Below are positions 1 to 64,000 of a stretch of 64,000 bases of DNA, piece by piece. A program made the position numbers and the translations under genes. The notes beneath the pieces were generated by a model that saw nothing but the letters and a program-made list of their open reading frames with translations, did no database searches and was not told where the DNA came from. The stretch is from NCBI RefSeq assembly GCF_900166655.1, contig NZ_FVZB01000007.1, positions 992,001 through 1,056,000 of the forward strand, given 5' to 3'. Source of the stretch: Halobacillus hunanensis (GTDB taxonomy: Bacteria; Bacillota; Bacilli; Bacillales; Halobacillaceae). Each line of letters opens with the position of its first letter. The stretch's first letter is position 1.

Positions 1-643
1 CAGTATCTAATAAAGATGGATAGTTTCCCTGTCCCTGAAGTTGATCTCCGTGACAACTCATACAGTTAGCTTCATAAATAGCATATCCTGGAGCTTCGGT
101 ATCTACCTCTGCCTCTACAGCTTCAACATTTACAGCATACTTTTCTGAGCGTTCAGCATAGTCGGCATGTTCAACAGCTTCATATGTCAACCAGAAAGTT
201 GCGATGAAACCTAACATCATAAGTCCAACTGAGATTGGACGCTTCGATGGACGACGACCCGGTCCGCGATCAAGAAATGGAGCTAACAGCAATGCTCCAA
301 ATGCTAGTGAAGGTATAATAATTGCCCCGATGACAATAAAGTTTCCTCCAGCATATTGATACTTCAGGAATTGATATAAGAATAAGAAATACCAGTCAGG
401 CAACGGAATATAACCAGCATTGGTTGGATCAGCCTGTTGCTCAAGCGGTGATGGGTGAGCAGCAGTTAAAATTAAAAACCCAATCAGGAATACCGAACCA
501 ACTAACCATTCTTTTAGAAGGAAGTTTGGCCAAAATGCTTCCGTACGTCCAGGGTATTCTGAGTAATCTTTTGGTAAATTGGCTTTTTGTTCAGCGGGAA
601 TTCGTGAATCCCCGACGAACTTCATCCCTTTTCCCCTATGCAC
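1..643 (-). CDS. qcrC: Menaquinol:cytochrome c reductase cytochrome c subunit QcrC (3' end outside window)
   Basis: Subunit-IV-plus-cytochrome-c component of the bc-type complex that passes electrons from menaquinol to cytochrome c. About 214 N-terminal residues are visible. They contain the PDWYFLF quinol-site motif (the PEWY equivalent of menaquinol enzymes), several membrane helices, and a CMSCH haem-c attachment motif at 50-64. The frame runs off the left edge, so the gene is partial. I chose a GTG start at 641-643. It lies 6 bases after an AAAGGAGGG ribosome site and gives the N-terminus MHRGKGMKFVGDSRIP, which I recall as typical of Bacillus QcrC. It follows qcrB by 28 bases and is the last visible gene of qcrABC. 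Confidence 0.95.
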   Translation of the reverse strand, partial: MHRGKGMKFVGDSRIPAEQKANLPKDYSEYPGRTEAFWPNFLLKEWLVGSVFLIGFLILTAAHPSPLEQQADPTNAGYIPLPDWYFLFLYQFLKYQYAGGNFIVIGAIIIPSLAFGALLLAPFLDRGPGRRPSKRPISVGLMMLGFIATFWLTYEAVEHADYAERSEKYAVNVEAVEAEVDTEAPGYAIYEANCMSCHGDQLQGQGNYPSLLDT

Positions 644-671
644 AGCGTTCCCTCCTTTAAATCACTTCATT

Positions 672-1346
672 TTATAGTGGACCGGAAATACCTTGCTTAC
701 GGATTAACATAAAGTGCACGGCCATTAATCCGAATAGTGCAGCTGGCAAGAAAAATACGTGAATCGCAAAGAAACGGGTTAATGTTTGCGCCCCAACAAT
801 GGTTGGGTCTCCGGCAAGCAGCGTTCGTATTTCATCACCAATAAACGGTGTGGCTGCCGCAATCTCAAGACCTACCTGTGTGGCAAAATAAGCTTTGTTA
901 TCCCATGGGAGCAGGTAGCCAGTAAACCCTAACCCGAGCATAACAAAGAATAATAAAACACCAACGACCCAGTTCAATTCTCGCGGCTTCTTGTAAGCCC
1001 CCTGGAAGAATACCCGTAATGTATGTAGAAATAACATTACAATAACAAGACTCGCACCCCAGTGGTGCATCCCACGCACAATTTGTCCGTAAGCTACTTC
1101 TTTTTGTAAATAATAAACGGACTTCCAGGCGTTTTCGATATCAGGTACATAATACATAGTTAAAAACATACCGGATAGAATTTGAATTACTGTAATAAAG
1201 AATGTCAATCCGCCAAAACAATAAACAAATGCAGAGAAATGATGGGCTGGGTTGACATGCTCTGGTACTTCATGGTCGGCGATATCACGCCAAAGCGGAG
1301 TGACGTCTACACGCTCATCGACCCAGTCATAAATCTTTTGTAGCAT
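672..1346 (-). CDS. qcrB: Menaquinol:cytochrome c reductase cytochrome b subunit QcrB
   Basis: Cytochrome b6-type membrane subunit, 224 residues, the usual length in Bacillus. The haem-ligand histidines keep the b6 spacing: His94 and His108 (14 apart), His196 and His211 (15 apart). Cys43 is present at the place where Bacillus QcrB attaches an extra haem covalently (family knowledge). Four hydrophobic segments fit the b6 fold. The gene sits 3 bases after qcrA, so the two are certainly cotranscribed. Nothing looks unusual. Confidence 0.97.
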   Translation of the reverse strand: MLQKIYDWVDERVDVTPLWRDIADHEVPEHVNPAHHFSAFVYCFGGLTFFITVIQILSGMFLTMYYVPDIENAWKSVYYLQKEVAYGQIVRGMHHWGASLVIVMLFLHTLRVFFQGAYKKPRELNWVVGVLLFFVMLGLGFTGYLLPWDNKAYFATQVGLEIAAATPFIGDEIRTLLAGDPTIVGAQTLTRFFAIHVFFLPAALFGLMAVHFMLIRKQGISGPL

Positions 1347-1349
1347 GAA

Positions 1350-1856
1350 TTACGCCCCCTGTCTTGATTGAGTTTCTCCGAGATAAAGCATGTTTTCTTT
1401 GACTTTGGTCTTGTACACCGGTAATGGTGCAGTAGGTGGTGTTCCCGGAATGTTGACACCATCTTTTGTATACCGACCGCCGTGACATGGGCAATAGAAT
1501 TGGTTAGGGTATTCCTGATTGGAAGCCCAGTCTACAGTACACCCTAAGTGCGTACAAATTGGTGAGAGTGCTACAATCTCATCATTTTCATCTCTGTACA
1601 CCCATGCAGTTTTTTGTACTTTTGACTCATACCATGCATCCACTTGTTCAACCTGCCATTCAAAACGCTGTGGTTCATTTGTAAGTTCATCAATTGGTGC
1701 TACAGAATGAAACTCTCCAGCAGCTTGCGGCGTCAATACCGGATCAATGGCAAAACGAACCATTGGCGCAAGCATTCCAGCAGCCATAAAGCCACCTACA
1801 CCAGTCAGTGTGTAGTTTAAAAATTGACGACGGGATACTCGTTTTTTATCGCTCAT
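1350..1856 (-). CDS. qcrA: Menaquinol:cytochrome c reductase Rieske iron-sulfur subunit QcrA
   Basis: Rieske [2Fe-2S] protein, 168 residues. The cluster-binding boxes are CTHLGC (Cys101, His103, Cys106) and CPCH (Cys122, Cys124, His125). An N-terminal twin-arginine motif (SRRQFLNY, residues 8-15) precedes a hydrophobic segment, so it is probably a Tat substrate anchored in the membrane. A longer reading from 1892 is possible. The ATG at 1854-1856 has a GAGGGGGG ribosome site 7 bases before it and matches the family start, so I prefer it. First gene of qcrABC, read from the promoter at 1927-1955. Confidence 0.96.
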   Translation of the reverse strand: MSDKKRVSRRQFLNYTLTGVGGFMAAGMLAPMVRFAIDPVLTPQAAGEFHSVAPIDELTNEPQRFEWQVEQVDAWYESKVQKTAWVYRDENDEIVALSPICTHLGCTVDWASNQEYPNQFYCPCHGGRYTKDGVNIPGTPPTAPLPVYKTKVKENMLYLGETQSRQGA

Positions 1857-1926
1857 TCTTTTCCCCCCTCTATGCTGTAATCCATGCGACATGGATCGTT
1901 TACATACAGTTTACTAGGACATTACT

Positions 1927-1955
1927 ATGATAGCGCAATCTTAAGGCGGGGTCAA
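1927..1955 (-). promoter_or_regulatory. Sigma-A promoter of qcrABC
   Basis: On the minus strand TTGACC (1950-1955) is followed after exactly 17 bases by TATCAT (1927-1932). The 5' leader it would produce carries a perfect 7-bp hairpin with a 3-base loop (ATCCATG/CATGGAT, 1880-1896). That hairpin lies 24 bases ahead of the qcrA start and just outside the ribosome site. Confidence 0.7.
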
Positions 1956-1988
1956 TGAATTCTCAAGTGTTATCTCAACTTTTACTAG

Positions 1989-2444
1989 TTACCAATAAGC
2001 TTGAATTAATTCATTAACTTGCTTCACTTGTTCTTTAACAAAAGATTGAGTTTCAGTAGATTGTAAGTCCCCATTTGCTTTACCTGGTATCCATAGTAAG
2101 TGCCCAATTAAATGACTTTCATACCTTTTCCATTTTGGATCTAACGTGAAAAGAAAGATATGTTGAAAAGGCTGTTGTTGAAAGTGTTCGATCCACTTAT
2201 TAACACGGGTTATTTCTTCTTCATGCTGGTTCGTCAAGTAATGATACTCGGGGGCTAAGAATATTCTTCCCCGGTATTCTTTCTCAATTAAGTTCGTGAA
2301 GATCTGAATGAGTTCTCTCTGAAATGCTTCCTGAATCATTTTCTGCTCTGATGCTGGATCGAAGGGGATTAACGGAATTAGCACCGTATCCACATATTGT
2401 TTTTCTGGAAGGTATTGCTTCGTATCCTGCTTTGTCCATTGCAT
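1989..2444 (-). CDS. ypiF: YpiF family protein (DUF2487)
   Basis: 151-residue cytosolic protein of unknown function, assigned to the YpiF/DUF2487 family from its length, its position directly upstream of qcrA as in B. subtilis, and the N-terminal pattern W-T-K-x-D followed by EKQYVDTVLIPLIPF. No catalytic motif, signal peptide or membrane segment is visible. It may be co-expressed with the qcr genes, but qcrA has its own promoter in the 97-base gap. Confidence 0.8.
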   Translation of the reverse strand: MQWTKQDTKQYLPEKQYVDTVLIPLIPFDPASEQKMIQEAFQRELIQIFTNLIEKEYRGRIFLAPEYHYLTNQHEEEITRVNKWIEHFQQQPFQHIFLFTLDPKWKRYESHLIGHLLWIPGKANGDLQSTETQSFVKEQVKQVNELIQAYW

Positions 2445-2483
2445 GTCCTATCACTATCCTTTCTTACTTGTCCTTATTTTACT

Positions 2484-2534
2484 AAAAAAAACAAAAAATA
2501 AAAGCTGGGAGGATAAAAAATCCTCTCAGCTTTT
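2484..2534 (-). terminator. Terminator after ypiB
   Basis: Near-perfect 15-bp inverted repeat (2500-2514 with 2520-2534, one mismatch) followed on the minus strand by a T-rich tract (2481-2498). The ypiB stop codon lies inside the stem. It closes the aro-ypiA-ypiB unit. Confidence 0.85.
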
Positions 2535-3086
2535 CAAGTTAAGTGATTTATTAACTTCTATTAATTCGTTACTTAACACAATGAATTGAGTTTGGTCACC
2601 TTCCATTAAGGCAAGGTCAATTTGTTTTTCAAGCTCTCTTTTTCTAAACGTCATCAAACTGGAATGGAGAAATTTATCAGCTTCTGCTTTATCACGATCG
2701 TTTACATAATAATCTTTAGGTAAATATGGATTATCTTCTAGCACGAGGGCATACATAGAACATTTATGGGCATCTTCGAAATTCATCTGAATATAAACTG
2801 GTTCTTCTTGGTTCATTCTCAAGTCATGAAATGATTTCTCAGCATCATTGGTCATGACTTGCCCTTTGTAAAATCTGAACGGCGGATCTTGTACCCCTTG
2901 AGCGCTAATCTCCATTCCTCTTGGACACAGTTTAACTTCTTGTACAAAATGAACGTAAGAAAGCAATGATTCATGATTGATCAAATAATTGAGAATCCAA
3001 ACACTTTCTCTTTTCTTTAATTGGTAATTGTTCAGAAACCAACGAACAAAGTCCTTTTTTTCATTAACAGAAATAGGTGTTTGCAT
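2526..3086 (-). CDS. ypiB: YpiB family protein (UPF0302)
   Basis: 186-residue protein of the UPF0302/YpiB family, recognised by the N-terminal pattern VNEKKDFVRWFLNNYQLKKRE, the CPRG motif near residue 54 and the DAEKSFHDLRMN block. The function is not established. It has no signal peptide or membrane helix. It lies 30 bases after ypiA and is translated from a strong AGGAGGGGCGCC ribosome site. The strong terminator at its stop codon suggests it ends the operon. Confidence 0.85.
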   Translation of the reverse strand: MQTPISVNEKKDFVRWFLNNYQLKKRESVWILNYLINHESLLSYVHFVQEVKLCPRGMEISAQGVQDPPFRFYKGQVMTNDAEKSFHDLRMNQEEPVYIQMNFEDAHKCSMYALVLEDNPYLPKDYYVNDRDKAEADKFLHSSLMTFRKRELEKQIDLALMEGDQTQFIVLSNELIEVNKSLNLKS

Positions 3087-3116
3087 CGGCGCCCCTCCTG
3101 CGCTTAATTGATCACA

Positions 3117-4370
3117 TTATTCTTCTTTCAAACGGCTGACAAAGTCTTCTATTTCAGTATCGGTTGGATCGACAGCCAGGTACTCTTCTAAGACTTGACG
3201 TCCTTCATTCATTTTTCCTTCTTCTACTAAGAAATATCCATAAGATTTAAGGAAAACATCGTCCTCTTTAAGTGAGGGATAAGCATTTTCATAATGTACG
3301 AGTGCCTGCTTATAATCCTCAACTTCCTCATACGCTTTAGCCAATTCGAATAAATAGAACGGATCTTCTTCACCAAGAGTAATTAATTGATTAATTAAGT
3401 CTATGATGGCCTCATAATCTTCATCACTTTTATAATTCTCGATTAGGAAAAGCACCGCTTCTTTATAACCTGGATCTAAAGCAACTGCTTCTCTCATCAA
3501 ACGGTAGCCCTCTTCCTTTTCACCTGATTTGTGATAAAGCGTTCCAGCCAGGTGGTACAATTCCTTATTAAACTCATCTTTAGCTAACCCTTCACGAACC
3601 ATTTCCAGGGCTTCTTTTGCCATTCCTTCTGCATTGTAGGCTTGGGCTAATAGTGGATAAACAGACTGGAAATAGGGATCCTCCTTAATAAGACGCTCCC
3701 ATACATGAATCGCAATATCATTCCGGAAAGCCTGAAATGCAACAAAACCATAACGGAACATCACATCCGGATTATCTTCCTCCACCTTCTGAAAGTAGTC
3801 AAGAGCCTGTTCAAATTCTCCGGTAGCTGCGTATGCTTCTGCCAGCCTTGCCGCAACCTCGATATCAGCAATGACCGGCTGATGATGGAAGGCATTTTCA
3901 TAAAATGGAATACTCTTATTGTATTCACCATTGGAAAAAGAAAGTTCTCCTAAAGCGAAATCAATAACCGCTTCATTTGGTTCTACTTGCTTTGCTGTTA
4001 GTAATTTCTGTTCAGCTACTTCAAATAGTCCTTGTGACTGGTAAAGATCAGCAAGCTGGATAAGTGCTTGTAAATAATCTTCATCCTCCGGACCAAACTG
4101 ATCTAAAATCTCTATTGCTTCATCGTCTTCTTCTAGATCAATATGGATCTCCGCCATCATAACCTTTAGTTCCTGCTCTTTAGGGTAGCGCTGGATTAAT
4201 TCGTGTAAGATTAATTTGGCTTCTTCAAGCATCCCCCACTGAATATACAGTTCAGCAATAGTGAATCGTTCTTCTTCGTCTGCTTCAGGCAGATAAGTTT
4301 GCAAGGTGTGTAGGGCTTTTTCTGTTTGCTTGGCTTCCATTTGATGGATAGCTTTTTGAATCTCTTCCAT
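3117..4370 (-). CDS. ypiA: YpiA tetratricopeptide-repeat protein
   Basis: 417-residue soluble protein built of tandem TPR helices throughout; the A-x-x-Y/L-x-x-x-G pattern recurs about every 34 residues. It probably acts as a protein-interaction scaffold. The B. subtilis homologue occupies the same place next to aroE/aroA. An in-frame start 57 bases further upstream exists, but ATG 4368-4370 is preceded by GAGAGGAAG at proper distance and begins MEEIQKAI as expected for the family. Very acidic (many Glu and Asp). Confidence 0.85.
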   Translation of the reverse strand: MEEIQKAIHQMEAKQTEKALHTLQTYLPEADEEERFTIAELYIQWGMLEEAKLILHELIQRYPKEQELKVMMAEIHIDLEEDDEAIEILDQFGPEDEDYLQALIQLADLYQSQGLFEVAEQKLLTAKQVEPNEAVIDFALGELSFSNGEYNKSIPFYENAFHHQPVIADIEVAARLAEAYAATGEFEQALDYFQKVEEDNPDVMFRYGFVAFQAFRNDIAIHVWERLIKEDPYFQSVYPLLAQAYNAEGMAKEALEMVREGLAKDEFNKELYHLAGTLYHKSGEKEEGYRLMREAVALDPGYKEAVLFLIENYKSDEDYEAIIDLINQLITLGEEDPFYLFELAKAYEEVEDYKQALVHYENAYPSLKEDDVFLKSYGYFLVEEGKMNEGRQVLEEYLAVDPTDTEIEDFVSRLKEE

Positions 4371-4488
4371 AATGACTTCCTCTCTAGCATTTGTAACAAA
4401 ATCAGACGGTCTATGAACGATTAACAATGTAGTTCCCTAGTAGATTTCCTTCTTTGTTACCATCCAACTGACTTTTCATAATTTATAT

Positions 4489-5361
4489 TTATACAAAATG
4501 CTGGTAAATTGAACCTTTATAATGGATGCCTGGCACAATCGTCTGCACTTGCTGATTAACTTGTACAATTTGCCCACGCATAACGGTAACATCTGGAACA
4601 GCCTCATAATATCTAAAATCAGCGTGATCAGCAACCATCAAGCCTTCTTCATCATAGTAAAGGTTGTAATCCGCATAACCGCTATCCATAAACCCGCCTT
4701 TGTAAGGGAAAATCCCACTGTCTTTAAGGTTCGCTTTCGATAACGGTGCTTCTGATAGAGCGTTAGTTACTCTAATGATACCATAATGTTCGCATAATTT
4801 TATCCACAATTTATCGTGAATCCTCTCTCTCTTTCTACTATTTCTGACAAGGAGGCCAAACGGTATTCGTTTATGGGATTGAGCCTGTACTAACCAGTCC
4901 CATGCGACTCCTTTCAACTCGTCTTCGTCTTCACTATCGATAAGTATGAAAGGACAGGATTCCCTGGCAAAATAACGTACCATTTCTTGTGTAATTGACT
5001 GTGGTTTGATGGTAGGAACAAACATATAATCAATGGGTAAATACTTAAATTGCTTTACGAACTGCTGATAAATGGCTTTAAAATGAAAACTGCTATGGAT
5101 AGGAAATTGGATGAGGAGAAGGGTACACCCCTTTTGTACATAACGTTGACTATCTTCGATTAATGAAGGGGATTGACTTAACGGCATGTCTAAATCAAGC
5201 ATCACGTGACCAGGTGTAGCGACAAATCCAGTAGCATCCATTTGTTTACATTCGTAATTACTGGATGAACGCTTCGTAAAATGCTGCTGAGAAACGGAAA
5301 TCTGCCTGGTAATAGCCTGGGTGCCTTTGAGTGTTTGTACATAAAACCAATATGCTCCCAT
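4489..5361 (-). CDS. Unrecognised protein resembling a decayed amidohydrolase
   Basis: 290 residues, no signal peptide or membrane helix. I do not recognise a named family. The segment at residues 42-61 (DATGFVATPGHVMLDLDMPL) has the shape of the amidohydrolase/dihydroorotase strand-1 signature PGxxDxHxH, but the metal ligands are replaced: Met54, Asp56 and Asp58 stand where Asp, His and His belong. The C-terminus (PDVTVMRGQIV, then PGIHYKG) looks like the small beta-domain that closes such enzymes. At 290 residues it is much shorter than an active dihydroorotase (about 430). Inference: a non-catalytic or repurposed relative. It lies 61 bases after aroA and before ypiA, where B. subtilis has no gene. 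Ribosome site GGAGG. Confidence 0.75.
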   Translation of the reverse strand: MGAYWFYVQTLKGTQAITRQISVSQQHFTKRSSSNYECKQMDATGFVATPGHVMLDLDMPLSQSPSLIEDSQRYVQKGCTLLLIQFPIHSSFHFKAIYQQFVKQFKYLPIDYMFVPTIKPQSITQEMVRYFARESCPFILIDSEDEDELKGVAWDWLVQAQSHKRIPFGLLVRNSRKRERIHDKLWIKLCEHYGIIRVTNALSEAPLSKANLKDSGIFPYKGGFMDSGYADYNLYYDEEGLMVADHADFRYYEAVPDVTVMRGQIVQVNQQVQTIVPGIHYKGSIYQHFV

Positions 5362-5422
5362 ACGATACCTCCAACAAGGCTTTTTACATCGTATGAGAGC
5401 AAACTTTACTCTATGAAAATTT

Positions 5423-6712
5423 TTACTTCATAACCTGTGATAAATGATCAAAAAAACTAGGATAGGAAATGTTTATACAATCCTTGTCTTCAATCAAAAC
5501 TTTTGATCCTGTAATCAGTGAGGCAACAGCTGCCATCATGCCAATTCGATGATCTCCAAACGATGGAAGTACGCTTCCGGACAATGGAGTGGGGCCGTGA
5601 ATAATTAATCCATCTTCCATGGCTTCTACATCGGCGCCTAAAGCTGTTAAGTTGTTCGTCACAGCTGCGATTCGATCCGTCTCTTTCACCCTTAATTCTT
5701 TGGCATCTTTGATTACTGTCGTGCCCTCAGCTTGAGTAGCAGCTAAGGCTAGAATCGGGATCTCATCAATGAGATTAGCAATTAAATCCCCCTCAATGGT
5801 TACCGCATGCAGTGAGCTTGAGCGAACAGTAACATCCCCCACTGGTTCATGGCCAACCGTCCATTGATTCGAAATGGTCAGATCAGCACCCATTTTTTTT
5901 AATGCCGTGATGATTCCATCTCTTGAGGAATTCAACCCTACCCTTTTGATAGTAATTTCACTGTCTTTTGTTAAAAGTCCAGCGACGAAAAAGAAAGCGG
6001 CCGAGGAAATATCTCCAGGGACATGTATGTCAGCAGCGACCGGCTGCTGATTTCCAGGTATTGTATGGGTTTGTCCCTGTGATGTAATGGAAATCCCATA
6101 CTGAGGCATAAGCATTTCTGTATGGTTTCGTGTAACCCCTTTTTCATAAACAGTGGTTTCTCCCTCAGCTAACATTCCCGCTAATAACACAGCAGATTTT
6201 ACTTGAGCACTTTTAACGTTCAAGTTTACCTTTGACCCTGTTAGCTTTTCCCCTGCAAAAGCTAAAGGTAGACGAGCAGCCTCTTCCCGTCCGTATATTT
6301 TTGCGCCCATTTGCTCAAGGGGAACCACAACACGGTCCATCGGCCTTTTAGCAAGGGATTCATCTCCGTAAGCTGCCGTAAAAAAAGGCAGAGCGGCCAA
6401 TACACCGCTCATTAACCGGGCCGTAGTACCAGAGTTTCCAAAATAAATCGGTGTTGTTGGCTCTTTTAACTGGTTAATGCCTTGTCCATAAATGGTCAGC
6501 CTATCGTCCGACTGATCAATGCGTACACCAAGTTTTCTAAAAGTCTCGACCGTACGGAGGCAATCCTCTCCTGTTAGAAAATTATAGACATGTGATGTCC
6601 CTTCAGCCAATGCCGAAAAAATAACAGCACGGTGAGATATGGACTTATCTCCCGGAACTTGTAACGTACCATGCAATCCCCTTGTAGAGGGGTGTAACTC
6701 GACAGTACTCAT
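5423..6712 (-). CDS. aroA: 3-phosphoshikimate 1-carboxyvinyltransferase (EPSP synthase)
   Basis: Sixth step of the shikimate pathway: joins phosphoenolpyruvate to shikimate-3-phosphate. 429 residues, full length. Signature GDKSISHRA at residues 21-29 (substrate Lys and Arg), GNSGTTARL at 92-100, the ELRVKETDRI block and FGDHRIGM near the end are all present. B. subtilis calls this gene aroE. It follows tyrA by 13 bases in the aromatic operon. The GNSGTTAR loop is the usual wild-type form; no glyphosate-tolerance substitution is evident to me. Confidence 0.97.
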   Translation of the reverse strand: MSTVELHPSTRGLHGTLQVPGDKSISHRAVIFSALAEGTSHVYNFLTGEDCLRTVETFRKLGVRIDQSDDRLTIYGQGINQLKEPTTPIYFGNSGTTARLMSGVLAALPFFTAAYGDESLAKRPMDRVVVPLEQMGAKIYGREEAARLPLAFAGEKLTGSKVNLNVKSAQVKSAVLLAGMLAEGETTVYEKGVTRNHTEMLMPQYGISITSQGQTHTIPGNQQPVAADIHVPGDISSAAFFFVAGLLTKDSEITIKRVGLNSSRDGIITALKKMGADLTISNQWTVGHEPVGDVTVRSSSLHAVTIEGDLIANLIDEIPILALAATQAEGTTVIKDAKELRVKETDRIAAVTNNLTALGADVEAMEDGLIIHGPTPLSGSVLPSFGDHRIGMMAAVASLITGSKVLIEDKDCINISYPSFFDHLSQVMK

Positions 6713-6725
6713 ATTAACGACCTCC

Positions 6726-7826
6726 TTAGGCTTGAATGGTTACCTCGTAACCATTGTCCATCAGCAGCTGATAACTGTTCTGCTGCTCTTCTCCTGTCTG
6801 AAAGCTAATTCGTAAAGCACCTGTGATTCCTTCTCTGATTTCAAGTATTCGAATATTTTTAATGCTAATATCTTGTTGAGCAAGTAATTGGATTACATTC
6901 TGGATAGCACCCGGCTGGTCATGTATATCAACATAGATGTCATAAAATGCCGGAATAGCTCCTTTCTCACGGAAGGGAAGCCCATCACGAAATTTTTTTG
7001 CTTCCCCCAGGTATTGAAGCGTTAGTTGCGATTCCTCATGGTAAAGCAACTGCTTCATTCGCTTCATCTCCCCGATCCAGTCATCAAGCATTTGGATCAA
7101 TAGCTTTTTATTTTGAAAAAAAATATCCTGCCATAATTCAGGATTACTTGAGGCGATTCGTGTGATATCTCTGAAACCCCCTGCAGCTAAATGCTCTAGC
7201 GAAGGATGTGTTTTTTGCCACTCCCGTGCCTGATGAACGAGAGATGAAGCAATTAAATGGGGAAAATGAGAAATAACAGCTGTCATTTCATCATGCTCTT
7301 TAGTAGAAAGTGTTAAAAATCTAGCTCCAGTAGTGGAGAATAGTTCCTTTAATGTACGAGCATCTGACTCATCTGCTCCCTTTGCCGGTGTGAGTACGAA
7401 GATTGCATTCTCAAACAAATGAGGTTTAGCTGCCGTGTATCCCTGTTTATGCGACCCTGCCATTGGATGCCCGCCCACAAAGGATATAAATGGATTTGTG
7501 AGCTCCTGTGCGGCTTGTAACACCTGACTTTTCACCGATGACACATCTGTAACAAGTAAAGGTTTGTCAATGCTAAGTTCGTTAAGCTGATGTAGATAAT
7601 CGATCGTTACGGAAATCGGTGTCGCCAGAATTAACACATCTGCTTGACCTACTCCTGAAGCGAAGTCTTCTGCGAATTCATGAACCACCCCTTGATTCTT
7701 AGCAAGGGAGAGGTTTGCGTGATCGGCATCCATTCCGATCACTTTCACCTTTTTTTCCCTAGCTACATTCATAGCAAGTGATCCCCCGATCAGCCCTAGG
7801 CCAACTATAAATATAGTTTTGCTCAT
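6726..7826 (-). CDS. tyrA: Prephenate dehydrogenase with C-terminal ACT domain
   Basis: Oxidative decarboxylation of prephenate to 4-hydroxyphenylpyruvate for tyrosine synthesis. 366 residues. The NAD-binding loop GLGLIGGS is at 9-16, with the HPMAGSHKQG substrate motif and ISHFPH in the middle. An ACT domain starts near residue 292 (FYDIYVDIHDQPGAI) and probably gives tyrosine feedback control. Its ATG overlaps the hisC stop in an ATGA junction, implying translational coupling. Confidence 0.96.
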   Translation of the reverse strand: MSKTIFIVGLGLIGGSLAMNVAREKKVKVIGMDADHANLSLAKNQGVVHEFAEDFASGVGQADVLILATPISVTIDYLHQLNELSIDKPLLVTDVSSVKSQVLQAAQELTNPFISFVGGHPMAGSHKQGYTAAKPHLFENAIFVLTPAKGADESDARTLKELFSTTGARFLTLSTKEHDEMTAVISHFPHLIASSLVHQAREWQKTHPSLEHLAAGGFRDITRIASSNPELWQDIFFQNKKLLIQMLDDWIGEMKRMKQLLYHEESQLTLQYLGEAKKFRDGLPFREKGAIPAFYDIYVDIHDQPGAIQNVIQLLAQQDISIKNIRILEIREGITGALRISFQTGEEQQNSYQLLMDNGYEVTIQA

Positions 7827-8917
7827 TTTACGTGATCCTCAAGTTTTTGCTTCATCGCTTGTTGGAGAAGTACCATGTCTTCTTTGCTTCCAATAGTCAA
7901 TCTTATGGAATTCGGAATACCAAGTGCCTCGCCAGAACGAACAATAAATCCTTTACTCAGCAGGTGTTCAAACATTTCGTCCCCGCTCATCGGTAAATGG
8001 ATCAGAACGAAATTTGCTTCAGATTCATAATAATTCAAGTTATTTTCATCTAGAAAAGCTAACAAATCTCGTTTATTTCTTCGGTTTTCACTCGTTGTTT
8101 CTTCAATAAAGGATTGATCATTTAAAGCGATAATGGCTGCCGCTTGAGCAATCGATGAAGTATTGAAAGGTTCCCTCGCTGGTTCAAGACTATGTATGAC
8201 ATTACGGTTTGCTACCCCATATCCAACTCTAAGCCCTGCTAAACCATAGGCCTTTGAAAAAGTACGCAGAACCATTAGATTCTCATATTGCTGTAAAGCT
8301 TGAATCGAATCAAACGTGTCCTCCGTCACCATATATTCGTAATAGGCCTCATCAATAACAACCAAGACATGTGAAGGACACTTCTCCATAAAATCGTGAA
8401 GAACACTTTTAGATATATGAACTCCGGTCGGATTATTTGGTGTACATAACCAGATCACTCTCGTATTTTCATCAACTTGCTGAAGCATTTCCTTTAAGTC
8501 ATGATGTCCCTCAACGACAGGAACTTCCCGCACCTCTGCTCCTTCAATTAGCGCATTATGACGATATTGAGGAAAAGTAGGTCTTGCCATGACCGTATTT
8601 GCTCCTGGTTCCAGAAAAGCACGACAGATAATTTGCACCACTTCGTCAGACCCGTTTCCAAAGATAAGCTGTTCTTCCTTCACATTAAGAAAAGAAGCTA
8701 CTTTTTCACGCAATGTAGCTGCATAGCCATCAGGATATTTTTCAAGTTGGGCGATCAATTCAGGCAGCTGCTGTTTAACTTGTTGGGAAAAGCCAAAAGG
8801 GTTCTCGTTTGAAGCTAGCTTTACTATTTTATCTAGTCCATATTCACGTTTTACCTCTTCAATCTGTTTTCCAGGTTTATACGGGGTCATTTGGTTCAAA
8901 ATCGCTTTTGACTTCAT
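7823..8917 (-). CDS. hisC: Histidinol-phosphate / aromatic aminotransferase
   Basis: PLP-dependent class II aminotransferase, 364 residues. The Schiff-base lysine is Lys222 in TFSKAYGLAGLR, with Arg230 behind it; the CTPNNPTG motif is at 158-165. In B. subtilis the enzyme at this locus serves histidine as well as tyrosine and phenylalanine synthesis, which explains its place between aroH and tyrA. It is directly preceded by aroH here, without the trp genes. Ribosome site AAGGAGGACC. Confidence 0.95.
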   Translation of the reverse strand: MKSKAILNQMTPYKPGKQIEEVKREYGLDKIVKLASNENPFGFSQQVKQQLPELIAQLEKYPDGYAATLREKVASFLNVKEEQLIFGNGSDEVVQIICRAFLEPGANTVMARPTFPQYRHNALIEGAEVREVPVVEGHHDLKEMLQQVDENTRVIWLCTPNNPTGVHISKSVLHDFMEKCPSHVLVVIDEAYYEYMVTEDTFDSIQALQQYENLMVLRTFSKAYGLAGLRVGYGVANRNVIHSLEPAREPFNTSSIAQAAAIIALNDQSFIEETTSENRRNKRDLLAFLDENNLNYYESEANFVLIHLPMSGDEMFEHLLSKGFIVRSGEALGIPNSIRLTIGSKEDMVLLQQAMKQKLEDHVK

Positions 8918-8933
8918 AAACTACGGGTCCTCC

Positions 8934-9296
8934 TTAATTTTTCAGATCGGGTCTCAGCTGAGTTGCATGATAATGATAAACATGGTTAACTTCTGTCTGA
9001 TCAAGTGAAGTATCAACCGTGACCATAACGCGGATACATTTGACCAGACTTTGGGGAACTGGAATCTCCGTCATGCACATGACTGGTACATATGTCCATC
9101 CCTCAAGCAGCCGTAAAGATTTCGCTGGAAAAGCTGCATTAAGATCCTCGGTTACTGTAAACAGGACAGAGGTCACCTTCTCGGGTTTTATATCATTCTG
9201 AGAAATAATGTCGATCATAAGTTCGTGTGCTTTTTCTACAATTTCTTCCCCATTATTTTGATCAACTGTTGTGGCTCCTCTCACACCTCTGATCAA
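8934..9296 (-). CDS. aroH: Chorismate mutase, AroH class
   Basis: Monofunctional chorismate mutase of the trimeric B. subtilis type, 120 residues. The active-site residues known for that family can be placed: Arg6, Cys74, Glu77 and Arg89, inside MIRGVRGATT, PVMCMTEIPVP and KCIRVMVTV. It turns chorismate into prephenate for the downstream tyrA. Its start overlaps the aroB stop by four bases. It is followed by hisC only 16 bases on, where trpEDCFBA would be found in B. subtilis. Confidence 0.96.
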   Translation of the reverse strand: MIRGVRGATTVDQNNGEEIVEKAHELMIDIISQNDIKPEKVTSVLFTVTEDLNAAFPAKSLRLLEGWTYVPVMCMTEIPVPQSLVKCIRVMVTVDTSLDQTEVNHVYHYHATQLRPDLKN

Positions 9297-10378
9297 TCAA
9301 GCGTCCCCCCTTCAACTTTTATAAAGTCAGTCATGAACTGAATTAGTTCCCTATCTTCCAATGGCGCAACAGCAGGAGAACCAATTTGATTTAGTAAGAC
9401 AAAATGGATGGTGCTGCCTACTGTTTTCTTATCCCACTTCATTTTTTCAATAGTACGTTCTGGATCTATTTGAGAGATAAGGTGGAGCGGATAACGATTA
9501 TGACGAAGCCAGGCAGTATAGGAGTTGATCGGTAAATCAGCACTCAATTTCTGCTCACTAATTTTCATCGCAAACAGAATTCCTATGGCTACGGCCTCTC
9601 CATGAGTAATCTCTCCATATCCAAACTCTGCTTCTAAGGCATGAGCCAAAGTATGCCCTAGATTTAAATGTTTGCGCAAGCCTGCTTCTCTTTCATCAGC
9701 TTCAACAACCTGCGCTTTCACGCTGATGCCCGAAGTCAAATGTTCTATCAGCTCTGTCTGATCTACCTCTGATAAAGATGTGTGCATTAATTGTTGAAAC
9801 CATTTATGATCACTTAGCAGTGCATGCTTCACTACTTCACCAAACCCTGACCTGACTTCCTGGCTTGTTAAGGTATTCATAACTTCCGTATCATAAATGA
9901 CTTGTACAGGGCTGTAAAAACTACCAATCAAATTTTTCCCCTTGTGATGATTAATAGCTACTTTACCACCTACACTGCTGTCGTGAGCTAAGATAGATGT
10001 AGGTACTTGTAAGAAGTCAACTCCTCGCAAGTAAGTAGCTGCTACAAAACCAGTCAGATCACCTATCATTCCCCCTCCAAGCGCCACAATCAAGGATTGG
10101 CGATCCAACTGTAATTCAAGACATCGATCCAGCAAGCTGCTGTAACAGGCCATACTTTTCGACCCTTCACCTGCTGGAACTATTTCGAATGAGACTTCAG
10201 TATTCTCTCCAAAGGCTGAGATCACGTCATTTAAATAAAGAGGAGCGACATTTGAATCCGTAACGATAAACACTTTGGCATATTCACTTTTTAATAAATC
10301 AGAAATTTTATACCGTAATCCACTCCCAATATTGACGTCATACTGATGTTGAAATGACTGAATCGTTAATGTAGTCAT
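9293..10378 (-). CDS. aroB: 3-dehydroquinate synthase
   Basis: NAD- and metal-dependent cyclisation of DAHP to 3-dehydroquinate, step two of the shikimate pathway. 361 residues, normal length. Motifs: GGGMIGDLTGF (nucleotide binding), HKGKNLIGSFY, RSGFGEVVKH, and the metal-ligand segments NLGHTLAHALE and HGEAVAIG. Its ATG follows the aroC stop codon with no gap, so the two are coupled. Confidence 0.97.
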   Translation of the reverse strand: MTTLTIQSFQHQYDVNIGSGLRYKISDLLKSEYAKVFIVTDSNVAPLYLNDVISAFGENTEVSFEIVPAGEGSKSMACYSSLLDRCLELQLDRQSLIVALGGGMIGDLTGFVAATYLRGVDFLQVPTSILAHDSSVGGKVAINHHKGKNLIGSFYSPVQVIYDTEVMNTLTSQEVRSGFGEVVKHALLSDHKWFQQLMHTSLSEVDQTELIEHLTSGISVKAQVVEADEREAGLRKHLNLGHTLAHALEAEFGYGEITHGEAVAIGILFAMKISEQKLSADLPINSYTAWLRHNRYPLHLISQIDPERTIEKMKWDKKTVGSTIHFVLLNQIGSPAVAPLEDRELIQFMTDFIKVEGGTLD

Positions 10379-11545
10379 CTAGAAACTGCGAACCTCCTTC
10401 CGATAATCATCTACCGCCCGTTTTAAGCGCGGAAAATAATCAGAAGGGAATTCTTCCGTAATAGCTTTAGCTATTTCAAAGGCAACAATATGCTCCATAA
10501 CAACCGAAGCTGCCGGAACCGCACATGAATCTGAACGTTCAATACTAGCCTGAAAAGATTCCTTTGTCTCAATATCGACACTTTGAAGTGGCTTATATAG
10601 AGTTGGGATGGGTTTCATAACCCCTTTTACAACGATTGGCATTCCTGTAGTCATTCCGCCTTCAAAACCACCGAGACGATTTGTTCTTCGATAATATCCA
10701 CGTTCTTCACTCCATAAAATTTCGTCGTGGACTTCGCTGCCATTCCTTCTTGCCGCTTCAAAACCAAGTCCAAACTCTACACCCTTGAAAGCATTAATAC
10801 TCATAACACTTCCAGCGATTCTTCCATCCAGTTTTCGATCATATTGGACATAGGAACCTAACCCTGGCGGCATTCCCTCTACATATACTTCAGCAACTCC
10901 GCCAATCGAGTCTCCCTCTTTCTTAGCTTGATCAATGGCTTCCATCATTTTACCTGCTGCCTGTTCATCAAATGTTCGTACAGGAGAAGCCTCAGATATA
11001 GCAGCTCGCTCTTGAACAGACAGGGTCTCATCCACTTCACTAACAATGCCTGCAATCTCTCGAACATAACCGGCTACTTCGATTCCAAGTTCGCGCAGTA
11101 ATACTTTCGCAACAGCGCCAGCCCCTACTCTAGCTGCAGTCTCACGTGCTGATGAGCGTTCTAAAACATTACGCATATCGCGATGGCCGTATTTCAAACC
11201 GCCGTTAAGGTCTGCATGCCCAGGTCTTGGTCTTGAAATGGTTCGCCTGACTTCAGCTTCCTCAGCTAATGGTGCATCACCCATAATATCACGCCAATGT
11301 TTAAAGTCGTCGTTATGTACCACTAGTGAAATTGGTGAACCTAAAGTGTACCCATGGCGAACACCACTCGTGATTTCAACTAAATCTTTTTCAATTTGCA
11401 TCCTTCGCCCGCGGCCATGCCCTCCTTGTCTGCGGATAAGTGATTCATTAATCTGATCTGCTACGAGTGGCAAGTGTGAAGGTACTCCCTCGATAATCGT
11501 CGTCAGCTGTTTTCCATGTGATTCTCCAGCCGTTAAATAACGCAT
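10379..11545 (-). CDS. aroC: Chorismate synthase
   Basis: FMN-dependent anti-1,4 elimination of EPSP to chorismate. 388 residues from ATG 11543-11545, which begins [11 protein letters not shown], the invariant family start, behind AGGGGG at 9 bases. A start 48 bases upstream lacks this support. Motifs: [32 protein letters not shown] and [14 protein letters not shown]. First gene of the aromatic operon (aroF in B. subtilis naming). A TGATATAGT sequence upstream could be an extended -10 element, but the promoter is not clear. Confidence 0.97.
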
Positions 11546-11694
11546 ATACGACAGCCCCCTGTTGTAATTTTTAAATAATACTATATCATACACATCGAGA
11601 TTTGTGTGCTTTAACGTTGCAAAGTTCTAAAAAATAATAAAAAAACTTCGGTTAAACTCCTTGATTACAAAGGCTTGTAACGAACGGACCCTGT

Positions 11695-12468
11695 TTAATC
11701 CTTTCTATAAAAAAATGTATCAAAAGATTTTAACCGGTATTGATGTGGGGAAAATATTTGTTCTGTGCTTCCTACAAAGAAGATGCCATCTTTATTTAAA
11801 GCTTTACTAAATTTAGTGTAGATCGTTGATTTCGCATCTTCTGTAAAGTAAATAAGAACGTTTCTGCATACGATCAAATCATTTTGCGGTTCATACTGGT
11901 CAGCCAGCAAATTATGTTTTTTAAAAGTAACACATGATTTTATATTGTTGCTAATTTTATATAAACTTTGTTGCTTTGTAAAATACTTCTGCTTCATTTT
12001 TTCTGGCATTTCTCTTAAAGCTCGTTCAGGATAAACTCCAAGTTTGGCTCGCTGAATAGCCTTTTCATCAATATCTGTAGCAACAATTTTAATTTGATCA
12101 ATGGGAAGGTATTGATTAAGTATGATAGCTAACGTATACGGCTCCTCTCCCGTTGAACAAGCCGCGCTCCAAATTTTTATATGTTTACGCTTTTTTAGTA
12201 GATGTGGTACAACTTTATTTTCGAGAACTTCCCACCTCTGTCTATTCCGGTAGAACTCGGAAACATTGATCGTAATTCTGTCTAATAATTCATTAAACAA
12301 ACCCGGATTTTTATGTAAAGACCTATAGTATTCTTGAAAATCCGCAAATCCCTTTTTATCACGTAAGGACGTTAACCTCCGTTTCATCTGCGCCTCTTTA
12401 TAAAGATATAAATCAATTCCTGATTTCAGTTTGAAATTAGCTACAAATTCCTGGTAGTCATGACTCAT
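11695..12468 (-). CDS. cheR: Chemotaxis protein methyltransferase CheR
   Basis: S-adenosylmethionine-dependent methylation of glutamates on chemoreceptors, needed for adaptation. 257 residues: N-terminal alpha-helical CheR domain (about 1-70), then the SAM-binding domain with SACSTGEEPYTLA near residue 101 and NDLIVCRNVLIYFT near 196. It lies alone between ndk and aroC as in B. subtilis, far from the main chemotaxis operon. No strong terminator follows it. Confidence 0.95.
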   Translation of the reverse strand: MSHDYQEFVANFKLKSGIDLYLYKEAQMKRRLTSLRDKKGFADFQEYYRSLHKNPGLFNELLDRITINVSEFYRNRQRWEVLENKVVPHLLKKRKHIKIWSAACSTGEEPYTLAIILNQYLPIDQIKIVATDIDEKAIQRAKLGVYPERALREMPEKMKQKYFTKQQSLYKISNNIKSCVTFKKHNLLADQYEPQNDLIVCRNVLIYFTEDAKSTIYTKFSKALNKDGIFFVGSTEQIFSPHQYRLKSFDTFFYRKD

Positions 12469-12542
12469 GTATCATACTCCTTACCCTCTGTTTATCTTAA
12501 TAGATTACTGCAACGAATAGGATGTGTAAATCATTTAGCCAT

Positions 12543-12568
12543 AAAAAAAACGCCTTTAAACAAGGCGA
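12543..12568 (-). terminator. Terminator after ndk
   Basis: Minus strand: CGCCTT (12562-12567 side) pairs with AAGGCG across a short loop and is followed by eight Ts (12543-12550). Confidence 0.8.
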
Positions 12569-12581
12569 ATTTTTCGTCGTA

Positions 12582-13028
12582 TTAATAAACCCAGGCTGAG
12601 TTGTCTTTGTTATAAGTGTTAAGTTCTGCTTGTTCGAAAAATAGATTGATTTCGCGTTCAGCGCTTTCAATGGAATCTGAACCATGAATCACGTTCTTTC
12701 CAACTGTTACACCATAATCACCGCGGATCGTTCCTGTTGTGGCATCCTTAGGATTAGTTGCTCCCATCATTTGCCTCGCTGTAGCAATAACATTCTCACC
12801 TTCCCATACCATAGCAAATACTGGTCCGGAAGTGATAAAACTAACAAGTTCTCCAAAGAAAGGTTTATCACGATGCTCACCATAATGTTCTTCTGCAAGG
12901 GAGTCTTTAATTGTCATTAGTTTTGCTCCAACTAGTTTATAGCCTTTTTTTTCGAACTTAGCTACAATTTCTCCGATTAGATTTCTTTGTACGCCGTCTG
13001 GTTTAACCATTAGAAAAGTCTTTTCCAT
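12582..13028 (-). CDS. ndk: Nucleoside diphosphate kinase
   Basis: Transfers the gamma phosphate from ATP to other nucleoside diphosphates through a phosphohistidine. 148 residues. The family start [15 protein letters not shown] and the active-site block NVIHGSDS with its histidine near residue 115 are clear. I chose ATG 13026-13028, preceded by GGGGTGG, rather than a start three codons upstream. It has its own promoter (13087-13115) and terminator. Confidence 0.97.
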
Positions 13029-13086
13029 ATTTACCACCCCATGATTATGTATGATTTGAAAGCGCTTTTAACAAGCGCCAATAAAG

Positions 13087-13115
13087 ATTCTACCAAAGAA
13101 ATTGGATTGTGGCAA
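13087..13115 (-). promoter_or_regulatory. Sigma-A promoter of ndk
   Basis: Minus strand TTGCCA (13110-13115), 17-base spacer, TAGAAT (13087-13092). It starts 5 bases beyond the hepT stop codon and is the only good promoter match in the hepT-ndk gap. Confidence 0.6.
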
Positions 13116-13119
13116 TCCA

Positions 13120-14091
13120 TTATGCACGTCTTTTACCAATATACTTGGCAATTCCTTTTAAGGTTTGCTTAGCACGAATATTTGGTAACTTTTCCAATGA
13201 TTCATAAGCCTTATTTAAATATTGATCACTTACTGCCAGGGAACGTTGAATTGAACCGTTGGACTGGATCTCTTTAATTAGCGGCTCGATGGCAGCAGAA
13301 GTAAGCTCAGTGTTACTATTAAACACATGTTGAGTTTGCTCTTTAAACTTACTATCTTCAAGAGAAAATAGAACTGGCAAGGTTATATTTCCTTGCAGTA
13401 AATCACTGCCAGCTGGTTTACCCAGTTCTTTCTCGGAGGCGGTAAAATCCAGCACATCGTCAATAATTTGATAAGACATCCCAACATAGTAGCCGTAGCG
13501 GTATAATGCTAGCTCTTCTTCCTTTGAAACATTTGCAGCAATAGCCCCCAGCCGACAGCTGGCGGCAATAAGAATAGCTGTTTTTCTTTTTATTCGGCGC
13601 AAATAGTTCCTGAAATTCTGCTCTACATTATATTTGTCCTGGATTTGTTCAATTTCACCGAGACATAACTCCACCATTGTCTTTGCTAAAATCTGGTGTG
13701 CTCTAGGGTTATCAAGAGTCGATAAGTTTTCCAGTGAACGAGCAAAAATGTAATCCCCAGTGTACATGGCAATTCGATTATCCCATTTAGATTTAATAGT
13801 AGGTTCGCCTCTTCGCAATTCTGCTTCATCAATTACATCGTCATGAACGAGCGAAGCCGTATGTATAAGTTCGAGTGACACAGCGACCGCTTTCATCCGC
13901 TCAAGATTATAATCTCCGAATTTGCCTGCCAGTAAAACAAAAACCGGCCGTATCCGTTTTCCACCTGCTTTTAGCAGCTGACTGGAGGCTTCTCTTAGAA
14001 CGGGATTCTCCGATTGGATCGTTTCGTTAACTGCCTCTTCAATTTTATATAAATCTTGCTTTAAAAAAGAGTAAATCATGGCTAATTTCAT
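13120..14091 (-). CDS. hepT: Heptaprenyl diphosphate synthase component II
   Basis: Catalytic subunit of the two-part prenyltransferase that makes the C35 side chain of menaquinone-7. 323 residues. First aspartate-rich motif DDVID at 84-88, second DDVLD at 211-215; the KRIRP motif near residue 45 and the arginine pair after the first motif are intact. It works with HepS encoded two genes upstream. Ribosome site AAGGATG. It lies 16 bases after menG. Confidence 0.95.
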   Translation of the reverse strand: MKLAMIYSFLKQDLYKIEEAVNETIQSENPVLREASSQLLKAGGKRIRPVFVLLAGKFGDYNLERMKAVAVSLELIHTASLVHDDVIDEAELRRGEPTIKSKWDNRIAMYTGDYIFARSLENLSTLDNPRAHQILAKTMVELCLGEIEQIQDKYNVEQNFRNYLRRIKRKTAILIAASCRLGAIAANVSKEEELALYRYGYYVGMSYQIIDDVLDFTASEKELGKPAGSDLLQGNITLPVLFSLEDSKFKEQTQHVFNSNTELTSAAIEPLIKEIQSNGSIQRSLAVSDQYLNKAYESLEKLPNIRAKQTLKGIAKYIGKRRA

Positions 14092-14107
14092 ATTTCTTCA
14101 TCCTTGA

Positions 14108-14824
14108 TCATAACGATTGCTTTTCCCCGAGGTGCATAGCGGCGACTCCGCCTGTAAACGACTTCACCTTAACATTAGTCAGCCCTGCTTGTTGAAACAT
14201 TGCTGCTAGCTCATCCTTACCTGGAAAATCTTTTGCTGATTCATGAAGCCAACTGTATTCCTGATAACTCTTAGCAAACAACTTACCAAATAGCGGCATA
14301 ATGTTTCTGAAGTAAAAATAGTAAAGTCGTTTAAATACAGGGCTCTCTGGTTGTGATGTTTCTAAACAAACTACCTTGCCGCCAGGCTTCACCACACGAT
14401 GCATTTCTTTTAATACTTGCAGGTAATCCGGTACATTTCTCAACCCGAAGCCAATCGTGACAAAATCAAACTGATCATCGTCAAATGGCAGTTCCATAGC
14501 ATTCCCGTGCTCAAACTCTACATGTTTCATTTTAGATTGCAGCTTCTTTTTTATGCCAACTGAGAGCATATTTACACTAAAGTCAAGGCCTACTACCTTC
14601 CCTGAAGGCCCGACCTCTTCAGCCAGCGCCATAGTCCAATCTCCAGTCCCGCAGCATACATCAAGCGTATGATCCCCTTTAGAAACGTTCATTCGCTTCA
14701 TGACCTCTTTACGCCATAGTCTGTGCTGTTGGAAGGAAATAATAGAATTCATACGATCATAACGCTTGTAGATTTTCTCGAATACGTGATGAACACGTTC
14801 TTCCTTTGTCTGTTGCTGCATCAT
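14108..14824 (-). CDS. menG: Demethylmenaquinone methyltransferase
   Basis: SAM-dependent C-methylation, the last step of menaquinone synthesis (ubiE/menH family). 238 residues. SAM-binding motif [10 protein letters not shown] at 54-63, then VVGLDFS; the [16 protein letters not shown] and [10 protein letters not shown] blocks are typical. Placed between the two subunit genes of heptaprenyl diphosphate synthase, whose product forms its substrate side chain. Directly abuts the hepS stop codon. Confidence 0.95.
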
Positions 14825-15610
14825 TTACCCTTCCTCTACAATATGCTTCTCATAAAATTTGTGATGAATAGCGGTATGGATATAAGATTTTAACCAATTA
14901 AAATGAATCGGAAGCTGAGATACGGTAGCTTCTAGGCGAGTGATATGTTTTTGCAGCATTTGCTCTAGACTTACCATCACTTGACCGCTTGATTCTGGTT
15001 TTCTAACCAGCCTATCTATCAGTGGAGAAAATTTACCTTCCTGATAGCTTGTCTTCTCATCAATCAGTCTTTTCGCTAACAGCCACTCTCCTGCCATATC
15101 ATTAATAGTCGTCTTTTGTACATACGAGGCTACTCGTTGAATTAACAAGGATTCAATTTTCTTTAAGGAGATTAAAAACTCCTGGAACGAGTCTACATCT
15201 TTGTAATAGAGCTCCATTTTTAATTCATTAATTTCCTTAATCGCTCCAGCTAGTGTTCGAATCATAGGTATATCGTTAAGCTGTGATAGCAAATAGTAAT
15301 ATAGGCCACTGTAATAGTCACCGGCAAGCACAGTGAGTTGGCGTGTACGAATCGTTTCCTTCTCATCATCATCGTCAGTCAATGTGACAAGATCATGAGT
15401 GTCGAGAGCGATTTGAACAAGCATCGTTGTAATCACGTACTGTTCTTTTTTCACAGGAGATAGGGTTGTATGATCCATGATAGAAGACAGAATAACCAGC
15501 TTGTCTTCATCAATAACTGGCTCTGGAATAAATTTCGCCAAAAAGGGGTGGCGAACTTGAGAGGCAATTTTTTGTTTTAATTGTTTGAGATTCACTTCTG
15601 ATGTGTTCAC
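14825..15610 (-). CDS. hepS: Heptaprenyl diphosphate synthase component I
   Basis: Non-catalytic small subunit of the menaquinone side-chain synthase, 261 residues. It has no aspartate-rich motif, as expected. The assignment rests on the conserved hepS-menG-hepT order and on the family patterns HPFLAKFIPEPVIDEDKL, LAGDYYSGLYYYLLS and INELKMELYYK. Sequence conservation in this family is low, so context is important. An extended -10 promoter lies just upstream. Confidence 0.9.
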   Translation of the reverse strand: MNTSEVNLKQLKQKIASQVRHPFLAKFIPEPVIDEDKLVILSSIMDHTTLSPVKKEQYVITTMLVQIALDTHDLVTLTDDDDEKETIRTRQLTVLAGDYYSGLYYYLLSQLNDIPMIRTLAGAIKEINELKMELYYKDVDSFQEFLISLKKIESLLIQRVASYVQKTTINDMAGEWLLAKRLIDEKTSYQEGKFSPLIDRLVRKPESSGQVMVSLEQMLQKHITRLEATVSQLPIHFNWLKSYIHTAIHHKFYEKHIVEEG

Positions 15611-15654
15611 CTATATCACCTGATCCCTTTCATAAACACGGTTAAAGCACATCA

Positions 15655-15663
15655 ATTATACCA
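15655..15663 (-). promoter_or_regulatory. Extended -10 promoter element upstream of hepS
   Basis: Minus strand TGG-TATAAT (15655-15663), a perfect -10 hexamer with the TGn extension, 45 bases before the hepS start. No good -35 match was found at the right distance, which is acceptable for an extended -10 promoter. Confidence 0.45.
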
Positions 15664-15717
15664 TAAATCGATGCGTGAAGCTGTTGTTATGTAGGATAAG
15701 ATCTAAACATGGCAAAA

Positions 15718-15942
15718 TTACTCTGCTTCTGTTGACATCTCTCCATGACGAGTTTGAATGATGGCCTTGCCCCGAACTTTAACAGCTGAGGTATGCTCAG
15801 TAAACTGGGCAATCATTATTTCTCCACGATCTAGTTTTTCTGAATGATGGAAGCGAGTGTCCGTGCCTCTGGTTAACCCTATTACGTTCACACCGTCCTC
15901 TTCAGCTTTTATTACGAAAAAATCATTTTCGGATGCAGTCAT
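15718..15942 (-). CDS. mtrB: Tryptophan-activated RNA-binding attenuation protein (TRAP)
   Basis: Ring-forming regulator that binds tryptophan and then GAG/UAG repeats in trp leader RNA. 74 residues from ATG 15940-15942 behind AAAGGGGA. A TTG one codon upstream would give 75 residues and the B. subtilis numbering. The central block [21 protein letters not shown] and the KVRGKA segment with the RNA-contact Lys and Arg are conserved. Unusually, mtrA/folE, its B. subtilis partner gene, is absent, and the trp operon is missing from its normal place nearby. It has its own promoter. Confidence 0.95.
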
Positions 15943-15968
15943 CAATCTATCCCCTTTCTTCTAGTCAT

Positions 15969-15997
15969 ACTATCTCTTATTCCTTATATTATGTCAA
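15969..15997 (-). promoter_or_regulatory. Sigma-A promoter of mtrB
   Basis: Minus strand perfect -35 TTGACA (15992-15997), 17-base spacer, GATAGT (15969-15974). It lies between the hbs terminator and the mtrB ribosome site, so mtrB need not depend on hbs readthrough. Confidence 0.55.
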
Positions 15998-16019
15998 AGA
16001 TTCACGCTTTTTGCTATCA

Positions 16020-16048
16020 AAAAAAGGGTGCTAAAGTTAGCACCCTTT
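16020..16048 (-). terminator. Terminator after hbs
   Basis: Perfect 12-bp inverted repeat (16023-16034 with 16037-16048) around a 2-base loop; on the minus strand the stem ends in a run of Ts. Confidence 0.9.
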
Positions 16049-16064
16049 CGGCCCTATGTAGCCA

Positions 16065-16337
16065 TTATTTAACGGCGTCTTTAAGAGCCTTGCCTGGTTT
16101 GAAAGCAGGAACTTTGCTTGCGGAAATTTCGATTTCTTCACCTGTTTGTGGGTTACGACCTTTACGAGCCGCACGCTCACGTACTTCGAAGTTACCGAAT
16201 CCGATTAGCTGTACTTTCTCACCATCTTTTAGTGATCCCATGATAGATTCAAATACAGAGTCAACTGCTTGAGTTGCATCTTTCTTAGAAAGCTCTGCTT
16301 TTTCTGATACAGCGTTAATTAGATCAGTTTTATTCAT
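16065..16337 (-). CDS. hbs: DNA-binding protein HU
   Basis: Nucleoid-associated histone-like protein, 90 residues, normal HU length. The family start [21 protein letters not shown] and the beta-arm segment [14 protein letters not shown] are intact. ATG 16335-16337 chosen over a GTG three codons upstream; the ribosome site is a strong GGGAGGAGGTG. The leader of about 90 bases is long and contains palindromes. Monocistronic: promoter at 16434-16462 and terminator at 16020-16048. Confidence 0.98.
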
Positions 16338-16433
16338 GACATTCACCTCCTCCCAAGAAGGTTGCTTTCATTCAAGTGAAATTACTTTCACTTAAAATGC
16401 TTATTTAACAGTCATCATGTGATGACAAGCCTT

Positions 16434-16462
16434 ATAATAAACGAGTTTGCCACATAATTCAA
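16434..16462 (-). promoter_or_regulatory. Sigma-A promoter of hbs and its leader
   Basis: Minus strand TTGAAT (16457-16462), 17-base spacer, TATTAT (16434-16439). The transcribed leader contains the hairpin AAGTGAAA/TTTCACTT (16374-16393) upstream of the ribosome site. The 360-base spoIVA-hbs gap holds only this promoter, the leader and the two hairpins near spoIVA. Confidence 0.65.
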
Positions 16463-16554
16463 TAGAGAATCGTTTATAAATCGCATAGTAAAGCGATTCT
16501 CCTAGTTTTTCAACCGTTTTATAAGGTTGTTTTCAGCGATAATGCCCGAACAGC

Positions 16555-16598
16555 AAAAACCTCCTAAACCCTATTATATCAAGGTTTTAGGAGGTTTT
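16555..16598. terminator. Strong bidirectional hairpin between spoIVA and hbs
   Basis: Inverted repeat AAAACCTCCTAAA (16556-16568) with its complement at 16586-16598, separated by 17 bases. T-runs are available on both strands. It may be a second terminator behind spoIVA that insulates the hbs promoter. Confidence 0.65.
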
Positions 16599-16661
16599 TA
16601 TTGAAATTTACACTTTAAGATTGTATGTTGCTGCAAAAATCCATCTAAGCAGATAATTTTT

Positions 16662-16700
16662 TTCAAAAAAAATTAAAAACGGCCCGCTTAGGAGCCGTTA
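16662..16700 (-). terminator. Terminator at the spoIVA stop codon
   Basis: Hairpin AACGGC/GCCGTT (16678-16699) with a T-rich tail on the minus strand (16661-16677). The spoIVA stop codon lies within the stem. Confidence 0.75.
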
Positions 16701-18176
16701 TAAGATAATCGCAATCATTCCGCCAGATCCTTCATTGATGATTCTCTCTAGTGTATCTTTCAATTTGTATCTGGCATTTTCTGGCATAAGTGAAAGTTTT
16801 GCTTGAATCCCTTCTCTTACGATGGAGCTTAGAGATCTTCCAAAAATATCCGAATTCCAAATGGAAAGTGGATCTTCTTCAAAGTCTTGCATTAAATAAC
16901 GAACAAGCTCTTCACTTTGTTTCTCTGTGCCTATAATCGGAGAGAACTCTGATTGTACATCCACTTTAACCATATGGATCGATGGAGCTACCGCTTTTAG
17001 CCTGACACCAAACCTTGAGCCTTGTCTAATGATTTCCGGTTCATCCAAGGCCATGTCCTCAAGGGTTGGTGCTGCGATTCCATATCCTGTCTGTTTCACC
17101 ATTTGCAACGCATCTGCAACTTGATCATATTCTCGCTTTGCATGCGCAAAGTCCTGCATAATTTCAAGAAGGTGGTCCTTTCCTCTAATTTCCTCCCCAA
17201 CGATCTCTTTCAACACATGATCATATAAGTGTTCAGGGGCCTGCAAATCAATTTCTGCAACGCCTTCACCAAGATCCATCCCCGAAATATGGGCGCCCGT
17301 AATATGCTCATACTGGTCAAAATTTCCGATAACATGATCAACATCACGGAGCCGTTTAATATCCTGAACCGTCTCTTCAATTGCATTTTGTAAATTATTC
17401 CGCAGCCAGTGTCTGGAATCAAGCACCATCACCCAGCTAGGTAAATTGACGTTCACCTCTAGAACAGGAAATTCAAACAAGGCTTCACGAAGTACGTTCT
17501 GCACATCCTGCTCACGCATGCTTTCCACAGATAAAGCAAGTACTGGAATGTCATATTTCTCAGCCAGTTCCTGTCTAAGTCTTTCTGTGCTTTCATGATG
17601 AGGCTGTGCAGAGTTTACGACCATAATAAATGGCTTACCAACCTCACGAAGTTCCTCAACGATCTTTTCCTCTGAAGCGACGTAATCTTCACGGGCAATT
17701 TCCCCGATTGTTCCATCCGTTGTGACGACCACACCAATCGTAGAGTGCTCCTGAATCACTTTATGTGTGCCTATTTCTGCTGCTTCATGAAAAGGTATAG
17801 CCTCTTCATACCATGGTGTATGAACCATTCTAGGTCCATGTTCATCCTCATAGCCAACCGCTCCATCTACCGCATAACCTACACAGTCTACCATTCTTAC
17901 TCGAATGTCTAAGTGTTCATCAATATTAATTGTGGCAGCCTGATTAGGTACAAATTTAGGCTCTGTTGTCATAATTGTCTTACCGGCCGCACTCTGAGGA
18001 AGTTCATCCAGAGCTCTCTCTCTTTCCGATTCCTCTTCCATATTTGGAATGACTACAAGCTCCATAAATTTTTTTATAAACGTCGATTTTCCTGTACGTA
18101 CAGCACCGACTACCCCTAAATAAATATCTCCATTCGTCCGTTTGGAAATATCGCTAAAGATATCTACCTTCTCCAA
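16698..18176 (-). CDS. spoIVA: Stage IV sporulation protein A (spore coat morphogenetic ATPase)
   Basis: Forms the basement layer of the spore coat on the outer forespore membrane by ATP-driven polymerisation. From TTG 18174-18176 it has 492 residues, exactly the length I recall for B. subtilis. The TTG follows a GGGAGGGG ribosome site by 5 bases, and the N-terminus LEKVDIFSDI matches the known MEKVDIF start. A longer reading to 18212 has no such support. Walker A GAVRTGKST with Lys30. C-terminus GGMIAIIL, the membrane-targeting tail. Expected to be mother-cell (sigma-E) expressed. Confidence 0.97.
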   Translation of the reverse strand: MEKVDIFSDISKRTNGDIYLGVVGAVRTGKSTFIKKFMELVVIPNMEEESERERALDELPQSAAGKTIMTTEPKFVPNQAATINIDEHLDIRVRMVDCVGYAVDGAVGYEDEHGPRMVHTPWYEEAIPFHEAAEIGTHKVIQEHSTIGVVVTTDGTIGEIAREDYVASEEKIVEELREVGKPFIMVVNSAQPHHESTERLRQELAEKYDIPVLALSVESMREQDVQNVLREALFEFPVLEVNVNLPSWVMVLDSRHWLRNNLQNAIEETVQDIKRLRDVDHVIGNFDQYEHITGAHISGMDLGEGVAEIDLQAPEHLYDHVLKEIVGEEIRGKDHLLEIMQDFAHAKREYDQVADALQMVKQTGYGIAAPTLEDMALDEPEIIRQGSRFGVRLKAVAPSIHMVKVDVQSEFSPIIGTEKQSEELVRYLMQDFEEDPLSIWNSDIFGRSLSSIVREGIQAKLSLMPENARYKLKDTLERIINEGSGGMIAIIL

Positions 18177-18226
18177 AGGATCCCCTCCCAGATAATATTT
18201 CACCTCATACAAGCCTGGACACTCTC

Positions 18227-18256
18227 ATTCTATGACTGGTTGCTATCGGATTATGC
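18227..18256 (-). promoter_or_regulatory. Putative sigma-E promoter of spoIVA
   Basis: Minus strand GCATAAT (18250-18256), 15-base spacer, CATAGAAT (18227-18234), close to the sigma-E pattern KMATATT ... CATACAHT (family knowledge). It sits 51 bases before the chosen TTG start. Inference from the motif only. Confidence 0.45.
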
Positions 18257-18373
18257 CAGATATTTTAGAAGTTATCTATATTTATTAGACGGAGGTGCGA
18301 ATCATGCACAATTGATTAAGCCTACGAAAAACAAATTCACTTCCATGGCTTGGACAAAACTGAATAAAACATA

Positions 18374-18415
18374 AAATAATCCGAACATTTCTATTGAAAT
18401 CAGTTCGGATTATTT
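18374..18415 (-). terminator. Hairpin downstream of yphF
   Basis: Perfect 13-bp inverted repeat AAATAATCCGAAC (18374-18386) with 18403-18415, 16-base loop. It lies 240 bases beyond the yphF stop, at the edge of the structured repeat at 18458-18560. The stem sequence resembles the rsiX hairpin at 42197-42231. No T-run follows on the minus strand, so it is not a classical terminator. Confidence 0.5.
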
Positions 18416-18457
18416 GTGTGTGACTAAAAAAGAATTCTACCATCGCTCCGCCAAAAC

Positions 18458-18560
18458 ACTTCGCTTTCCGTGGGCACGGCCGCAGCTTCCTCGGAAAGCA
18501 AAGAACGCTTTCCTGCGGGATCTTTGGCTCGCGCTGTTCCCACAGGAGTCTACGTATTTT
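18458..18560. repeat. GC-rich structured repeat element, non-coding
   Basis: A 100-base GC-rich block in an AT-rich gap. It folds on itself: CCGTGGGCACGGCCGCAGC (18469-18487) pairs imperfectly with 18528-18546, and GGAAAGC (18493-18499) pairs exactly with GCTTTCC (18506-18512). I recall similar sequences (TTCGCTTTCCGTGGGCACGGC ... TTCCCACAGGAGTC) scattered in Bacillaceae genomes, but cannot confirm this here. No transposase is present. The rest of the 18257-18655 gap shows no gene. Confidence 0.55.
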
Positions 18561-18655
18561 GACTACGCTAATGATCTGCATTTAAACTATTCAATTTTAC
18601 ATCGTTGGTTATTTGGTATTATCGCTTTACTTATGTCCCAGACTCTTTAAGACAA

Positions 18656-19381
18656 TTATGATGGAAGCTGAGACATAAAGATAGGCTCACCATTTTTTAT
18701 GGAATATGGTTCAGAATAGGCGGGGGCAAACGGGGCATAATCTGTAAGTAAATACCGGATGTCGTCCCCTGTTGTATAGTTGTGATCTTTATTACGTATA
18801 TATTCATACAAATCTTTTCTATAATCAATAAAGAGCTTTCCACGCTCATTAATGTAAATCGGCAGCATCTGTTGAGAATAAGGACTATCTACTGCAGGCG
18901 GTTCGTCAAGCCCCAACGCTTCATAATCCAAGCTATAGACACCCTTTGCAATCTGTTCCTTAAAGGGCGGGTATTTATGTTCTTGCTGATAAAATCGAAC
19001 CTTCGTTTTCAATGAACGAATAGCCTCTGATGTTCGCAAATCAACCAGTTTCACCGTTGGGTTCTTTTCAGGAGTAATCAATGTGTATTCATAGTTACCG
19101 CCATTGATAAATGCAGTTCCAGGAGCCTCACCGATCAGTCCATTTTGCTGAAGTTTGCTAAAGTCTATCGGGTACTTTAAGAAAATAGGGGTATCCTGGT
19201 CTTTCGTTTTAATGGGCAACAATCCTGATTCCTGCTTTCTGTACTGATCAACAGCTTTTTGAATCGTATTTAATTGCGCCTGATTGGGCATCTGATTCTT
19301 CTCTAGCTTTGAATCTGGATATAAACAGCCTGTTAATAAAAAAGCGATTAGAGGTATTATCATCAACTTTAAAATATTCAT
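18656..19381 (-). CDS. yphF: Lipoprotein, YphF family
   Basis: 241 residues with a lipoprotein signal: hydrophobic stretch to residue 18 and lipobox LLTGC with Cys19. The mature part is soluble, with repeated YEY/YIN segments and no recognisable catalytic motif. Assigned to YphF from its length and its place between spoIVA and yphE as in B. subtilis. Ribosome site AAGGAGG at 8 bases. Function unknown; its neighbours suggest, but do not prove, a role in sporulation. Confidence 0.75.
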   Translation of the reverse strand: MNILKLMIIPLIAFLLTGCLYPDSKLEKNQMPNQAQLNTIQKAVDQYRKQESGLLPIKTKDQDTPIFLKYPIDFSKLQQNGLIGEAPGTAFINGGNYEYTLITPEKNPTVKLVDLRTSEAIRSLKTKVRFYQQEHKYPPFKEQIAKGVYSLDYEALGLDEPPAVDSPYSQQMLPIYINERGKLFIDYRKDLYEYIRNKDHNYTTGDDIRYLLTDYAPFAPAYSEPYSIKNGEPIFMSQLPS

Positions 19382-19402
19382 ATGGTTGACCTCCTTATTA
19401 CA

Positions 19403-19600
19403 TTATGACGTTGGACCACTAAATACAATATACATGATTACAATTCCGCCAAAAATCATAAATAAGTAGGCGAAAATTCCAGTAATTATAGAAAACAGCC
19501 CTTTAGACTTGTAGCGACTTATGTAAATCAGTCCTATTGCAATAAATAAAGAAAGTATTCCAGCAAACGATATGTACATCTTTAACATGGATAAAGACAT
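19403..19600 (-). CDS. yphE: Small two-helix membrane protein, YphE/DUF2768 family
   Basis: 65 residues from ATG 19598-19600, which follows AGGAGG by 7 bases (a longer reading nine codons upstream lacks a ribosome site). Two hydrophobic helices (about 8-26 and 33-58) joined by a short basic loop RYKSKG. Position 21 bases before yphF matches B. subtilis yphE. Function unknown. Confidence 0.75.
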   Translation of the reverse strand: MSLSMLKMYISFAGILSLFIAIGLIYISRYKSKGLFSIITGIFAYLFMIFGGIVIMYIVFSGPTS

Positions 19601-19666
19601 GCTATTTCCTCCTATACTCATAAGCACTCTGAGGTATTATATCATAGGTTGTCCATCGAGCGTAGA

Positions 19667-19695
19667 CAAAAAATCCGGAGCTTAAAAGCTCCGGC
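19667..19695 (-). terminator. Terminator after spoVIF
   Basis: Stem CCGGAGCTT/AAGCTCCGG (19675-19694), followed on the minus strand by six Ts. It separates spoVIF from yphE. Confidence 0.85.
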
Positions 19696-19795
19696 ACGAC
19701 TAAATAATTCCCCATTTAGCTCTTTCATAATAAAAGCTACGGGTTATTGTATGCGTCTTAGCAAGGGACCGCCTCCTAAAAGCGCCTACATATTA

Positions 19796-20056
19796 CTATC
19801 CTTTTAAAAATTTACTAAGCGTATTCATATCTAGAGGCATATTTTGCTTAACAATTGCCTCCACAATTTTGTCTTCTTTTTGTTTTGAAACAGGCTTACC
19901 AGCAATAGATGATAACTGCTTGACTAATTGGCGGACTGTTTTTTCATCAGTAAAGTCAGCATGCTTTACAGAGTCCGCCACTTTATAAACATCATCTGGG
20001 TTGATGTTTGCTTTCTTTTGCAAATGATCAAAGATATTCTTCTGAAAACCGCTCAT
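19796..20056 (-). CDS. spoVIF: Stage VI sporulation protein F (SpoVIF)
   Basis: 86-residue protein of the SpoVIF/YjcC family, which in B. subtilis assists spore coat assembly in the mother cell late in sporulation (family knowledge). Recognised by the D-E-K-T-V-R block, the PVSKQKEDKIVEAIV segment and the LDMNTLSKFL tail. Start at ATG 20054-20056 behind GAGGAGGTC. In B. subtilis the gene lies elsewhere in the chromosome; here it lies between gpsA and yphE. Confidence 0.85.
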   Translation of the reverse strand: MSGFQKNIFDHLQKKANINPDDVYKVADSVKHADFTDEKTVRQLVKQLSSIAGKPVSKQKEDKIVEAIVKQNMPLDMNTLSKFLKG

Positions 20057-20115
20057 TATTTTGACCTCCTCGTGCAATTGTTTCTTGGTAGTATATGCAC
20101 GAGAAGAGCGATGTG

Positions 20116-21156
20116 TTAGTTATGCATTTGATCATCTAAAATATTTGTTAAGTCCTCCATTTCACGACGTCGAATTCGAGTCATTAGCTGAGTCACAACA
20201 TCTTTGGGATCAGCTTCTTCAAATAAGACACTGTAAATCCCAGCTGTTATCGGCATATCTACATTCTGTGTTTTGGAGAGTTGAAAAGCAGCTTTCGTAG
20301 TGCGAACCCCTTCTACAACCATGCCCATATCCTCAAGTACTTGATCCAGATTGGCTCCTTGGCCAAGTTTATAACCAGCTCGCCAATTTCGACTATGTGA
20401 ACTTGTACACGTAACGATCAAATCGCCAATTCCTGTCAGGCCTGAGAAAGTTAGAGGATTTGCCCCCATAGAGGTTCCTAGTCTTGCAACTTCGGCTAGG
20501 CCTCTCGTAATTAAAGCTGCCTTAGCATTGTCTCCAAATCCAAGACCATCAGAAATACCGGCACCAAGTGCAATAATATTCTTTAACGCTCCGCCGAGCT
20601 CAACACCGACCAAATCTGGTGACGTGTAAACTCTGAACTGTTCATTAATAAATAAATCCTGCACTGTGGAAGCAATGTTCAAGTCTTTAGCCGAGACCGT
20701 TACTGTAGTCGGGTGTTTTAAACTTACTTCCTCTGCATGGCTTGGACCAGAAAGGACAACAATATCATGATACAACTCTGCTGGAATTTCTTCTGATATA
20801 ACTTCAGACACACGCTTATACGTCTCCGGTTCTATTCCTTTCGATGCGTGAGTAATCGTTACTTTTTGGGATAGATGAGGAATAAGCTGTTGACACACTT
20901 CACGCATTGCTTTCGTTGGCACAACAAGAATAATGTGTTTTACATCAGACGTCACCGCAGCTAGATCCGAATATGCAGTAATATTCTCTGGAATTGTGAT
21001 ATCCTTTAAATATCGTTCATTTCTATGAGTTCTGTTCATTTCTTCAGCATGATCCTCGCGATGTGTCCAAAGATGAACCTCATGGCCATTATCTGCTAAC
21101 ACGAGGGCCAGCGCTGTTCCCCAGCTTCCTGCTCCTAATACAGCAACCTTTTCCAT
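20116..21156 (-). CDS. gpsA: Glycerol-3-phosphate dehydrogenase [NAD(P)+]
   Basis: Reduces dihydroxyacetone phosphate to sn-glycerol-3-phosphate for phospholipid synthesis. 346 residues. N-terminal Rossmann motif GAGSWGTALA at 8-17, the LVVPTKAMR segment, the catalytic lysine in LGGALKNIIALGAG, and the TCTSSHSRN substrate loop. Ribosome site GGAG. It lies 25 bases after der, an arrangement conserved in bacilli. Confidence 0.97.
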   Translation of the reverse strand: MEKVAVLGAGSWGTALALVLADNGHEVHLWTHREDHAEEMNRTHRNERYLKDITIPENITAYSDLAAVTSDVKHIILVVPTKAMREVCQQLIPHLSQKVTITHASKGIEPETYKRVSEVISEEIPAELYHDIVVLSGPSHAEEVSLKHPTTVTVSAKDLNIASTVQDLFINEQFRVYTSPDLVGVELGGALKNIIALGAGISDGLGFGDNAKAALITRGLAEVARLGTSMGANPLTFSGLTGIGDLIVTCTSSHSRNWRAGYKLGQGANLDQVLEDMGMVVEGVRTTKAAFQLSKTQNVDMPITAGIYSVLFEEADPKDVVTQLMTRIRRREMEDLTNILDDQMHN

Positions 21157-21181
21157 GATTCCATTCTCCTCTCGAATTTAT

Positions 21182-22492
21182 TTAACTTCTCCTTCTAGCA
21201 AAAATCTTTATAGGTGTTCCTTCAAATCCAAATGCTTCACGAATTCGGTTTTCCAGAAATCGTTCATAGGTGAAGTGCATCAATTCCGGATCATTTACAA
21301 ATACCACAAAACTCGGCGGTTTTACAGATACCTGTGTAGCATAGAAAATTTTAAGCTTTTGGCCCTTAATCGATGGGGTCGGATTCATGGCCAGTGCATC
21401 CATAATGACTTCATTTAAAACACTGGATTGAACCCGTTTAGCATGATTTTCGCTTGCTTCAAGTACTCTAGGTAATAAAGTATGTGTCCGTTTTTTGGTT
21501 TTAGCGGATAGAAATACAATTTGAGCATAATCCAAAAACCTAAAGTTTGAACGGATATCATCTTCAAATTCTTTCATTGTTTTTTCGTCTGTTTCAACGG
21601 TATCCCATTTATTCACAACAATGACCACTGCTTTACCAGCTTCGTGAGCATAGCCGGCAATTTTTTTATCCTGCTCCTGAATGCCTGCCTCTGCATCAAT
21701 CAATGATAAAACTACATCTGATCTTTCAATTGCTTTTAATGCCCGAATTATACTGTATTTTTCAGTAGCCTCATAAATTTTACCCCGTTTACGCATGCCC
21801 GCTGTATCAATGATAACGAAGTCTTTTCCATCTTTCGTAAACGGTGTATCAATCGCGTCTCGAGTCGTTCCTGCTATCTTACTTACGATAACACGATCTT
21901 GACCTAGTAAAGAATTCACTAAAGAGGATTTGCCTACATTCGGTCTGCCAATCAAACTAAATCGGATAATGTCCTCATCTTCCTCTGTTTGATTGAGTTC
22001 AGGGAAATGTTCAACTGCCGCATCCAGCAGGTCACCTAAACCTAATCCATGGGTACCTGAGATCGGAAATAGTTCCCCAAACCCTAGAGAATAGAATTCA
22101 TAAATATTTTCCCGCATTTCAGGATTATCAACCTTGTTTACCGCCAGCACAACTGGTTTATTAGATTTAAATAAAAGTTTGGCTACTTCTTCATCAGCCC
22201 CAGTAATGCCATCTCTGCCATTTACCATAAAAATAATAACATCAGCCTCATCAATAGCAACTTGAGCCTGGGCCCTCATCTGCACAAGCAGAGGCTCATC
22301 TCCTAATTCAATTCCACCTGTATCAATGAGATTAAAGTTCGTAGTTAACCATTCAGCCTCAGCATATATACGATCACGGGTAACACCCGGCGTATCTTCT
22401 ACAATTGAAATTCGGTCCCCCACCAGTCGATTAAAAATAGTTGATTTCCCGACATTAGGCCGTCCGACAATTGCGATAACTGATTTTCTCAT
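21182..22492 (-). CDS. der: Ribosome biogenesis GTPase Der (EngA)
   Basis: Double GTPase needed for 50S ribosomal subunit assembly. 436 residues from ATG 22490-22492, the family's usual length; a TTG nine codons upstream was rejected. G1 motifs GRPNVGKS at 10-17 and again near 178; NKVD and NKWD G4 motifs in the two domains; C-terminal KH-like domain ending [10 protein letters not shown]. Essential in B. subtilis. Confidence 0.97.
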
Positions 22493-22547
22493 GAAAGGAT
22501 CATCCTTTCTTTCATCCAAGTTAATTTTAATATGACTTATTTCTTAC

Positions 22548-22606
22548 AAAAAAATACTGCTCTTTAATGGAGAAGCCCTTTTAGCTTCCAGCCATAAGAA
22601 CAGCAG
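22548..22606 (-). terminator. Terminator after yphA
   Basis: Imperfect stem CTGCTCTTTAATGG (22557-22570) with CCATAAGAACAGCAG (22592-22606), followed on the minus strand by a T-run (22548-22556). Confidence 0.7.
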
Positions 22607-22693
22607 ACATCATCTAACTTTATTATAGTAGCAAATTCTTAATAAATATACAATTGCTTTCTTATCATTTGACATTGAAGATGATAGGTTTGT

Positions 22694-23290
22694 TTATGCA
22701 TAAATTCTGCGTTTATTACGCTGTTGACGTTTTAGTTTTACTAATGATCGTTTGATTTGGTAAATCCCCTGTAAGAGAAATAGCAATATAATCCCTTTTC
22801 CTATTACTAGATTCATTTCAATTAAATTCATATAATCAGCGGTCTGATAGTAGGTCAAAACTAAAGTTGACCATATGGTTCCTAAGGAATTTACTAATAT
22901 CCACAAACCTATCTGGCTATAGAAAGGGAACCCCATCTTATGAACAATATAAATAACCCCGACGAGCAGCCACTGTATAGCAGGAAAAAGTGACCATACA
23001 GGATTAACTAAGAAAAACAGCTGAACTCCGGCACATAATAGACTAAAGGAAAAGGGTAAGGCATGATACCAAAGTTGCTTTTGTTCAATCCAGAATATAA
23101 GTCCAAACAGGGAAAGCACCCCAAGCAATGTATAAGTGGATACATCATGATTATTATTCAGATGGGAAAAACTAATCATTTGAAACGCAATGAACACTAT
23201 AAGTATATCTCGCTTTATGGTGTTTCGATTTAGGAAAAAGTATGCAAGTATCATTAAAAACCAGGCATACCAATAGTAAGTAACCGCCAT
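22694..23290 (-). CDS. yphA: Integral membrane protein, YphA family
   Basis: 198 residues with about six or seven hydrophobic helices covering most of the chain and a very basic C-terminus (KLKRQQRNKRR). No catalytic motif. Assigned as YphA from length, topology and position between fni and der. Function unknown; conserved in spore formers. Confidence 0.75.
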   Translation of the reverse strand: MAVTYYWYAWFLMILAYFFLNRNTIKRDILIVFIAFQMISFSHLNNNHDVSTYTLLGVLSLFGLIFWIEQKQLWYHALPFSFSLLCAGVQLFFLVNPVWSLFPAIQWLLVGVIYIVHKMGFPFYSQIGLWILVNSLGTIWSTLVLTYYQTADYMNLIEMNLVIGKGIILLFLLQGIYQIKRSLVKLKRQQRNKRRIYA

Positions 23291-23347
23291 ATCCCTCTCC
23301 TCCTACATTCCTAGTATGGCGGCAAACCTCCTTCAGTAAACGTAAAA

Positions 23348-24385
23348 TCAATCCTTAAGCCTCAGGCTTCTCTGTTCTATCCAATCTTTTGTTTTTCCTG
23401 TTGTCACGTGAGGCTTCCCTCGTAAACTGCTAATTTCTGAAGCCCCTAACAGCATCATGGCCATTTTCAACTCTCTCGTTATAAAATGAATATCTGAGAC
23501 GACTGCTTGTTCACCCTGCTCGACAAGAGTACGGAGTAAAGAGCCAGCCATCCCAAATGCATCCGCTCCAAGGACTAACGCTTTAGCACCATCCAGCCCG
23601 TTGCGAATTCCACCAGAAGCCAACATATGAAGGTTCTTTGTAATATGGCCGGCCTCCATTAACGATATAGGAGTAGGAATTCCCCAATTCTCAAACGAAC
23701 TCAAAGGCTGCTCACGCCGCAGGTTTTCAACGCGTGAGAAGTTTGTCCCTCCTCTTCCTCCAACATCTATATATGTAACCCCTAATGAGCTAAAATGATC
23801 AACTGTTTCCTTGCTCATCCCATAGCCTACTTCTTTTATAATCACAGGAATATGAAGGGAACGGACAATATTTTCAATATTTATTGAACGTTTCGTAAAA
23901 TCACGATCACCCTCCGGCATAATTAATTCCTGTAATGTGTTCACGTGAATTTGTAATGCGTCAGCCTTAATCATATCCACCGCATCTAATGCTTGTTCTA
24001 CTGATGCCTCACTGCCTACATTTGCTAAAATTACCCCATTAGGATTCTCTTTTCGTACGATTTCAAAGCTTGGCCGTTCTATTTTATCTTTAATTGCAGC
24101 CATTTGAGAGCCAACTGCCATGCCGATGCCTGTTTGAGCTGAGACCCGTGCCAGGCTTTGGTTAATCTCTATCGTTTTCTTTCCGCCTCCACCCGTCATC
24201 GCGTTAATAAAAAGAGGGGAACTTAAGTTAAGTTCCCCTACTTTCGTACTTAAATCGAGATGCTCCCAATGCAAATCGGTAAGGCTTTGATGAATTAATT
24301 CAATATCATCAAAATGATTATATGCATCTCTTTTATGACTGAGTGCGTGACGGATATGGTCAAGTTTTCTTTGCGATCTTGACAT
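23348..24385 (-). CDS. fni: Type 2 isopentenyl-diphosphate delta-isomerase
   Basis: FMN- and NADPH-dependent interconversion of isopentenyl and dimethylallyl diphosphate, feeding HepS/HepT and other prenyltransferases. 345 residues from ATG 24383-24385 (GGATGGTGA ribosome site); a start 12 bases upstream overlaps no ribosome site. Motifs: MTGGG near residue 67, GMAVGSQMAA, IIKEVGYGMS, VGGRGGTN and the ASGGIRNGLD flavin-phosphate loop. ypgA in B. subtilis. Confidence 0.95.
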   Translation of the reverse strand: MSRSQRKLDHIRHALSHKRDAYNHFDDIELIHQSLTDLHWEHLDLSTKVGELNLSSPLFINAMTGGGGKKTIEINQSLARVSAQTGIGMAVGSQMAAIKDKIERPSFEIVRKENPNGVILANVGSEASVEQALDAVDMIKADALQIHVNTLQELIMPEGDRDFTKRSINIENIVRSLHIPVIIKEVGYGMSKETVDHFSSLGVTYIDVGGRGGTNFSRVENLRREQPLSSFENWGIPTPISLMEAGHITKNLHMLASGGIRNGLDGAKALVLGADAFGMAGSLLRTLVEQGEQAVVSDIHFITRELKMAMMLLGASEISSLRGKPHVTTGKTKDWIEQRSLRLKD

Positions 24386-24400
24386 ATCTATCACCATCCA

Positions 24401-25543
24401 CTATTTTTTATATTTGTCTAATTGATCACCGATCATATCGCTGAGAGAGAAGCCTGAACTGTCTTCTTCTTTCTGATACTGTTTAATCTCTTCACGGCTT
24501 TGGTCTCGTTCAAGCTCTTTCATACTTAATGAAAGGCGTTTAGCACCACCGTCCACATCAAGTACTTTAACGTTTACAGTTTGTCCTTCTTCAAGAACTT
24601 CCCCAGGTGTACCAATATGGCGGTTGGAGATTTGTGAAATATGCACTAAACCTTCCACCCCTGGAAGCACCTCAACAAATGCTCCGAAGCTAACAAGTCT
24701 TCTTACAGTTCCTTCGAGCACTTCTCCCTGATTGACACGCTCCTCAATGTCATGCCAAGGACCAGGCTGAGTGGCTTTTAAAGAAAGTGAAATCCTTTCA
24801 TTATCTCGATCTACAGAAAGAACCTTCACATTGACAGTTTGCCCTTCTTCGACTACATCTGAAGATTTCTCCACATGTTCATGGGAAAGTTGAGAGATAT
24901 GCACAAGCCCATCAATACCTCCCAGATTGACAAAGGCACCAAAGTCCGTCAGTCTTTGAACAGTTCCTTCGATAACCTGTCCTTCCTCAAGTGACTGCAG
25001 TACTTCCTGTTTTCTGGAAGACTCTTCTGCTTCAACTACGGCACGGTGAGAAAGAATGACACGATTTTGTTCGCGGTCAAGTTCAACCACTTTCAAACTA
25101 AGGTTTCTTCCTTTATATTCTTCAAAATCTTCAACGTAATACGTCTCTACTAAGGAAGCTGGGATGAAGCCACGGAGACCAATATCCACGACTAGTCCAC
25201 CTTTAACGACGTCTTTTACTTCTGCTTCGAAGATTTCTCCGCTCTCAAACTTAGCTTCAAGTTCCTGCCAAGCCTGATCTGCATCTACCGCTCTTTTTGA
25301 AAGAACGATTTCATCATCTTCTACTTTTTTAACCTGCAGAGTTAACTCGTCTCCTTCGTGTACTACGTCGGAAGCCTTTTCTACATGCAAGCTGGATAAT
25401 TCACTGATGGGAACAATTCCTTCCACTTTATATCCAACATCTACAAGGACTTGTTTTTCTTCAATCTTCACGACCTTACCAGTCACGATATCCCCTGCAG
25501 AAAATTCTTTCATTCCTGATACTTCATGGTTCATTTCATCCAT
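24401..25543 (-). CDS. ypfD: Ribosomal protein S1-like RNA-binding protein YpfD
   Basis: 380 residues with four S1 (OB-fold) domains at about 15-85, 100-167, 186-256 and 271-341. Each contains the G-x-V-x-x-I/F-x-x-x-G-x-x-V-D-x-G core; the last two are nearly identical at GLVHISQLS. Shorter than the six-domain E. coli S1; in firmicutes it is not essential (family knowledge). Ribosome site AAGGAGG. Precedes fni and follows plsC. Confidence 0.93.
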
Positions 25544-25634
25544 ACCAAGCTACCTCCTTCAATTTCCGACACAACCAAAATACAGAAATGCCCTTTTGTC
25601 TAACTTCTAATATTTGGAGCAGTTTGTCAAGTGA

Positions 25635-26225
25635 TTATGCTTTTTTACGATGAAATTCATGCAATTGTCTGATTTCTTCCATTATTCGATCTGTAACGAC
25701 TTTAGCAGATGCTTTTTGCTCGCGGTATTCAGTCATATCAATCGGTTTCCCATACACCACTTTAAGCGGTTTGAATTTCTGATAAGGCCCAATGATGGCA
25801 CAAGGAACAATTTGGGCATTAGATCTTAGCGCAAAGAAACCCGCTCCTGCCAGTCCTTCTCCTACTACACCATTTTTCTGTCTGGATCCTTCTGGAAACA
25901 GACCAAGGGTGTGGTTATCTTTAAGAATCTCCAGACCTTTTCTTAGAGCATTTCGGTCGCGCATTCCGCGTTTGATCGGAAAAGCATTTACGCTTTTTAG
26001 CAGTTTTTCGAGAAAGCGGGTTTTAAAAAGTTCTTCTTTTGCTAAAAAATAAACATTACGACTGTTTGTAATCCCAACAACAGGAGGATCAAAATTAGAA
26101 ATATGATTCGAACAAATGATTACAGGCCCATCCTTAGGTATATTTTTTTTGCCGACTACTTTGATTCGATACAAAGGAAAGAAAACGAGACTACAGACTA
26201 ATTTCCCCAATTTGTACAAATTCAC
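25635..26225 (-). CDS. plsC: 1-acyl-sn-glycerol-3-phosphate acyltransferase
   Basis: Adds the second acyl chain to lysophosphatidate in membrane lipid synthesis. 196 residues. The HX4D catalytic motif is NHISNFD with His41 and Asp46; the FPEGSR glycerol-phosphate motif is at 110-115. The start is GTG 26223-26225, placed 7 bases after GGAGGG, which itself overlaps the cmk 3' end. N-terminal hydrophobic segment for membrane association. Cotranscribed with cmk (3-base gap). Confidence 0.92.
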   Translation of the reverse strand: MNLYKLGKLVCSLVFFPLYRIKVVGKKNIPKDGPVIICSNHISNFDPPVVGITNSRNVYFLAKEELFKTRFLEKLLKSVNAFPIKRGMRDRNALRKGLEILKDNHTLGLFPEGSRQKNGVVGEGLAGAGFFALRSNAQIVPCAIIGPYQKFKPLKVVYGKPIDMTEYREQKASAKVVTDRIMEEIRQLHEFHRKKA

Positions 26226-26228
26226 ACT

Positions 26229-26918
26229 TTATCCCTCCCTGATTTGCTTTTTCTTTACAATCATAACGATTTGGCTGACAACCTCGTCGATTGTCAGCGA
26301 AGTCGTATCAACTTCGATCGCATCCTCTGCTTTCACTAATGGAGCTGTCTCTCGTTTTGAATCAATTTCATCGCGTTTTCTAATCTCCATCTTTAACTGA
26401 TCCAAATCAGAAGTAAAACCTTTCTCAAGGTTTTCTTTATGACGGCGTTCAGCCCTCTCCTCTACAGAAGCAATCATAAATATTTTAACCTCTGCATCTG
26501 GAATTACATGTGTTCCGATATCGCGGCCATCCATTACCACTCCGCGTTCCTCTACGAGTTCTTGCTGTCTCTTCACCATTTCTTCACGTACTTCACGATG
26601 TTTGGCCACGATAGAAACCTGGCTAGTTACTTCATTTGTCCGAATATCGAGGGAAACATCCTGGTCGTCCATCATCACATGTTGGCCGTCATGTTTTTGG
26701 ATGAGCTCTATATCTGTAGTTTTTAATAAATCAGCCAGCTCAGTTTCTTTTTCAAGATCCGCACCTAATCGTATCGCCTTAAGTGTTAACGAACGATACA
26801 TCGCTCCTGTATCTATGTAAATGTACGATAATTGATGCGCCACTCGTTTCGCTACAGTACTTTTTCCTGCTGCGGCCGGCCCATCAATTGCTATTGCTAA
26901 AGGTAAATCAGGTTTCAT
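26229..26918 (-). CDS. cmk: Cytidylate kinase
   Basis: Phosphorylates CMP and dCMP. 229 residues from ATG 26916-26918 behind GGAGGAAA; an upstream in-frame start (26948) has no such site. P-loop [15 protein letters not shown] near residues 12-26, DTGAMYR and the DGRDIGT motif define the family. First of the cmk-plsC pair. A gap of about 130 bases separates it from motI; I see no clear promoter there. Confidence 0.97.
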
Positions 26919-27081
26919 AAAAATTTTCCTCCATCTTCTCAGTGCCACATACGAAAGCGCACCTACTTAGAAGAAAGCGCGCTTGTATCTTACGTATTAA
27001 TAGCCTGCTATATACGTAAATCACTTTATTTATTCCTTTAAAGAATAACAAAAAACTACACGGAATTCCATTATAATGTGA

Positions 27082-27741
27082 CTAATTTACCGTTCGTCTT
27101 TTCATATACATCTGCTGCTCATAACAATACTGAATAATAGCTTGGCGATTCTTTTCAGTAATGTCGATAAACTCAATCGAAACACTGTTCTGCCTCCCCT
27201 TAGATGTCCCAGCTCTAATAACCTTTCCCTTTGTTTCAATATATCGGTACTGCCCGGAATTCATGGCTAAGACCAAGGTGACGTTCAACATCTGGCCAGG
27301 TAAAAGACTATGATAGCCCGAAGGTATGATAGCAGCTCCGCCTCCGCTGATATCCTGAGTAACGGTAGTGAAACTCTTCATCGGCTTATCCTCTGTTTGG
27401 ATGGCCGTATCAACAGATGCTTCTACTCTTACGTATTTTCGTCTCTGGATTCGTTCAAGATGGTCAATATCTGGGGACGTCAATACGAGCACAGGTATAT
27501 TTACAACCTTCCTTGCCACTACTTCTGTCTCAAACCGATAAACCGAGCTGTCTTCCCCCAAGAAGTTAGCGTAAAATTCAGTTCCCTCGAAGAAGAAGCT
27601 GGTTTTCCCAGAGTCCATTTTTACAGGGTAATCAATAAAAATATAATTTTTTTCTTTATCAACAAGTTTACACTTGTACCTTTCCGGTTCGTTTTGACTT
27701 CGTTTATACAATTCCAATGTGATGGGGGTCCCCACTTTCAT
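27082..27741 (-). CDS. motI: PilZ-domain cyclic-di-GMP receptor (YcgR-like flagellar brake)
   Basis: About 219 residues: N-terminal YcgR_2-type beta domain, then a C-terminal PilZ domain. The c-di-GMP-binding residues are in place: RxxxR as Arg104 to Arg108 in QRRKYVR, and DxSxxG as DISGGG at 133-138 (numbering from the ATG three codons upstream at 27750). ATG 27739-27741 has better spacing from GAGAGGG. B. subtilis ypfA/dgrA/motI inhibits motility when bound to c-di-GMP; the same role is inferred. Confidence 0.9.
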   Translation of the reverse strand: MKVGTPITLELYKRSQNEPERYKCKLVDKEKNYIFIDYPVKMDSGKTSFFFEGTEFYANFLGEDSSVYRFETEVVARKVVNIPVLVLTSPDIDHLERIQRRKYVRVEASVDTAIQTEDKPMKSFTTVTQDISGGGAAIIPSGYHSLLPGQMLNVTLVLAMNSGQYRYIETKGKVIRAGTSKGRQNSVSIEFIDITEKNRQAIIQYCYEQQMYMKRRTVN

Positions 27742-27856
27742 AATACCCATCCCTCTCTTCAGTGCGACTTTAGTATTACATATATTATCGCAAAACTTCC
27801 TTCAAAAAGGAATAACAGGGATAAAAGAATTAGTTAATGAAGTTCAAATACTAAAC

Positions 27857-27946
27857 ATAAAAATAGAGAGCTGCTCCATGAAGTGCCCCCAAACTTTCGT
27901 ATATTATCAAAAATTTGGGGTACATTTCATTTTGTGCAGCCCTCTT
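27857..27946 (-). terminator. Long hairpin terminator after ypeB
   Basis: Two arms of about 30 bases (27865-27893 and 27914-27945) pair over most of their length: CTCT/AGAG, GCTGC/GCAGC, ATGAA/TTCAT and CCCCAAA/TTTGGGG. On the minus strand the stem ends in ATTTTTA. It closes the sleB-ypeB operon. Confidence 0.75.
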
Positions 27947-27947
27947 C

Positions 27948-29288
27948 TTAAAGAGAAGTTTTAAATTTAGGTTCAACGGAATGGAGAATTTCTACTTTCT
28001 CCTCAGTTCCATCCCATGCGTTAATAAAAATCCGATAGGTTTCGTTATCCATAGTTGTCATAAACTCATAACAAAGCACTTGCTCTTCCGCTTCATTTTC
28101 GATCACAGATAAGTGTTGTTCACGAATTTCCAGATTCGGATTTACTTTTTCTCGTGCTTCCTCTTCAGAAATCGCTGGTTCTTTTAATGCATCATCATCG
28201 TGGTGGCTATAATAATCGATAGCTGTGAGGCCAAGCAGATCTCCATTATCGAGTGCTACTTTTACTCTAACAGAGTCAGGATAATGACGAATACCGTCTT
28301 TGCTGTAGACAAATCGATAGACACCCACGTGCTCATACTGATTACTTTCAACCAGTTCTACATCAGTTAAGTTAATCCGTTCTAAATACGACTTGGCTTT
28401 CTCAGATCCTTTATACAGGCTGATCTTGGGCTCTTTTACCTTCCGGCTGATCATAACTGTTAATGGGTGACCGCCTTTTTTCGTTATATCAATATAGCCG
28501 TTTGTATCACCTTTTTGGTAGGAAGCTGTAAACGTATCAATATTTGCGCCTTTACCACTACTGGTAAGCGTTAAGTCCGACTTGTCAACACCTTTCAACC
28601 ATTTAGTCGCAATACCTCTGGCTTGTTCTTTGGTAATCTTTTCCCCTTTAATTTTATTTAATTCCTTTTCTGAACCAGTTGAAACAATACCAGTCTGCAT
28701 ATTGGTTTCGTGATACCCTTCCATAGATTTCTCAACAGTTTTAAACCCATTGATAATCGTATTATCACCATTTTCGTCACTTGTTGCTAAAGCCAGCTGT
28801 ACATCCATCCAGCGCAGATTCTCGCTTAATACCATGCTTTGAACCTGTCGGAGTTCTTTCTTAATTTCACCTGATTGTTTATAAAGAGCTTCAAGACCCT
28901 TTAATTCCTCTTCCGTAAGAGGTTTTTTTTCTAAATCCCTTACAGCCGTATTGTACGAAAAATCTCCAATATTAGCTAAAAACTCTTCAGTCTTATTAAA
29001 GGGAAGCAATGTTAATGGGAGCTGCCCTACATTTGATTTAGCTTCAGATGTAAGTCTCCAAATCTCCGCCAATTGCGGGGAAATTTGAGCTCTCGTATTC
29101 ATAGCCAACGTGGCCCCAATCTTGTCATGCAACAAATCCATGTCATAGGTAAGCTCATGAAAGGCACGTTGATAATTGTTCTCTGCTTGTAAAAGTATGG
29201 CATTTTTTTCTTGATGTTCTTTATATCCAAAAACTCCAAGACCGATTATCGTGATTGCTAACACAGTTATTGTAATCCAGCGAAACAT
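27948..29288 (-). CDS. ypeB: Germination protein YpeB
   Basis: 446 residues. N-terminal membrane anchor (residues 4-22), a long helical middle part, and C-terminal PepSY-type domains, as in the YpeB family. In B. subtilis YpeB is needed to localise and stabilise the cortex-lytic enzyme SleB in the dormant spore. Its gene follows sleB by 15 bases, matching that partnership. Ribosome site AGGAGGTGGGAAC. Confidence 0.95.
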   Translation of the reverse strand: MFRWITITVLAITIIGLGVFGYKEHQEKNAILLQAENNYQRAFHELTYDMDLLHDKIGATLAMNTRAQISPQLAEIWRLTSEAKSNVGQLPLTLLPFNKTEEFLANIGDFSYNTAVRDLEKKPLTEEELKGLEALYKQSGEIKKELRQVQSMVLSENLRWMDVQLALATSDENGDNTIINGFKTVEKSMEGYHETNMQTGIVSTGSEKELNKIKGEKITKEQARGIATKWLKGVDKSDLTLTSSGKGANIDTFTASYQKGDTNGYIDITKKGGHPLTVMISRKVKEPKISLYKGSEKAKSYLERINLTDVELVESNQYEHVGVYRFVYSKDGIRHYPDSVRVKVALDNGDLLGLTAIDYYSHHDDDALKEPAISEEEAREKVNPNLEIREQHLSVIENEAEEQVLCYEFMTTMDNETYRIFINAWDGTEEKVEILHSVEPKFKTSL

Positions 29289-29303
29289 GTTCCCACCTCC
29301 TAT

Positions 29304-30146
29304 TTACATACAGAATATATGTTTTCCAATTCGCTTAATCTGCGGTCGTGACCATATCCAATCAGATGTAGCTGTATTCGGGTTAAAATAATACAAAGCT
29401 CCGCCTGATGGGTCCCAGCCATTAATGGCATCGAGGACAGCACGTTTTGATGTTTCATCCGGCGTTAACCAAATTTGACCGTCACTAACTGCTGTGAATG
29501 CACGCGGTTCAAAAATTACTCCTGAAATCGAGTTGGGAAACGATGCACTTTCCACCCGATTTAAGATCACCGCTGCAACAGCTACTTGCCCGATATATGC
29601 TTCACCTCGGGCTTCACCGTGAACAGCATTTGCCATCAGCTGGATATCATTCTGTGAATAACCACTTGGAACATTAACCGCGGTTGGTTCCTGTGGTGGA
29701 GATGCCGGCTGTTGTTGTTGCTGTTGTGACTGTTGTTCTTTCGAAGGCTGTTCTGTCTGTTGTTTATTAGGCATGCCTCCATAATGAGTGAAGTCGTTAC
29801 CTTGACGGATTTGCTTCTTAACATACCCTTTATCATACTCGCTGGCTTCTACTAATTTTTCTTTGACCTTAGGACCAGCCAGACCATCCACTTTCATTCC
29901 AAATTCATATTGAAAATTTCGAAGAGCCCAGTACGTTCCCCAACCAAACACTCCGTCAATCTCTCCATTGTAAAATCCTAAATATTGCAAACGAGCCTGC
30001 AATTCAATCACATCATCGCCAACAGCACCGTGTTGAATGACTTGATTGGAAAAGGCATGAACTGGTTTGATATGATTCAACTCAGCAAATGGTTGAATGA
30101 ATAATACAAACATTAAACAAAACATCACTGTATTTTTCCAAATCAT
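29304..30146 (-). CDS. sleB: Spore cortex-lytic enzyme SleB
   Basis: Lytic transglycosylase that degrades spore cortex during germination. 280 residues from ATG 30144-30146 (GGTGGAAG ribosome site). Signal peptide of about 30 residues, peptidoglycan-binding repeat (about 35-95; GxxGxxVxxLQxxLxxLG pattern), a Gln/Pro-rich linker, then the hydrolase_2 catalytic domain with AVHGEARGE containing the catalytic Glu, and FxPRAFTAV. Coexpressed with ypeB; expected in the forespore under sigma-G. Confidence 0.96.
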   Translation of the reverse strand: MIWKNTVMFCLMFVLFIQPFAELNHIKPVHAFSNQVIQHGAVGDDVIELQARLQYLGFYNGEIDGVFGWGTYWALRNFQYEFGMKVDGLAGPKVKEKLVEASEYDKGYVKKQIRQGNDFTHYGGMPNKQQTEQPSKEQQSQQQQQQPASPPQEPTAVNVPSGYSQNDIQLMANAVHGEARGEAYIGQVAVAAVILNRVESASFPNSISGVIFEPRAFTAVSDGQIWLTPDETSKRAVLDAINGWDPSGGALYYFNPNTATSDWIWSRPQIKRIGKHIFCM

Positions 30147-30282
30147 CTTGCTTCCACCCCTGACCATTACATATATTTGTAGCGTTAGTTTTTATCAAAG
30201 TTGCTACTTTATACATGTGAAAGCTATTCCTGTAAGATAGGTGGATAGTAAATAAAAAAGCCTCCCTTAATGAAAAAGGAGA

Positions 30283-30948
30283 CTACTCATTTTTATACGT
30301 ATGAATAAGCTGTTCATGATGCTGGTTCGCTAATTTGATTTTTCGCACACCAATTAACCAGAGAATAATCATGAACGGAATGACATAATAAAGCCATTCA
30401 TTTGAAACAACAAAGTAACCATAGAAACTATGCAGTAAAAAAGGAATGAGAAACGCTAAAAAGATATGTAATTTACGGTGTTTGGAAGAAAACTTTGCCT
30501 TCCCCATATAATAACCCATCAACACACCAAATAATGCATGGGAAGAAACAGGGAATAGAGCACGGAAGAAAGCAAATTCGATTCCATTTGCAAATAGGTA
30601 GATAATATTTTCCAGCGTGGCAAATCCTAAACTAATCGCGACCCCATAAATAATTCCATCATAATGATGGTCAAATGAAGTGTGATAAAAAATAACGAAC
30701 ATAAAAACAAACCATTTAAAAAATTCTTCTAACAGTCCGGCTAAGAAGAACGATTTTAATAGGGGTGTTTGAAACAAGCCTTCACTTTCGAAAGCATATT
30801 GAATAAACAGCAGCGGAAATACTAGAAGTGCACCAAATATAAACATTCGTATGATTAGAGGCAAGGGCTCAAGTTCTATCCGCTTACTTAAATAAATAAA
30901 GGTCATAAGTGCAATAGCCGGAGCAATCGCCACGGTTAGTATGGCCAT
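30283..30948 (-). CDS. prsW: Intramembrane protease PrsW
   Basis: 221 residues from ATG 30946-30948, with about seven to eight membrane helices. The family's EEFFK active-site motif is at 74-78 and a conserved histidine at 137 in SSHALFG. PrsW makes the first cut in the anti-sigma factor RsiW in B. subtilis, activating sigma-W in response to cell-envelope stress. RsiW is not in this window. Diverges from ansA across a short gap. A weak hairpin follows it at about 30254-30290. Confidence 0.92.
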   Translation of the reverse strand: MAILTVAIAPAIALMTFIYLSKRIELEPLPLIIRMFIFGALLVFPLLFIQYAFESEGLFQTPLLKSFFLAGLLEEFFKWFVFMFVIFYHTSFDHHYDGIIYGVAISLGFATLENIIYLFANGIEFAFFRALFPVSSHALFGVLMGYYMGKAKFSSKHRKLHIFLAFLIPFLLHSFYGYFVVSNEWLYYVIPFMIILWLIGVRKIKLANQHHEQLIHTYKNE

Positions 30949-31041
30949 AATCCATCCGCCCTCTCTTTCTTTCCCACTCAATTCATCGTATCATGAAGAA
31001 GTAAGAAAAGGAATAAGAAACGAGTAGGCAGGTGATAACGT

Positions 31042-32013
31042 ATGAAACGGATTTTGATCATTCATACAGGTGGAACAATTTCTATGAAAGAAAATAAAGA
31101 AACAGGTGAAGTTAATACGGATGGTAATCATCCTTTAGAAGAGATTTCTTCTTTTTTGTCGGGAACAACAATTATTGAAGATGAATTTTTGTTTCATCTC
31201 CCATCTCCCCATATCCGGCCAGATCACATGTTAATGCTGGGCCGCTTTATTCATGAGAAGCTGGCAAAAGATAGGTTTGATGGAATCGTGATTACACACG
31301 GAACCGACACTCTAGAAGAAACAGCCTATTTTCTTGATTTGTTTTTACAAACAAAAAAACCAATCATTGTTACAGGGGCTATGCGTTCAAGTAATGAAAT
31401 TGGTTCAGACGGACTTTATAATTTATTAACGGCTATCCGTGTTGCGAGTTGTGATGAGGCTCAGGACAAAGGTGTATTAGTTGTCATGAACGATGAAATC
31501 CATACTGCACGTAATGTAACAAAAACATCTACGAGTAACGTAGCAACTTTTCAAAGTCCTCAATATGGACCTATAGGTATCACTACGAAGCAGGATGTTT
31601 TTTTTCATCATAAGACAACCAGTCACGACTCTTATCCAATTCAACAAATAAGCAAAAAGGTTTCCCTGATTAAGGCTTATGCAGGCATGGACGGGATATT
31701 AATTGACGCGGCACGAACTGGCGGAATTGATGGAATGGTAATTGAAGCATTAGGACAAGGAAATTTGCCTCCGGAAACAGTCGGGTCTATTAAGGAAACC
31801 ATACAGGCGGGAATTCCTGTTGTGCTCGTCTCCAGATGCTATCAAGGTATTGTACAGGACACTTATAGTTACAAAGGGGGCGGGAGACAACTTAGGGAAA
31901 TGGGAGTTATCTTTGCAAATGGGCTTACTGGACCAAAAGCCAGAATCAAGCTTATGGTGGCATTGGAAATGACAAACAATCCAATCGAATTATCTCCGAT
32001 GTTCAGTTATTAA
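31042..32013 (+). CDS. ansA: L-asparaginase, type I
   Basis: Hydrolyses asparagine to aspartate and ammonia in the cytoplasm. 323 residues; no signal peptide, so not the exported type II enzyme. Both catalytic threonine motifs are present: HTGGTIS at 8-14 (Thr12) and HGTDT at 86-90 (Thr88), plus the later lysine-containing region. Ribosome site AGGTGATAACGT. The only plus-strand gene in the first 41 kb. It shares a terminator with the converging ypdA. Confidence 0.96.
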   Translation: MKRILIIHTGGTISMKENKETGEVNTDGNHPLEEISSFLSGTTIIEDEFLFHLPSPHIRPDHMLMLGRFIHEKLAKDRFDGIVITHGTDTLEETAYFLDLFLQTKKPIIVTGAMRSSNEIGSDGLYNLLTAIRVASCDEAQDKGVLVVMNDEIHTARNVTKTSTSNVATFQSPQYGPIGITTKQDVFFHHKTTSHDSYPIQQISKKVSLIKAYAGMDGILIDAARTGGIDGMVIEALGQGNLPPETVGSIKETIQAGIPVVLVSRCYQGIVQDTYSYKGGGRQLREMGVIFANGLTGPKARIKLMVALEMTNNPIELSPMFSY

Positions 32014-32040
32014 AAATCAGTAAATAGCATAATTTACGAT

Positions 32041-32079
32041 AAAAACAGGATCATGGAATATATCCACGACCCTGTTTTT
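32041..32079. terminator. Bidirectional terminator between ansA and ypdA
   Basis: Inverted repeat AAAAACAGG (32041-32049) with CCTGTTTTT (32071-32079) and further pairing inside. T-runs on both sides serve both converging genes. Confidence 0.85.
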
Positions 32080-33061
32080 ATTTTTGAGAGATATCTTGTG
32101 CGATCTGACCACCATGAAAACGTCCATTCTCGATGAATATTTCATTATTATTGAAACCTGCTGCTATTACACCTGCTATATAAATACCAGGAACATTCGT
32201 CTCCATTGAATGTTCATTGAATGATGGGCGTCCTGATCCTTCCTCTATCGTTACTCCCATGCTTGTTAGGAATTCATGATCTGGACGATATCCTGTCATA
32301 GCAAAAACAAAGTCATTCTTGATGCGCTTCTCTGTTCCCTGACATTCATATTTGACTTCTTTGCTGTTGATTTCTAAGACATTTGCACAGAAATCCATGT
32401 GAACGATTCCTTTTCGGACAAGTGCTTCGAATTGTGGAAGAATCCATGGCTTAATACTTTTTGAATAATCTTCCCCACGATAAAGCACCGATACCTTTGC
32501 TCCTGCCTTTACCAGCTCAAGAGCTGCATCCGCAGCAGAGTTCTTCCCGCCTATAATGACTACGTCTTTATCATAATAAGGATGGGCCTCTTTGAAGTAA
32601 TGCTTGACTTTGTCAAGATCTTCTCCTTTTACATTCATATAGTTTGGCTGGTCGTAATACCCTGTAGCCACAATAACGTATTCAGCAAAGTATTCTACTG
32701 ATTCCCCAGTATTTTTAGCCGTGCAAAGTTGAAAACCATTCTCTGATTTCTGAACTGATGTTACTTTTTCAAACGCATTTACACGTAATTGTTCACGCTC
32801 AGCTACTGCTCTGTAATAGGAAAGAGCTTCGTTTCGTACAGGTTTTTGACGCTCCGTAATAAATGGGATCTCGCCAATTTCAAGCTTTTCACTCGAACTA
32901 AAAAATGTTTGATGGGTAGGGTAGTGATATATGGAATTGACTACATTACCCTTTTCAATAAGTAACGGGTCAATACCTTGTTTTTTTAATTCTATGGCTG
33001 CGCTCATTCCACAGGGTCCAGCCCCAATGATAATTACCTTTTCATGTAACACTCTTGTCAC
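32078..33061 (-). CDS. ypdA: YpdA family FAD-dependent bacillithiol disulfide reductase
   Basis: 327-residue flavoprotein. FAD motif GAGPCGMSAA at 13-22 with the conserved Cys17; NADPH motif IIGGKNSAADAALELV near 165-180. Family members reduce oxidised bacillithiol, the low-molecular-weight thiol of bacilli (known for Staphylococcus and Bacillus YpdA). No CxxC thioredoxin-reductase motif is present, which fits YpdA rather than TrxB. Followed by gudB in the order seen in B. subtilis. Confidence 0.92.
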   Translation of the reverse strand: MTRVLHEKVIIIGAGPCGMSAAIELKKQGIDPLLIEKGNVVNSIYHYPTHQTFFSSSEKLEIGEIPFITERQKPVRNEALSYYRAVAEREQLRVNAFEKVTSVQKSENGFQLCTAKNTGESVEYFAEYVIVATGYYDQPNYMNVKGEDLDKVKHYFKEAHPYYDKDVVIIGGKNSAADAALELVKAGAKVSVLYRGEDYSKSIKPWILPQFEALVRKGIVHMDFCANVLEINSKEVKYECQGTEKRIKNDFVFAMTGYRPDHEFLTSMGVTIEEGSGRPSFNEHSMETNVPGIYIAGVIAAGFNNNEIFIENGRFHGGQIAQDISQK

Positions 33062-33133
33062 TCCTCTTTCCTTGCCTGCAAATGAAAATCTCCTACCATA
33101 TGAATGATAGGAGATTTAACAAATGGAATCAAC

Positions 33134-34387
33134 TTATATCCATCCACGGAACCTAGAAGCCTCAGCCATTTTACGTACGCCAACCATGTAGGCGGCAAGT
33201 CTCATGTCCACCCTGCGGTTTTCTGAGGTTCGAAAAACATTATCAAAGCCCTTAACAATTACTTTATGAAGCTTTTCTTCTACTTCTTCTTCCGTCCAAT
33301 AGTAGCCCTGGTTATTTTGAACCCATTCAAAATAGGAAACCGTAACTCCGCCTGCTGATGCAAGTACATCTGGAACGAGAAGGATGCCTCTATCAGAAAG
33401 TATTTTAGTTGCTTCAAGTGTTGTTGGTCCATTGGCTGCCTCAACAACGATTGTTGCTTTTATGCTATTAGCATTTTTCTCTGTAATCTGATTCTCAATC
33501 GCTGCTGGAACGAGGATATCACAATCAAGTTCAAGTAATTCTTCATTCGTGATGGTGTTTTTAAACAAATTGGTTACGGTTCCGAAACTATCACGACGAT
33601 CAAGTAAGTAGTCAATATCTAACCCATCTGGATCATGCAGTCCACCGTAGGCATCAGAAATACCAATGACTTTAGCTCCTTTGTCATGCATGAACTTAGC
33701 AAGAAAACTACCGGCATTTCCGAAGCCCTGCACTACAACTCGTGCACCTTCTACGTCGATCCCTTTTTTCTTGGCTGCTTCTTCAATGCAGATGGTAACT
33801 CCTTTGGCAGTTGCCGTTTCCCTGCCATGTGATCCACCTAACACAATTGGTTTTCCTGTAATAAACCCAGGATTGTTAAATTCGTCAATTCGGCTGTATT
33901 CGTCCATCATCCAAGCCATAATTTGCGAATTTGTAAATACGTCCGGTGCGGGTATATCTTTTGTCGGTCCAACGATTTGGCTGATGGCGCGAACATATCC
34001 GCGACTGATCCCTTCGAGTTCCCTGAAGGACATTTCTCGTGGATCACACACAATTCCACCTTTACCGCCGCCATAAGGTAAATCAACAATTCCTGCCTTT
34101 AAACTCATCCAAATTGACAGTGCTTTTACTTCTTTTTCTGTGACGTTCGGGTGAAAACGAACACCACCTTTAGTTGGCCCAACAGCGTCATTATGCTGGG
34201 CACGATAACCAGTAAAAATCTTTATCGAATCATCATCCATCCGCACTGGAATTCGAACTGCCATCATGCGAACGGGTTCTTTTAAAAGATCATAGACTTC
34301 ATTTGGATACCCTAGTTTATCAAGTGCTTTTTTTACCACTGTCTGAGTGGAATTTAATACATCAAATTGATCGTTCTCGGCTACCAT
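33134..34387 (-). CDS. gudB: NAD-dependent glutamate dehydrogenase
   Basis: Oxidative deamination of glutamate to 2-oxoglutarate. 417 residues. The substrate and catalytic lysines are Lys73 in GPTKGGVRFHP, Lys97 in MSLKAG and Lys109 in GGGKGG. The segment TEKEVKALSIW lacks the 9-base duplication that inactivates gudB in laboratory B. subtilis 168, so this copy should be active. Ribosome site AGGAGG. Own promoter at 34440-34467. Confidence 0.95.
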   Translation of the reverse strand: MVAENDQFDVLNSTQTVVKKALDKLGYPNEVYDLLKEPVRMMAVRIPVRMDDDSIKIFTGYRAQHNDAVGPTKGGVRFHPNVTEKEVKALSIWMSLKAGIVDLPYGGGKGGIVCDPREMSFRELEGISRGYVRAISQIVGPTKDIPAPDVFTNSQIMAWMMDEYSRIDEFNNPGFITGKPIVLGGSHGRETATAKGVTICIEEAAKKKGIDVEGARVVVQGFGNAGSFLAKFMHDKGAKVIGISDAYGGLHDPDGLDIDYLLDRRDSFGTVTNLFKNTITNEELLELDCDILVPAAIENQITEKNANSIKATIVVEAANGPTTLEATKILSDRGILLVPDVLASAGGVTVSYFEWVQNNQGYYWTEEEVEEKLHKVIVKGFDNVFRTSENRRVDMRLAAYMVGVRKMAEASRFRGWI

Positions 34388-34439
34388 GCATTTACCTCCT
34401 ATATCAAACCATTCACTTTACGGTCATCTTTCAGTCAAT

Positions 34440-34467
34440 AGTATACACCTTACGCACTATTATGCAA
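34440..34467 (-). promoter_or_regulatory. Putative sigma-A promoter of gudB
   Basis: Minus strand TTGCAT (34462-34467), 16-base spacer, TATACT (34440-34445), 53 bases before the gudB start. Confidence 0.45.
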
Positions 34468-34521
34468 AGCAAATTTGAGTCATTTCATACGCAATTTCAA
34501 CTGAACTGTAAGCGATTTCAT

Positions 34522-35460
34522 TCATTTACTTTTATTTTCACAAGAAAGCGTGACAAATTGCTCAATAAGATCATCATAACTCCACCCAATAACTTGGGCT
34601 GAATCAGGAAAAAGACTGGTCGGAGTCATACCAGGCAGCGTATTCACTTCAAGAATAATCGGTTCCTGCTCTTCATTAATAATAAAATCAACTCGGGAAT
34701 ATACATTACAACCTAATAACTGATGTGCTTGAATCGCTTCTGCCTGTAGTCTATCTGTTAGGGCTTGCTCTATTTCGGCTGGTACGATATGTTCGCTTCC
34801 CCCCGGCTGGTACTTGGAATCAAAATCATAATAGTCGTTTTTAGGAATGATCTCTATAATAGGCAGTGCCTTTTCGTTCCCTTGACTTCCTACCACAGGT
34901 ACTGTTACTTCTCTGCCACTAATATAATCCTCCACTAACACTACTGGATCTGAAAGTAAGGCTTTTTCAATTGCTGGCTCAATTTGTTCTTCTTCTTTAA
35001 TAATAGACAGCCCGAGCGTAGATCCTTCCTGATTAGGTTTAATTACAAAAGGCAGCGAAAAAGTTGACTTAATTTCGGAAGCAATTTCGCTTTTATCTTT
35101 ATAATGATCTTGATGAAAAGATTTACTCTTAGCAGTCAGAATTCCATTATTAGCAAATATTTGTTTAGATTTTGATTTATCCATTGCTAATGCTGAAGCT
35201 AGTACTCCTGAGCCCACGTAAGGAATCTCAAGCATATCCAGCAAGCCTTGAACCTTGCCGTCTTCCCCGTGTTTACCATGTAATCCTAGAAATACAAGAT
35301 CAACATTTAATTGTAATAATTCATCCAACCTACCTGGGTTGAAGTCTATGCCAGTAACATCATGGCCCCTATTTTGTAACGCTTTAATAATTCCTTTACC
35401 TGTAGAGAGGGATACTTCACGTTCACCAGAAATACCGCCATATAGAACCGCAATCTTCAT
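34522..35460 (-). CDS. ddl: D-alanine--D-alanine ligase
   Basis: ATP-grasp ligase that makes the D-Ala-D-Ala dipeptide for peptidoglycan. 312 residues from ATG 35458-35460; a GTG three codons upstream was rejected. Motifs: YGGISGEREVS near the N-terminus, HGKHGEDGKVQG, KPNQEGSTLG, and the metal-binding LEVNTLPGMTPTS. It is separated from murF and lies between gudB and mecB, so it may be the main enzyme or a second copy. No van genes are nearby. Confidence 0.93.
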   Translation of the reverse strand: MKIAVLYGGISGEREVSLSTGKGIIKALQNRGHDVTGIDFNPGRLDELLQLNVDLVFLGLHGKHGEDGKVQGLLDMLEIPYVGSGVLASALAMDKSKSKQIFANNGILTAKSKSFHQDHYKDKSEIASEIKSTFSLPFVIKPNQEGSTLGLSIIKEEEQIEPAIEKALLSDPVVLVEDYISGREVTVPVVGSQGNEKALPIIEIIPKNDYYDFDSKYQPGGSEHIVPAEIEQALTDRLQAEAIQAHQLLGCNVYSRVDFIINEEQEPIILEVNTLPGMTPTSLFPDSAQVIGWSYDDLIEQFVTLSCENKSK

Positions 35461-35544
35461 TCCTGACACTCCATTTCTCCAAAAACTATGTTCGCTTCCA
35501 TATTATCTTAACATGTTCACTACACTGCTTCTATTTAAAAAAAC

Positions 35545-35586
35545 AAATAAAAAGAACGAAGCTTAATCACAGCATCGTTCTTTTTG
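35545..35586 (-). terminator. Terminator after mecB
   Basis: Perfect 11-bp stem AAAAAGAACGA (35549-35559) with 35575-35585; T-rich on the minus-strand 3' side. Confidence 0.85.
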
Positions 35587-35590
35587 TAAA

Positions 35591-36175
35591 TCAGTTTGAA
35601 AAATAGGTATAAATATTTTGCATTGCATCATTTTTCATAACAATCTTTCCATATTCGATCAATCTGTGGGAAGTAACAGCTGAAGCGGAGGCAAACTCAG
35701 ATAATAAGGCAATCACCTGCTCAGGATCAAGATGCACAATAGTCTCATCATCCAGCATCATATAGTAATGATTGTGATAGGAAAAAACATCTCCACCGTA
35801 AACGCCTAACTGATACAGTTGCAGGCCTGCCTGAATAACATCCTCAAATTCATCAAAGCAAAACATCATTTCATTACTTTCATCTAATGTCACTTTCATT
35901 TCAATATAATCTTCATCTTCCTCCATATAATCAGAATCTGATTTTGTAACAACTACTAACATGCCTTGGGCCTGTAGTAAATAAACTTGAACGAGAAGAA
36001 CTCCATTTAACTCTACACCGAGTTCAATGCCAGCATCATACATCATATCACTAAACACGCGATGTACCCTCGGAAGGTCTTCCCATAACTCATCACGGGT
36101 TAGACCTCTGTCCGTTAAATCATCAAAAGTCAAAAATATTTTGAACTTTTCGTTGGACATTCTTTCTACTCGCAT
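35591..36175 (-). CDS. mecB: MecA-family adaptor protein (MecB/YpbH)
   Basis: 194 residues, the same length as B. subtilis YpbH. The N-terminal substrate-recognition domain (MRVERMSNEKFKIFLTFDDL) and the C-terminal ClpC-binding domain (DEFEDVIQAGLQLYQLGVYGG) are recognisable. Very acidic linker in between. MecA and YpbH deliver proteins to ClpC; position beside ypbG and gudB favours YpbH over MecA. Own promoter and terminator. Confidence 0.85.
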   Translation of the reverse strand: MRVERMSNEKFKIFLTFDDLTDRGLTRDELWEDLPRVHRVFSDMMYDAGIELGVELNGVLLVQVYLLQAQGMLVVVTKSDSDYMEEDEDYIEMKVTLDESNEMMFCFDEFEDVIQAGLQLYQLGVYGGDVFSYHNHYYMMLDDETIVHLDPEQVIALLSEFASASAVTSHRLIEYGKIVMKNDAMQNIYTYFSN

Positions 36176-36252
36176 GTAATCGCCCCCCTCGGTAAAGGAT
36201 ACCTTTATCTATATCTTATGATACCTGCTTTAATTATGGCACTTTTTTTAGC

Positions 36253-36281
36253 ATTATATCCATGATTGTGCTATAGGACAA
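36253..36281 (-). promoter_or_regulatory. Sigma-A promoter of mecB
   Basis: Minus strand TTGTCC (36276-36281), 17-base spacer, perfect TATAAT (36253-36258). Confidence 0.65.
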
Positions 36282-36304
36282 TAGTTAATTAATTGTTCGC
36301 CTAT

Positions 36305-37051
36305 TTAGTGTGGTGTAAGTCTTATCAAATGAACTTCCGGTGCAGTACCGAGCCTCAGCGGAACTAACGATGTTCCATAACCTTCACTATTTAAGTAAGA
36401 AGTGCGTACTCCATCCTCCCATCGGCCGCGAGAGTATGGTCCTTTATCGAAAATTCTAATCTGACCACCATGAGTGTGACCTGTTAGGATTAGATCATAA
36501 CTTTCATAAACAGAATCAGGAAACTCCGTTAAAAAAGCTGGTTCATGGACAACCAATATGTTTGCCTTCTGTGAAGATAGCAGAGCAGGTATGGATGCTT
36601 CACTAAAGTAAGGGTCAATTCCGCTTAATGTCAGTCCGCTTCTCCCTAAATATGTCCACTCATTGGAAAGCGGAATAACTCCTTTCTTTCTAAGGAAAGA
36701 AATAATGGGTTCAGGTTTAAACTCGTGGTCATTGTTGCCAGGGATAAAATATATCGGCGCGCCCCAAGTTTGTAATCGCTTGATGTTTTCGGAAAGCTTC
36801 TTGCCAGTCACCCGGCGATCAGCCAGATCTCCACCAATAATGACAGCATCAACGTCATTGATCTTAGCAAGTGTTTGATCGTTTATCAAGCGATTATGGA
36901 TGTCGGAAATATAAAAAATTGTATAAGGATCTTTAATAGAAACTTTGCGACTGTGTATTCTTACTTTATCAGATTCGGCTGTGCGGTTCATTTTGAAGAT
37001 AAGCCATAAACCTATAAGGAAAGCCCTATAAAAATAGCGTATATAGATCAC
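36305..37051 (-). CDS. ypbG: Calcineurin-like metallophosphoesterase YpbG
   Basis: 248 residues. N-terminal hydrophobic helix (about 8-20) anchors it to the membrane. The dimetal phosphoesterase motifs appear in order: SDIH (near 49), GGDLADRR (near 73), GNNDHE (near 103), a histidine near 166 in VVHEPAF and GHTHGGQ near 190. Substrate unknown. Assigned to YpbG by location. Preceded by the CBS-ACT gene and a 67-base gap. Confidence 0.85.
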   Translation of the reverse strand: MIYIRYFYRAFLIGLWLIFKMNRTAESDKVRIHSRKVSIKDPYTIFYISDIHNRLINDQTLAKINDVDAVIIGGDLADRRVTGKKLSENIKRLQTWGAPIYFIPGNNDHEFKPEPIISFLRKKGVIPLSNEWTYLGRSGLTLSGIDPYFSEASIPALLSSQKANILVVHEPAFLTEFPDSVYESYDLILTGHTHGGQIRIFDKGPYSRGRWEDGVRTSYLNSEGYGTSLVPLRLGTAPEVHLIRLTPH

Positions 37052-37118
37052 ACTTTTATTTAAACATTATGATGAGACACAATTAAGGCCGCCATGTGCT
37101 CCCACACAGCGACCTTTT

Positions 37119-37751
37119 TTATACCTCTTTAACGCTAAGTATTCGAAAGCCCGTTTTTTCCAGCTTTTTTGTGAATTGCTCAATATTGTCTCTATTTTCA
37201 ACCTTTAAAACAATACGGCGGGCAAGTTTGTCGGTTTCATCAAAGGTGGCAAGTGAAATAACATTTTCATGATAACTTTTAATAATATCCCCTAAACGTT
37301 CTATTCGGCCTTCCGATTCTTCTGAGGTAAAGGCAATTCGTATTCCCTTCTTCTTAGCACCGAATGCACTTTCAAATTGTTCTATGACATCAAACCGTGT
37401 AATTAGACCTTTAAAGTTCTGGTGGCCATCTACAACGGCTAACAATGGAAACCCTTTAAATAAAGGAAGAGTTCGTTCAAACACTTCTTCATCATCTATT
37501 GAGAGTTCCTTGTATAAAGCAACATCCCCTGCCACACAGTCGTTTAAGAATGCTTCTTTTTGCTGATCACTTTCAAAATAAGCTCGGTAGATGATTTCCC
37601 TGGAGATCATTCCGATGAATTTCTGGTCTTCAAGGACTGGCATTGCATGCAAGTCATATTTATTCAACCGTTCCAATACTTGTTTCAGATATTCTTCTTT
37701 TTGAGTTACATATGATTTGTGTATAGGTTTCATAATGCTTTTAACAAACAT
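37119..37751 (-). CDS. CBS-domain pair with C-terminal ACT-like domain
   Basis: 210 residues. Two CBS motifs: residues 1-60 (MKPIHKSYVTQ, then HAMPVLEDQKFIGMISR) and about 72-127 (FPLLAVVDGHQNFKGLITR). The C-terminal part (about 139-210, IRIAFTSEESEGRIERLGDII) resembles the ACT domain of AcuB. CBS pairs bind adenosyl ligands such as AMP or c-di-AMP; the ligand here is unknown. Ribosome site GGGGTGAG. The 194-base region before it holds no gene that I can support. Confidence 0.75.
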   Translation of the reverse strand: MFVKSIMKPIHKSYVTQKEEYLKQVLERLNKYDLHAMPVLEDQKFIGMISREIIYRAYFESDQQKEAFLNDCVAGDVALYKELSIDDEEVFERTLPLFKGFPLLAVVDGHQNFKGLITRFDVIEQFESAFGAKKKGIRIAFTSEESEGRIERLGDIIKSYHENVISLATFDETDKLARRIVLKVENRDNIEQFTKKLEKTGFRILSVKEV

Positions 37752-37945
37752 AGACTCACCCCTAAGTTTTTATCGTCTAACTAAATATATTCGACATCAA
37801 CTATCATTCTCCTGCCAGCTGACACGGATTTGTCTAGTAAAAGATCAGAGAGCCCATTGATTGCCGTTCTATCTTTTCGAATAAACTTCAACCATCTCTT
37901 ATGCCAATTCGTGAGCCAGGTCTTGATGAAAGCTCGTACTCTTCC

Positions 37946-38524
37946 TCATTTCCTAATACGAATCGCCAATGCTAATATAAAATCAATCATAAAATGTGTC
38001 GTAATCGTAACTGGTAAACTGTGAGTTAGTTCGTACATGTAACCAATTAAGAAACTAACACAAACAACAGAAAAGAATAATACAACTTTCGTTAAATAAC
38101 GAAAATGAATGATCGCAAAAATGAAGCTTGCAATTAAGTATCCAAATTCTGTTTGAATTACCCCACGAAAAAGCAATTCTTCCGAGCATGCAATAAGCAA
38201 AGTCAACCATATAATCTTAGTAACAGGCTGGCTTTTAAAAACCTTCTCATTAATGCCCCCATCATCATAATAACGTTGAGGCATATACGCCATCAATACA
38301 AAGTCAACAAGCAGAACGCACACCGCTGGTAAAATCCCATAATATAACCACTCATGAACAGATAAGTGGAACAAGGTTATCCAATCGAAAAAAAATGATT
38401 CGAACAAGATCAAGCTTAAGATAAATGCTAAGACAAATAGAATGAGCTGGGTGTACACTAAGTGTTTTGTAATCTCTCGATTTGACATTTGCTTAATTAA
38501 TTGTGCTTGATTAGTCCGTTGCAT
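37946..38524 (-). CDS. ypbD: CPBP-family intramembrane metalloprotease, YpbD-like
   Basis: 192 residues, about five to six membrane helices. The CPBP/Abi motif EELLFRG (near residue 130), an HFRY segment (near 153) and an HFMIDF segment near the C-terminus provide the expected Glu-Glu and His residues. Substrate unknown. The ATG at 38522-38524 has AAGGAG 6 bases upstream and overlaps the recS 3' end by 14 bases, so it is cotranscribed with recS as in B. subtilis. Confidence 0.85.
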   Translation of the reverse strand: MQRTNQAQLIKQMSNREITKHLVYTQLILFVLAFILSLILFESFFFDWITLFHLSVHEWLYYGILPAVCVLLVDFVLMAYMPQRYYDDGGINEKVFKSQPVTKIIWLTLLIACSEELLFRGVIQTEFGYLIASFIFAIIHFRYLTKVVLFFSVVCVSFLIGYMYELTHSLPVTITTHFMIDFILALAIRIRK

Positions 38525-40052
38525 GATAGTCTCCTTGGTGAAAAATCTTTGCTAACCGAGACCTCCAGTCGTCAGTAAATCTAACAGAACTGGCTTCTGA
38601 ATCTAACTTCATGTCTTCCATACGAAAACCACAGTTGCTGCAACATGCTACTTCCGGAGTTCTCGTTTCTGGTTGAAAAGGGGAATAAAGCTTTTTCCTT
38701 TTACAATCTGGATGATGAAGCCAACTTACCATTTCCTGAAGCTTCCTATTTTTATACTTCCATCTGTTCTGAAGAATCCACCGTATCTTCTCAGCAGTTC
38801 GTGTCCATTCATGTTTATCCGTTATATTAGGATGATGATTAACTAACTTCTCCTGCTCCAGCTGATATTTAATAAAATTCCACTGTGTTTCAGATAACTT
38901 AAGTTCTTCAGCTATTTCTTCATCATTCAATATCGAGTCTTGGCTATCAACAATGTCATACAATGAATGAAGAATTCCCTCGACATCCTCTGGTTTTACC
39001 AATTCATTTTCAATAAACATTTGCGGCAAATGATAATCACCAGGAGTGTACAACATCAAACTTGCACAAGGCTTTCCGTCTCGCCCAGCTCGACCGATTT
39101 CCTGTATAAATGATTCCAGTTCTGATGGGAAATGATAATGAATCACTCTTCGGATGTTTGATTTATCAACCCCCATGCCGAATGCACTTGTACAACAAAT
39201 CACGTCCAGCTGATCGTTCATGAACTGTTGCTGGACGAGGAGACGGTCCATTTGCTCCATCCCCCCATGATAAAATGCGATTCTTTGATCCACTCTCGAT
39301 TTTAGCTCTTCTGAAATACGTTCGGCCCACATTCGACTAGAGAAGTAGATCATAGTAGGAGATTTATTATGTGATAATACTTGAGTAATTCGCTCTAATT
39401 TTTCTTCATGACTTGCAGTTTCTTCTATAGCAAAACTCATATTTACTTTGTCCATTGGATAGACAACTGCGTCCATCTCTGGCCGGGCTAACTGTTCCTT
39501 AATATCCGTTTGCACCTCAGGAGTTGCCGTGGCACTTAGAGCCAGAACTACAGGGTTACCAACCTGTTTAATCGAGTGGCTTAGTTTTAAATAGTCAGTC
39601 CTGAACTCATGACCCCATTGCGAAATACAATGGGCTTCGTCAATAACAAATAAGTCAACATGCATCTTTGTCAAATGATACATCACGGATTTATTTTGCA
39701 GCATTTCAGGGGAAAGGTAAATTAGGGAATATTGATCCAGCTGTTCTAATACCTTACGCTTTTCTTTATAATCCATAAAGCTGTTTATGGCAATAACCGA
39801 CTTGAGTCCACCAGCTTTCATTTGCTTCACCTGATCAACCATTAGTGAGATAAGCGGTGACACAACGACCGTGCTTCCAGAAAACAGTAGAGCAGGCAGC
39901 TGAAAACAGAGTGACTTTCCAACACCAGTCGGTAAGATACCCAATACATCTCTTCCTTCAAGTATCTTTCCAATAATCTCCTCTTGGCCCTGTCTAAACT
40001 GACGGTAGCCAAAATGTTTATAAAGCTTCTCTTTTAAATCAAGATTACGCAT
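38511..40052 (-). CDS. recS: RecQ-family DNA helicase, short form (RecS)
   Basis: ATP-dependent 3'-5' DNA helicase. 513 residues. Walker A PTGVGKS at 41-47, Walker B DEAH in VIDEAHCISQWGHEFR, ATPase motif LSATATPEV, motif VI EIGRAGRDGKP. C-terminal zinc-type segment with cysteines including CCSNC. No HRDC domain, so it matches the shorter B. subtilis RecS (ypbC) rather than RecQ. Overlaps ypbB by 8 bases. Confidence 0.93.
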   Translation of the reverse strand: MRNLDLKEKLYKHFGYRQFRQGQEEIIGKILEGRDVLGILPTGVGKSLCFQLPALLFSGSTVVVSPLISLMVDQVKQMKAGGLKSVIAINSFMDYKEKRKVLEQLDQYSLIYLSPEMLQNKSVMYHLTKMHVDLFVIDEAHCISQWGHEFRTDYLKLSHSIKQVGNPVVLALSATATPEVQTDIKEQLARPEMDAVVYPMDKVNMSFAIEETASHEEKLERITQVLSHNKSPTMIYFSSRMWAERISEELKSRVDQRIAFYHGGMEQMDRLLVQQQFMNDQLDVICCTSAFGMGVDKSNIRRVIHYHFPSELESFIQEIGRAGRDGKPCASLMLYTPGDYHLPQMFIENELVKPEDVEGILHSLYDIVDSQDSILNDEEIAEELKLSETQWNFIKYQLEQEKLVNHHPNITDKHEWTRTAEKIRWILQNRWKYKNRKLQEMVSWLHHPDCKRKKLYSPFQPETRTPEVACCSNCGFRMEDMKLDSEASSVRFTDDWRSRLAKIFHQGDYHATD

Positions 40053-41100
40053 ACGACATTGGCTCCTTTTTCGCTGCTGCTAGAACTAATCGAAGTTCAA
40101 AGTAAGAAAATTGACCTTGAAATGATTCGAAAATCCTTTTCAAACGTCTTGTTTGCAGACGAGAGGCTGATGCCAATATAGCCTGTTCATGCTCTTCATT
40201 GATAAATGGGCGGATTGAGAAATCTGGAACGACTAATGCAGCTTCGATTACATGATCTTGTATAGTACTTAGTTTTAACTTTCGGATAGCTGCAATACTC
40301 TCTAATGTAAATCCCTTCTCCAGAAATTGATACGTTCTTTTTGCGGAATGGGTGATGAGACTTGAAGAAGACAAACCTTCCAGACAAGTTGCTATTGCTG
40401 GGTAGTGTGATCGGCTGATTCGACATTGTTCGTACAAGAAATAGGATACATGTGATAGCAATATATCGACTTCCTGTTCCGATAGATTATGATCGCGTGC
40501 AAGTTGTTCTCTCGTTTCCCCTATAATCCTTCCCCCTGTTAATCTGCTTGTAAACAGGGCTGCTTCGACTTCAGTCCGTTGACCGAGTAAATTCGCTAAT
40601 TCTTTATATAGTTGTTCTTCTACTTCTTTCATATTTTCTTTAATTCGGCTATAGTGTTGTTTGACCCATTGTTGAATCGTAGGCTGCTCAATAATAGGTA
40701 AAAAAGCCCGATTATTCACTGACAGATTTGTCACGGTTTGAACCAGTAATCGAAGCCGGCCTTCGAATATTTGCACATTTGCGGCATCTGACATGCCTGA
40801 GAAATACTCAGGGCGCGATCCTTGATAGGTGGCAAGATAGTCAACCCCGTCTTTTGTCAGCGAGGCAAACTGATCTTTTTCTATTAAAATTAACTCATTA
40901 TCAGCAGCTTCTTGGATAATTGCCGCAAGTTTTGGCTTGGAAAGACTTGGACATATACCAAAAAAACGGTCAATACCATAAACGCGAGCATCTTGCAGAG
41001 TTTGAGCTGAACGTTTTCCCTTTAATAAGTGGAAAATTCCTGATATTGTACGCTCCCTTTTCATTTGGTTTATACATGCTAAAAGGATATATAGAAACAA
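40045..41100 (-). CDS. ypbB: YpbB, helix-turn-helix protein paired with RecS
   Basis: 351 residues, about the length of B. subtilis YpbB. The C-terminal region (about 262-340, FTLESIAAIRKLKLSTIQDHVIEAAL) looks like the HTH_40 domain also found on RecQ helicases. The start is TTG 41098-41100, five bases after a strong AAGGAGGG. Always next to recS in bacilli, so it probably helps the helicase bind DNA; this is inference. Confidence 0.83.
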   Translation of the reverse strand: MFLYILLACINQMKRERTISGIFHLLKGKRSAQTLQDARVYGIDRFFGICPSLSKPKLAAIIQEAADNELILIEKDQFASLTKDGVDYLATYQGSRPEYFSGMSDAANVQIFEGRLRLLVQTVTNLSVNNRAFLPIIEQPTIQQWVKQHYSRIKENMKEVEEQLYKELANLLGQRTEVEAALFTSRLTGGRIIGETREQLARDHNLSEQEVDILLSHVSYFLYEQCRISRSHYPAIATCLEGLSSSSLITHSAKRTYQFLEKGFTLESIAAIRKLKLSTIQDHVIEAALVVPDFSIRPFINEEHEQAILASASRLQTRRLKRIFESFQGQFSYFELRLVLAAAKKEPMSYA

Positions 41101-41127
41101 GTGATCCCTCCTTCTGCTGCTTATCTA

Positions 41128-41156
41128 TTGAAAAGTTCGAATCCTCATCTTACAAT
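41128..41156 (+). promoter_or_regulatory. Sigma-A promoter of fer
   Basis: Plus strand TTGAAA (41128-41133), 17-base spacer, TACAAT (41151-41156), 80 bases ahead of the fer start. Confidence 0.6.
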
Positions 41157-41233
41157 GGCTATGTAGCAAATTTTAATAAACCTTTTGCCCCTCTGAGAAA
41201 TAACTTCACGAGGTGACATATGAAGGAGGTTAA

Positions 41234-41483
<250 letters not shown>

Positions 41484-41485
<2 letters not shown>

Positions 41486-41519
41486 AATCTCCCTTCTTTT
41501 AATAAAGAAGGGATTTTTT
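41484..41519. terminator. Bidirectional terminator between fer and the XRE gene
   Basis: Perfect 10-bp stem TCCCTTCTTT (41490-41499) with AAAGAAGGGA (41504-41513), 4-base loop, then a T-run on the plus strand and AT-rich sequence on the minus. Confidence 0.85.
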
Positions 41520-41973
41520 ATTCATTTTTAGTAAGCTGACTATATCTAAACAGCGTCGCTTCTTTATCAAAACTTGAGTACCAGCGGTTTCCAAGTTCAT
41601 CAATAATTCGGTAATGCTGACTAATTACATTCTGCTGGAGTTTAAACCTTTTTCTCTCCTCGCTTGTCGTCCACCACACTCTACCCTTTATAACCCTCTT
41701 TTCAGTGCGCTCCACCTGATTGTGAGCAATGGTTTCAATGATTTCGAGTGGTGCATCTCCCAGCAAGCCTTTCAGGACATCGCTTTCCAGAAATAAGGCA
41801 CATACCGCTACAACTGTCGTCCAACTAGCGAATGTTCTTCCCTTTTCAATTTGTACGAGCGTCTTCTTTGATAGTCCCAGGATCGCAGCCATACGGTCCT
41901 GAGTATACCCATACTCAACACGTATTAATCTGATTTTCTTCGATACCTGCTGTATCAATTGCTCTCTATCCAT
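41518..41973 (-). CDS. XRE-family helix-turn-helix regulator
   Basis: 151 residues. N-terminal HTH at about residues 11-66 (IRLIRVEYGYTQDRMAAILGLSK, then LVQIEKG), the Cro/C1 type. The C-terminal half (about 90-151) contains WWTTSEERKRFKLQQN and RIIDELGNRWYSSFD, which look like a conserved fold I cannot name. Target genes unknown; it may act on itself or a neighbour. Monocistronic. The 275 bases upstream contain a second GC-rich repeat-like block. Confidence 0.75.
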   Translation of the reverse strand: MDREQLIQQVSKKIRLIRVEYGYTQDRMAAILGLSKKTLVQIEKGRTFASWTTVVAVCALFLESDVLKGLLGDAPLEIIETIAHNQVERTEKRVIKGRVWWTTSEERKRFKLQQNVISQHYRIIDELGNRWYSSFDKEATLFRYSQLTKNE

Positions 41974-42104
41974 ACCACCGTCTCCTCATATATCATTTTA
42001 TCATGCCCATCAATATTATACTATTGATATACGCATGAAGAAGATCCAGGTATTTACATGAGTCAATTCATAATGGCTCTTTCACAAAAATAAAGACTGA
42101 CAGA

Positions 42105-42180
42105 TCACTTACATCGAACGACCCCACGTCGTGTGGGTTCGCGGAAAGCGGATTATTTCGCGACCACCTTCCCCTCATCC
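42105..42180. repeat. GC-rich palindromic block, possible repeat remnant
   Basis: The stretch CGAACGACCCCACGTCGTGTGG with GTTCGCGGAAAGCGGATTATTT is unlike the AT-rich flanks and shares a GGAAAGC core and a neighbouring TTCGGG-type hairpin with the element at 18374-18560. No coding sequence is supported. Relation to the other element is inferred by eye. Confidence 0.35.
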
Positions 42181-42196
42181 AGATGATGAATAAGAA

Positions 42197-42231
42197 AATA
42201 ACCCGAATTGAATAATCAGTTCGGGTCATTT
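42197..42231 (-). terminator. Terminator after rsiX
   Basis: Stem AAATAACCCGAA (42197-42208) with TTCGGGTCATTT (42220-42231), one wobble, followed on the minus strand by TTTTCTTATT. Confidence 0.65.
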
Positions 42232-42247
42232 AAGTGCCATCCTCTAC

Positions 42248-43384
42248 CTATTCCTCTGCGGGAACTGGGTTCAGCCCCTTCGGTGTTTCCACCGTTTTAC
42301 TCAGTTCATATGGACCTAACTTGCCGATTGACGTGTTTTCGAATTCAACCCGATCATAACCGAAATGCTGAGCGGTCATTAAAATAGATTCTATAGCTGT
42401 CAGCATTTTTTGTTTATCAACAGACTCGGGATGATTAAGTTCGACGATGAGTTCATTGCCTTCTTCATGGGCAGATTGAACAGTCACCTCAGGTGGTAAG
42501 GGAGAATCCACTTTTGGATCCTTCTCATCTTTCTTTAACTCTTTTAATGCGGTGCTTATCGTACTCTCATTCTTGATCGATACGGGAACAAAAAAGGAAG
42601 TGTCACTTGAAGAAGGCTTAAATACTTTGAAAATGAAACTCCCCTCTTCGATAACTGACAATGAAGACAATTTTCCATAACTGCCCAGTGATACCTGTGA
42701 GCCGTCCTCCGTCTGAATGGAAATCTCCTCAACATTGTAAGGCTCCACTGACCATTTAATACTGTTAACAATTGAAGTGCTCATCGCATTTCCGCTAACC
42801 GAAAAGTTATTGGGAAAAGTCACCTGAGCCTTATCCTCGTTTTCATCAATTGAAATGGTTATATTTTCAAGAATGTTTTCTGATAAACCAAGCTGCTCTG
42901 TATTGATATTGCTTCCTTCTCGTTCATTCTTTTCAGATACAACCGTAAGAGGAACGATATGTTGAACACTCTGATCAACGGCTGCCAAAGGCTTCATATT
43001 ACTAGAAATATCCTCTACTACCATGCTTTGCAACTCATGGGCAGTAGACTCCTGATTCGTTTTTAAAGAAAGATCATTTCCGCTGCTAAAACTTTTCGAC
43101 TTTTCAAGCTTAAAATTATGCTGTTCAGCAGATTGCGGTTGATCGATTGCACCTTCCTTCACGGAATAATATGAAAAAGGGACTACTACGGCCAGAATGA
43201 GCACTGCAATGACGGAAGCTATACCAGGAAAAAGCCACCTTGGCCGTCCTGAAGAATTTTGGTTAGAGTCGTTGGTGATCAGGCGATAATAATCATCTTT
43301 ACTTTTTGTATCTTTAATTTGCGGGAGCTCATGCAGCATTTTTTCTATACGTGAATCTTGTTCATCATTATGCTTCATGCTCAC
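42248..43384 (-). CDS. rsiX: Anti-sigma-X factor RsiX
   Basis: 378 residues with one membrane helix (about 53-73). The short cytoplasmic N-terminus binds the sigma factor and the large extracytoplasmic part resembles the RsiX family, with a GerMN-like middle region (residues about 140-230). Overlaps sigX by 17 bases, the usual sigma/anti-sigma coupling. Start MSMKHN; the second Met is an alternative. Function inferred from context plus topology. Confidence 0.88.
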   Translation of the reverse strand: MSMKHNDEQDSRIEKMLHELPQIKDTKSKDDYYRLITNDSNQNSSGRPRWLFPGIASVIAVLILAVVVPFSYYSVKEGAIDQPQSAEQHNFKLEKSKSFSSGNDLSLKTNQESTAHELQSMVVEDISSNMKPLAAVDQSVQHIVPLTVVSEKNEREGSNINTEQLGLSENILENITISIDENEDKAQVTFPNNFSVSGNAMSTSIVNSIKWSVEPYNVEEISIQTEDGSQVSLGSYGKLSSLSVIEEGSFIFKVFKPSSSDTSFFVPVSIKNESTISTALKELKKDEKDPKVDSPLPPEVTVQSAHEEGNELIVELNHPESVDKQKMLTAIESILMTAQHFGYDRVEFENTSIGKLGPYELSKTVETPKGLNPVPAEE

Positions 43385-43901
43385 TATCCCCCTTTACACC
43401 TAATCGTTTCTTTAAAGCCAGCATTCCCCTATGCTGAGTAGTTTTAACCTTACTCTCCGTAAACTGCAAAATAGCTGCGGTTTCTTGTATCGTCATACTC
43501 TGTATATACCGTAAGATAATGACACTTTTTTGATCTACCGTACACTGATCTAATGCTTCGTAAACTTCTCTCATTCTGTCATTCAGTTCTGCCACTTCGT
43601 CCGGGAGGGCTTCCTCGTCCTTTATTGATTCACCTTTTTCCTCCCAGTTAAAAAAGTCCATAATTTTTTTTCTTTTACGTCCTTGCTTGCGGAAATAATC
43701 AATAGTCACATGTCTAGCTATCGAAAATAGCCATGTTTTTTCACTGCTCCTGCCATCAAATGATTGATATGATTGAAGCACTTTTATATAAACCTCCTGG
43801 GTTAAATCTTCAGCGGCTGATCGATTTTTCACCATATAATAAATAAATTGAAATAAATCTCGATGATATTTCTCGTAAAATTCATCAAAGAACGGTTTCA
43901 C
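43368..43901 (-). CDS. sigX: ECF RNA polymerase sigma factor SigX
   Basis: Sigma factor for genes that modify cell-surface charge and cationic peptide resistance in B. subtilis. I place the start at GTG 43899-43901, 8 bases after GGGAGG, giving 177 residues and an N-terminus VKPFFDEFYEKYHRDLFQF that lines up with B. subtilis SigX. The ATG at 43925 lies too close to the promoter. Region 2 AAEDLTQEVYIKVL and region 4 MTIQETAAILQFTESKVKTTQHRG are typical. In B. subtilis it lies directly after resE; here the B12 operon intervenes. Confidence 0.93.
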   Translation of the reverse strand: MKPFFDEFYEKYHRDLFQFIYYMVKNRSAAEDLTQEVYIKVLQSYQSFDGRSSEKTWLFSIARHVTIDYFRKQGRKRKKIMDFFNWEEKGESIKDEEALPDEVAELNDRMREVYEALDQCTVDQKSVIILRYIQSMTIQETAAILQFTESKVKTTQHRGMLALKKRLGVKGDSEHEA

Positions 43902-43928
43902 ACCTTGAACCTCCCGTTCATTCATATT

Positions 43929-43955
43929 GTCGTTTATGTACCATTAAAAGTTACA
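43929..43955 (-). promoter_or_regulatory. Sigma-X-type autoregulatory promoter of sigX-rsiX
   Basis: Minus strand TGTAAC (43950-43955), 17-base spacer, CGAC (43929-43932). This is the published sigma-X promoter pattern (TGTAAC-N17-CGAC, family knowledge). The ribosome site GGGAGG and GTG start lie 12-31 bases downstream, giving a very short leader. Confidence 0.7.
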
Positions 43956-44005
43956 CCTACCTATCATAATACCGATCATATAAAATGAAAACCATAAATG
44001 TTCAT

Positions 44006-44032
44006 AAAAAAGAGCTGCTAAAATCGCAGCTC
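44006..44032 (-). terminator. Terminator of the cobalamin operon
   Basis: Perfect 7-bp GC-rich stem GAGCTGC (44012-44018) with GCAGCTC (44026-44032), followed on the minus strand by TTTTTT. Confidence 0.85.
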
Positions 44033-44045
44033 AGATTTAATACCG

Positions 44046-44555
44046 TTATACACTTGTAAGCGAATGTTTCTTTTGATAACGAGAAAACAATGTTCCTAAC
44101 ACCGGAGAGAGCACAAGAATAAAAATTACGTTGCTTGCGGCATGATTTAAATCCATCGGCAAGCCAGCTAAATAATAAGCCCAAAACGGCTGTCCTGCAA
44201 CTCTCATTGTAAAAGAAATAATTAGCCCATAGACAATTCCACTTAAAAATCCGTATATTGATAGCATCCATACTGGAATGTTCGCCCAATATTTCCCAAT
44301 CAAACCTGCTCCCAGGCCAATTATAGACCAAGATAGAATTTGCCATATGGTCCAGTACCCCATACCTAGAAAAACATTAGAGAGAAATGTTGTTAAGAAA
44401 GCCATAATGACTGCTGCCAGCGGTCCTAACCAGAAGCCTGTAATAATAATAATAGCTGTAACAGGCTGTACATTTGGAATGTTCGCCATCACGAGACGTC
44501 CAGCAATTGCCATCGAAGCAAGCATTGCAAGTAACGTTAATTTATACGTATTCAT
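44046..44555 (-). CDS. ECF transporter S component, probable cobalamin binder (CbrT/CblT type)
   Basis: 169 residues, five or six membrane helices, the size and hydropathy of ECF S subunits. The helix-1 region (ALASMAIAGRLVMANIPNVQPVTAIIIITGF) and the motif near residue 31 resemble S components used for vitamins. No ATPase or EcfT gene is next to it, so it would share a general ECF module encoded elsewhere (group II arrangement). Control by a cobalamin riboswitch points to B12 or a precursor as substrate. Starts 6 bases after the lipoprotein stop. Confidence 0.8.
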   Translation of the reverse strand: MNTYKLTLLAMLASMAIAGRLVMANIPNVQPVTAIIIITGFWLGPLAAVIMAFLTTFLSNVFLGMGYWTIWQILSWSIIGLGAGLIGKYWANIPVWMLSIYGFLSGIVYGLIISFTMRVAGQPFWAYYLAGLPMDLNHAASNVIFILVLSPVLGTLFSRYQKKHSLTSV

Positions 44556-44561
44556 GAATCA

Positions 44562-44963
44562 TCATTCCCAGGATTGCAAATCAAAGACGATTTCGTCTCC
44601 CTGTTTTACTTCGTATTTATTCGCTCCAACCATTGAAGATTCCCCGTTAATGGTAAACATCCAAGCCTTTTGCTCTTCTTCGCTAGCAGTAATTCCTTTA
44701 ATTCCCGTAATAAACCCGTCTTTCTCTGCTACCTCAAAGTTGTTTTTCATCACTTCCATTAACACAGTGCCTTTTTCAACTGTTACTTCTTTGTTGGCGA
44801 GCACTTTTTCCCCTTTGTTCTTAGATAGTTCGATGTTAAGTGTTACTTGCTGTTTCTCCTCTTGGCTGGCGCTGGCTTTTTCTCCTCCACCTTCAGTTTG
44901 ACAGCCGGCGAGCACGAACACGGTCACCATTAAAGCTGCGATTAGTGCATACATCTTTCTCAT
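44562..44963 (-). CDS. DUF4430 (transcobalamin-like) lipoprotein
   Basis: 133 residues. Lipoprotein signal with lipobox VLAGC (Cys21), then a low-complexity Glu/Ser/Gly linker and a single DUF4430 domain (about 40-133): VEKGTVLMEVM, AWMFTINGESSMVGANKYEVKQGDEI. This fold is related to the beta domain of human transcobalamin and intrinsic factor, so it probably captures B12 outside the membrane and passes it to the downstream S component. First gene after the riboswitch. Confidence 0.85.
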   Translation of the reverse strand: MRKMYALIAALMVTVFVLAGCQTEGGGEKASASQEEKQQVTLNIELSKNKGEKVLANKEVTVEKGTVLMEVMKNNFEVAEKDGFITGIKGITASEEEQKAWMFTINGESSMVGANKYEVKQGDEIVFDLQSWE

Positions 44964-45055
44964 AATTACAAATCCCCCATTCTATTAATAGATACATTGC
45001 TTCAAATGCTAATCGGGGATGATGATCGACCACACGAGTCTGCCCAGATGATACT

Positions 45056-45090
45056 AAAAAAGCCTGCTCCTTTATTAGAAGAGCAGGCTT
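45056..45090 (-). terminator. Leader terminator of the cobalamin riboswitch
   Basis: Perfect 10-bp stem AAGCCTGCTC/GAGCAGGCTT (45060-45069 with 45081-45090) with a T-run on the minus strand. It lies between the aptamer and the first gene, so it is probably the switch's expression platform: B12 binding favours termination. Confidence 0.85.
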
Positions 45091-45179
45091 AAGACATACC
45101 AGTAAAGCTATGTAAAAACACTACATAAGGTTAAACCGGATATCTCAAAGGCTCAATCCCCGAAGCTTTGAAACAATCT

Positions 45180-45335
45180 ATTAAATCAGGCAGGTCTACT
45201 GACTTGTGCATCATTCTACTAAAGAGCCTTCCCACGATTATTCGCAGTGGTTTCCCTTGTTCGTCAACACTTACAGTTGCGAGGACAGTCCTGGTCTTTC
45301 ACCAGATTCCCTATTACACCATATCGGTACCTAAT
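45180..45335 (-). ncRNA. Cobalamin (adenosylcobalamin-type) riboswitch aptamer
   Basis: On the minus strand the conserved blocks occur in order: GGTGTAATAGGGAATC, TGGTGAAAGACCAGGACTG, TCCTCGCAACTGTAAG, GACGAACAAGGGAAACCACTG, CGTGGGAAGGC, and the 3' block AGTCAGTAGACCTGCC (45188-45205). This is the known cobalamin riboswitch core. It lies between the promoter at 45357-45385 and the leader terminator, and controls the lipoprotein and S-component genes. Confidence 0.95.
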
Positions 45336-45356
45336 TCTCTCATTTAATTCTATTTT

Positions 45357-45385
45357 ATCGTACAGCATGGTCAGGGTATTTTCAA
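45357..45385 (-). promoter_or_regulatory. Sigma-A promoter of the cobalamin operon
   Basis: Minus strand TTGAAA (45380-45385), 17-base spacer, TACGAT (45357-45362). The -35 begins 2 bases beyond the resE stop codon. The rest of the 44964-45386 gap is the riboswitch leader. Confidence 0.65.
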
Positions 45386-45386
45386 G

Positions 45387-47168
45387 CTATTTCTCCCCTT
45401 GTTCCAGTTCTGTTGGCAGAGTAAAGGTGAAGGTTGTTCCCTCATTCACTCTACTATGAACATGAATTGATCCTTTATGAGCCTCAATGATGTTTTTGGC
45501 AATAGCGAGTCCCAGCCCCGTTCCTTTCTTACTATTTTCCCTTTTTCTAGACTTATCTGCTTTATAAAATCGTTCAAATACAAATGGGAGATCTTCTTCA
45601 TGTATCCCCAATCCTGAATCTGTGACTTTCACGATCCATTGATCAGGTGTTCGATCGGCTATTACATCCACCGCACCGTAATCATTCGTATGCCGAATGG
45701 CGTTGTCTATTAAATTCGTTAATACCTGCTCAATGCGATCTGCATCGATATGAATGGTTCCTTGCGCGTCACTTGAATGAAGCTGAAGGTTGATCTCTCT
45801 TTCATTTGCCAACCCCTGAAACTTACGAATAATTTTTTCAAGAAACGGCATTATGTCGACTGAATCCATATAAAGAGTCATATGCCCGGCTTCCATTCGA
45901 GCGAGATCCAGCAATTCATTCACTAGCCTGCTGATACGGAGTGATTCATCGTGAATAATTTTAGCCAGCTCATTTTTATCTTCCTTCGTTTCAGCCACAT
46001 CATCCACAATTGCTTCACTGTATCCTTGTAACATAGAAATCGGAGTTCTTAGTTCATGTGAGACATTTGCAATAAAATCTTTTCTTAATTTATCCAAACG
46101 CCGCTCCTCTGTCATATCTCTCAGTACCGCTACCGCTCCCCTTATATAAGTGCGGTCATAAAGAGGGGTCATTAACATTACCCACGTCCGTCCTTGCACA
46201 GTAATTTCAGTTATCACTTCTTGCTCAGTCTCAATAACCTCATCAAATAGTTTTCGCATGGGCTGAGGCACTTCCCTTTTACCATGGGCAGGTTCTTTCC
46301 CGTCATTTTCGTATATCCAGGACTGATAAAATTGATCAGCAGGCGGGTTAGAGACTAAGATTTCTCCTTGCCTATTAATCGTAAGCACTCCATCCGCCAT
46401 AGAACGTAGAATACCAGACAATTGTTCTTTTTCTTGGTTAACAGCATTAATGTGAAACTTAAGTTCTCGTCCCATTCGATTAAAAGCCATAGCCAATTCT
46501 CCGATCTCATCATGTGTTAAAATCGGAATTTTTGTATTGAATTCCCCTCTTGCCAGTTCCAGAGCACCCTCTCGCATTTTAATTAATGGAGCGGTGATTC
46601 TTGTTGATAAGAAAAAGGCGAAAATTGTAGTCAAGATTATAGCAATTCCTGCACCGAGGAAAACAATTTTAGTTGTTTGATCAGATGTCTTTTGAATGGT
46701 ATCAAGCGATTGGTAGACAAACACTGCGCCTTCGCCATTTGAAAGGGGCGTACCCACGACCATAATCTCCAAATCTGACTGGGCAAATCCCGCCACTTTC
46801 ATCACATCTTCATTCTCTTTAATGACTGAGGATAGTTCAGGGTCACTCATAAACCAATCGTACCCTACTGCAGGCAAATCGTTCGAATTACTATCAGATG
46901 AAATAAATTCATCCGAATTGTAGGTTACAAGGACCTGGCTGGAGGGATCCTTAATTAGTTCGGCCATCGATTGAATTAACTTCTTATCATCATACTCTTG
47001 TACGACCTCTGATACTTTTGAAGCGGTTTGTAATAACTCGCGTTCAGCATCCAATACATGGTAATTTTCAAAGAACTCAAGAAGTAATACAGTGAGTATG
47101 ACTAAAACAAAACAAACGAGCAATAAAATCGTAAACCATAATTTCCCGACTACACTGCGCCAGAACAT
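45387..47168 (-). CDS. resE: Sensor histidine kinase ResE
   Basis: Signals oxygen limitation to ResD. 593 residues: membrane helices at about 11-31 and 168-188 flanking an extracytoplasmic sensor domain, HAMP (about 190-242), PAS (about 245-355), dimerisation domain with phospho-acceptor His371 in NVSHELRTP, and an ATPase domain with N (NLIDNAIRHT), G1 (DSGLGI), F and G2 (GTGLGLAI) boxes. Its ATG overlaps the resD stop by one base. Confidence 0.95.
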   Translation of the reverse strand: MFWRSVVGKLWFTILLLVCFVLVILTVLLLEFFENYHVLDAERELLQTASKVSEVVQEYDDKKLIQSMAELIKDPSSQVLVTYNSDEFISSDSNSNDLPAVGYDWFMSDPELSSVIKENEDVMKVAGFAQSDLEIMVVGTPLSNGEGAVFVYQSLDTIQKTSDQTTKIVFLGAGIAIILTTIFAFFLSTRITAPLIKMREGALELARGEFNTKIPILTHDEIGELAMAFNRMGRELKFHINAVNQEKEQLSGILRSMADGVLTINRQGEILVSNPPADQFYQSWIYENDGKEPAHGKREVPQPMRKLFDEVIETEQEVITEITVQGRTWVMLMTPLYDRTYIRGAVAVLRDMTEERRLDKLRKDFIANVSHELRTPISMLQGYSEAIVDDVAETKEDKNELAKIIHDESLRISRLVNELLDLARMEAGHMTLYMDSVDIMPFLEKIIRKFQGLANEREINLQLHSSDAQGTIHIDADRIEQVLTNLIDNAIRHTNDYGAVDVIADRTPDQWIVKVTDSGLGIHEEDLPFVFERFYKADKSRKRENSKKGTGLGLAIAKNIIEAHKGSIHVHSRVNEGTTFTFTLPTELEQGEK

Positions 47169-47884
47169 TACTCGCCACTTACCTCAAATTTATAGCCCAC
47201 ACCCCAGACTGTAACGATCATTCCAGCTGCATCTATTGAAACTTTACTCAATTTCTCGCGAAGGCGTTTCACGTGGGTGTCGACGGTCCGTAAGTCACCA
47301 AAAAATTCATACTGCCATACCTCTTTCAACAATTGTTCACGATCAAAGACCTTATCTGGTTTCTGAGCCATGTAGTTCAAGAGTTCATATTCTTTAGGTG
47401 TCAATGCTACTTCTTTATTGTCCGCTGTAACCCTGTGTGCATCATTATCGATGGTCATATGCGGGAAGACCAGCACATTTCGAGCAGCTGTATCTGTCTC
47501 GAGAAATTTAGTGGAGGAAGCCCGTCTTAGAAGCGCTTTCACCCGTAAAACTACTTCTCTAGGGCTGAATGGTTTCACAATATAATCATCTGTTCCTACC
47601 TCAAAGCCCTGCACGCGATTAGACTCCTCCCCTTTAGCAGTCAGCATAATAACGGGTGTAGCCTTCTTCTCCCGCAGTTCCTTACACACTTCTATCCCGT
47701 CCATTCCAGGCATCATTAGATCAAGTAATATGACATCATAATCTTCCTGCAAAGCTTTTCTTAAGGCTTCATTTCCTTCTTCAGCTTCTTCAACTATATA
47801 ATCTTCTCGTTCTAAGTACATACGGATTAACCTTCGAATACGTTCCTCGTCATCTACAACTAAAATTTTTGCTTCATAATCCAT
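47168..47884 (-). CDS. resD: Response regulator ResD
   Basis: OmpR-type regulator of aerobic and anaerobic respiration genes including resABC and qcr (B. subtilis knowledge). 238 residues. Receiver domain with the DD pair at 11-12, phosphorylated Asp55 in LLDLMMPG, Thr and the VKPF lysine; winged-helix DNA-binding domain from about 130 (VALTPKEYELLNYMAQ). Preceded by a 95-base gap after resC. Confidence 0.96.
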   Translation of the reverse strand: MDYEAKILVVDDEERIRRLIRMYLEREDYIVEEAEEGNEALRKALQEDYDVILLDLMMPGMDGIEVCKELREKKATPVIMLTAKGEESNRVQGFEVGTDDYIVKPFSPREVVLRVKALLRRASSTKFLETDTAARNVLVFPHMTIDNDAHRVTADNKEVALTPKEYELLNYMAQKPDKVFDREQLLKEVWQYEFFGDLRTVDTHVKRLREKLSKVSIDAAGMIVTVWGVGYKFEVSGE

Positions 47885-47979
47885 ATTTATTACACTCCTT
47901 ATTTCATCAAGCAGCTATTTGTTACCTATTATATTAAAAGACAGGAGGGGTGTACAAACCCTTCCTGCCTCAATTCTAG

Positions 47980-49161
47980 TTATGCGTACGAATGGAGCCC
48001 GGAGATGATTAAGTTTACCGCAAGCAGGTTAAACATAATGATGGCAAAACCACCGACGGCAAGCCAGGCTGATTTCATACCTTGCCATCCTCTTGAAAGT
48101 CTGAGGTGTAAATAGGCGGCATAGAAAAAGAAAGTAATCAAGGCCCACACCTCTTTAGGGTCCCATCCCCAAAAGCGGTCCCAGGCTTGCTGGGCCCAAA
48201 TCATTGCAAAAATAAGAGCTCCGAGTGTGAAAATTGGGAAGCCAATGGCTACGGCACGATAAGATATCTCATCGACCAGTTCCGGGTTGGCTTTTTTCAG
48301 CAGAGGCTGAACTGCTGCCCCAATCCGTTTTCTAAGAATTAAACGAGCTAACCAGTAAAGCACGATTCCTCCAAGGAATGACCAAATCATCGTATTAAAT
48401 TTAATGGCGGCATCCTGCCCGCGCATCCACTGCGGCACTTCAAACAATGGAGACATTCCTTCTGTAATAAGTTCTCCATCAGTTGGACCTGCAATAGCCG
48501 GCATTTGATAAGTAATTTCTGTTGGCTGCTCCTGGATAGGCGCTTCAAAAGTTACTTGATAATTCATCGCATTAAACGATGAGGAAATAATGATAAAGGC
48601 TAACGCGGTAGCCAGCATATAGATAACAAACTCAAGCCAAAACGTATGTTTAGATTTTTCGCCTTGGTCAATTTGACGAATTAAAAATATCAATCCGGCC
48701 ACAAAACTTACGGACAAGACAGCTTGCCCCAGCGATGCAGTGGTCACATGAATGTACAGCCAATGTGATTGCAAAGATGGAACGAGCGGTGATATTTCAC
48801 TAGGAAACATACTCGCAAACGCAATGATAAGTAATGCGATGGGCAATGCAAACAGCCCCAGAACATTAATTCGATAAATAAAATACATGACGATAAACGC
48901 CAGAACCAGCATCATCCCAAAAAATGTTGTAAATTCGAATAAATTACTGACGGGAGCATGTCCACTCGCTAACCATCTTGTAATAAAATAACCTACTTGT
49001 GTGAGGAAACCTACAATCGTTAAGGTGATTCCTATTTTACCGGCAACTCCAGTTTTTTTCCTGTTCTTGTCACGAATCGTTCCCCCGAAGAAAAACGTCG
49101 CGACTAGATAAATAATAAATGCGGCGTAAAGTAAGTTACTGCTAACTGTACTTAACTCCAT
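47980..49161 (-). CDS. resC: Cytochrome c biogenesis protein ResC (CcsA-type)
   Basis: Membrane half of the system II haem-export and cytochrome c synthetase. 393 residues with about eight helices. The tryptophan-rich haem-handling motif [14 protein letters not shown] is near residue 335, flanked by conserved histidines (for example the one near residue 70 and in [18 protein letters not shown]). Works with ResB upstream (33 bases) to load haem onto QcrC and other c-type cytochromes. Confidence 0.95.
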
Positions 49162-49194
49162 TGTTCGCCCTCCTTTATCACCTGCAAAAAGTTA

Positions 49195-50820
49195 CTAATT
49201 CTTCATTTCCTGTTGGTCATTTGGAGCTTCTATTCCTGTTTCACTGATGACTTTGTCTATTTCTCGTCGTAATGCAAACCAATTTTTGTTTGTATGTCCA
49301 GCGATCCATACACCATTTTCTTTTGGTTTAATCCATATTCGGCGATGATTCCAGTACATTCCCTGGATTACCCCAATCATGAAAATGGCCCCGCCTAACG
49401 CTATAAATGGAAGTGTATAATCTTTCCGAACAGTTAACCCGGTTACATCACGGACATCAAAATTGATTAGGCCAATTTTATAATCATTTTCCCCGGTTGC
49501 ATCCACATTGGCCCCGATCCCTACGAAACTAACCTCTGGTTCTGATTGACCAGGAGGATAGACATTGAAAACAAACGCTGGATTTTTCGGGTATTTAGAT
49601 ACAGATACAGGTTTTCCATCTTTAAGCTCGTACTCAGGGTAGTAAGAATCGAGAACCACTCGATAGCCACTATCCAGTTGATATTCTGACTTTGGCTCAG
49701 ATAAATCTACAGTGAATTGACCATAAGAGCTATCTTCATTATTTTTATCGTGAATCTTGAAGGTCATCTCTTTAAACTCATTTAACTGATAGCTAGCTTG
49801 GTAGAGAGCAAACCCTCCGAACTTGAGTGGATGATTTACTTTGATCTGATCTTCTTTAATTTTCTCCAGCTCAGGGTCACCACCGACGACGACCGGATCA
49901 GTACGTTTATAAACAACGGCATTCGTTTGATATGTTTTTGGTACTAATCCTCCTTGGTTTTGAAGAGCTTCCTGGAATCTTTCATCATCTTCATCATATG
50001 TTTCTAGTATAAACTCTTTGTTCTTAATGTAGTATTGACCTTCTGTACCGTTAATTACTGCTGTTTCTCCTTCTCTTACCCAGACAAAGTCATCTACGTA
50101 CAGAGCTGGAATGAACCTTAATAATGTACCTAGCAAAAAAATAATTAATCCGATATGGTTTACGTAAGGACCCCATCTGGCAAAACGGTTTTTCTCAGCC
50201 AGGATATGTCCATCTTGTTCTTTCACCTTATAACGGCTTTTTTTTAAGTTTTTTCTCACTTGATCAATATCTACGGAACTCGATTCTGTTTTACCAAAAA
50301 CTCTTTGTTTTTTCAAAAATAAGTCATGGCGCTTAGGCTTCTGAGTTCTAAGCGTTTTATACAGCGGTACAAATCGATCGATACTAGCAATGACAATAGA
50401 GATTCCGATCATAGCTAGTAATAACATGTACCACCAGGAACTGAATAAATTATGGAACCCTAGTTGATAGTAAATTTGACCAGCTAACCCATATTGATCT
50501 TCATAATGGGTAGCAGCATCGACATTTGGTGGTATGTACATCTCTTGTGGAAAAATCGTGCCGACTGCTGAAGCAACCAGGGTAAGAACAATGAGCCACA
50601 CACCGACTTTTACGGAAGAAAAGAAATTCCAGATTTTATCGACAAACGTGCGGTTATATGTTTGCGAACGCCTGGCACTCCCATCATAGCGCATGTTCAA
50701 CAGCGTTTGACTGTCATTACCATCTATGTGCTGATTGCCTTGTATCGGTTTCCCGCAAGACTCACATAGTACCGTTCCCTCTGGATTCACGTGACCACAT
50801 TCGCATGTAATGTTATTCAT
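49195..50820 (-). CDS. resB: Cytochrome c biogenesis protein ResB
   Basis: 541 residues. N-terminal zinc-ribbon-like segment CECGHVNPEG then CESC (residues 5-22), three helices near 74, 130 and 215, a large extracytoplasmic domain (about 240-450) and a final helix near 460-480. Forms the complex with ResC that attaches haem to apocytochromes. Ends with a short charged cytoplasmic tail. Confidence 0.95.
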   Translation of the reverse strand: MNNITCECGHVNPEGTVLCESCGKPIQGNQHIDGNDSQTLLNMRYDGSARRSQTYNRTFVDKIWNFFSSVKVGVWLIVLTLVASAVGTIFPQEMYIPPNVDAATHYEDQYGLAGQIYYQLGFHNLFSSWWYMLLLAMIGISIVIASIDRFVPLYKTLRTQKPKRHDLFLKKQRVFGKTESSSVDIDQVRKNLKKSRYKVKEQDGHILAEKNRFARWGPYVNHIGLIIFLLGTLLRFIPALYVDDFVWVREGETAVINGTEGQYYIKNKEFILETYDEDDERFQEALQNQGGLVPKTYQTNAVVYKRTDPVVVGGDPELEKIKEDQIKVNHPLKFGGFALYQASYQLNEFKEMTFKIHDKNNEDSSYGQFTVDLSEPKSEYQLDSGYRVVLDSYYPEYELKDGKPVSVSKYPKNPAFVFNVYPPGQSEPEVSFVGIGANVDATGENDYKIGLINFDVRDVTGLTVRKDYTLPFIALGGAIFMIGVIQGMYWNHRRIWIKPKENGVWIAGHTNKNWFALRREIDKVISETGIEAPNDQQEMKN

Positions 50821-50848
50821 AGTAAAACCTCACAATTTCAAATAAACT

Positions 50849-51403
50849 CTATGCCTCAGGAGTAATTTGCTGAAGGTAGCCATCTAATTTTTCTAACGTA
50901 AGCGGTCCCACAACATGTTTCACAACTTTCCCCTCTGGACTGATGAAAAATGTAGATGGAATTGGACCAACATTATATCGATTCATAACTTGTCCGTTCT
51001 CATCTTGTAAAATAGGGAAGGAAATCCCATAACGATCCAGGAACTGTTCTACAACAAGGTTTGTAGAATCTAAGTTAATCGCGAGTATTTCTACACCCTT
51101 TTTCTTGTATTCGGAGTAAAGCTTTTCCATGTAAGGCATCTCTTTTTTACATGGTTCACAATAAGTGGCCCAAAAGTTTAGCATTACTCCTTTACCTTCT
51201 AAATCACTCAAGGCAATCGTTTCTCCATCTGATCCAAATTTCTCTAATTGAAAATCAGGAGCAGGTTCCCCTTCAGCTACAACTGCTTTATCGCTATTGA
51301 AATTAGAGACTAGCGCAAACACTACAAGCCCCGCCATCACAGCGAGTAAAATGGTTCTGAATACTAACCTTTTTTTCTTTTTTTGTACAGTCTTTTCCTT
51401 CAT
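50849..51403 (-). CDS. resA: Thiol-disulfide oxidoreductase ResA
   Basis: Reduces apocytochrome c haem-binding cysteines outside the membrane. 184 residues from ATG 51401-51403 (GGAG ribosome site); a start 39 bases further upstream was rejected. Basic N-terminus and anchor helix (about 15-33), thioredoxin fold with the CEPC active site Cys82 and Cys85 and the cis-proline GPIPSTF. First gene of resABCDE. Confidence 0.95.
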   Translation of the reverse strand: MKEKTVQKKKKRLVFRTILLAVMAGLVVFALVSNFNSDKAVVAEGEPAPDFQLEKFGSDGETIALSDLEGKGVMLNFWATYCEPCKKEMPYMEKLYSEYKKKGVEILAINLDSTNLVVEQFLDRYGISFPILQDENGQVMNRYNVGPIPSTFFISPEGKVVKHVVGPLTLEKLDGYLQQITPEA

Positions 51404-51457
51404 AGCACTCACTCCTATGACTATTATAACATCGATCGCCAAAGCTAAATTTGAATA

Positions 51458-52195
51458 TTATTCAACATTTTTTTCAGCCATTTGACGCAGTTGTTTAAGT
51501 TCATGAGGTTTTAACGGACGATAATCCCCCGCATTTAAGCCTTGAAGAGTAAGTGATCCATAACGTTCACGCTTTAACTTATCTACAGGGTAGCCTAAGC
51601 CTTCAAACATTTTTCGTATTTGGCGATTCTTTCCCTCATGTAAAATCACCTGAATAATCGCACTGTTCTTCTTTCCGTCAGTTGAGAGCACTTTCGTATG
51701 AACAGCTTTAAATGTTTCACCTTCGACTGTGACTCCTTTTTTAAATCGTTTTAACTGTTCATCATCAGGAATTCCCTTAGTCTTCACAATATATACTTTA
51801 TCCACCTCATGACTGGGATGCATCAATAAATTAGCAAACTCCCCGTCATTCGTTAACAACAGTATCCCCGACGTATCATAGTCAAGCCTTCCTATTGGAA
51901 AAATACGTTCTTCTACATCAGGTAAATAATCCGTGACGACTTTTCTACCTTTGTCGTCATTCACACTTGAAATCACACCTCTTGGTTTATAGAGTAAATA
52001 GTAGACTGGAACTTCTTTCGTAAGCGGTACTCCTTCCACCTCAACATCGTCGTTTGAGCTAACTTTTGTACCTAACTCTTTAACAACTTTCCCATTAACA
52101 GTTACTTTACCATCAGTAATCATTTTCTCGGCTTTTCTGCGTGAAGCCACACCAGCGTGGGCGATCACTTTCTGCAGACGTTCCATATTTGACAT
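51458..52195 (-). CDS. rluB: 23S rRNA pseudouridine synthase RluB
   Basis: Makes pseudouridine in helix 89 of 23S rRNA. 245 residues from ATG 52193-52195 behind AAGGAGG; an upstream in-frame start at 52249 lacks one. S4-type RNA-binding domain at 1-60 (ERLQKVIAHAGVASRRKAEKMI), catalytic aspartate in GRLDYDTSGILLLTNDG, and EGKNRQIRKMFE. Lies between spmB and resA, the B. subtilis ypuL position. Confidence 0.95.
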   Translation of the reverse strand: MSNMERLQKVIAHAGVASRRKAEKMITDGKVTVNGKVVKELGTKVSSNDDVEVEGVPLTKEVPVYYLLYKPRGVISSVNDDKGRKVVTDYLPDVEERIFPIGRLDYDTSGILLLTNDGEFANLLMHPSHEVDKVYIVKTKGIPDDEQLKRFKKGVTVEGETFKAVHTKVLSTDGKKNSAIIQVILHEGKNRQIRKMFEGLGYPVDKLKRERYGSLTLQGLNAGDYRPLKPHELKQLRQMAEKNVE

Positions 52196-52320
52196 AGGAC
52201 CGTCCTCCTTCATGTCTGAAATTTTCACGATAAACAACTTGAAAGCCACGCCATTCTTATGCAGCGCGGCTCGTCAACCCTTTATTATTATACATGCTTC
52301 AGCTACAAATAAACAAAAGA

Positions 52321-52348
52321 ATCATCCTGTTTATCCAAACAGGATGAT
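52321..52348 (-). terminator. Terminator at the end of spmB
   Basis: Perfect 12-bp stem ATCATCCTGTTT (52321-52332) with 52337-52348, 4-base loop; T-rich on the minus-strand 3' side. It includes the spmB stop codon. Confidence 0.85.
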
Positions 52349-52843
52349 AACGATGACAATTGATGCTATTATACCAGCTAAATCAGCGAGAAGTCCAACC
52401 TTCAGAGCGTCTCCCATTCTTCTAATGCCTACCGCTCCAAAATAAACCGTTATGATATATAGAGTTGTGTCAGTACTCCCCTGCATAACTGAAGCCAACT
52501 GACCAACAAAGGAATCTGGCCCAAAGGTACGAATCAGCTCAGTTGTAACGCTTAATGCTGCTGTGCCAGAAATAGGTCTTATTAAAGCTAATGGCAAAAT
52601 CTGTTCAGGAATAGCAAAAATGGAGGTCAATGGTTTAACGAGGCCAAGAGCAGCATCCATAGCACCTGAGGCTTGAAAAATAGCGATCGAAACCATCATT
52701 CCTAACAAAAAAGGAAGTAATGAGATAGCAATCTGAATGCCTTCTTTACTTCCTTCTACGAATACTTCGTATGCAGGTACTCGTTTGATCGTGGCTGTTA
52801 CAAGGACAATTAGAATGACTCCTGGGATAAGCCATATACTCAT
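52331..52843 (-). CDS. spmB: Spore maturation protein SpmB
   Basis: 170 residues, nucleoside-transporter gate-type membrane protein with about four or five helices. Patterns EGIQIAISLLPFLLGMMVSI and FGPDSFVGQLASVMQGSTDTT are the family core. With SpmA it promotes spore core dehydration (B. subtilis knowledge). ATGA overlap with spmA. Confidence 0.94.
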   Translation of the reverse strand: MSIWLIPGVILIVLVTATIKRVPAYEVFVEGSKEGIQIAISLLPFLLGMMVSIAIFQASGAMDAALGLVKPLTSIFAIPEQILPLALIRPISGTAALSVTTELIRTFGPDSFVGQLASVMQGSTDTTLYIITVYFGAVGIRRMGDALKVGLLADLAGIIASIVIVIILFG

Positions 52844-53433
52844 AAAGTTTGTCCTGTCTTTCTACGACGGTAATAGAAAAAACGGTCAATGATCAGGGCT
52901 GCTAATGTCGATATCATCGTAGCAAGAATCGTTGCCCCTACAATACTAGTGGGATCAACCGAGCCATATTTCATGCGAATAGCAATAACAGTTGTAGGTA
53001 TTAAAGTCAGAGAAGAAGTATTGATAGCTAAAAAAGTAATCATGGAGCGGCTGGCACGTTCGGAACCTGATAGCCGTTTCATCTCTTTCATTGCTTTAAG
53101 TCCCATCGGTGTGGCTGCATTCCCCAACCCGAACATATTTGCCGTCATATTGGATAAGATGTATCCAAGTGCTGGGTCATTTTCAGGAATATCAGGAAAC
53201 AATCTTTTAACAATCGGTTTAAATAATTTAGCTAAACCAGATAATAAACCTGCCTCCTCAGCAATCTTCATTAAGCCTAACCAAAACACAAGCACTCCAG
53301 CTAGACTTAGCGTAATCATGACGCTTTCTTCAATAGTGGCAAAAATAGTTTCATTTACCTTATCCATAGTTCCGTTGAAGGCAGCATAAGCGATTCCGCT
53401 TACTGCAAGAAAAACCCAAATCAAGTTGACCAT
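52840..53433 (-). CDS. spmA: Spore maturation protein SpmA
   Basis: 197 residues from ATG 53431-53433 (GGGGTGG). Gate-domain membrane protein; core segments FKPIVKRLFPDIPENDPALGYILSNMTANMFGLGNAATPMG are clear. Its start lies inside the dacB 3' end (13-base overlap), so the three genes are coupled as in B. subtilis dacB-spmA-spmB. Confidence 0.94.
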   Translation of the reverse strand: MVNLIWVFLAVSGIAYAAFNGTMDKVNETIFATIEESVMITLSLAGVLVFWLGLMKIAEEAGLLSGLAKLFKPIVKRLFPDIPENDPALGYILSNMTANMFGLGNAATPMGLKAMKEMKRLSGSERASRSMITFLAINTSSLTLIPTTVIAIRMKYGSVDPTSIVGATILATMISTLAALIIDRFFYYRRRKTGQTL

Positions 53434-54512
53434 GGTACCACCCCCGTGAGACGTTTTAAGTAAACAGCCCACTCACCGACAAATGAATCATAGGGTCGTT
53501 CATTCCATACAGGAGTTTGAATCAATAATTGATCTGCAATTTGAAAATGGCGCACCCCTGCCAAATGAGGATCTACAGTTGATAAGGCAGGATAAAAAAC
53601 GGAATCAATTTGCTCTTGTTCTTCAGAGGTCAATGGATAAAAGATATCCCGCGGCAGATAATATCTTTCCCCTCTAGACGTTGCGAAACCTTCTTCCTGT
53701 AACTGATATGTTTCATAATGATCAAATCCATACTCATACATGCTTTGATGATCCTGCCAGTCATCAGGAGCATTTAAAGTGACCGCCACCAGCTCCATCC
53801 CGTCTTTCTCTGCGCTTGTAACGAGAGTACGACCCGCTTTTTTCGTAAAACCAGTTTTCCCGCCAGTCGTAGGGTCATAAAGCCTAGTTAATAGCTTGTT
53901 CTTATTCTTCCAAGAGTAGGAGCGGTTGTCCGACTTGTACACTTCACTTCCTGTGACTTCGCGAAATGTCTCGTTTTTCATTGCATAAGCCATGAGCAAG
54001 GCCAGATCGTAGGCACTTGAGTAATGAGATTCTCCATCCAGTCCGTGCGGATTTTCGAAATGAGAATCGTTCATACCAAGCCACCTGGCTTTCTGATTCA
54101 TCATATACGTGAAACCTTCTACACTGCCCCCAACATGTTCAGCGATGGCCACAGCTGAGTCATTTCCTGACCTCAACATTAATCCATAAACAAGATCAAT
54201 AAGCGGAATTTTTTCACCTTCCGTTAAATAAATGGACGATCCCTCAGTTCTGATTGCCCGCTCACTAACCTTTACTTCTTCTGATAATTTACCAGATTCG
54301 ATTGCGATGATAGCTGTCATTATTTTCGTAGTACTTGCGATTAATGAAGACTCATAGGCATTCTTTTCATAAAGAACTCGTCCAGATTTAGCATCTAAAA
54401 GAACGGCATGTTCAGCAGATACCGAAACAGATGTTTCTGCATCTGTTACCTGTGGAAATAGTATGGCAGAAGCTAGTAATGCAATGATGATCATACGAAT
54501 ATACTTTCGCAA
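53421..54512 (-). CDS. dacB: Sporulation D-alanyl-D-alanine carboxypeptidase DacB
   Basis: Trims peptide side chains of spore cortex peptidoglycan. The likely start is TTG 54510-54512, 10 bases after AGGAGG, giving 363 residues beginning LRKYIRMIIIALL, a normal signal peptide; ATGs at 54539 and 54560 precede the ribosome site and seem unlikely. S11 penicillin-binding motifs: STTK (SxxK), SGN and KTGFT (KTG). C-terminal PBP5-type domain. Sporulation role inferred from its operon with spmAB. Confidence 0.93.
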   Translation of the reverse strand: MRKYIRMIIIALLASAILFPQVTDAETSVSVSAEHAVLLDAKSGRVLYEKNAYESSLIASTTKIMTAIIAIESGKLSEEVKVSERAIRTEGSSIYLTEGEKIPLIDLVYGLMLRSGNDSAVAIAEHVGGSVEGFTYMMNQKARWLGMNDSHFENPHGLDGESHYSSAYDLALLMAYAMKNETFREVTGSEVYKSDNRSYSWKNKNKLLTRLYDPTTGGKTGFTKKAGRTLVTSAEKDGMELVAVTLNAPDDWQDHQSMYEYGFDHYETYQLQEEGFATSRGERYYLPRDIFYPLTSEEQEQIDSVFYPALSTVDPHLAGVRHFQIADQLLIQTPVWNERPYDSFVGEWAVYLKRLTGVVPWST

Positions 54513-54546
54513 GAGAGGTCTTCCTCCTAACCTATTCATTTGCTTA

Positions 54547-54575
54547 ACATTATGCTTCAACTTGTCAGCTTATGA
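54547..54575 (-). promoter_or_regulatory. Possible sigma-E promoter of dacB-spmAB
   Basis: Minus strand TCATAAG (54569-54575), 14-base spacer, CATAATGT (54547-54554), a partial match to the sigma-E pattern. B. subtilis dacB is sigma-E dependent. Weak motif. Confidence 0.3.
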
Positions 54576-54637
54576 AGGTGTGGACAAGAAAAGTAATCTC
54601 AATTGAAAGTTCAAGATGCTTCCTTACATGCTCACAA

Positions 54638-54669
54638 ATAAAAAACCTGCCGCTTCAAACTGGCAGGTT
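54638..54669 (-). terminator. Terminator after ypuI
   Basis: Stem AACCTGCC (54644-54651) with GGCAGGTT (54662-54669), followed on the minus strand by a T-run. Confidence 0.85.
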
Positions 54670-54687
54670 ATATATCTGGTCCTTATT

Positions 54688-55176
54688 TTATTTCTTGACT
54701 GCTTGCATGCAATCATAACTTTCGTAACAATCTAGTTCCTCGCGGATATCCTGAAAGGCATAACTGAGAGCAGCAAATAGCAACACAATTGAGGTAGGTG
54801 GATCATACTGAAATATAACTGAACTATTTCCTGTATAAGAGGCACGACTGTCTTCATGCCATGTGTCACCTTTCGGGGAATAGAATTCACCTATACATTG
54901 ATGATAAATTCCATACATGGTTCGTTCTGCGGCTGTTGTCGGAAAAGAACTCCTTTGCAACAATACAGCTACTTTGTCATTCGCCTCGTCGCACAACACA
55001 TTCAGCCTTCTCAATGATTTTAATAATTGTTTACAGTAATCTTCATCGTAAGAGCCACGTTCATGCTCAAACTCATGTATCGAATGCGTATCTAAATAAT
55101 CATCTACTCTGAATACAACTTCTCTCAAGAACTCATGGACTTTAATAGTCTGTTCCTTGATCATTTGCTGCCTCAT
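54688..55176 (-). CDS. ypuI: YpuI family protein (DUF3907)
   Basis: 162-residue soluble protein. Assigned to YpuI/DUF3907 from length and position between scpB and dacB. No catalytic motif is recognisable; pattern FLREVVFRVDDYL near the N-terminus and a final AALSYAFQDIREELDCYE helix. Ribosome site AGGAGG at 5 bases. Function unknown. Confidence 0.78.
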   Translation of the reverse strand: MRQQMIKEQTIKVHEFLREVVFRVDDYLDTHSIHEFEHERGSYDEDYCKQLLKSLRRLNVLCDEANDKVAVLLQRSSFPTTAAERTMYGIYHQCIGEFYSPKGDTWHEDSRASYTGNSSVIFQYDPPTSIVLLFAALSYAFQDIREELDCYESYDCMQAVKK

Positions 55177-55281
55177 GGTCGCCTCCTAGATTAGTCGATA
55201 TAACAGCTTCTACAGAACGACAATAAAACTAAAGACGCAATTCAAAAGTTGGAGTTTCTTAACAATTGTATCATACCACAT

Positions 55282-55875
55282 TTATAGTGAGCCGTCAGAA
55301 TTTTCATGATTAAATTTTTCAAAAAATAAATCTGCTTCTTCCTCAAAATCATGTTGTTGTTCAATTTCCTGAAGAGGAGGCAGCTCTTCAATGGAAGATA
55401 ATCCAAAATAGGTAAGGAATTCTCTTGTTGTTCCAAATAAAACAGGTCTGCCAATTGCCTCTTTTCTTCCTTTTTCCTCAATTAACCCTCTGTTGGATAG
55501 TGTTTGAACAGCTCGATCACTTTTAACTCCTCGTAAATCATCAATTTCAATACGTGTAATAGGCTGACGGTAGGCAATGATGGCCAGCGTTTCTAAGGCT
55601 GCCTGCGATAACCGCGTAGAAGTAGTCGTATCCAGCAGTTTCTTATAGTATGGAGCATGTTCTGGCTTTGTTGTTAAGTGGAAGGTCCCATTAGTATCCA
55701 TTAATGTAATACCACGATCAGCCTGTTGATAGTCTCTCGTCAGCTGTTCTAGAATTGTCTTCAAAGATGTCTGAGACACTTCTAATAGCTCAGCCAATTT
55801 CTTCTCAGTAACACCGTCTTCGCCTGATGCAAAAAGAAGCCCCTCCATAATTGCTTTCTGTTCCTCCACGTTCAT
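55282..55875 (-). CDS. scpB: Segregation and condensation protein ScpB
   Basis: 197 residues with two winged-helix domains (about 10-80 and 88-165; LETLAIIAYRQPITRIEIDDLRGVKSD is the signature). Acidic C-terminal tail. Forms the condensin complex with ScpA and SMC for chromosome compaction. ATGA overlap with scpA. Confidence 0.95.
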   Translation of the reverse strand: MNVEEQKAIMEGLLFASGEDGVTEKKLAELLEVSQTSLKTILEQLTRDYQQADRGITLMDTNGTFHLTTKPEHAPYYKKLLDTTTSTRLSQAALETLAIIAYRQPITRIEIDDLRGVKSDRAVQTLSNRGLIEEKGRKEAIGRPVLFGTTREFLTYFGLSSIEELPPLQEIEQQHDFEEEADLFFEKFNHENSDGSL

Positions 55876-56621
55876 GATGTTTCCTCCATTTTATATACAA
55901 TTAATTCGTCAAAATGATTTTGTTGAACACATCTTACTTCCTTGCTTTTCATTAGTTCAAGAATCGCAATAAAGGTGACTACCGTGTGTGGTTTAGAGCG
56001 CTCCACAAACAATTGCGAGAAGTGAAGGCCATGTCCTTTGTTAGATTGATCAATTTGCTGCAAGATGTCATCCATCCTCGTACGAATAGAAACCTCATCT
56101 CTCTTTATCGTTGTATCTGCAGGTTTGACATCTCTGGAGCGTTTTAGCAGGTGGCCCATTGCCGCAATCATATCATAGATAGAGGCTTCGCCTTCCATCA
56201 ATTCTTGTTCTTCTCCAAACAGTGTTAAGTCCATTTGAGGTCTTGTATAAATTCGATTTGCTTCCAATTCCTTTTTCTTGAACTCTTCAGCAGCTTCCTT
56301 ATATCGTTTATATTCAATTAGCCTATTAATTAAATCATCCCGAGGATCCTCCTCCTCCTCTACCACGTCGACTTCATTTCCTGGCAGGGAAGGAAGCAGC
56401 ATCTGACTTTTTATAGCTAGTAGTGTAGCTGCCATCACTAAATACTCACTCGCCACATTTAATTCCAGTTCCTGCATGGCATGAACATAATTCATATACT
56501 GTTCTGTAATGGTTGACACCGGTATATCATAAATATCGATTTCATAGCGATTGATTAAATGAAGCAAAAGGTCAAGTGGTCCCTCGAAACCTTCTAATTT
56601 CACATGGTAGCTTTCTGTCAT
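55872..56621 (-). CDS. scpA: Segregation and condensation protein ScpA
   Basis: 249 residues; kleisin subunit bridging SMC heads. Start ATG 56619-56621 with AAAGGA 8 bases upstream; the family start GFEGPLDLLLHLINRYEIDIYDIP follows at once. C-terminal winged helix near 190-245 (FIAILELMKSKEVRCVQ). A reading from 56651 is longer but unsupported. Confidence 0.95.
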   Translation of the reverse strand: MTESYHVKLEGFEGPLDLLLHLINRYEIDIYDIPVSTITEQYMNYVHAMQELELNVASEYLVMAATLLAIKSQMLLPSLPGNEVDVVEEEEDPRDDLINRLIEYKRYKEAAEEFKKKELEANRIYTRPQMDLTLFGEEQELMEGEASIYDMIAAMGHLLKRSRDVKPADTTIKRDEVSIRTRMDDILQQIDQSNKGHGLHFSQLFVERSKPHTVVTFIAILELMKSKEVRCVQQNHFDELIVYKMEETS

Positions 56622-56726
56622 AACATTCGTCCTTTTTATTGGATCGTTCACACTTACATTTTCCTATCATTATGTTACCAGAAAATTCGACACCCGTTAA
56701 TATGATTTTCAGGAAGCGGCTTCCTC

Positions 56727-56756
56727 TTGTCCTTTTTCCTGCAATGCTTGTAAAAT
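56727..56756 (+). promoter_or_regulatory. Sigma-A promoter of ypuF
   Basis: Plus strand TTGTCC (56727-56732), 18-base spacer, TAAAAT (56751-56756), 22 bases ahead of the ypuF start. Confidence 0.55.
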
Positions 56757-56777
56757 GATTTAAAAGGGGAGATTACA

Positions 56778-57248
56778 ATGTATCCAGAAGCGTACCTTGA
56801 ATACTTAGCCCATTTTCATGGAACAAGGGATTATTTTGAATGTCACGAGGTTTTAGAAGACTATTGGAAGGAAAACGATCCAAAGAATAGAGACTCTGTG
56901 TGGGTTTGTCTCATTCAATTAGCTGTCTGTCAATATCATTTTAGAAGAGAAAATACTGCAGGAGCTTTAACATTAATAAAGAAAACGTTACATAGACTTG
57001 AAACCAATCGATATCAGTTAGTATCTCTCGGCATTGATGATAAATTGCTGGAAAAACAGCTCGTGGATCTAAAAAGAAGATTAAATGAAGAGAGAGATTA
57101 CACAAGTCTTACTCTACCTATATTTGATTCTCACCTGATCGATGAAGTAAAACAACTTTGTACTGATTGGGGAGTATGCTTTGGAACACCTAGTGATTTA
57201 ACAGATCCTGATTTAATTGATAAACACATAAGACGAAAGTCAACGTAA
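56778..57248 (+). CDS. ypuF: DUF309 family protein YpuF
   Basis: 156 residues. The DUF309 motif FHGTRDYFECHEVLEDYW (residues about 13-30) with its His and Glu residues is present. Function unknown; family members are small helical proteins. Ribosome site GGGGAG. Diverges from scpA and converges on ribT with a shared terminator. The B. subtilis homologue also lies near scpA. Confidence 0.85.
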   Translation: MYPEAYLEYLAHFHGTRDYFECHEVLEDYWKENDPKNRDSVWVCLIQLAVCQYHFRRENTAGALTLIKKTLHRLETNRYQLVSLGIDDKLLEKQLVDLKRRLNEERDYTSLTLPIFDSHLIDEVKQLCTDWGVCFGTPSDLTDPDLIDKHIRRKST

Positions 57249-57288
57249 AAGAAGGAAGGGTATCTGGTCAGAGGCCCTTCCTTCTTTT
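57247..57288. terminator. Bidirectional terminator between ypuF and ribT
   Basis: Perfect 14-bp stem AAAAGAAGGAAGGG (57247-57260) with 57275-57288; T-runs on both strands. Confidence 0.9.
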
Positions 57289-57290
57289 AC

Positions 57291-57656
57291 TTATACATTT
57301 GATGATGAACTCTCCATCTCACACTTCTCAAGAAAAGATTCTGTATACTCGTCAGAACAAACAAGATACTCTTTCTCGAAATGGTTACATACATGAGAGT
57401 ACATCTTTTTGCCAATTCCCAGGTTACGGTGGGAAGGATTGACGGAAACGTGCTGAATGATTGCCTCATTCCCTTCAATCCGCACACCTATAGCGCCAAG
57501 GATATCTTCTTCCTTCCATAGGAATAGCTGCCAATTAGAATTGGTCTCGTATTCCCGAACGATTTCCTGAAGCTTTTTCACATCTTTGCTTTCAGGCATA
57601 AACGAAAGAAGGCCCATAGCAATCTTTTCAAATGATTTTTTATATCGAATGAACAT
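57291..57656 (-). CDS. ribT: GNAT-family acetyltransferase RibT
   Basis: 121 residues. The acetyl-CoA-binding motif A is HVSVNPSHRNLGIGKKMYSHV (about 68-88) and the size equals RibT. In B. subtilis ribT ends the riboflavin operon; its substrate is unknown. Here the ribDEAH genes are not present beside it, only the ribT-ppiB neighbourhood is kept. Confidence 0.82.
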   Translation of the reverse strand: MFIRYKKSFEKIAMGLLSFMPESKDVKKLQEIVREYETNSNWQLFLWKEEDILGAIGVRIEGNEAIIQHVSVNPSHRNLGIGKKMYSHVCNHFEKEYLVCSDEYTESFLEKCEMESSSSNV

Positions 57657-57722
57657 ATTAACCCCTCGATTATAAAAATTCTTTTTTCATATTTTCCAAG
57701 ACTTTCTTCTGACCCTTTCCAC

Positions 57723-57812
57723 CTACATGACAATAACAAACCAATAATAGAACCCCCATAACAGGCTGAGTAGAAGTAAAATTGTAAATAGGATCCAGTT
57801 TTTCTTTCGCAT
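57723..57812 (-). CDS. Small single-helix membrane peptide (29 residues)
   Basis: ATG 57810-57812 follows an excellent ribosome site (GGAGG, 7-base spacing). The product begins MRKKNWILFTILLLLSLLWG, a basic N-terminus followed by one hydrophobic helix, and ends VIVM before a TAG stop at 57723-57725. Positively charged inside, so N-terminus in. No family recognised. It precedes ribT by 67 bases in the same direction. Confidence 0.6.
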   Translation of the reverse strand: MRKKNWILFTILLLLSLLWGFYYWFVIVM

Positions 57813-57875
57813 GAGGTTTCCTCCACTACTAGTGTTAAGACCTAGGAAATAGCATACATAATTTTATCGAAAGAT

Positions 57876-58325
57876 TCAACCCGCTAACTGCTTTAACCCT
57901 TTTAAAAAGCGAAAACCGTCTGACTCACGTTCCTTAATTCGAAACGGAATCATATTAACGAGAGCTAAATAGAGATTAAACCAAAACAGTAATTGAATTA
58001 TTTGGCCGTACTGAATCAAGTCACTTATAAATAATCCGGCTGCAAATATTATATTCAGAAGCGGTCCGCCTAAGCTGATCCCAGCTTGCTGCCATGGATT
58101 AAAAGCAACTTGTTTCTCATTAAACGAATAACCTCCAATAAAAAAAAGGAGGTTCAATTGAAGTGTCAGCTTACCGAATGTCTTTGAAAGAATCATACGG
58201 CCGCTGCCGGTTACAAGAGTCGAGCGATCAGCTCCAAACCACAAACCAAAAACAACATGACCAAATTCGTGAATGAACAGGCCCAGAGGGGATACGATCA
58301 CCAGCAAACTCAGAAGTTCAAGCAT
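57876..58325 (-). CDS. Minimal M50-type membrane zinc protease
   Basis: 149 residues from ATG 58323-58325 (AGGGG ribosome site). Four hydrophobic helices. Zinc motif HEFGH near residue 19-23 and a second NMIPF then ESDGF near residues 125-138, equivalent to the NxxPxxxxDG of site-2 proteases but with wider spacing. No PDZ or CBS domain. Probable intramembrane peptidase; substrate unknown. Confidence 0.75.
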   Translation of the reverse strand: MLELLSLLVIVSPLGLFIHEFGHVVFGLWFGADRSTLVTGSGRMILSKTFGKLTLQLNLLFFIGGYSFNEKQVAFNPWQQAGISLGGPLLNIIFAAGLFISDLIQYGQIIQLLFWFNLYLALVNMIPFRIKERESDGFRFLKGLKQLAG

Positions 58326-58439
58326 GTGTACCCCTGCCACCTTGTTTGAATTTTCTTATCTTCCACTCTTACACTATGCATTACACGCCAAGAACGTACA
58401 CGATCGACAATTTAAATTCCCTCGATCACTGGTCCCCTC

Positions 58440-58880
58440 TTACTCTGCGTCAAATACTCTTACTTCTTTCATAGTATCCCCATTCTCCATAGCTCTAGCA
58501 ATTTCTAGACCTGATGTGATTTTTCCGAAAACAGTGTGTACTCCATTAAGGTGAGGCTGTGGCTCATGTACTAAAAAGAATTGACTGGACCCTGTATCTT
58601 TACCTGCATGCGCCATTGATAAGCTTCCCGCCTCATGTTTGTGAGGATTGCCCTCTGTCTCACATTTAATTGTCGTACCGCTTCCGCCTGCACCAGTACC
58701 TGTAGGATCACCGCCCTGGCTCACAAATCCCGGAATTACCCTGTGGAATGTTACACCATCATAAAAGCCCTCATTTGCTAGCTTTTCAAAATTGGCTACT
58801 GTATTAGGAGCTTCATTAGGAAAAAAGTTCATCTCAATCTTTTCTCCATTTTCCATTACAATGTATCCTTTTTTACTCAT
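58440..58880 (-). CDS. ppiB: Peptidyl-prolyl cis-trans isomerase (cyclophilin)
   Basis: 146 residues. Cyclophilin core: [17 protein letters not shown] (catalytic Arg), [18 protein letters not shown] and [11 protein letters not shown]. Cytoplasmic, no signal peptide. In B. subtilis ppiB lies between the riboflavin operon and lysA, the same order as here. Ribosome site AAGGAGATG. Confidence 0.96.
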
Positions 58881-58962
58881 GCACTACATCTCCTTTAACT
58901 TTTATGTAAAAAATTTATCAGCTAATCAATCCTTATAATATCACTTACGGACCTTTTAGACA

Positions 58963-58996
58963 AAGAAATAAGGAAGGCTGCACTGCCTCCCCTTCT
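58963..58996 (-). terminator. Imperfect hairpin after lysA
   Basis: AAGGAAGGC (58970-58978) pairs imperfectly with GCCTCCCCTT (58985-58994). On the minus strand it is followed by a short TTATTT tract. Confidence 0.45.
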
Positions 58997-59018
58997 TTCA
59001 ACCTTCTTATTGCTCATA

Positions 59019-60329
59019 TTATTTCAATTCTTTCTGCTTTGTATAGGATAAGTCGAGCCTTGTGATTTCATCAAATTTCTCACGGCGTACGACTAATTGA
59101 TGTGTTCCATTTTCGACGAATACAACAGCTGCTTTCCCAAAACGATTATAGTTATTCGCCATTGAATAACCGTATGCACCTGTGCTAAACACAGCCAATA
59201 AGTCGTTATGTTCTACTTCTGGAAGCTCCACATCCCATAATAGCATATCTCCTGATTCACAACATTTTCCAGCAATTGCATATTCTTTGAAATTCTGGTC
59301 GTTCATACGATTAGGAAGCACCGCTTCGTATTTCGCCTGGTAAAGAGCGGGCCTGATATTGTCTGTCATGCCTCCATCTACAGAGACATATGTGCGCACA
59401 CCTGGTACTTCCTTGATCGAACCTACAGTATAAAGTGTAATACCAGCATCACCTACAATAGCTCGTCCAGGCTCGATCCAGATTTCGGGCAATGGATAAT
59501 TTGAATCTGCTGACTGCTGTTTAACTTCATTAATTAGTGCGAGGGCATACTGATCCAATGATAGTGGATCGTCCTCTTCCGTATATCGAATACCAAAGCC
59601 ACCGCCCAGATTTAGTACTTCTGCAATAAACTGATACTTGTTACGCCATTCCTTCATTGTCGTAAATAACTTTCTTGTGGCTAGTGTGAATCCACTTGCT
59701 TCAAATATTTGGGATCCAATATGGCAGTGAAGGCCTTTCACATGAACTCTTTCATTATCATGAAGCAGCGAAAAAGCTTTCTCTGCTTGACCGCTTGATA
59801 AATCAAAGCCGAATTTTGAATCTTCCTGTCCTGTTAAAATATAATCATGGGTATGTGCTTCGATCCCCGGTGTAACACGCAGAAGTACATTCATTGTTGT
59901 ATTTTTTTGTTCTACAAGTTCAGAAAGCAATGCAATTTCGTAGAAGTTATCCACTACAATACAGCCAATTTCAGCTTCAACCGCCATTCGAAGTTCAGCC
60001 AAGCTTTTATTATTGCCGTGCATATGAATTTTCTCTACCGGAAATTCAGCCTGAAGGGCAGTATAAAGTTCGCCTTCTGAGACAACATCCAAACTTAAAC
60101 CTTCTTCTTTCGCGACCTGAAGCATAGCAATGGAGGAAAATGCTTTGCTTGCATAAGCCACCTGTGCAGGTACTTTCTGTTGTTCAAAGGTCTGAACAAA
60201 TGCCTTTGCATTGTTACGAATACGTTCTACATCATATACATACACAGGGGTTCCATAGGCCTGGGCTATTTCTTGTGCCGAAACTCCCCCGATTATTAAT
60301 TGTCCACTACTACTGTTCGTCCGATTCAT
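59019..60329 (-). CDS. lysA: Diaminopimelate decarboxylase
   Basis: PLP-dependent last step of lysine synthesis. 436 residues. The PLP lysine is Lys62 in YASKAFSS; HCHIGSQ, LNLGGGFGI and the EPGRAIVGDAG phosphate site are present; C-terminal CCESGD contributes the active-site Cys across the dimer. Strong ribosome site GGGAGG. Downstream of spoVAF as in B. subtilis, but a terminator separates them. Confidence 0.97.
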   Translation of the reverse strand: MNRTNSSSGQLIIGGVSAQEIAQAYGTPVYVYDVERIRNNAKAFVQTFEQQKVPAQVAYASKAFSSIAMLQVAKEEGLSLDVVSEGELYTALQAEFPVEKIHMHGNNKSLAELRMAVEAEIGCIVVDNFYEIALLSELVEQKNTTMNVLLRVTPGIEAHTHDYILTGQEDSKFGFDLSSGQAEKAFSLLHDNERVHVKGLHCHIGSQIFEASGFTLATRKLFTTMKEWRNKYQFIAEVLNLGGGFGIRYTEEDDPLSLDQYALALINEVKQQSADSNYPLPEIWIEPGRAIVGDAGITLYTVGSIKEVPGVRTYVSVDGGMTDNIRPALYQAKYEAVLPNRMNDQNFKEYAIAGKCCESGDMLLWDVELPEVEHNDLLAVFSTGAYGYSMANNYNRFGKAAVVFVENGTHQLVVRREKFDEITRLDLSYTKQKELK

Positions 60330-60356
60330 TACCTTTTCCGCCTTTCCTCCCTTAAT

Positions 60357-60395
60357 AAAAAGAAAATGCTCCTTTTATTACGAAAAGGAACATTT
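60357..60395 (-). terminator. Terminator of the spoVA operon
   Basis: Stem AAATGCTCCTTTT (60365-60376 region) with AAAAGGAACATTT (60383-60395), one mismatch; T-rich minus-strand tail. Confidence 0.7.
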
Positions 60396-60474
60396 CAAAT
60401 TATTTTAAATTTATCACAACTTTAGAACACTGGCAATGAACTGGACCGGCATGTTGCTCTTTCGTTCACGGCAC

Positions 60475-61947
60475 TTATCCTTTACGCCTGTTATTTTGAG
60501 GATGAACAATACTCGGACGTATTTTAGAAAGCGGTACAGACATACGAATCAATACTTGCATAAGCGCTTTTCCATTGAATGGCAGAAAAGGCCACAAATA
60601 AGGTGTGCTTAATGATTTTGTTCTAGCTAGCAATAGTACGTATGCCGTGGAACCTACAACAAATCCGGGTAATCCAAATATAGCCGTAAAAAGCACTAAA
60701 CCAACACGTGCCATTTTATTAGCTACAGATAGTTCGTAACTTGGAGTCGAGTAAGAACCAATGGCAGCTAAGGCTATATACAAGATAACTTCAGGGACAA
60801 ACATCCCGACGTCAATCGCTATTTGTCCAACTAAGACGGCAGCTATTAAACCCATAGCTGTTGATAAAGGTGTTGGTGTATGGATTGCCGCTATCCTTAG
60901 CATTTCTAAGCCTAAATCAGCAATTAATAACTGAATGATGATCGGAATCGTGGATTCTTCAGTCGGTCCAATAAATGATAAGCTTTCTGGCAGTAATTCT
61001 GGATTTACGACAAACAACATCCATAATGGCAATAAAAACACAGAAAAAAGTATTCCGATAAAACGGACCCATCTAACAAATGAACCTACCATTGGTGACT
61101 GACGATATTCTTCTGCATGCTGAACATGATGGAAATATGTGGTAGGTGTAATGATCATACTGGGTGAAGTATCCACCATAATTAAAACATGTCCTTCAAA
61201 TAAGTGAGCAGAAGCCACATCAGGCCTTTCCGTGTAACGTACGAGCGGAAAAGGGTTATACCCCTGTCGCACTAAAAATTCCTCGACCGATTTATCTGCC
61301 ATCGATAAACCGTCTGTATCTATATTCTTCATTTCTTCCTTAATCAGCTTTACGATACCCGGATCGACTATATCATTGATGTAGGCTATACATATATCGG
61401 TTTTTGAACGCTTCCCCACTTGTAACATCTCAAACCGTAAACGTTCATCTCTAATTCTTCTGCGGGTAAGTGCGGTATTTTCTACAATATTCTCAGTGTA
61501 ACCATCTCTTGAACCCCTAATAACCTTTTCAGTATCCGGCTCCTTTGGGGTACGCCCAGGGTAGGAACGCACATCTATGATAAAGGCTTCTGATGCTCCT
61601 TCTACAAATATGACGATCAATCCGGATAGTATCCTGGTAATAGACGTATCAATCGACTGGGTAAGTTCAACCTGTTGATGAACTAATTCGTCATGGATAG
61701 ATTGAAATGCCTCATCTTTACCTTGGTTTTCATCATCCAGCTCATTGAGCTGGCGTAATATCTGAATGATATACGACGTATCACATAACCCTGTAACATA
61801 ATATAAATTAATTTCATGACCTAGAATAGTTATACTTCTAAAGCCTACATCAAAAGAGGTGTTTACACCGATCCGTTCATTCATCAGCTTTCTATTTTGC
61901 TCAAGCTTCATGACAATCGGTGTTTCTTGTTCAGTCGGGTTTGACAT
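60475..61947 (-). CDS. spoVAF: Spore protein SpoVAF (GerA family)
   Basis: 490 residues related to GerAA germinant-receptor subunits: soluble N-terminal domain (to about 275) and several C-terminal membrane helices. Segments GYTENIVENTALTRRRIRDERLRFEMLQVGKRSKTD and EGHVLIMVDTSPSM are typical. In B. subtilis it associates with the SpoVA channel in the spore inner membrane. Ribosome site AAGGAG. Confidence 0.93.
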   Translation of the reverse strand: MSNPTEQETPIVMKLEQNRKLMNERIGVNTSFDVGFRSITILGHEINLYYVTGLCDTSYIIQILRQLNELDDENQGKDEAFQSIHDELVHQQVELTQSIDTSITRILSGLIVIFVEGASEAFIIDVRSYPGRTPKEPDTEKVIRGSRDGYTENIVENTALTRRRIRDERLRFEMLQVGKRSKTDICIAYINDIVDPGIVKLIKEEMKNIDTDGLSMADKSVEEFLVRQGYNPFPLVRYTERPDVASAHLFEGHVLIMVDTSPSMIITPTTYFHHVQHAEEYRQSPMVGSFVRWVRFIGILFSVFLLPLWMLFVVNPELLPESLSFIGPTEESTIPIIIQLLIADLGLEMLRIAAIHTPTPLSTAMGLIAAVLVGQIAIDVGMFVPEVILYIALAAIGSYSTPSYELSVANKMARVGLVLFTAIFGLPGFVVGSTAYVLLLARTKSLSTPYLWPFLPFNGKALMQVLIRMSVPLSKIRPSIVHPQNNRRKG

Positions 61948-61971
61948 CGTCTCAACTCCTTGTTGCTTCTA

Positions 61972-62322
61972 CTACCCCTTAGGTTTAAAAATAAGAGCTA
62001 CTAAAAATCCAAATAAAATCGCAGTTGCAATTCCTGTTGACGTTAATTCAAAAATACCAATCGCTACACCAATAAAACCGTGATCATCCGCTTGATCCAT
62101 TGCCCCGTGCAGCAATGAATGTCCAAAGCTCGTGATAGGAATAGTCGCTCCGGCACCTGCAAACCGAATCAAATTATCGTACAAATCAAAGGCATCCAGG
62201 ACGGCACCCGCCACTACAAAGGAGGACATAACATGAGCAGGAGTTAATTTAGCAACATCAAATAACAGCTGGCCAATTACACATATTCCGCCTCCAACGA
62301 CGAAAGCCCAAAAAAATTCCAT
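61972..62322 (-). CDS. spoVAE: Stage V sporulation protein AE (SpoVAEb type)
   Basis: 116 residues, three or four membrane helices; pattern [12 protein letters not shown] and [25 protein letters not shown]. SpoVAC-like family member of the channel that moves dipicolinic acid. Starts on the A of the spoVAD TGA stop (TGATG overlap). Direct passage to spoVAF means spoVAEa is absent. Confidence 0.93.
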
Positions 62323-63332
62323 CAGTTATCCTCCTTCGTAAGTACAACACCATGAGCGATACAGGGAATTGTTTCTTTTTGCTGAATCATCATCGGGTTC
62401 ATTAAAGCACCCGTTGCAACAATAAGAATGCGCTTATACTTCCCTTGCTTTAAGTCATCTATTAATTTTGAATAGGTAACAACAGCGGAACAAGCACAGC
62501 CGCTTCCTCCGCTAAAAACTGGCTGATCACTATGGTAAACCATAAGTCCACAATCATTATGGACTTCATCTACATCATAACCGTCATTCTTCAGCATATC
62601 TCTCACAATAGGTGTTCCCACACTCGATAGATCCCCCGTCGCAATCACGTCATAGTCAGAAGGCATGCGTCCCATATCCTCTAAATGAGTTTTAATGGTG
62701 CTCCACGCCGCCGGTGCCATCGCTGACCCGAGGTCAAAAGGATCGTTTGTTCCATAATCCATAACTCGCCCGATAGTCGCTGCCTCTATCCGGATCGGGG
62801 ATGGTTGAGTAGATACAAGAGCAGCACCGCTCCCAGTCACGGTAAAGGTAGCTGTTTTCGGTTTTTGTCCTCCATATTCAGTTGGGTACCTGTATTGCCT
62901 CTCCGCTGTAGCATTGTGTGAACTGACTGCTGCAATAGCCTGTTTAGCATAGCCAGATTCAATCAACGCTGCCGACAGCGCAAGAGTCTCCATTGAAGTT
63001 GAGCAAGCCCCAAACATCCCAAGTAAAGGAATTCCAAGTTGCCTTGCTACGTAGTTTCCTGTTACGTTTTGATTCAATAAATCGCCTGTTAACAAAAGGT
63101 CGATATCCGTTTGATCGATCCCCGCTTTTTGCAGACAATATCTTACAGATTCTGACATTAATTTTCGTTCTGCGAGTTCCCAGTTTGCCTCGCCACAATG
63201 CAAATCATCAAAGCTAAAATCAAATAAACTTTTTAGTGGACCTGCTCCTTCAAGCGGTCCGACGACAGTACCTGTCGATTGAATATAAACAGGTTTAGCG
63301 AATGTCCAAGTTTGTTTCCCTGCTTGTCCCAC
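62322..63332 (-). CDS. spoVAD: Stage V sporulation protein AD
   Basis: 336 residues with a thiolase-like fold that binds dipicolinic acid (B. subtilis knowledge). Motifs [35 protein letters not shown] and [14 protein letters not shown]. Start is GTG 63330-63332 with GGAGG at 8 bases. Located on the outer face of the spore inner membrane. Confidence 0.95.
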
Positions 63333-63344
63333 ACGTCATTCCTC

Positions 63345-63797
63345 CTAAAATAGCAAATGCCAGAAATATCGAATAATCCCTAACACGTAAGCTGCCACAA
63401 CCCCAAAAACAATCACAGAGCCAGCAAGCTTGAAAAGATTTGTTGCGATCCCCAGTACAATACCTTCACTCTTGTGTTCTAAAGCAGCCGATGTAATGGA
63501 ATTCGCAAACCCAGTAATAGGTACAGCTGAACCCGCCCCGGCAAATTGTCCTAAACGATCGTATACCCCAAACCCTGTTGCAAGAGAGGCTAGGAGAATC
63601 ATCGTAGCAACTGTTGGATTACTTGCATCCTTTTCACTAAAGCCGAACCAGGATATATACATTTCCGATAAAAGCTGTCCAAAAGTACAAATTAAGCCCC
63701 CCACAATAAAAGCTTTTAAGCAATTCATAAAATAAGGGGGCTTCGGTTGATAATCCTTACTTTGTTGCTTGTAATTTTTAGCGTCAAATGATTGCAT
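63345..63797 (-). CDS. spoVAC: Stage V sporulation protein AC
   Basis: 150 residues; four helices. GGLICTFGQLLSEMY and FAGAGSAVPITGFANSITSAALE define the family. In B. subtilis SpoVAC acts as a mechanosensitive channel for dipicolinic acid. Ribosome site AAAGGAG. It lies 12 bases before spoVAD. Confidence 0.95.
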   Translation of the reverse strand: MQSFDAKNYKQQSKDYQPKPPYFMNCLKAFIVGGLICTFGQLLSEMYISWFGFSEKDASNPTVATMILLASLATGFGVYDRLGQFAGAGSAVPITGFANSITSAALEHKSEGIVLGIATNLFKLAGSVIVFGVVAAYVLGIIRYFWHLLF

Positions 63798-63811
63798 GAT
63801 TTAATCTCCTT

Positions 63812-64000
63812 TTAACGTACAAAAATCACCCATTGAAATAGAGAGCCCGCGATTTTACCTAAGGCAAATGCCATAAGCAGGGGGAACAAGTACACTTCCA
63901 CTCCAATCCGTTTAAACAACAAGGGAAACACATTAATAACCTCTGTTAATGCCGCAGCCAGTAAACCAATAAATATTCCATGAAACAACCCCCAGATGAT
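63812..64000 (-). CDS. spoVAB: Stage V sporulation protein AB (C-terminal part, cut by window)
   Basis: 62 C-terminal residues visible. The segment WGLFHGIFIGLLAAALTEVI, then FPLLFKRIG, PLLMAFALGKIAGSLFQW and a TAA stop at 63812-63814 match SpoVAB. The frame is open to the right edge. Membrane protein of the dipicolinic acid channel operon. Confidence 0.9.
   Translation of the reverse strand: MIWGLFHGIFIGLLAAALTEVINVFPLLFKRIGVEVYLFPLLMAFALGKIAGSLFQWVIFVR

Follow-up and report, generated by a model that had tools for sequence, protein, structure and literature searches.

Between the gene of a ResE-type kinase and sigX, Halobacillus hunanensis carries two small genes, one encoding a DUF4430 lipoprotein and the other the S component of an ECF transporter. 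What does this pair take up, how is it controlled, and how long has it been in this place? The initial annotation had described a vitamin B12 uptake unit under riboswitch control. All coordinates refer to the window, i.e., the whole stretch of 64,000 nt that was analyzed (contig NZ_FVZB01000007.1, positions 992,001-1,056,000). The unit lies entirely on the (-) strand, and the parts listed in the initial annotation proved to be real, with coordinates close to those found here:

45387-47168, (-): gene of a ResE-type kinase, named from its position
45357..45385, (-): putative sigma-A promoter, TTGAAA-17-TACGAT, 9/12 consensus matches, weak
45172..45349, (-): cobalamin riboswitch aptamer, RF00174, 111.6 bits, E 4e-27
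45142..45174, (-): conserved hairpin directly 3' of the aptamer, of the GUUUCAAA...UUUGAGAC type, paired in aligned relatives
45138..45149, (-): proposed antiterminator (hypothesis), 5' strand, overlapping the post-aptamer hairpin
45088..45100, (-): proposed antiterminator (hypothesis), 3' strand, overlapping the opening bases of the terminator stem
45060..45090, (-): intrinsic terminator of the leader, a 12-pair stem that covaries among relatives, U tail to about 45055
44562..44963, (-): gene of the DUF4430 lipoprotein (PF14478), 133 aa, predicted transcobalamin beta-domain fold, lipobox Cys21
44046..44555, (-): gene of the ECF S component, CbrT-like by sequence, 169 aa, PF12822 and PF07155, homology to 6FNP
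44012..44032, (-): intrinsic terminator closing the unit; hairpins follow the S gene in relatives too (by eye)
43368-43925: gene of SigX, scoring 241.8 bits (cut-off 239)

Family models assign the product of 45387-47168 to the WalK/PhoR-like kinases, with scores below cut-off. The closing terminator had been placed at 44006-44032, in agreement with the hairpin located here.

The riboswitch leader and the putative promoter

When the leader was searched with the Rfam model, RF00174 matched over its full length (model positions 1-189 of 189; gathering cut-off 31.5 bits), as expected for the complete cobalamin aptamer that had been proposed. The place given for it was correct, but the bounds (45180-45335) were slightly short. 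Like known cobalamin riboswitches of this class, the leader combines a complete aptamer with a terminator-type expression platform, and the aptamer itself shows nothing unusual. The terminator had been suggested at 45056-45090 and was recovered at almost the same position. Aptamer-bearing leaders numbered 27 (the window and 26 other loci), and the 20 with a good terminator were aligned, giving 16 distinct rows; the leader of L038, which has only a poor terminator, was excluded. The stem was paired in 97.4% of cells, compared with 29.7-69.3% when it was slid along the alignment. Seven of the 12 pairs showed changes on both sides, and the cells changed on both sides amounted to 27; shuffles averaged 8.2 such cells, and the slid controls gave 0-11. 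The terminator stem is maintained through compensatory change. In six leaders (L019, L020, L021, L022, L034, and L035), the terminator pattern search gave no match, and control may therefore be exerted by other means there.

Two further elements, the hairpin following the aptamer and an antiterminator, are hypotheses. The hairpin, which we take to be possibly the regulatory hairpin P13, was paired in 99.1% of 228 cells (19 distinct rows) and in at most 50.9% when slid. It is largely invariant: shuffles were still paired to 96.0%, and its one compensatory pair out of 12 was reached by 428 of 500 shuffles. In the candidate antiterminator, the 3' strand of this hairpin would pair with the opening bases of the terminator. 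This pairing was found in 92.1% of cells, compared with at most 51.9% when slid and 91.0% in shuffles. Its covariation is weak (two cells, 1/12 pairs compensatory, a value reached by 110 of 500 shuffles), and free folding of 15 leaders yielded no single common partner for the terminator arm. We infer that hairpin, antiterminator, and terminator are alternative RNA states, with B12 favoring the terminator. With an ample supply of adenosylcobalamin (or a related corrinoid), the ligand would bind the aptamer, the post-aptamer hairpin would occupy the antiterminator strand, and the terminator would halt transcription. Under corrinoid shortage, the antiterminator would claim the opening bases of the terminator, allowing transcription of both genes. 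The RF00174 match, the aptamers in relatives, and the covarying terminator support the earlier proposal that a cobalamin riboswitch heads the unit.

The promoter is the weakest item. Its -35 box begins 2 bases past the resE stop codon, and the site proposed at 45357-45385 was found again, but its score is no better than this hit-rich region gives anyway (12 promoter-like matches versus 6.4 (sd 2.1) in shuffles). In 13/14 leaders of Halobacillus and Thalassobacillus, the resE stop is followed, by eye, by a TTGCTA/TTGCTT box at a distance of at most about 13 bases. The best promoter-like score in each of these 14 leaders was only 7-8/12 and did not always fall on this box. We kept the promoter as a plausible candidate on account of the recurring TTGCT box close to the resE stop.

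The S component and the lipoprotein

To the S component, PF12822 and PF07155 both matched with E 1e-7, slightly above their cut-offs. In a sequence search of the PDB, the only match with an E-value below 1 was CbrT of Lactobacillus delbrueckii (6FNP; E 1.1e-20 over residues 4-163; 5.6e-31 with a profile). ECF-CbrT was presented in 2018 as a proven B12 importer (PMC5997447). The two systems share clear homology of the S component over 160 residues, a motor whose genes lie away from that of the S component, and linkage to B12 genes. The arrangement differs, as cbrT of L. delbrueckii is described within an nrdJ-cbrS-cbrT-pduO cluster (PMC5997447), whereas the H. hunanensis unit pairs the S gene with DUF4430 behind a cobalamin riboswitch and after resE. 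The sequence supports a CbrT-like S component, in line with the CbrT/CblT-like subunit of the initial annotation.

It is very improbable that the S component carries another vitamin, such as folate or riboflavin, and that the riboswitch is incidental. Its Pfam match includes the riboflavin S family, the NCBIfam folate family matches weakly (E 0.00096, 18.9 bits versus a cut-off of 60), and other S components rank above 6FNP by fold, although the fold search is uninformative on the ligand. However, CbrT stands alone in the PDB sequence search, 26/34 related loci have the aptamer, and an adenosyltransferase and a B12-dependent reductase are neighbors in other loci. Another vitamin was rejected on sequence and gene context.

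The S subunit had been assumed to borrow a shared motor, and two EcfA/EcfT sets are indeed encoded elsewhere in the genome, one at L040 (ECF ATPase equivalog, 448.1 versus 413 bits; EcfT PF02361, 180.5 bits) and the other at L041. The S profile, run over 109 kb (the window plus 13 loci elsewhere in the genome), detected no S component besides that of the unit. Neither protein of the unit matches Peripla_BP_2 or FecCD, the families that mark BtuFCD-type systems and that are present elsewhere in the genome.

The lipoprotein matched PF14478 with 77.9 bits (cut-off 23.8, E 8e-22). Its lipobox is LAGC, and Cys21 is invariant across the 35 aligned sequences. The structure model shows a beta-grasp with an extra hairpin after the helix (strands 78-81 and 84-88). 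Comparison of the model with transcobalamin-type structures agrees with the relation that had been proposed, and supports a beta-domain fold shared with transcobalamin, intrinsic factor, and haptocorrin (4KKI, 5NP4). Unlike these carriers, the H. hunanensis protein is bacterial, lipid-anchored, and paired with an ECF S component. In its 133 aa, signal and linker are followed by the beta domain alone, and the alpha/alpha toroid of complete transcobalamin is absent.

Proteins with a comparable role have been described. Burroughs et al. (2007) predicted that transcobalamin-like surface proteins of Gram-positive bacteria scavenge B12 or its precursors, and found genes of such SLBB surface proteins in operons with CbiO/CbiQ-like genes (PMC1796856). 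Neither the combination of a minimal lipoprotein with a CbrT-type S component nor control by a riboswitch is mentioned in the portion of PMC1796856 considered here. Gut Bacteroides also capture B12 with surface lipoproteins for a transporter, a likeness by role, but these serve the outer-membrane transporter BtuB (PMC6143338, PMC10404256). No paper on a DUF4430 lipoprotein with a CbrT-type S component appeared among those listed in a search of mainly open-access literature. CbrT as a B12 importer is established in print and bacterial transcobalamin-like proteins are predicted there to be probable B12 scavengers; what goes beyond these papers is the proposed partnership of an ECF importer and a half-transcobalamin lipoprotein.

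Distribution and age of the gene pair

Searching with the S component brought up 34 named loci from Halobacillus, Thalassobacillus, Aquibacillus, Oceanobacillus, Lentibacillus, Virgibacillus, Gracilibacillus, and one Bacillota MAG. In all 34, a DUF4430 gene lies directly upstream of the S gene (33 by tblastn; L038, whose S protein has only 23% identity and no Pfam match, by ORF and Pfam, E 3.3e-10). The cobalamin aptamer was present in 14/14, 7/14, and 5/6 loci of the three batches. The remaining eight, from Oceanobacillus, Virgibacillus, and Lentibacillus (L024, L027-L033), have no aptamer above the Rfam cut-off, and the pair still follows resE. A permissive Rfam search of six of them (all except L030 and L032) found no cobalamin aptamer. 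A terminator-like hairpin upstream of DUF4430 is retained in L024, L027, L029, and L032, and in L030 only 48 bases separate resE from DUF4430.

The initial annotation regarded the unit as inserted at a conserved boundary between operons. We take resE to lie directly before sigX in B. subtilis. Among the 34 loci, resE adjoins the unit upstream in 30, and sigX follows downstream in 22 (2 kb off in L033), with some stretches ending early. DUF4430 occurs in 42/44 genomes of the window's own family, and L092-L094, which belong to a different family of the same order, show the arrangement resE-unit-sigX as well. Therefore, this arrangement appears to date back at least to the ancestor of the group, and the unit to be an old fixture. 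A recent insertion is not supported, as position and gene pair are common to most of the relatives examined; the unit may just as well have been lost on the way to B. subtilis as gained in the H. hunanensis group. Apart from this point, the initial annotation was largely borne out. In two Gracilibacillus loci (L034, L035) and one relative (L097), resD but no resE was detected before the unit.

The DUF4430 profile A1, which spans the lipoprotein leader, also matched the BtuF-like lipoprotein of H. hunanensis (E 7.7e-9), presumably via leader and linker. For this reason, DUF4430 was counted in other genomes with Pfam PF14478, which was found in 104/299 genomes of the class Bacilli. Twenty stretches of 7.2 kb around short DUF4430 proteins were hand-picked over families, leaving out long proteins. 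The S profile matched in 18/20 (not in L086 and L098). The S gene sits right next to DUF4430 in 16, and L099 and L100 have ECF ATPase sequence between the two. A cobalamin or AdoCbl aptamer was found in six of the 20 and in none of the other 14. Three of 10 neighbor proteins scanned are B12-related, and they belong to L091 (consecutive genes for B12-dependent ribonucleotide reductase, S, DUF4430, and adenosyltransferase) and L087 (adenosyltransferase, AdoCbl aptamer, DUF4430, S). The best PDB match was again 6FNP for the S proteins of L084 (E 8.5e-12; no Pfam match), L088 (3.7e-30), and L091 (6.6e-17). A DUF4430 gene near rtpR has been described in L. rhamnosus (PMC9963975).

A further 29 DUF4430 loci, overlapping with the 20, were also examined. 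An S component lies within about 1.5 kb of 16/17 short frames (131-174 aa) and of 0/12 longer ones (at least 199 aa). Cobalamin-class aptamers were found in two of the 18 loci of this set that were scanned (L054, L076). The aptamer of L076 is directly upstream of a longer protein (open frame of 233 aa). In L081-L085 (family f36), the S gene comes first, followed by the adjacent DUF4430 gene, and the stretch contains no B12 aptamer; the ligand may differ there.

The frequency of DUF4430 loci without a nearby B12 aptamer (14/20 and 16/18 in the two sets) bears on the function of the lipoprotein. It could lack B12 binding of its own and act as a chaperone or stabilizer of the S component, or bind another surface partner, leaving B12 to the S component alone. 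The missing toroid, which forms half of the B12 site of transcobalamin, fits this explanation, as do the Pfam name ('unknown function') and the annotation of a solved bacterial relative, 3u7z, as putative metal binding protein. Nevertheless, we consider it rather doubtful: the human beta domain binds cyanocobalamin in isolation, the hairpin after the helix, described as a ligand-contacting insert (PMC1796856), is present in the model, and DUF4430 is linked to B12 genes in several loci. We infer instead that the lipoprotein captures B12 and hands it over to the S subunit.

Probable corrinoid scavenging in H. hunanensis

The two genes together most likely scavenge vitamin B12, and we think it probable that they form a B12-repressed corrinoid scavenging unit made up of a CbrT-like S component, a motor from elsewhere, and a capture lipoprotein. 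The S component would bind B12 in the membrane and be driven by an EcfA-EcfT motor encoded at another locus. The lipoprotein, which corresponds to a transcobalamin beta domain lacking the toroid, would be anchored outside the membrane and catch corrinoid there, either raising its concentration at the S component or passing it on. For ECF importers, it is the S component in the membrane that is described as the substrate-binding protein (PMC5997447). The pair, which persists in many Bacilli, makes the scavenging prediction of 2007 directly testable with two small proteins. A role in B12 uptake would assign a function to this widespread 'domain of unknown function' and be relevant to the origin of animal B12 carriers. 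More tentatively, and at best as a possibility, the lipid-anchored beta domain and the S component could each contribute one half of a single B12 site, as a split transcobalamin in which the S component replaces the toroid. If true, the unit would represent an ECF importer with its own extracellular protein for capture or as a lid, an arrangement not described in the portion of PMC5997447 considered here.

The genome encodes enzymes that depend on B12. NrdJ was detected with 601 bits (cut-off 400), MetH just below its cut-off at a locus cut at one end, and an IcmF-like mutase at a locus that is also cut. Two adenosyltransferases and CobS are present as well. CbiC was not found in the genome by a search that was positive in 7/14 control genomes, so the corrin ring is probably not made de novo, as judged from this one gene of the pathway.

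Three other cobalamin aptamers precede, respectively, BtuF-like/FecCD genes, a class I ribonucleotide reductase gene, and a thioesterase gene. The first heads L003 (G000:C1:1238918-1242099), where a BtuF-like binding protein (BtuF model 115 bits, under the cut-off of 234; PF01497 135 bits) and a FecCD permease lie behind their own riboswitch, likely a second B12 importer. Conceivably, the DUF4430 unit could complement this importer by taking up a corrinoid precursor, for instance cobinamide, in place of finished B12. CobS and the two adenosyltransferases would serve salvage where CbiC was not detected, and ECF-CbrT transports cobinamide as well as B12 (PMC5997447). Yet both CbrT and BtuF-type systems are reported for both ligands (PMC6593275); a split of labor is therefore not required, and we regard precursor import as unlikely. 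Uptake of B12 itself remains our preferred function.

At L001 (G000:C1:290525-293710), the aptamer (1501-1686 (-), 119.3 bits) precedes an ORF of the PF03061 thioesterase superfamily (851-1369 (-)), and a terminator-like hairpin is seen by eye in its leader. To our knowledge, a thioesterase is not a usual member of the B12 regulon. Taking L002 (G000:C2:224865-228041) and L048 together, a cobalamin aptamer precedes the alpha gene of class I ribonucleotide reductase, with NrdJ encoded elsewhere, and the class I reductase looks like a B12-repressed backup enzyme.
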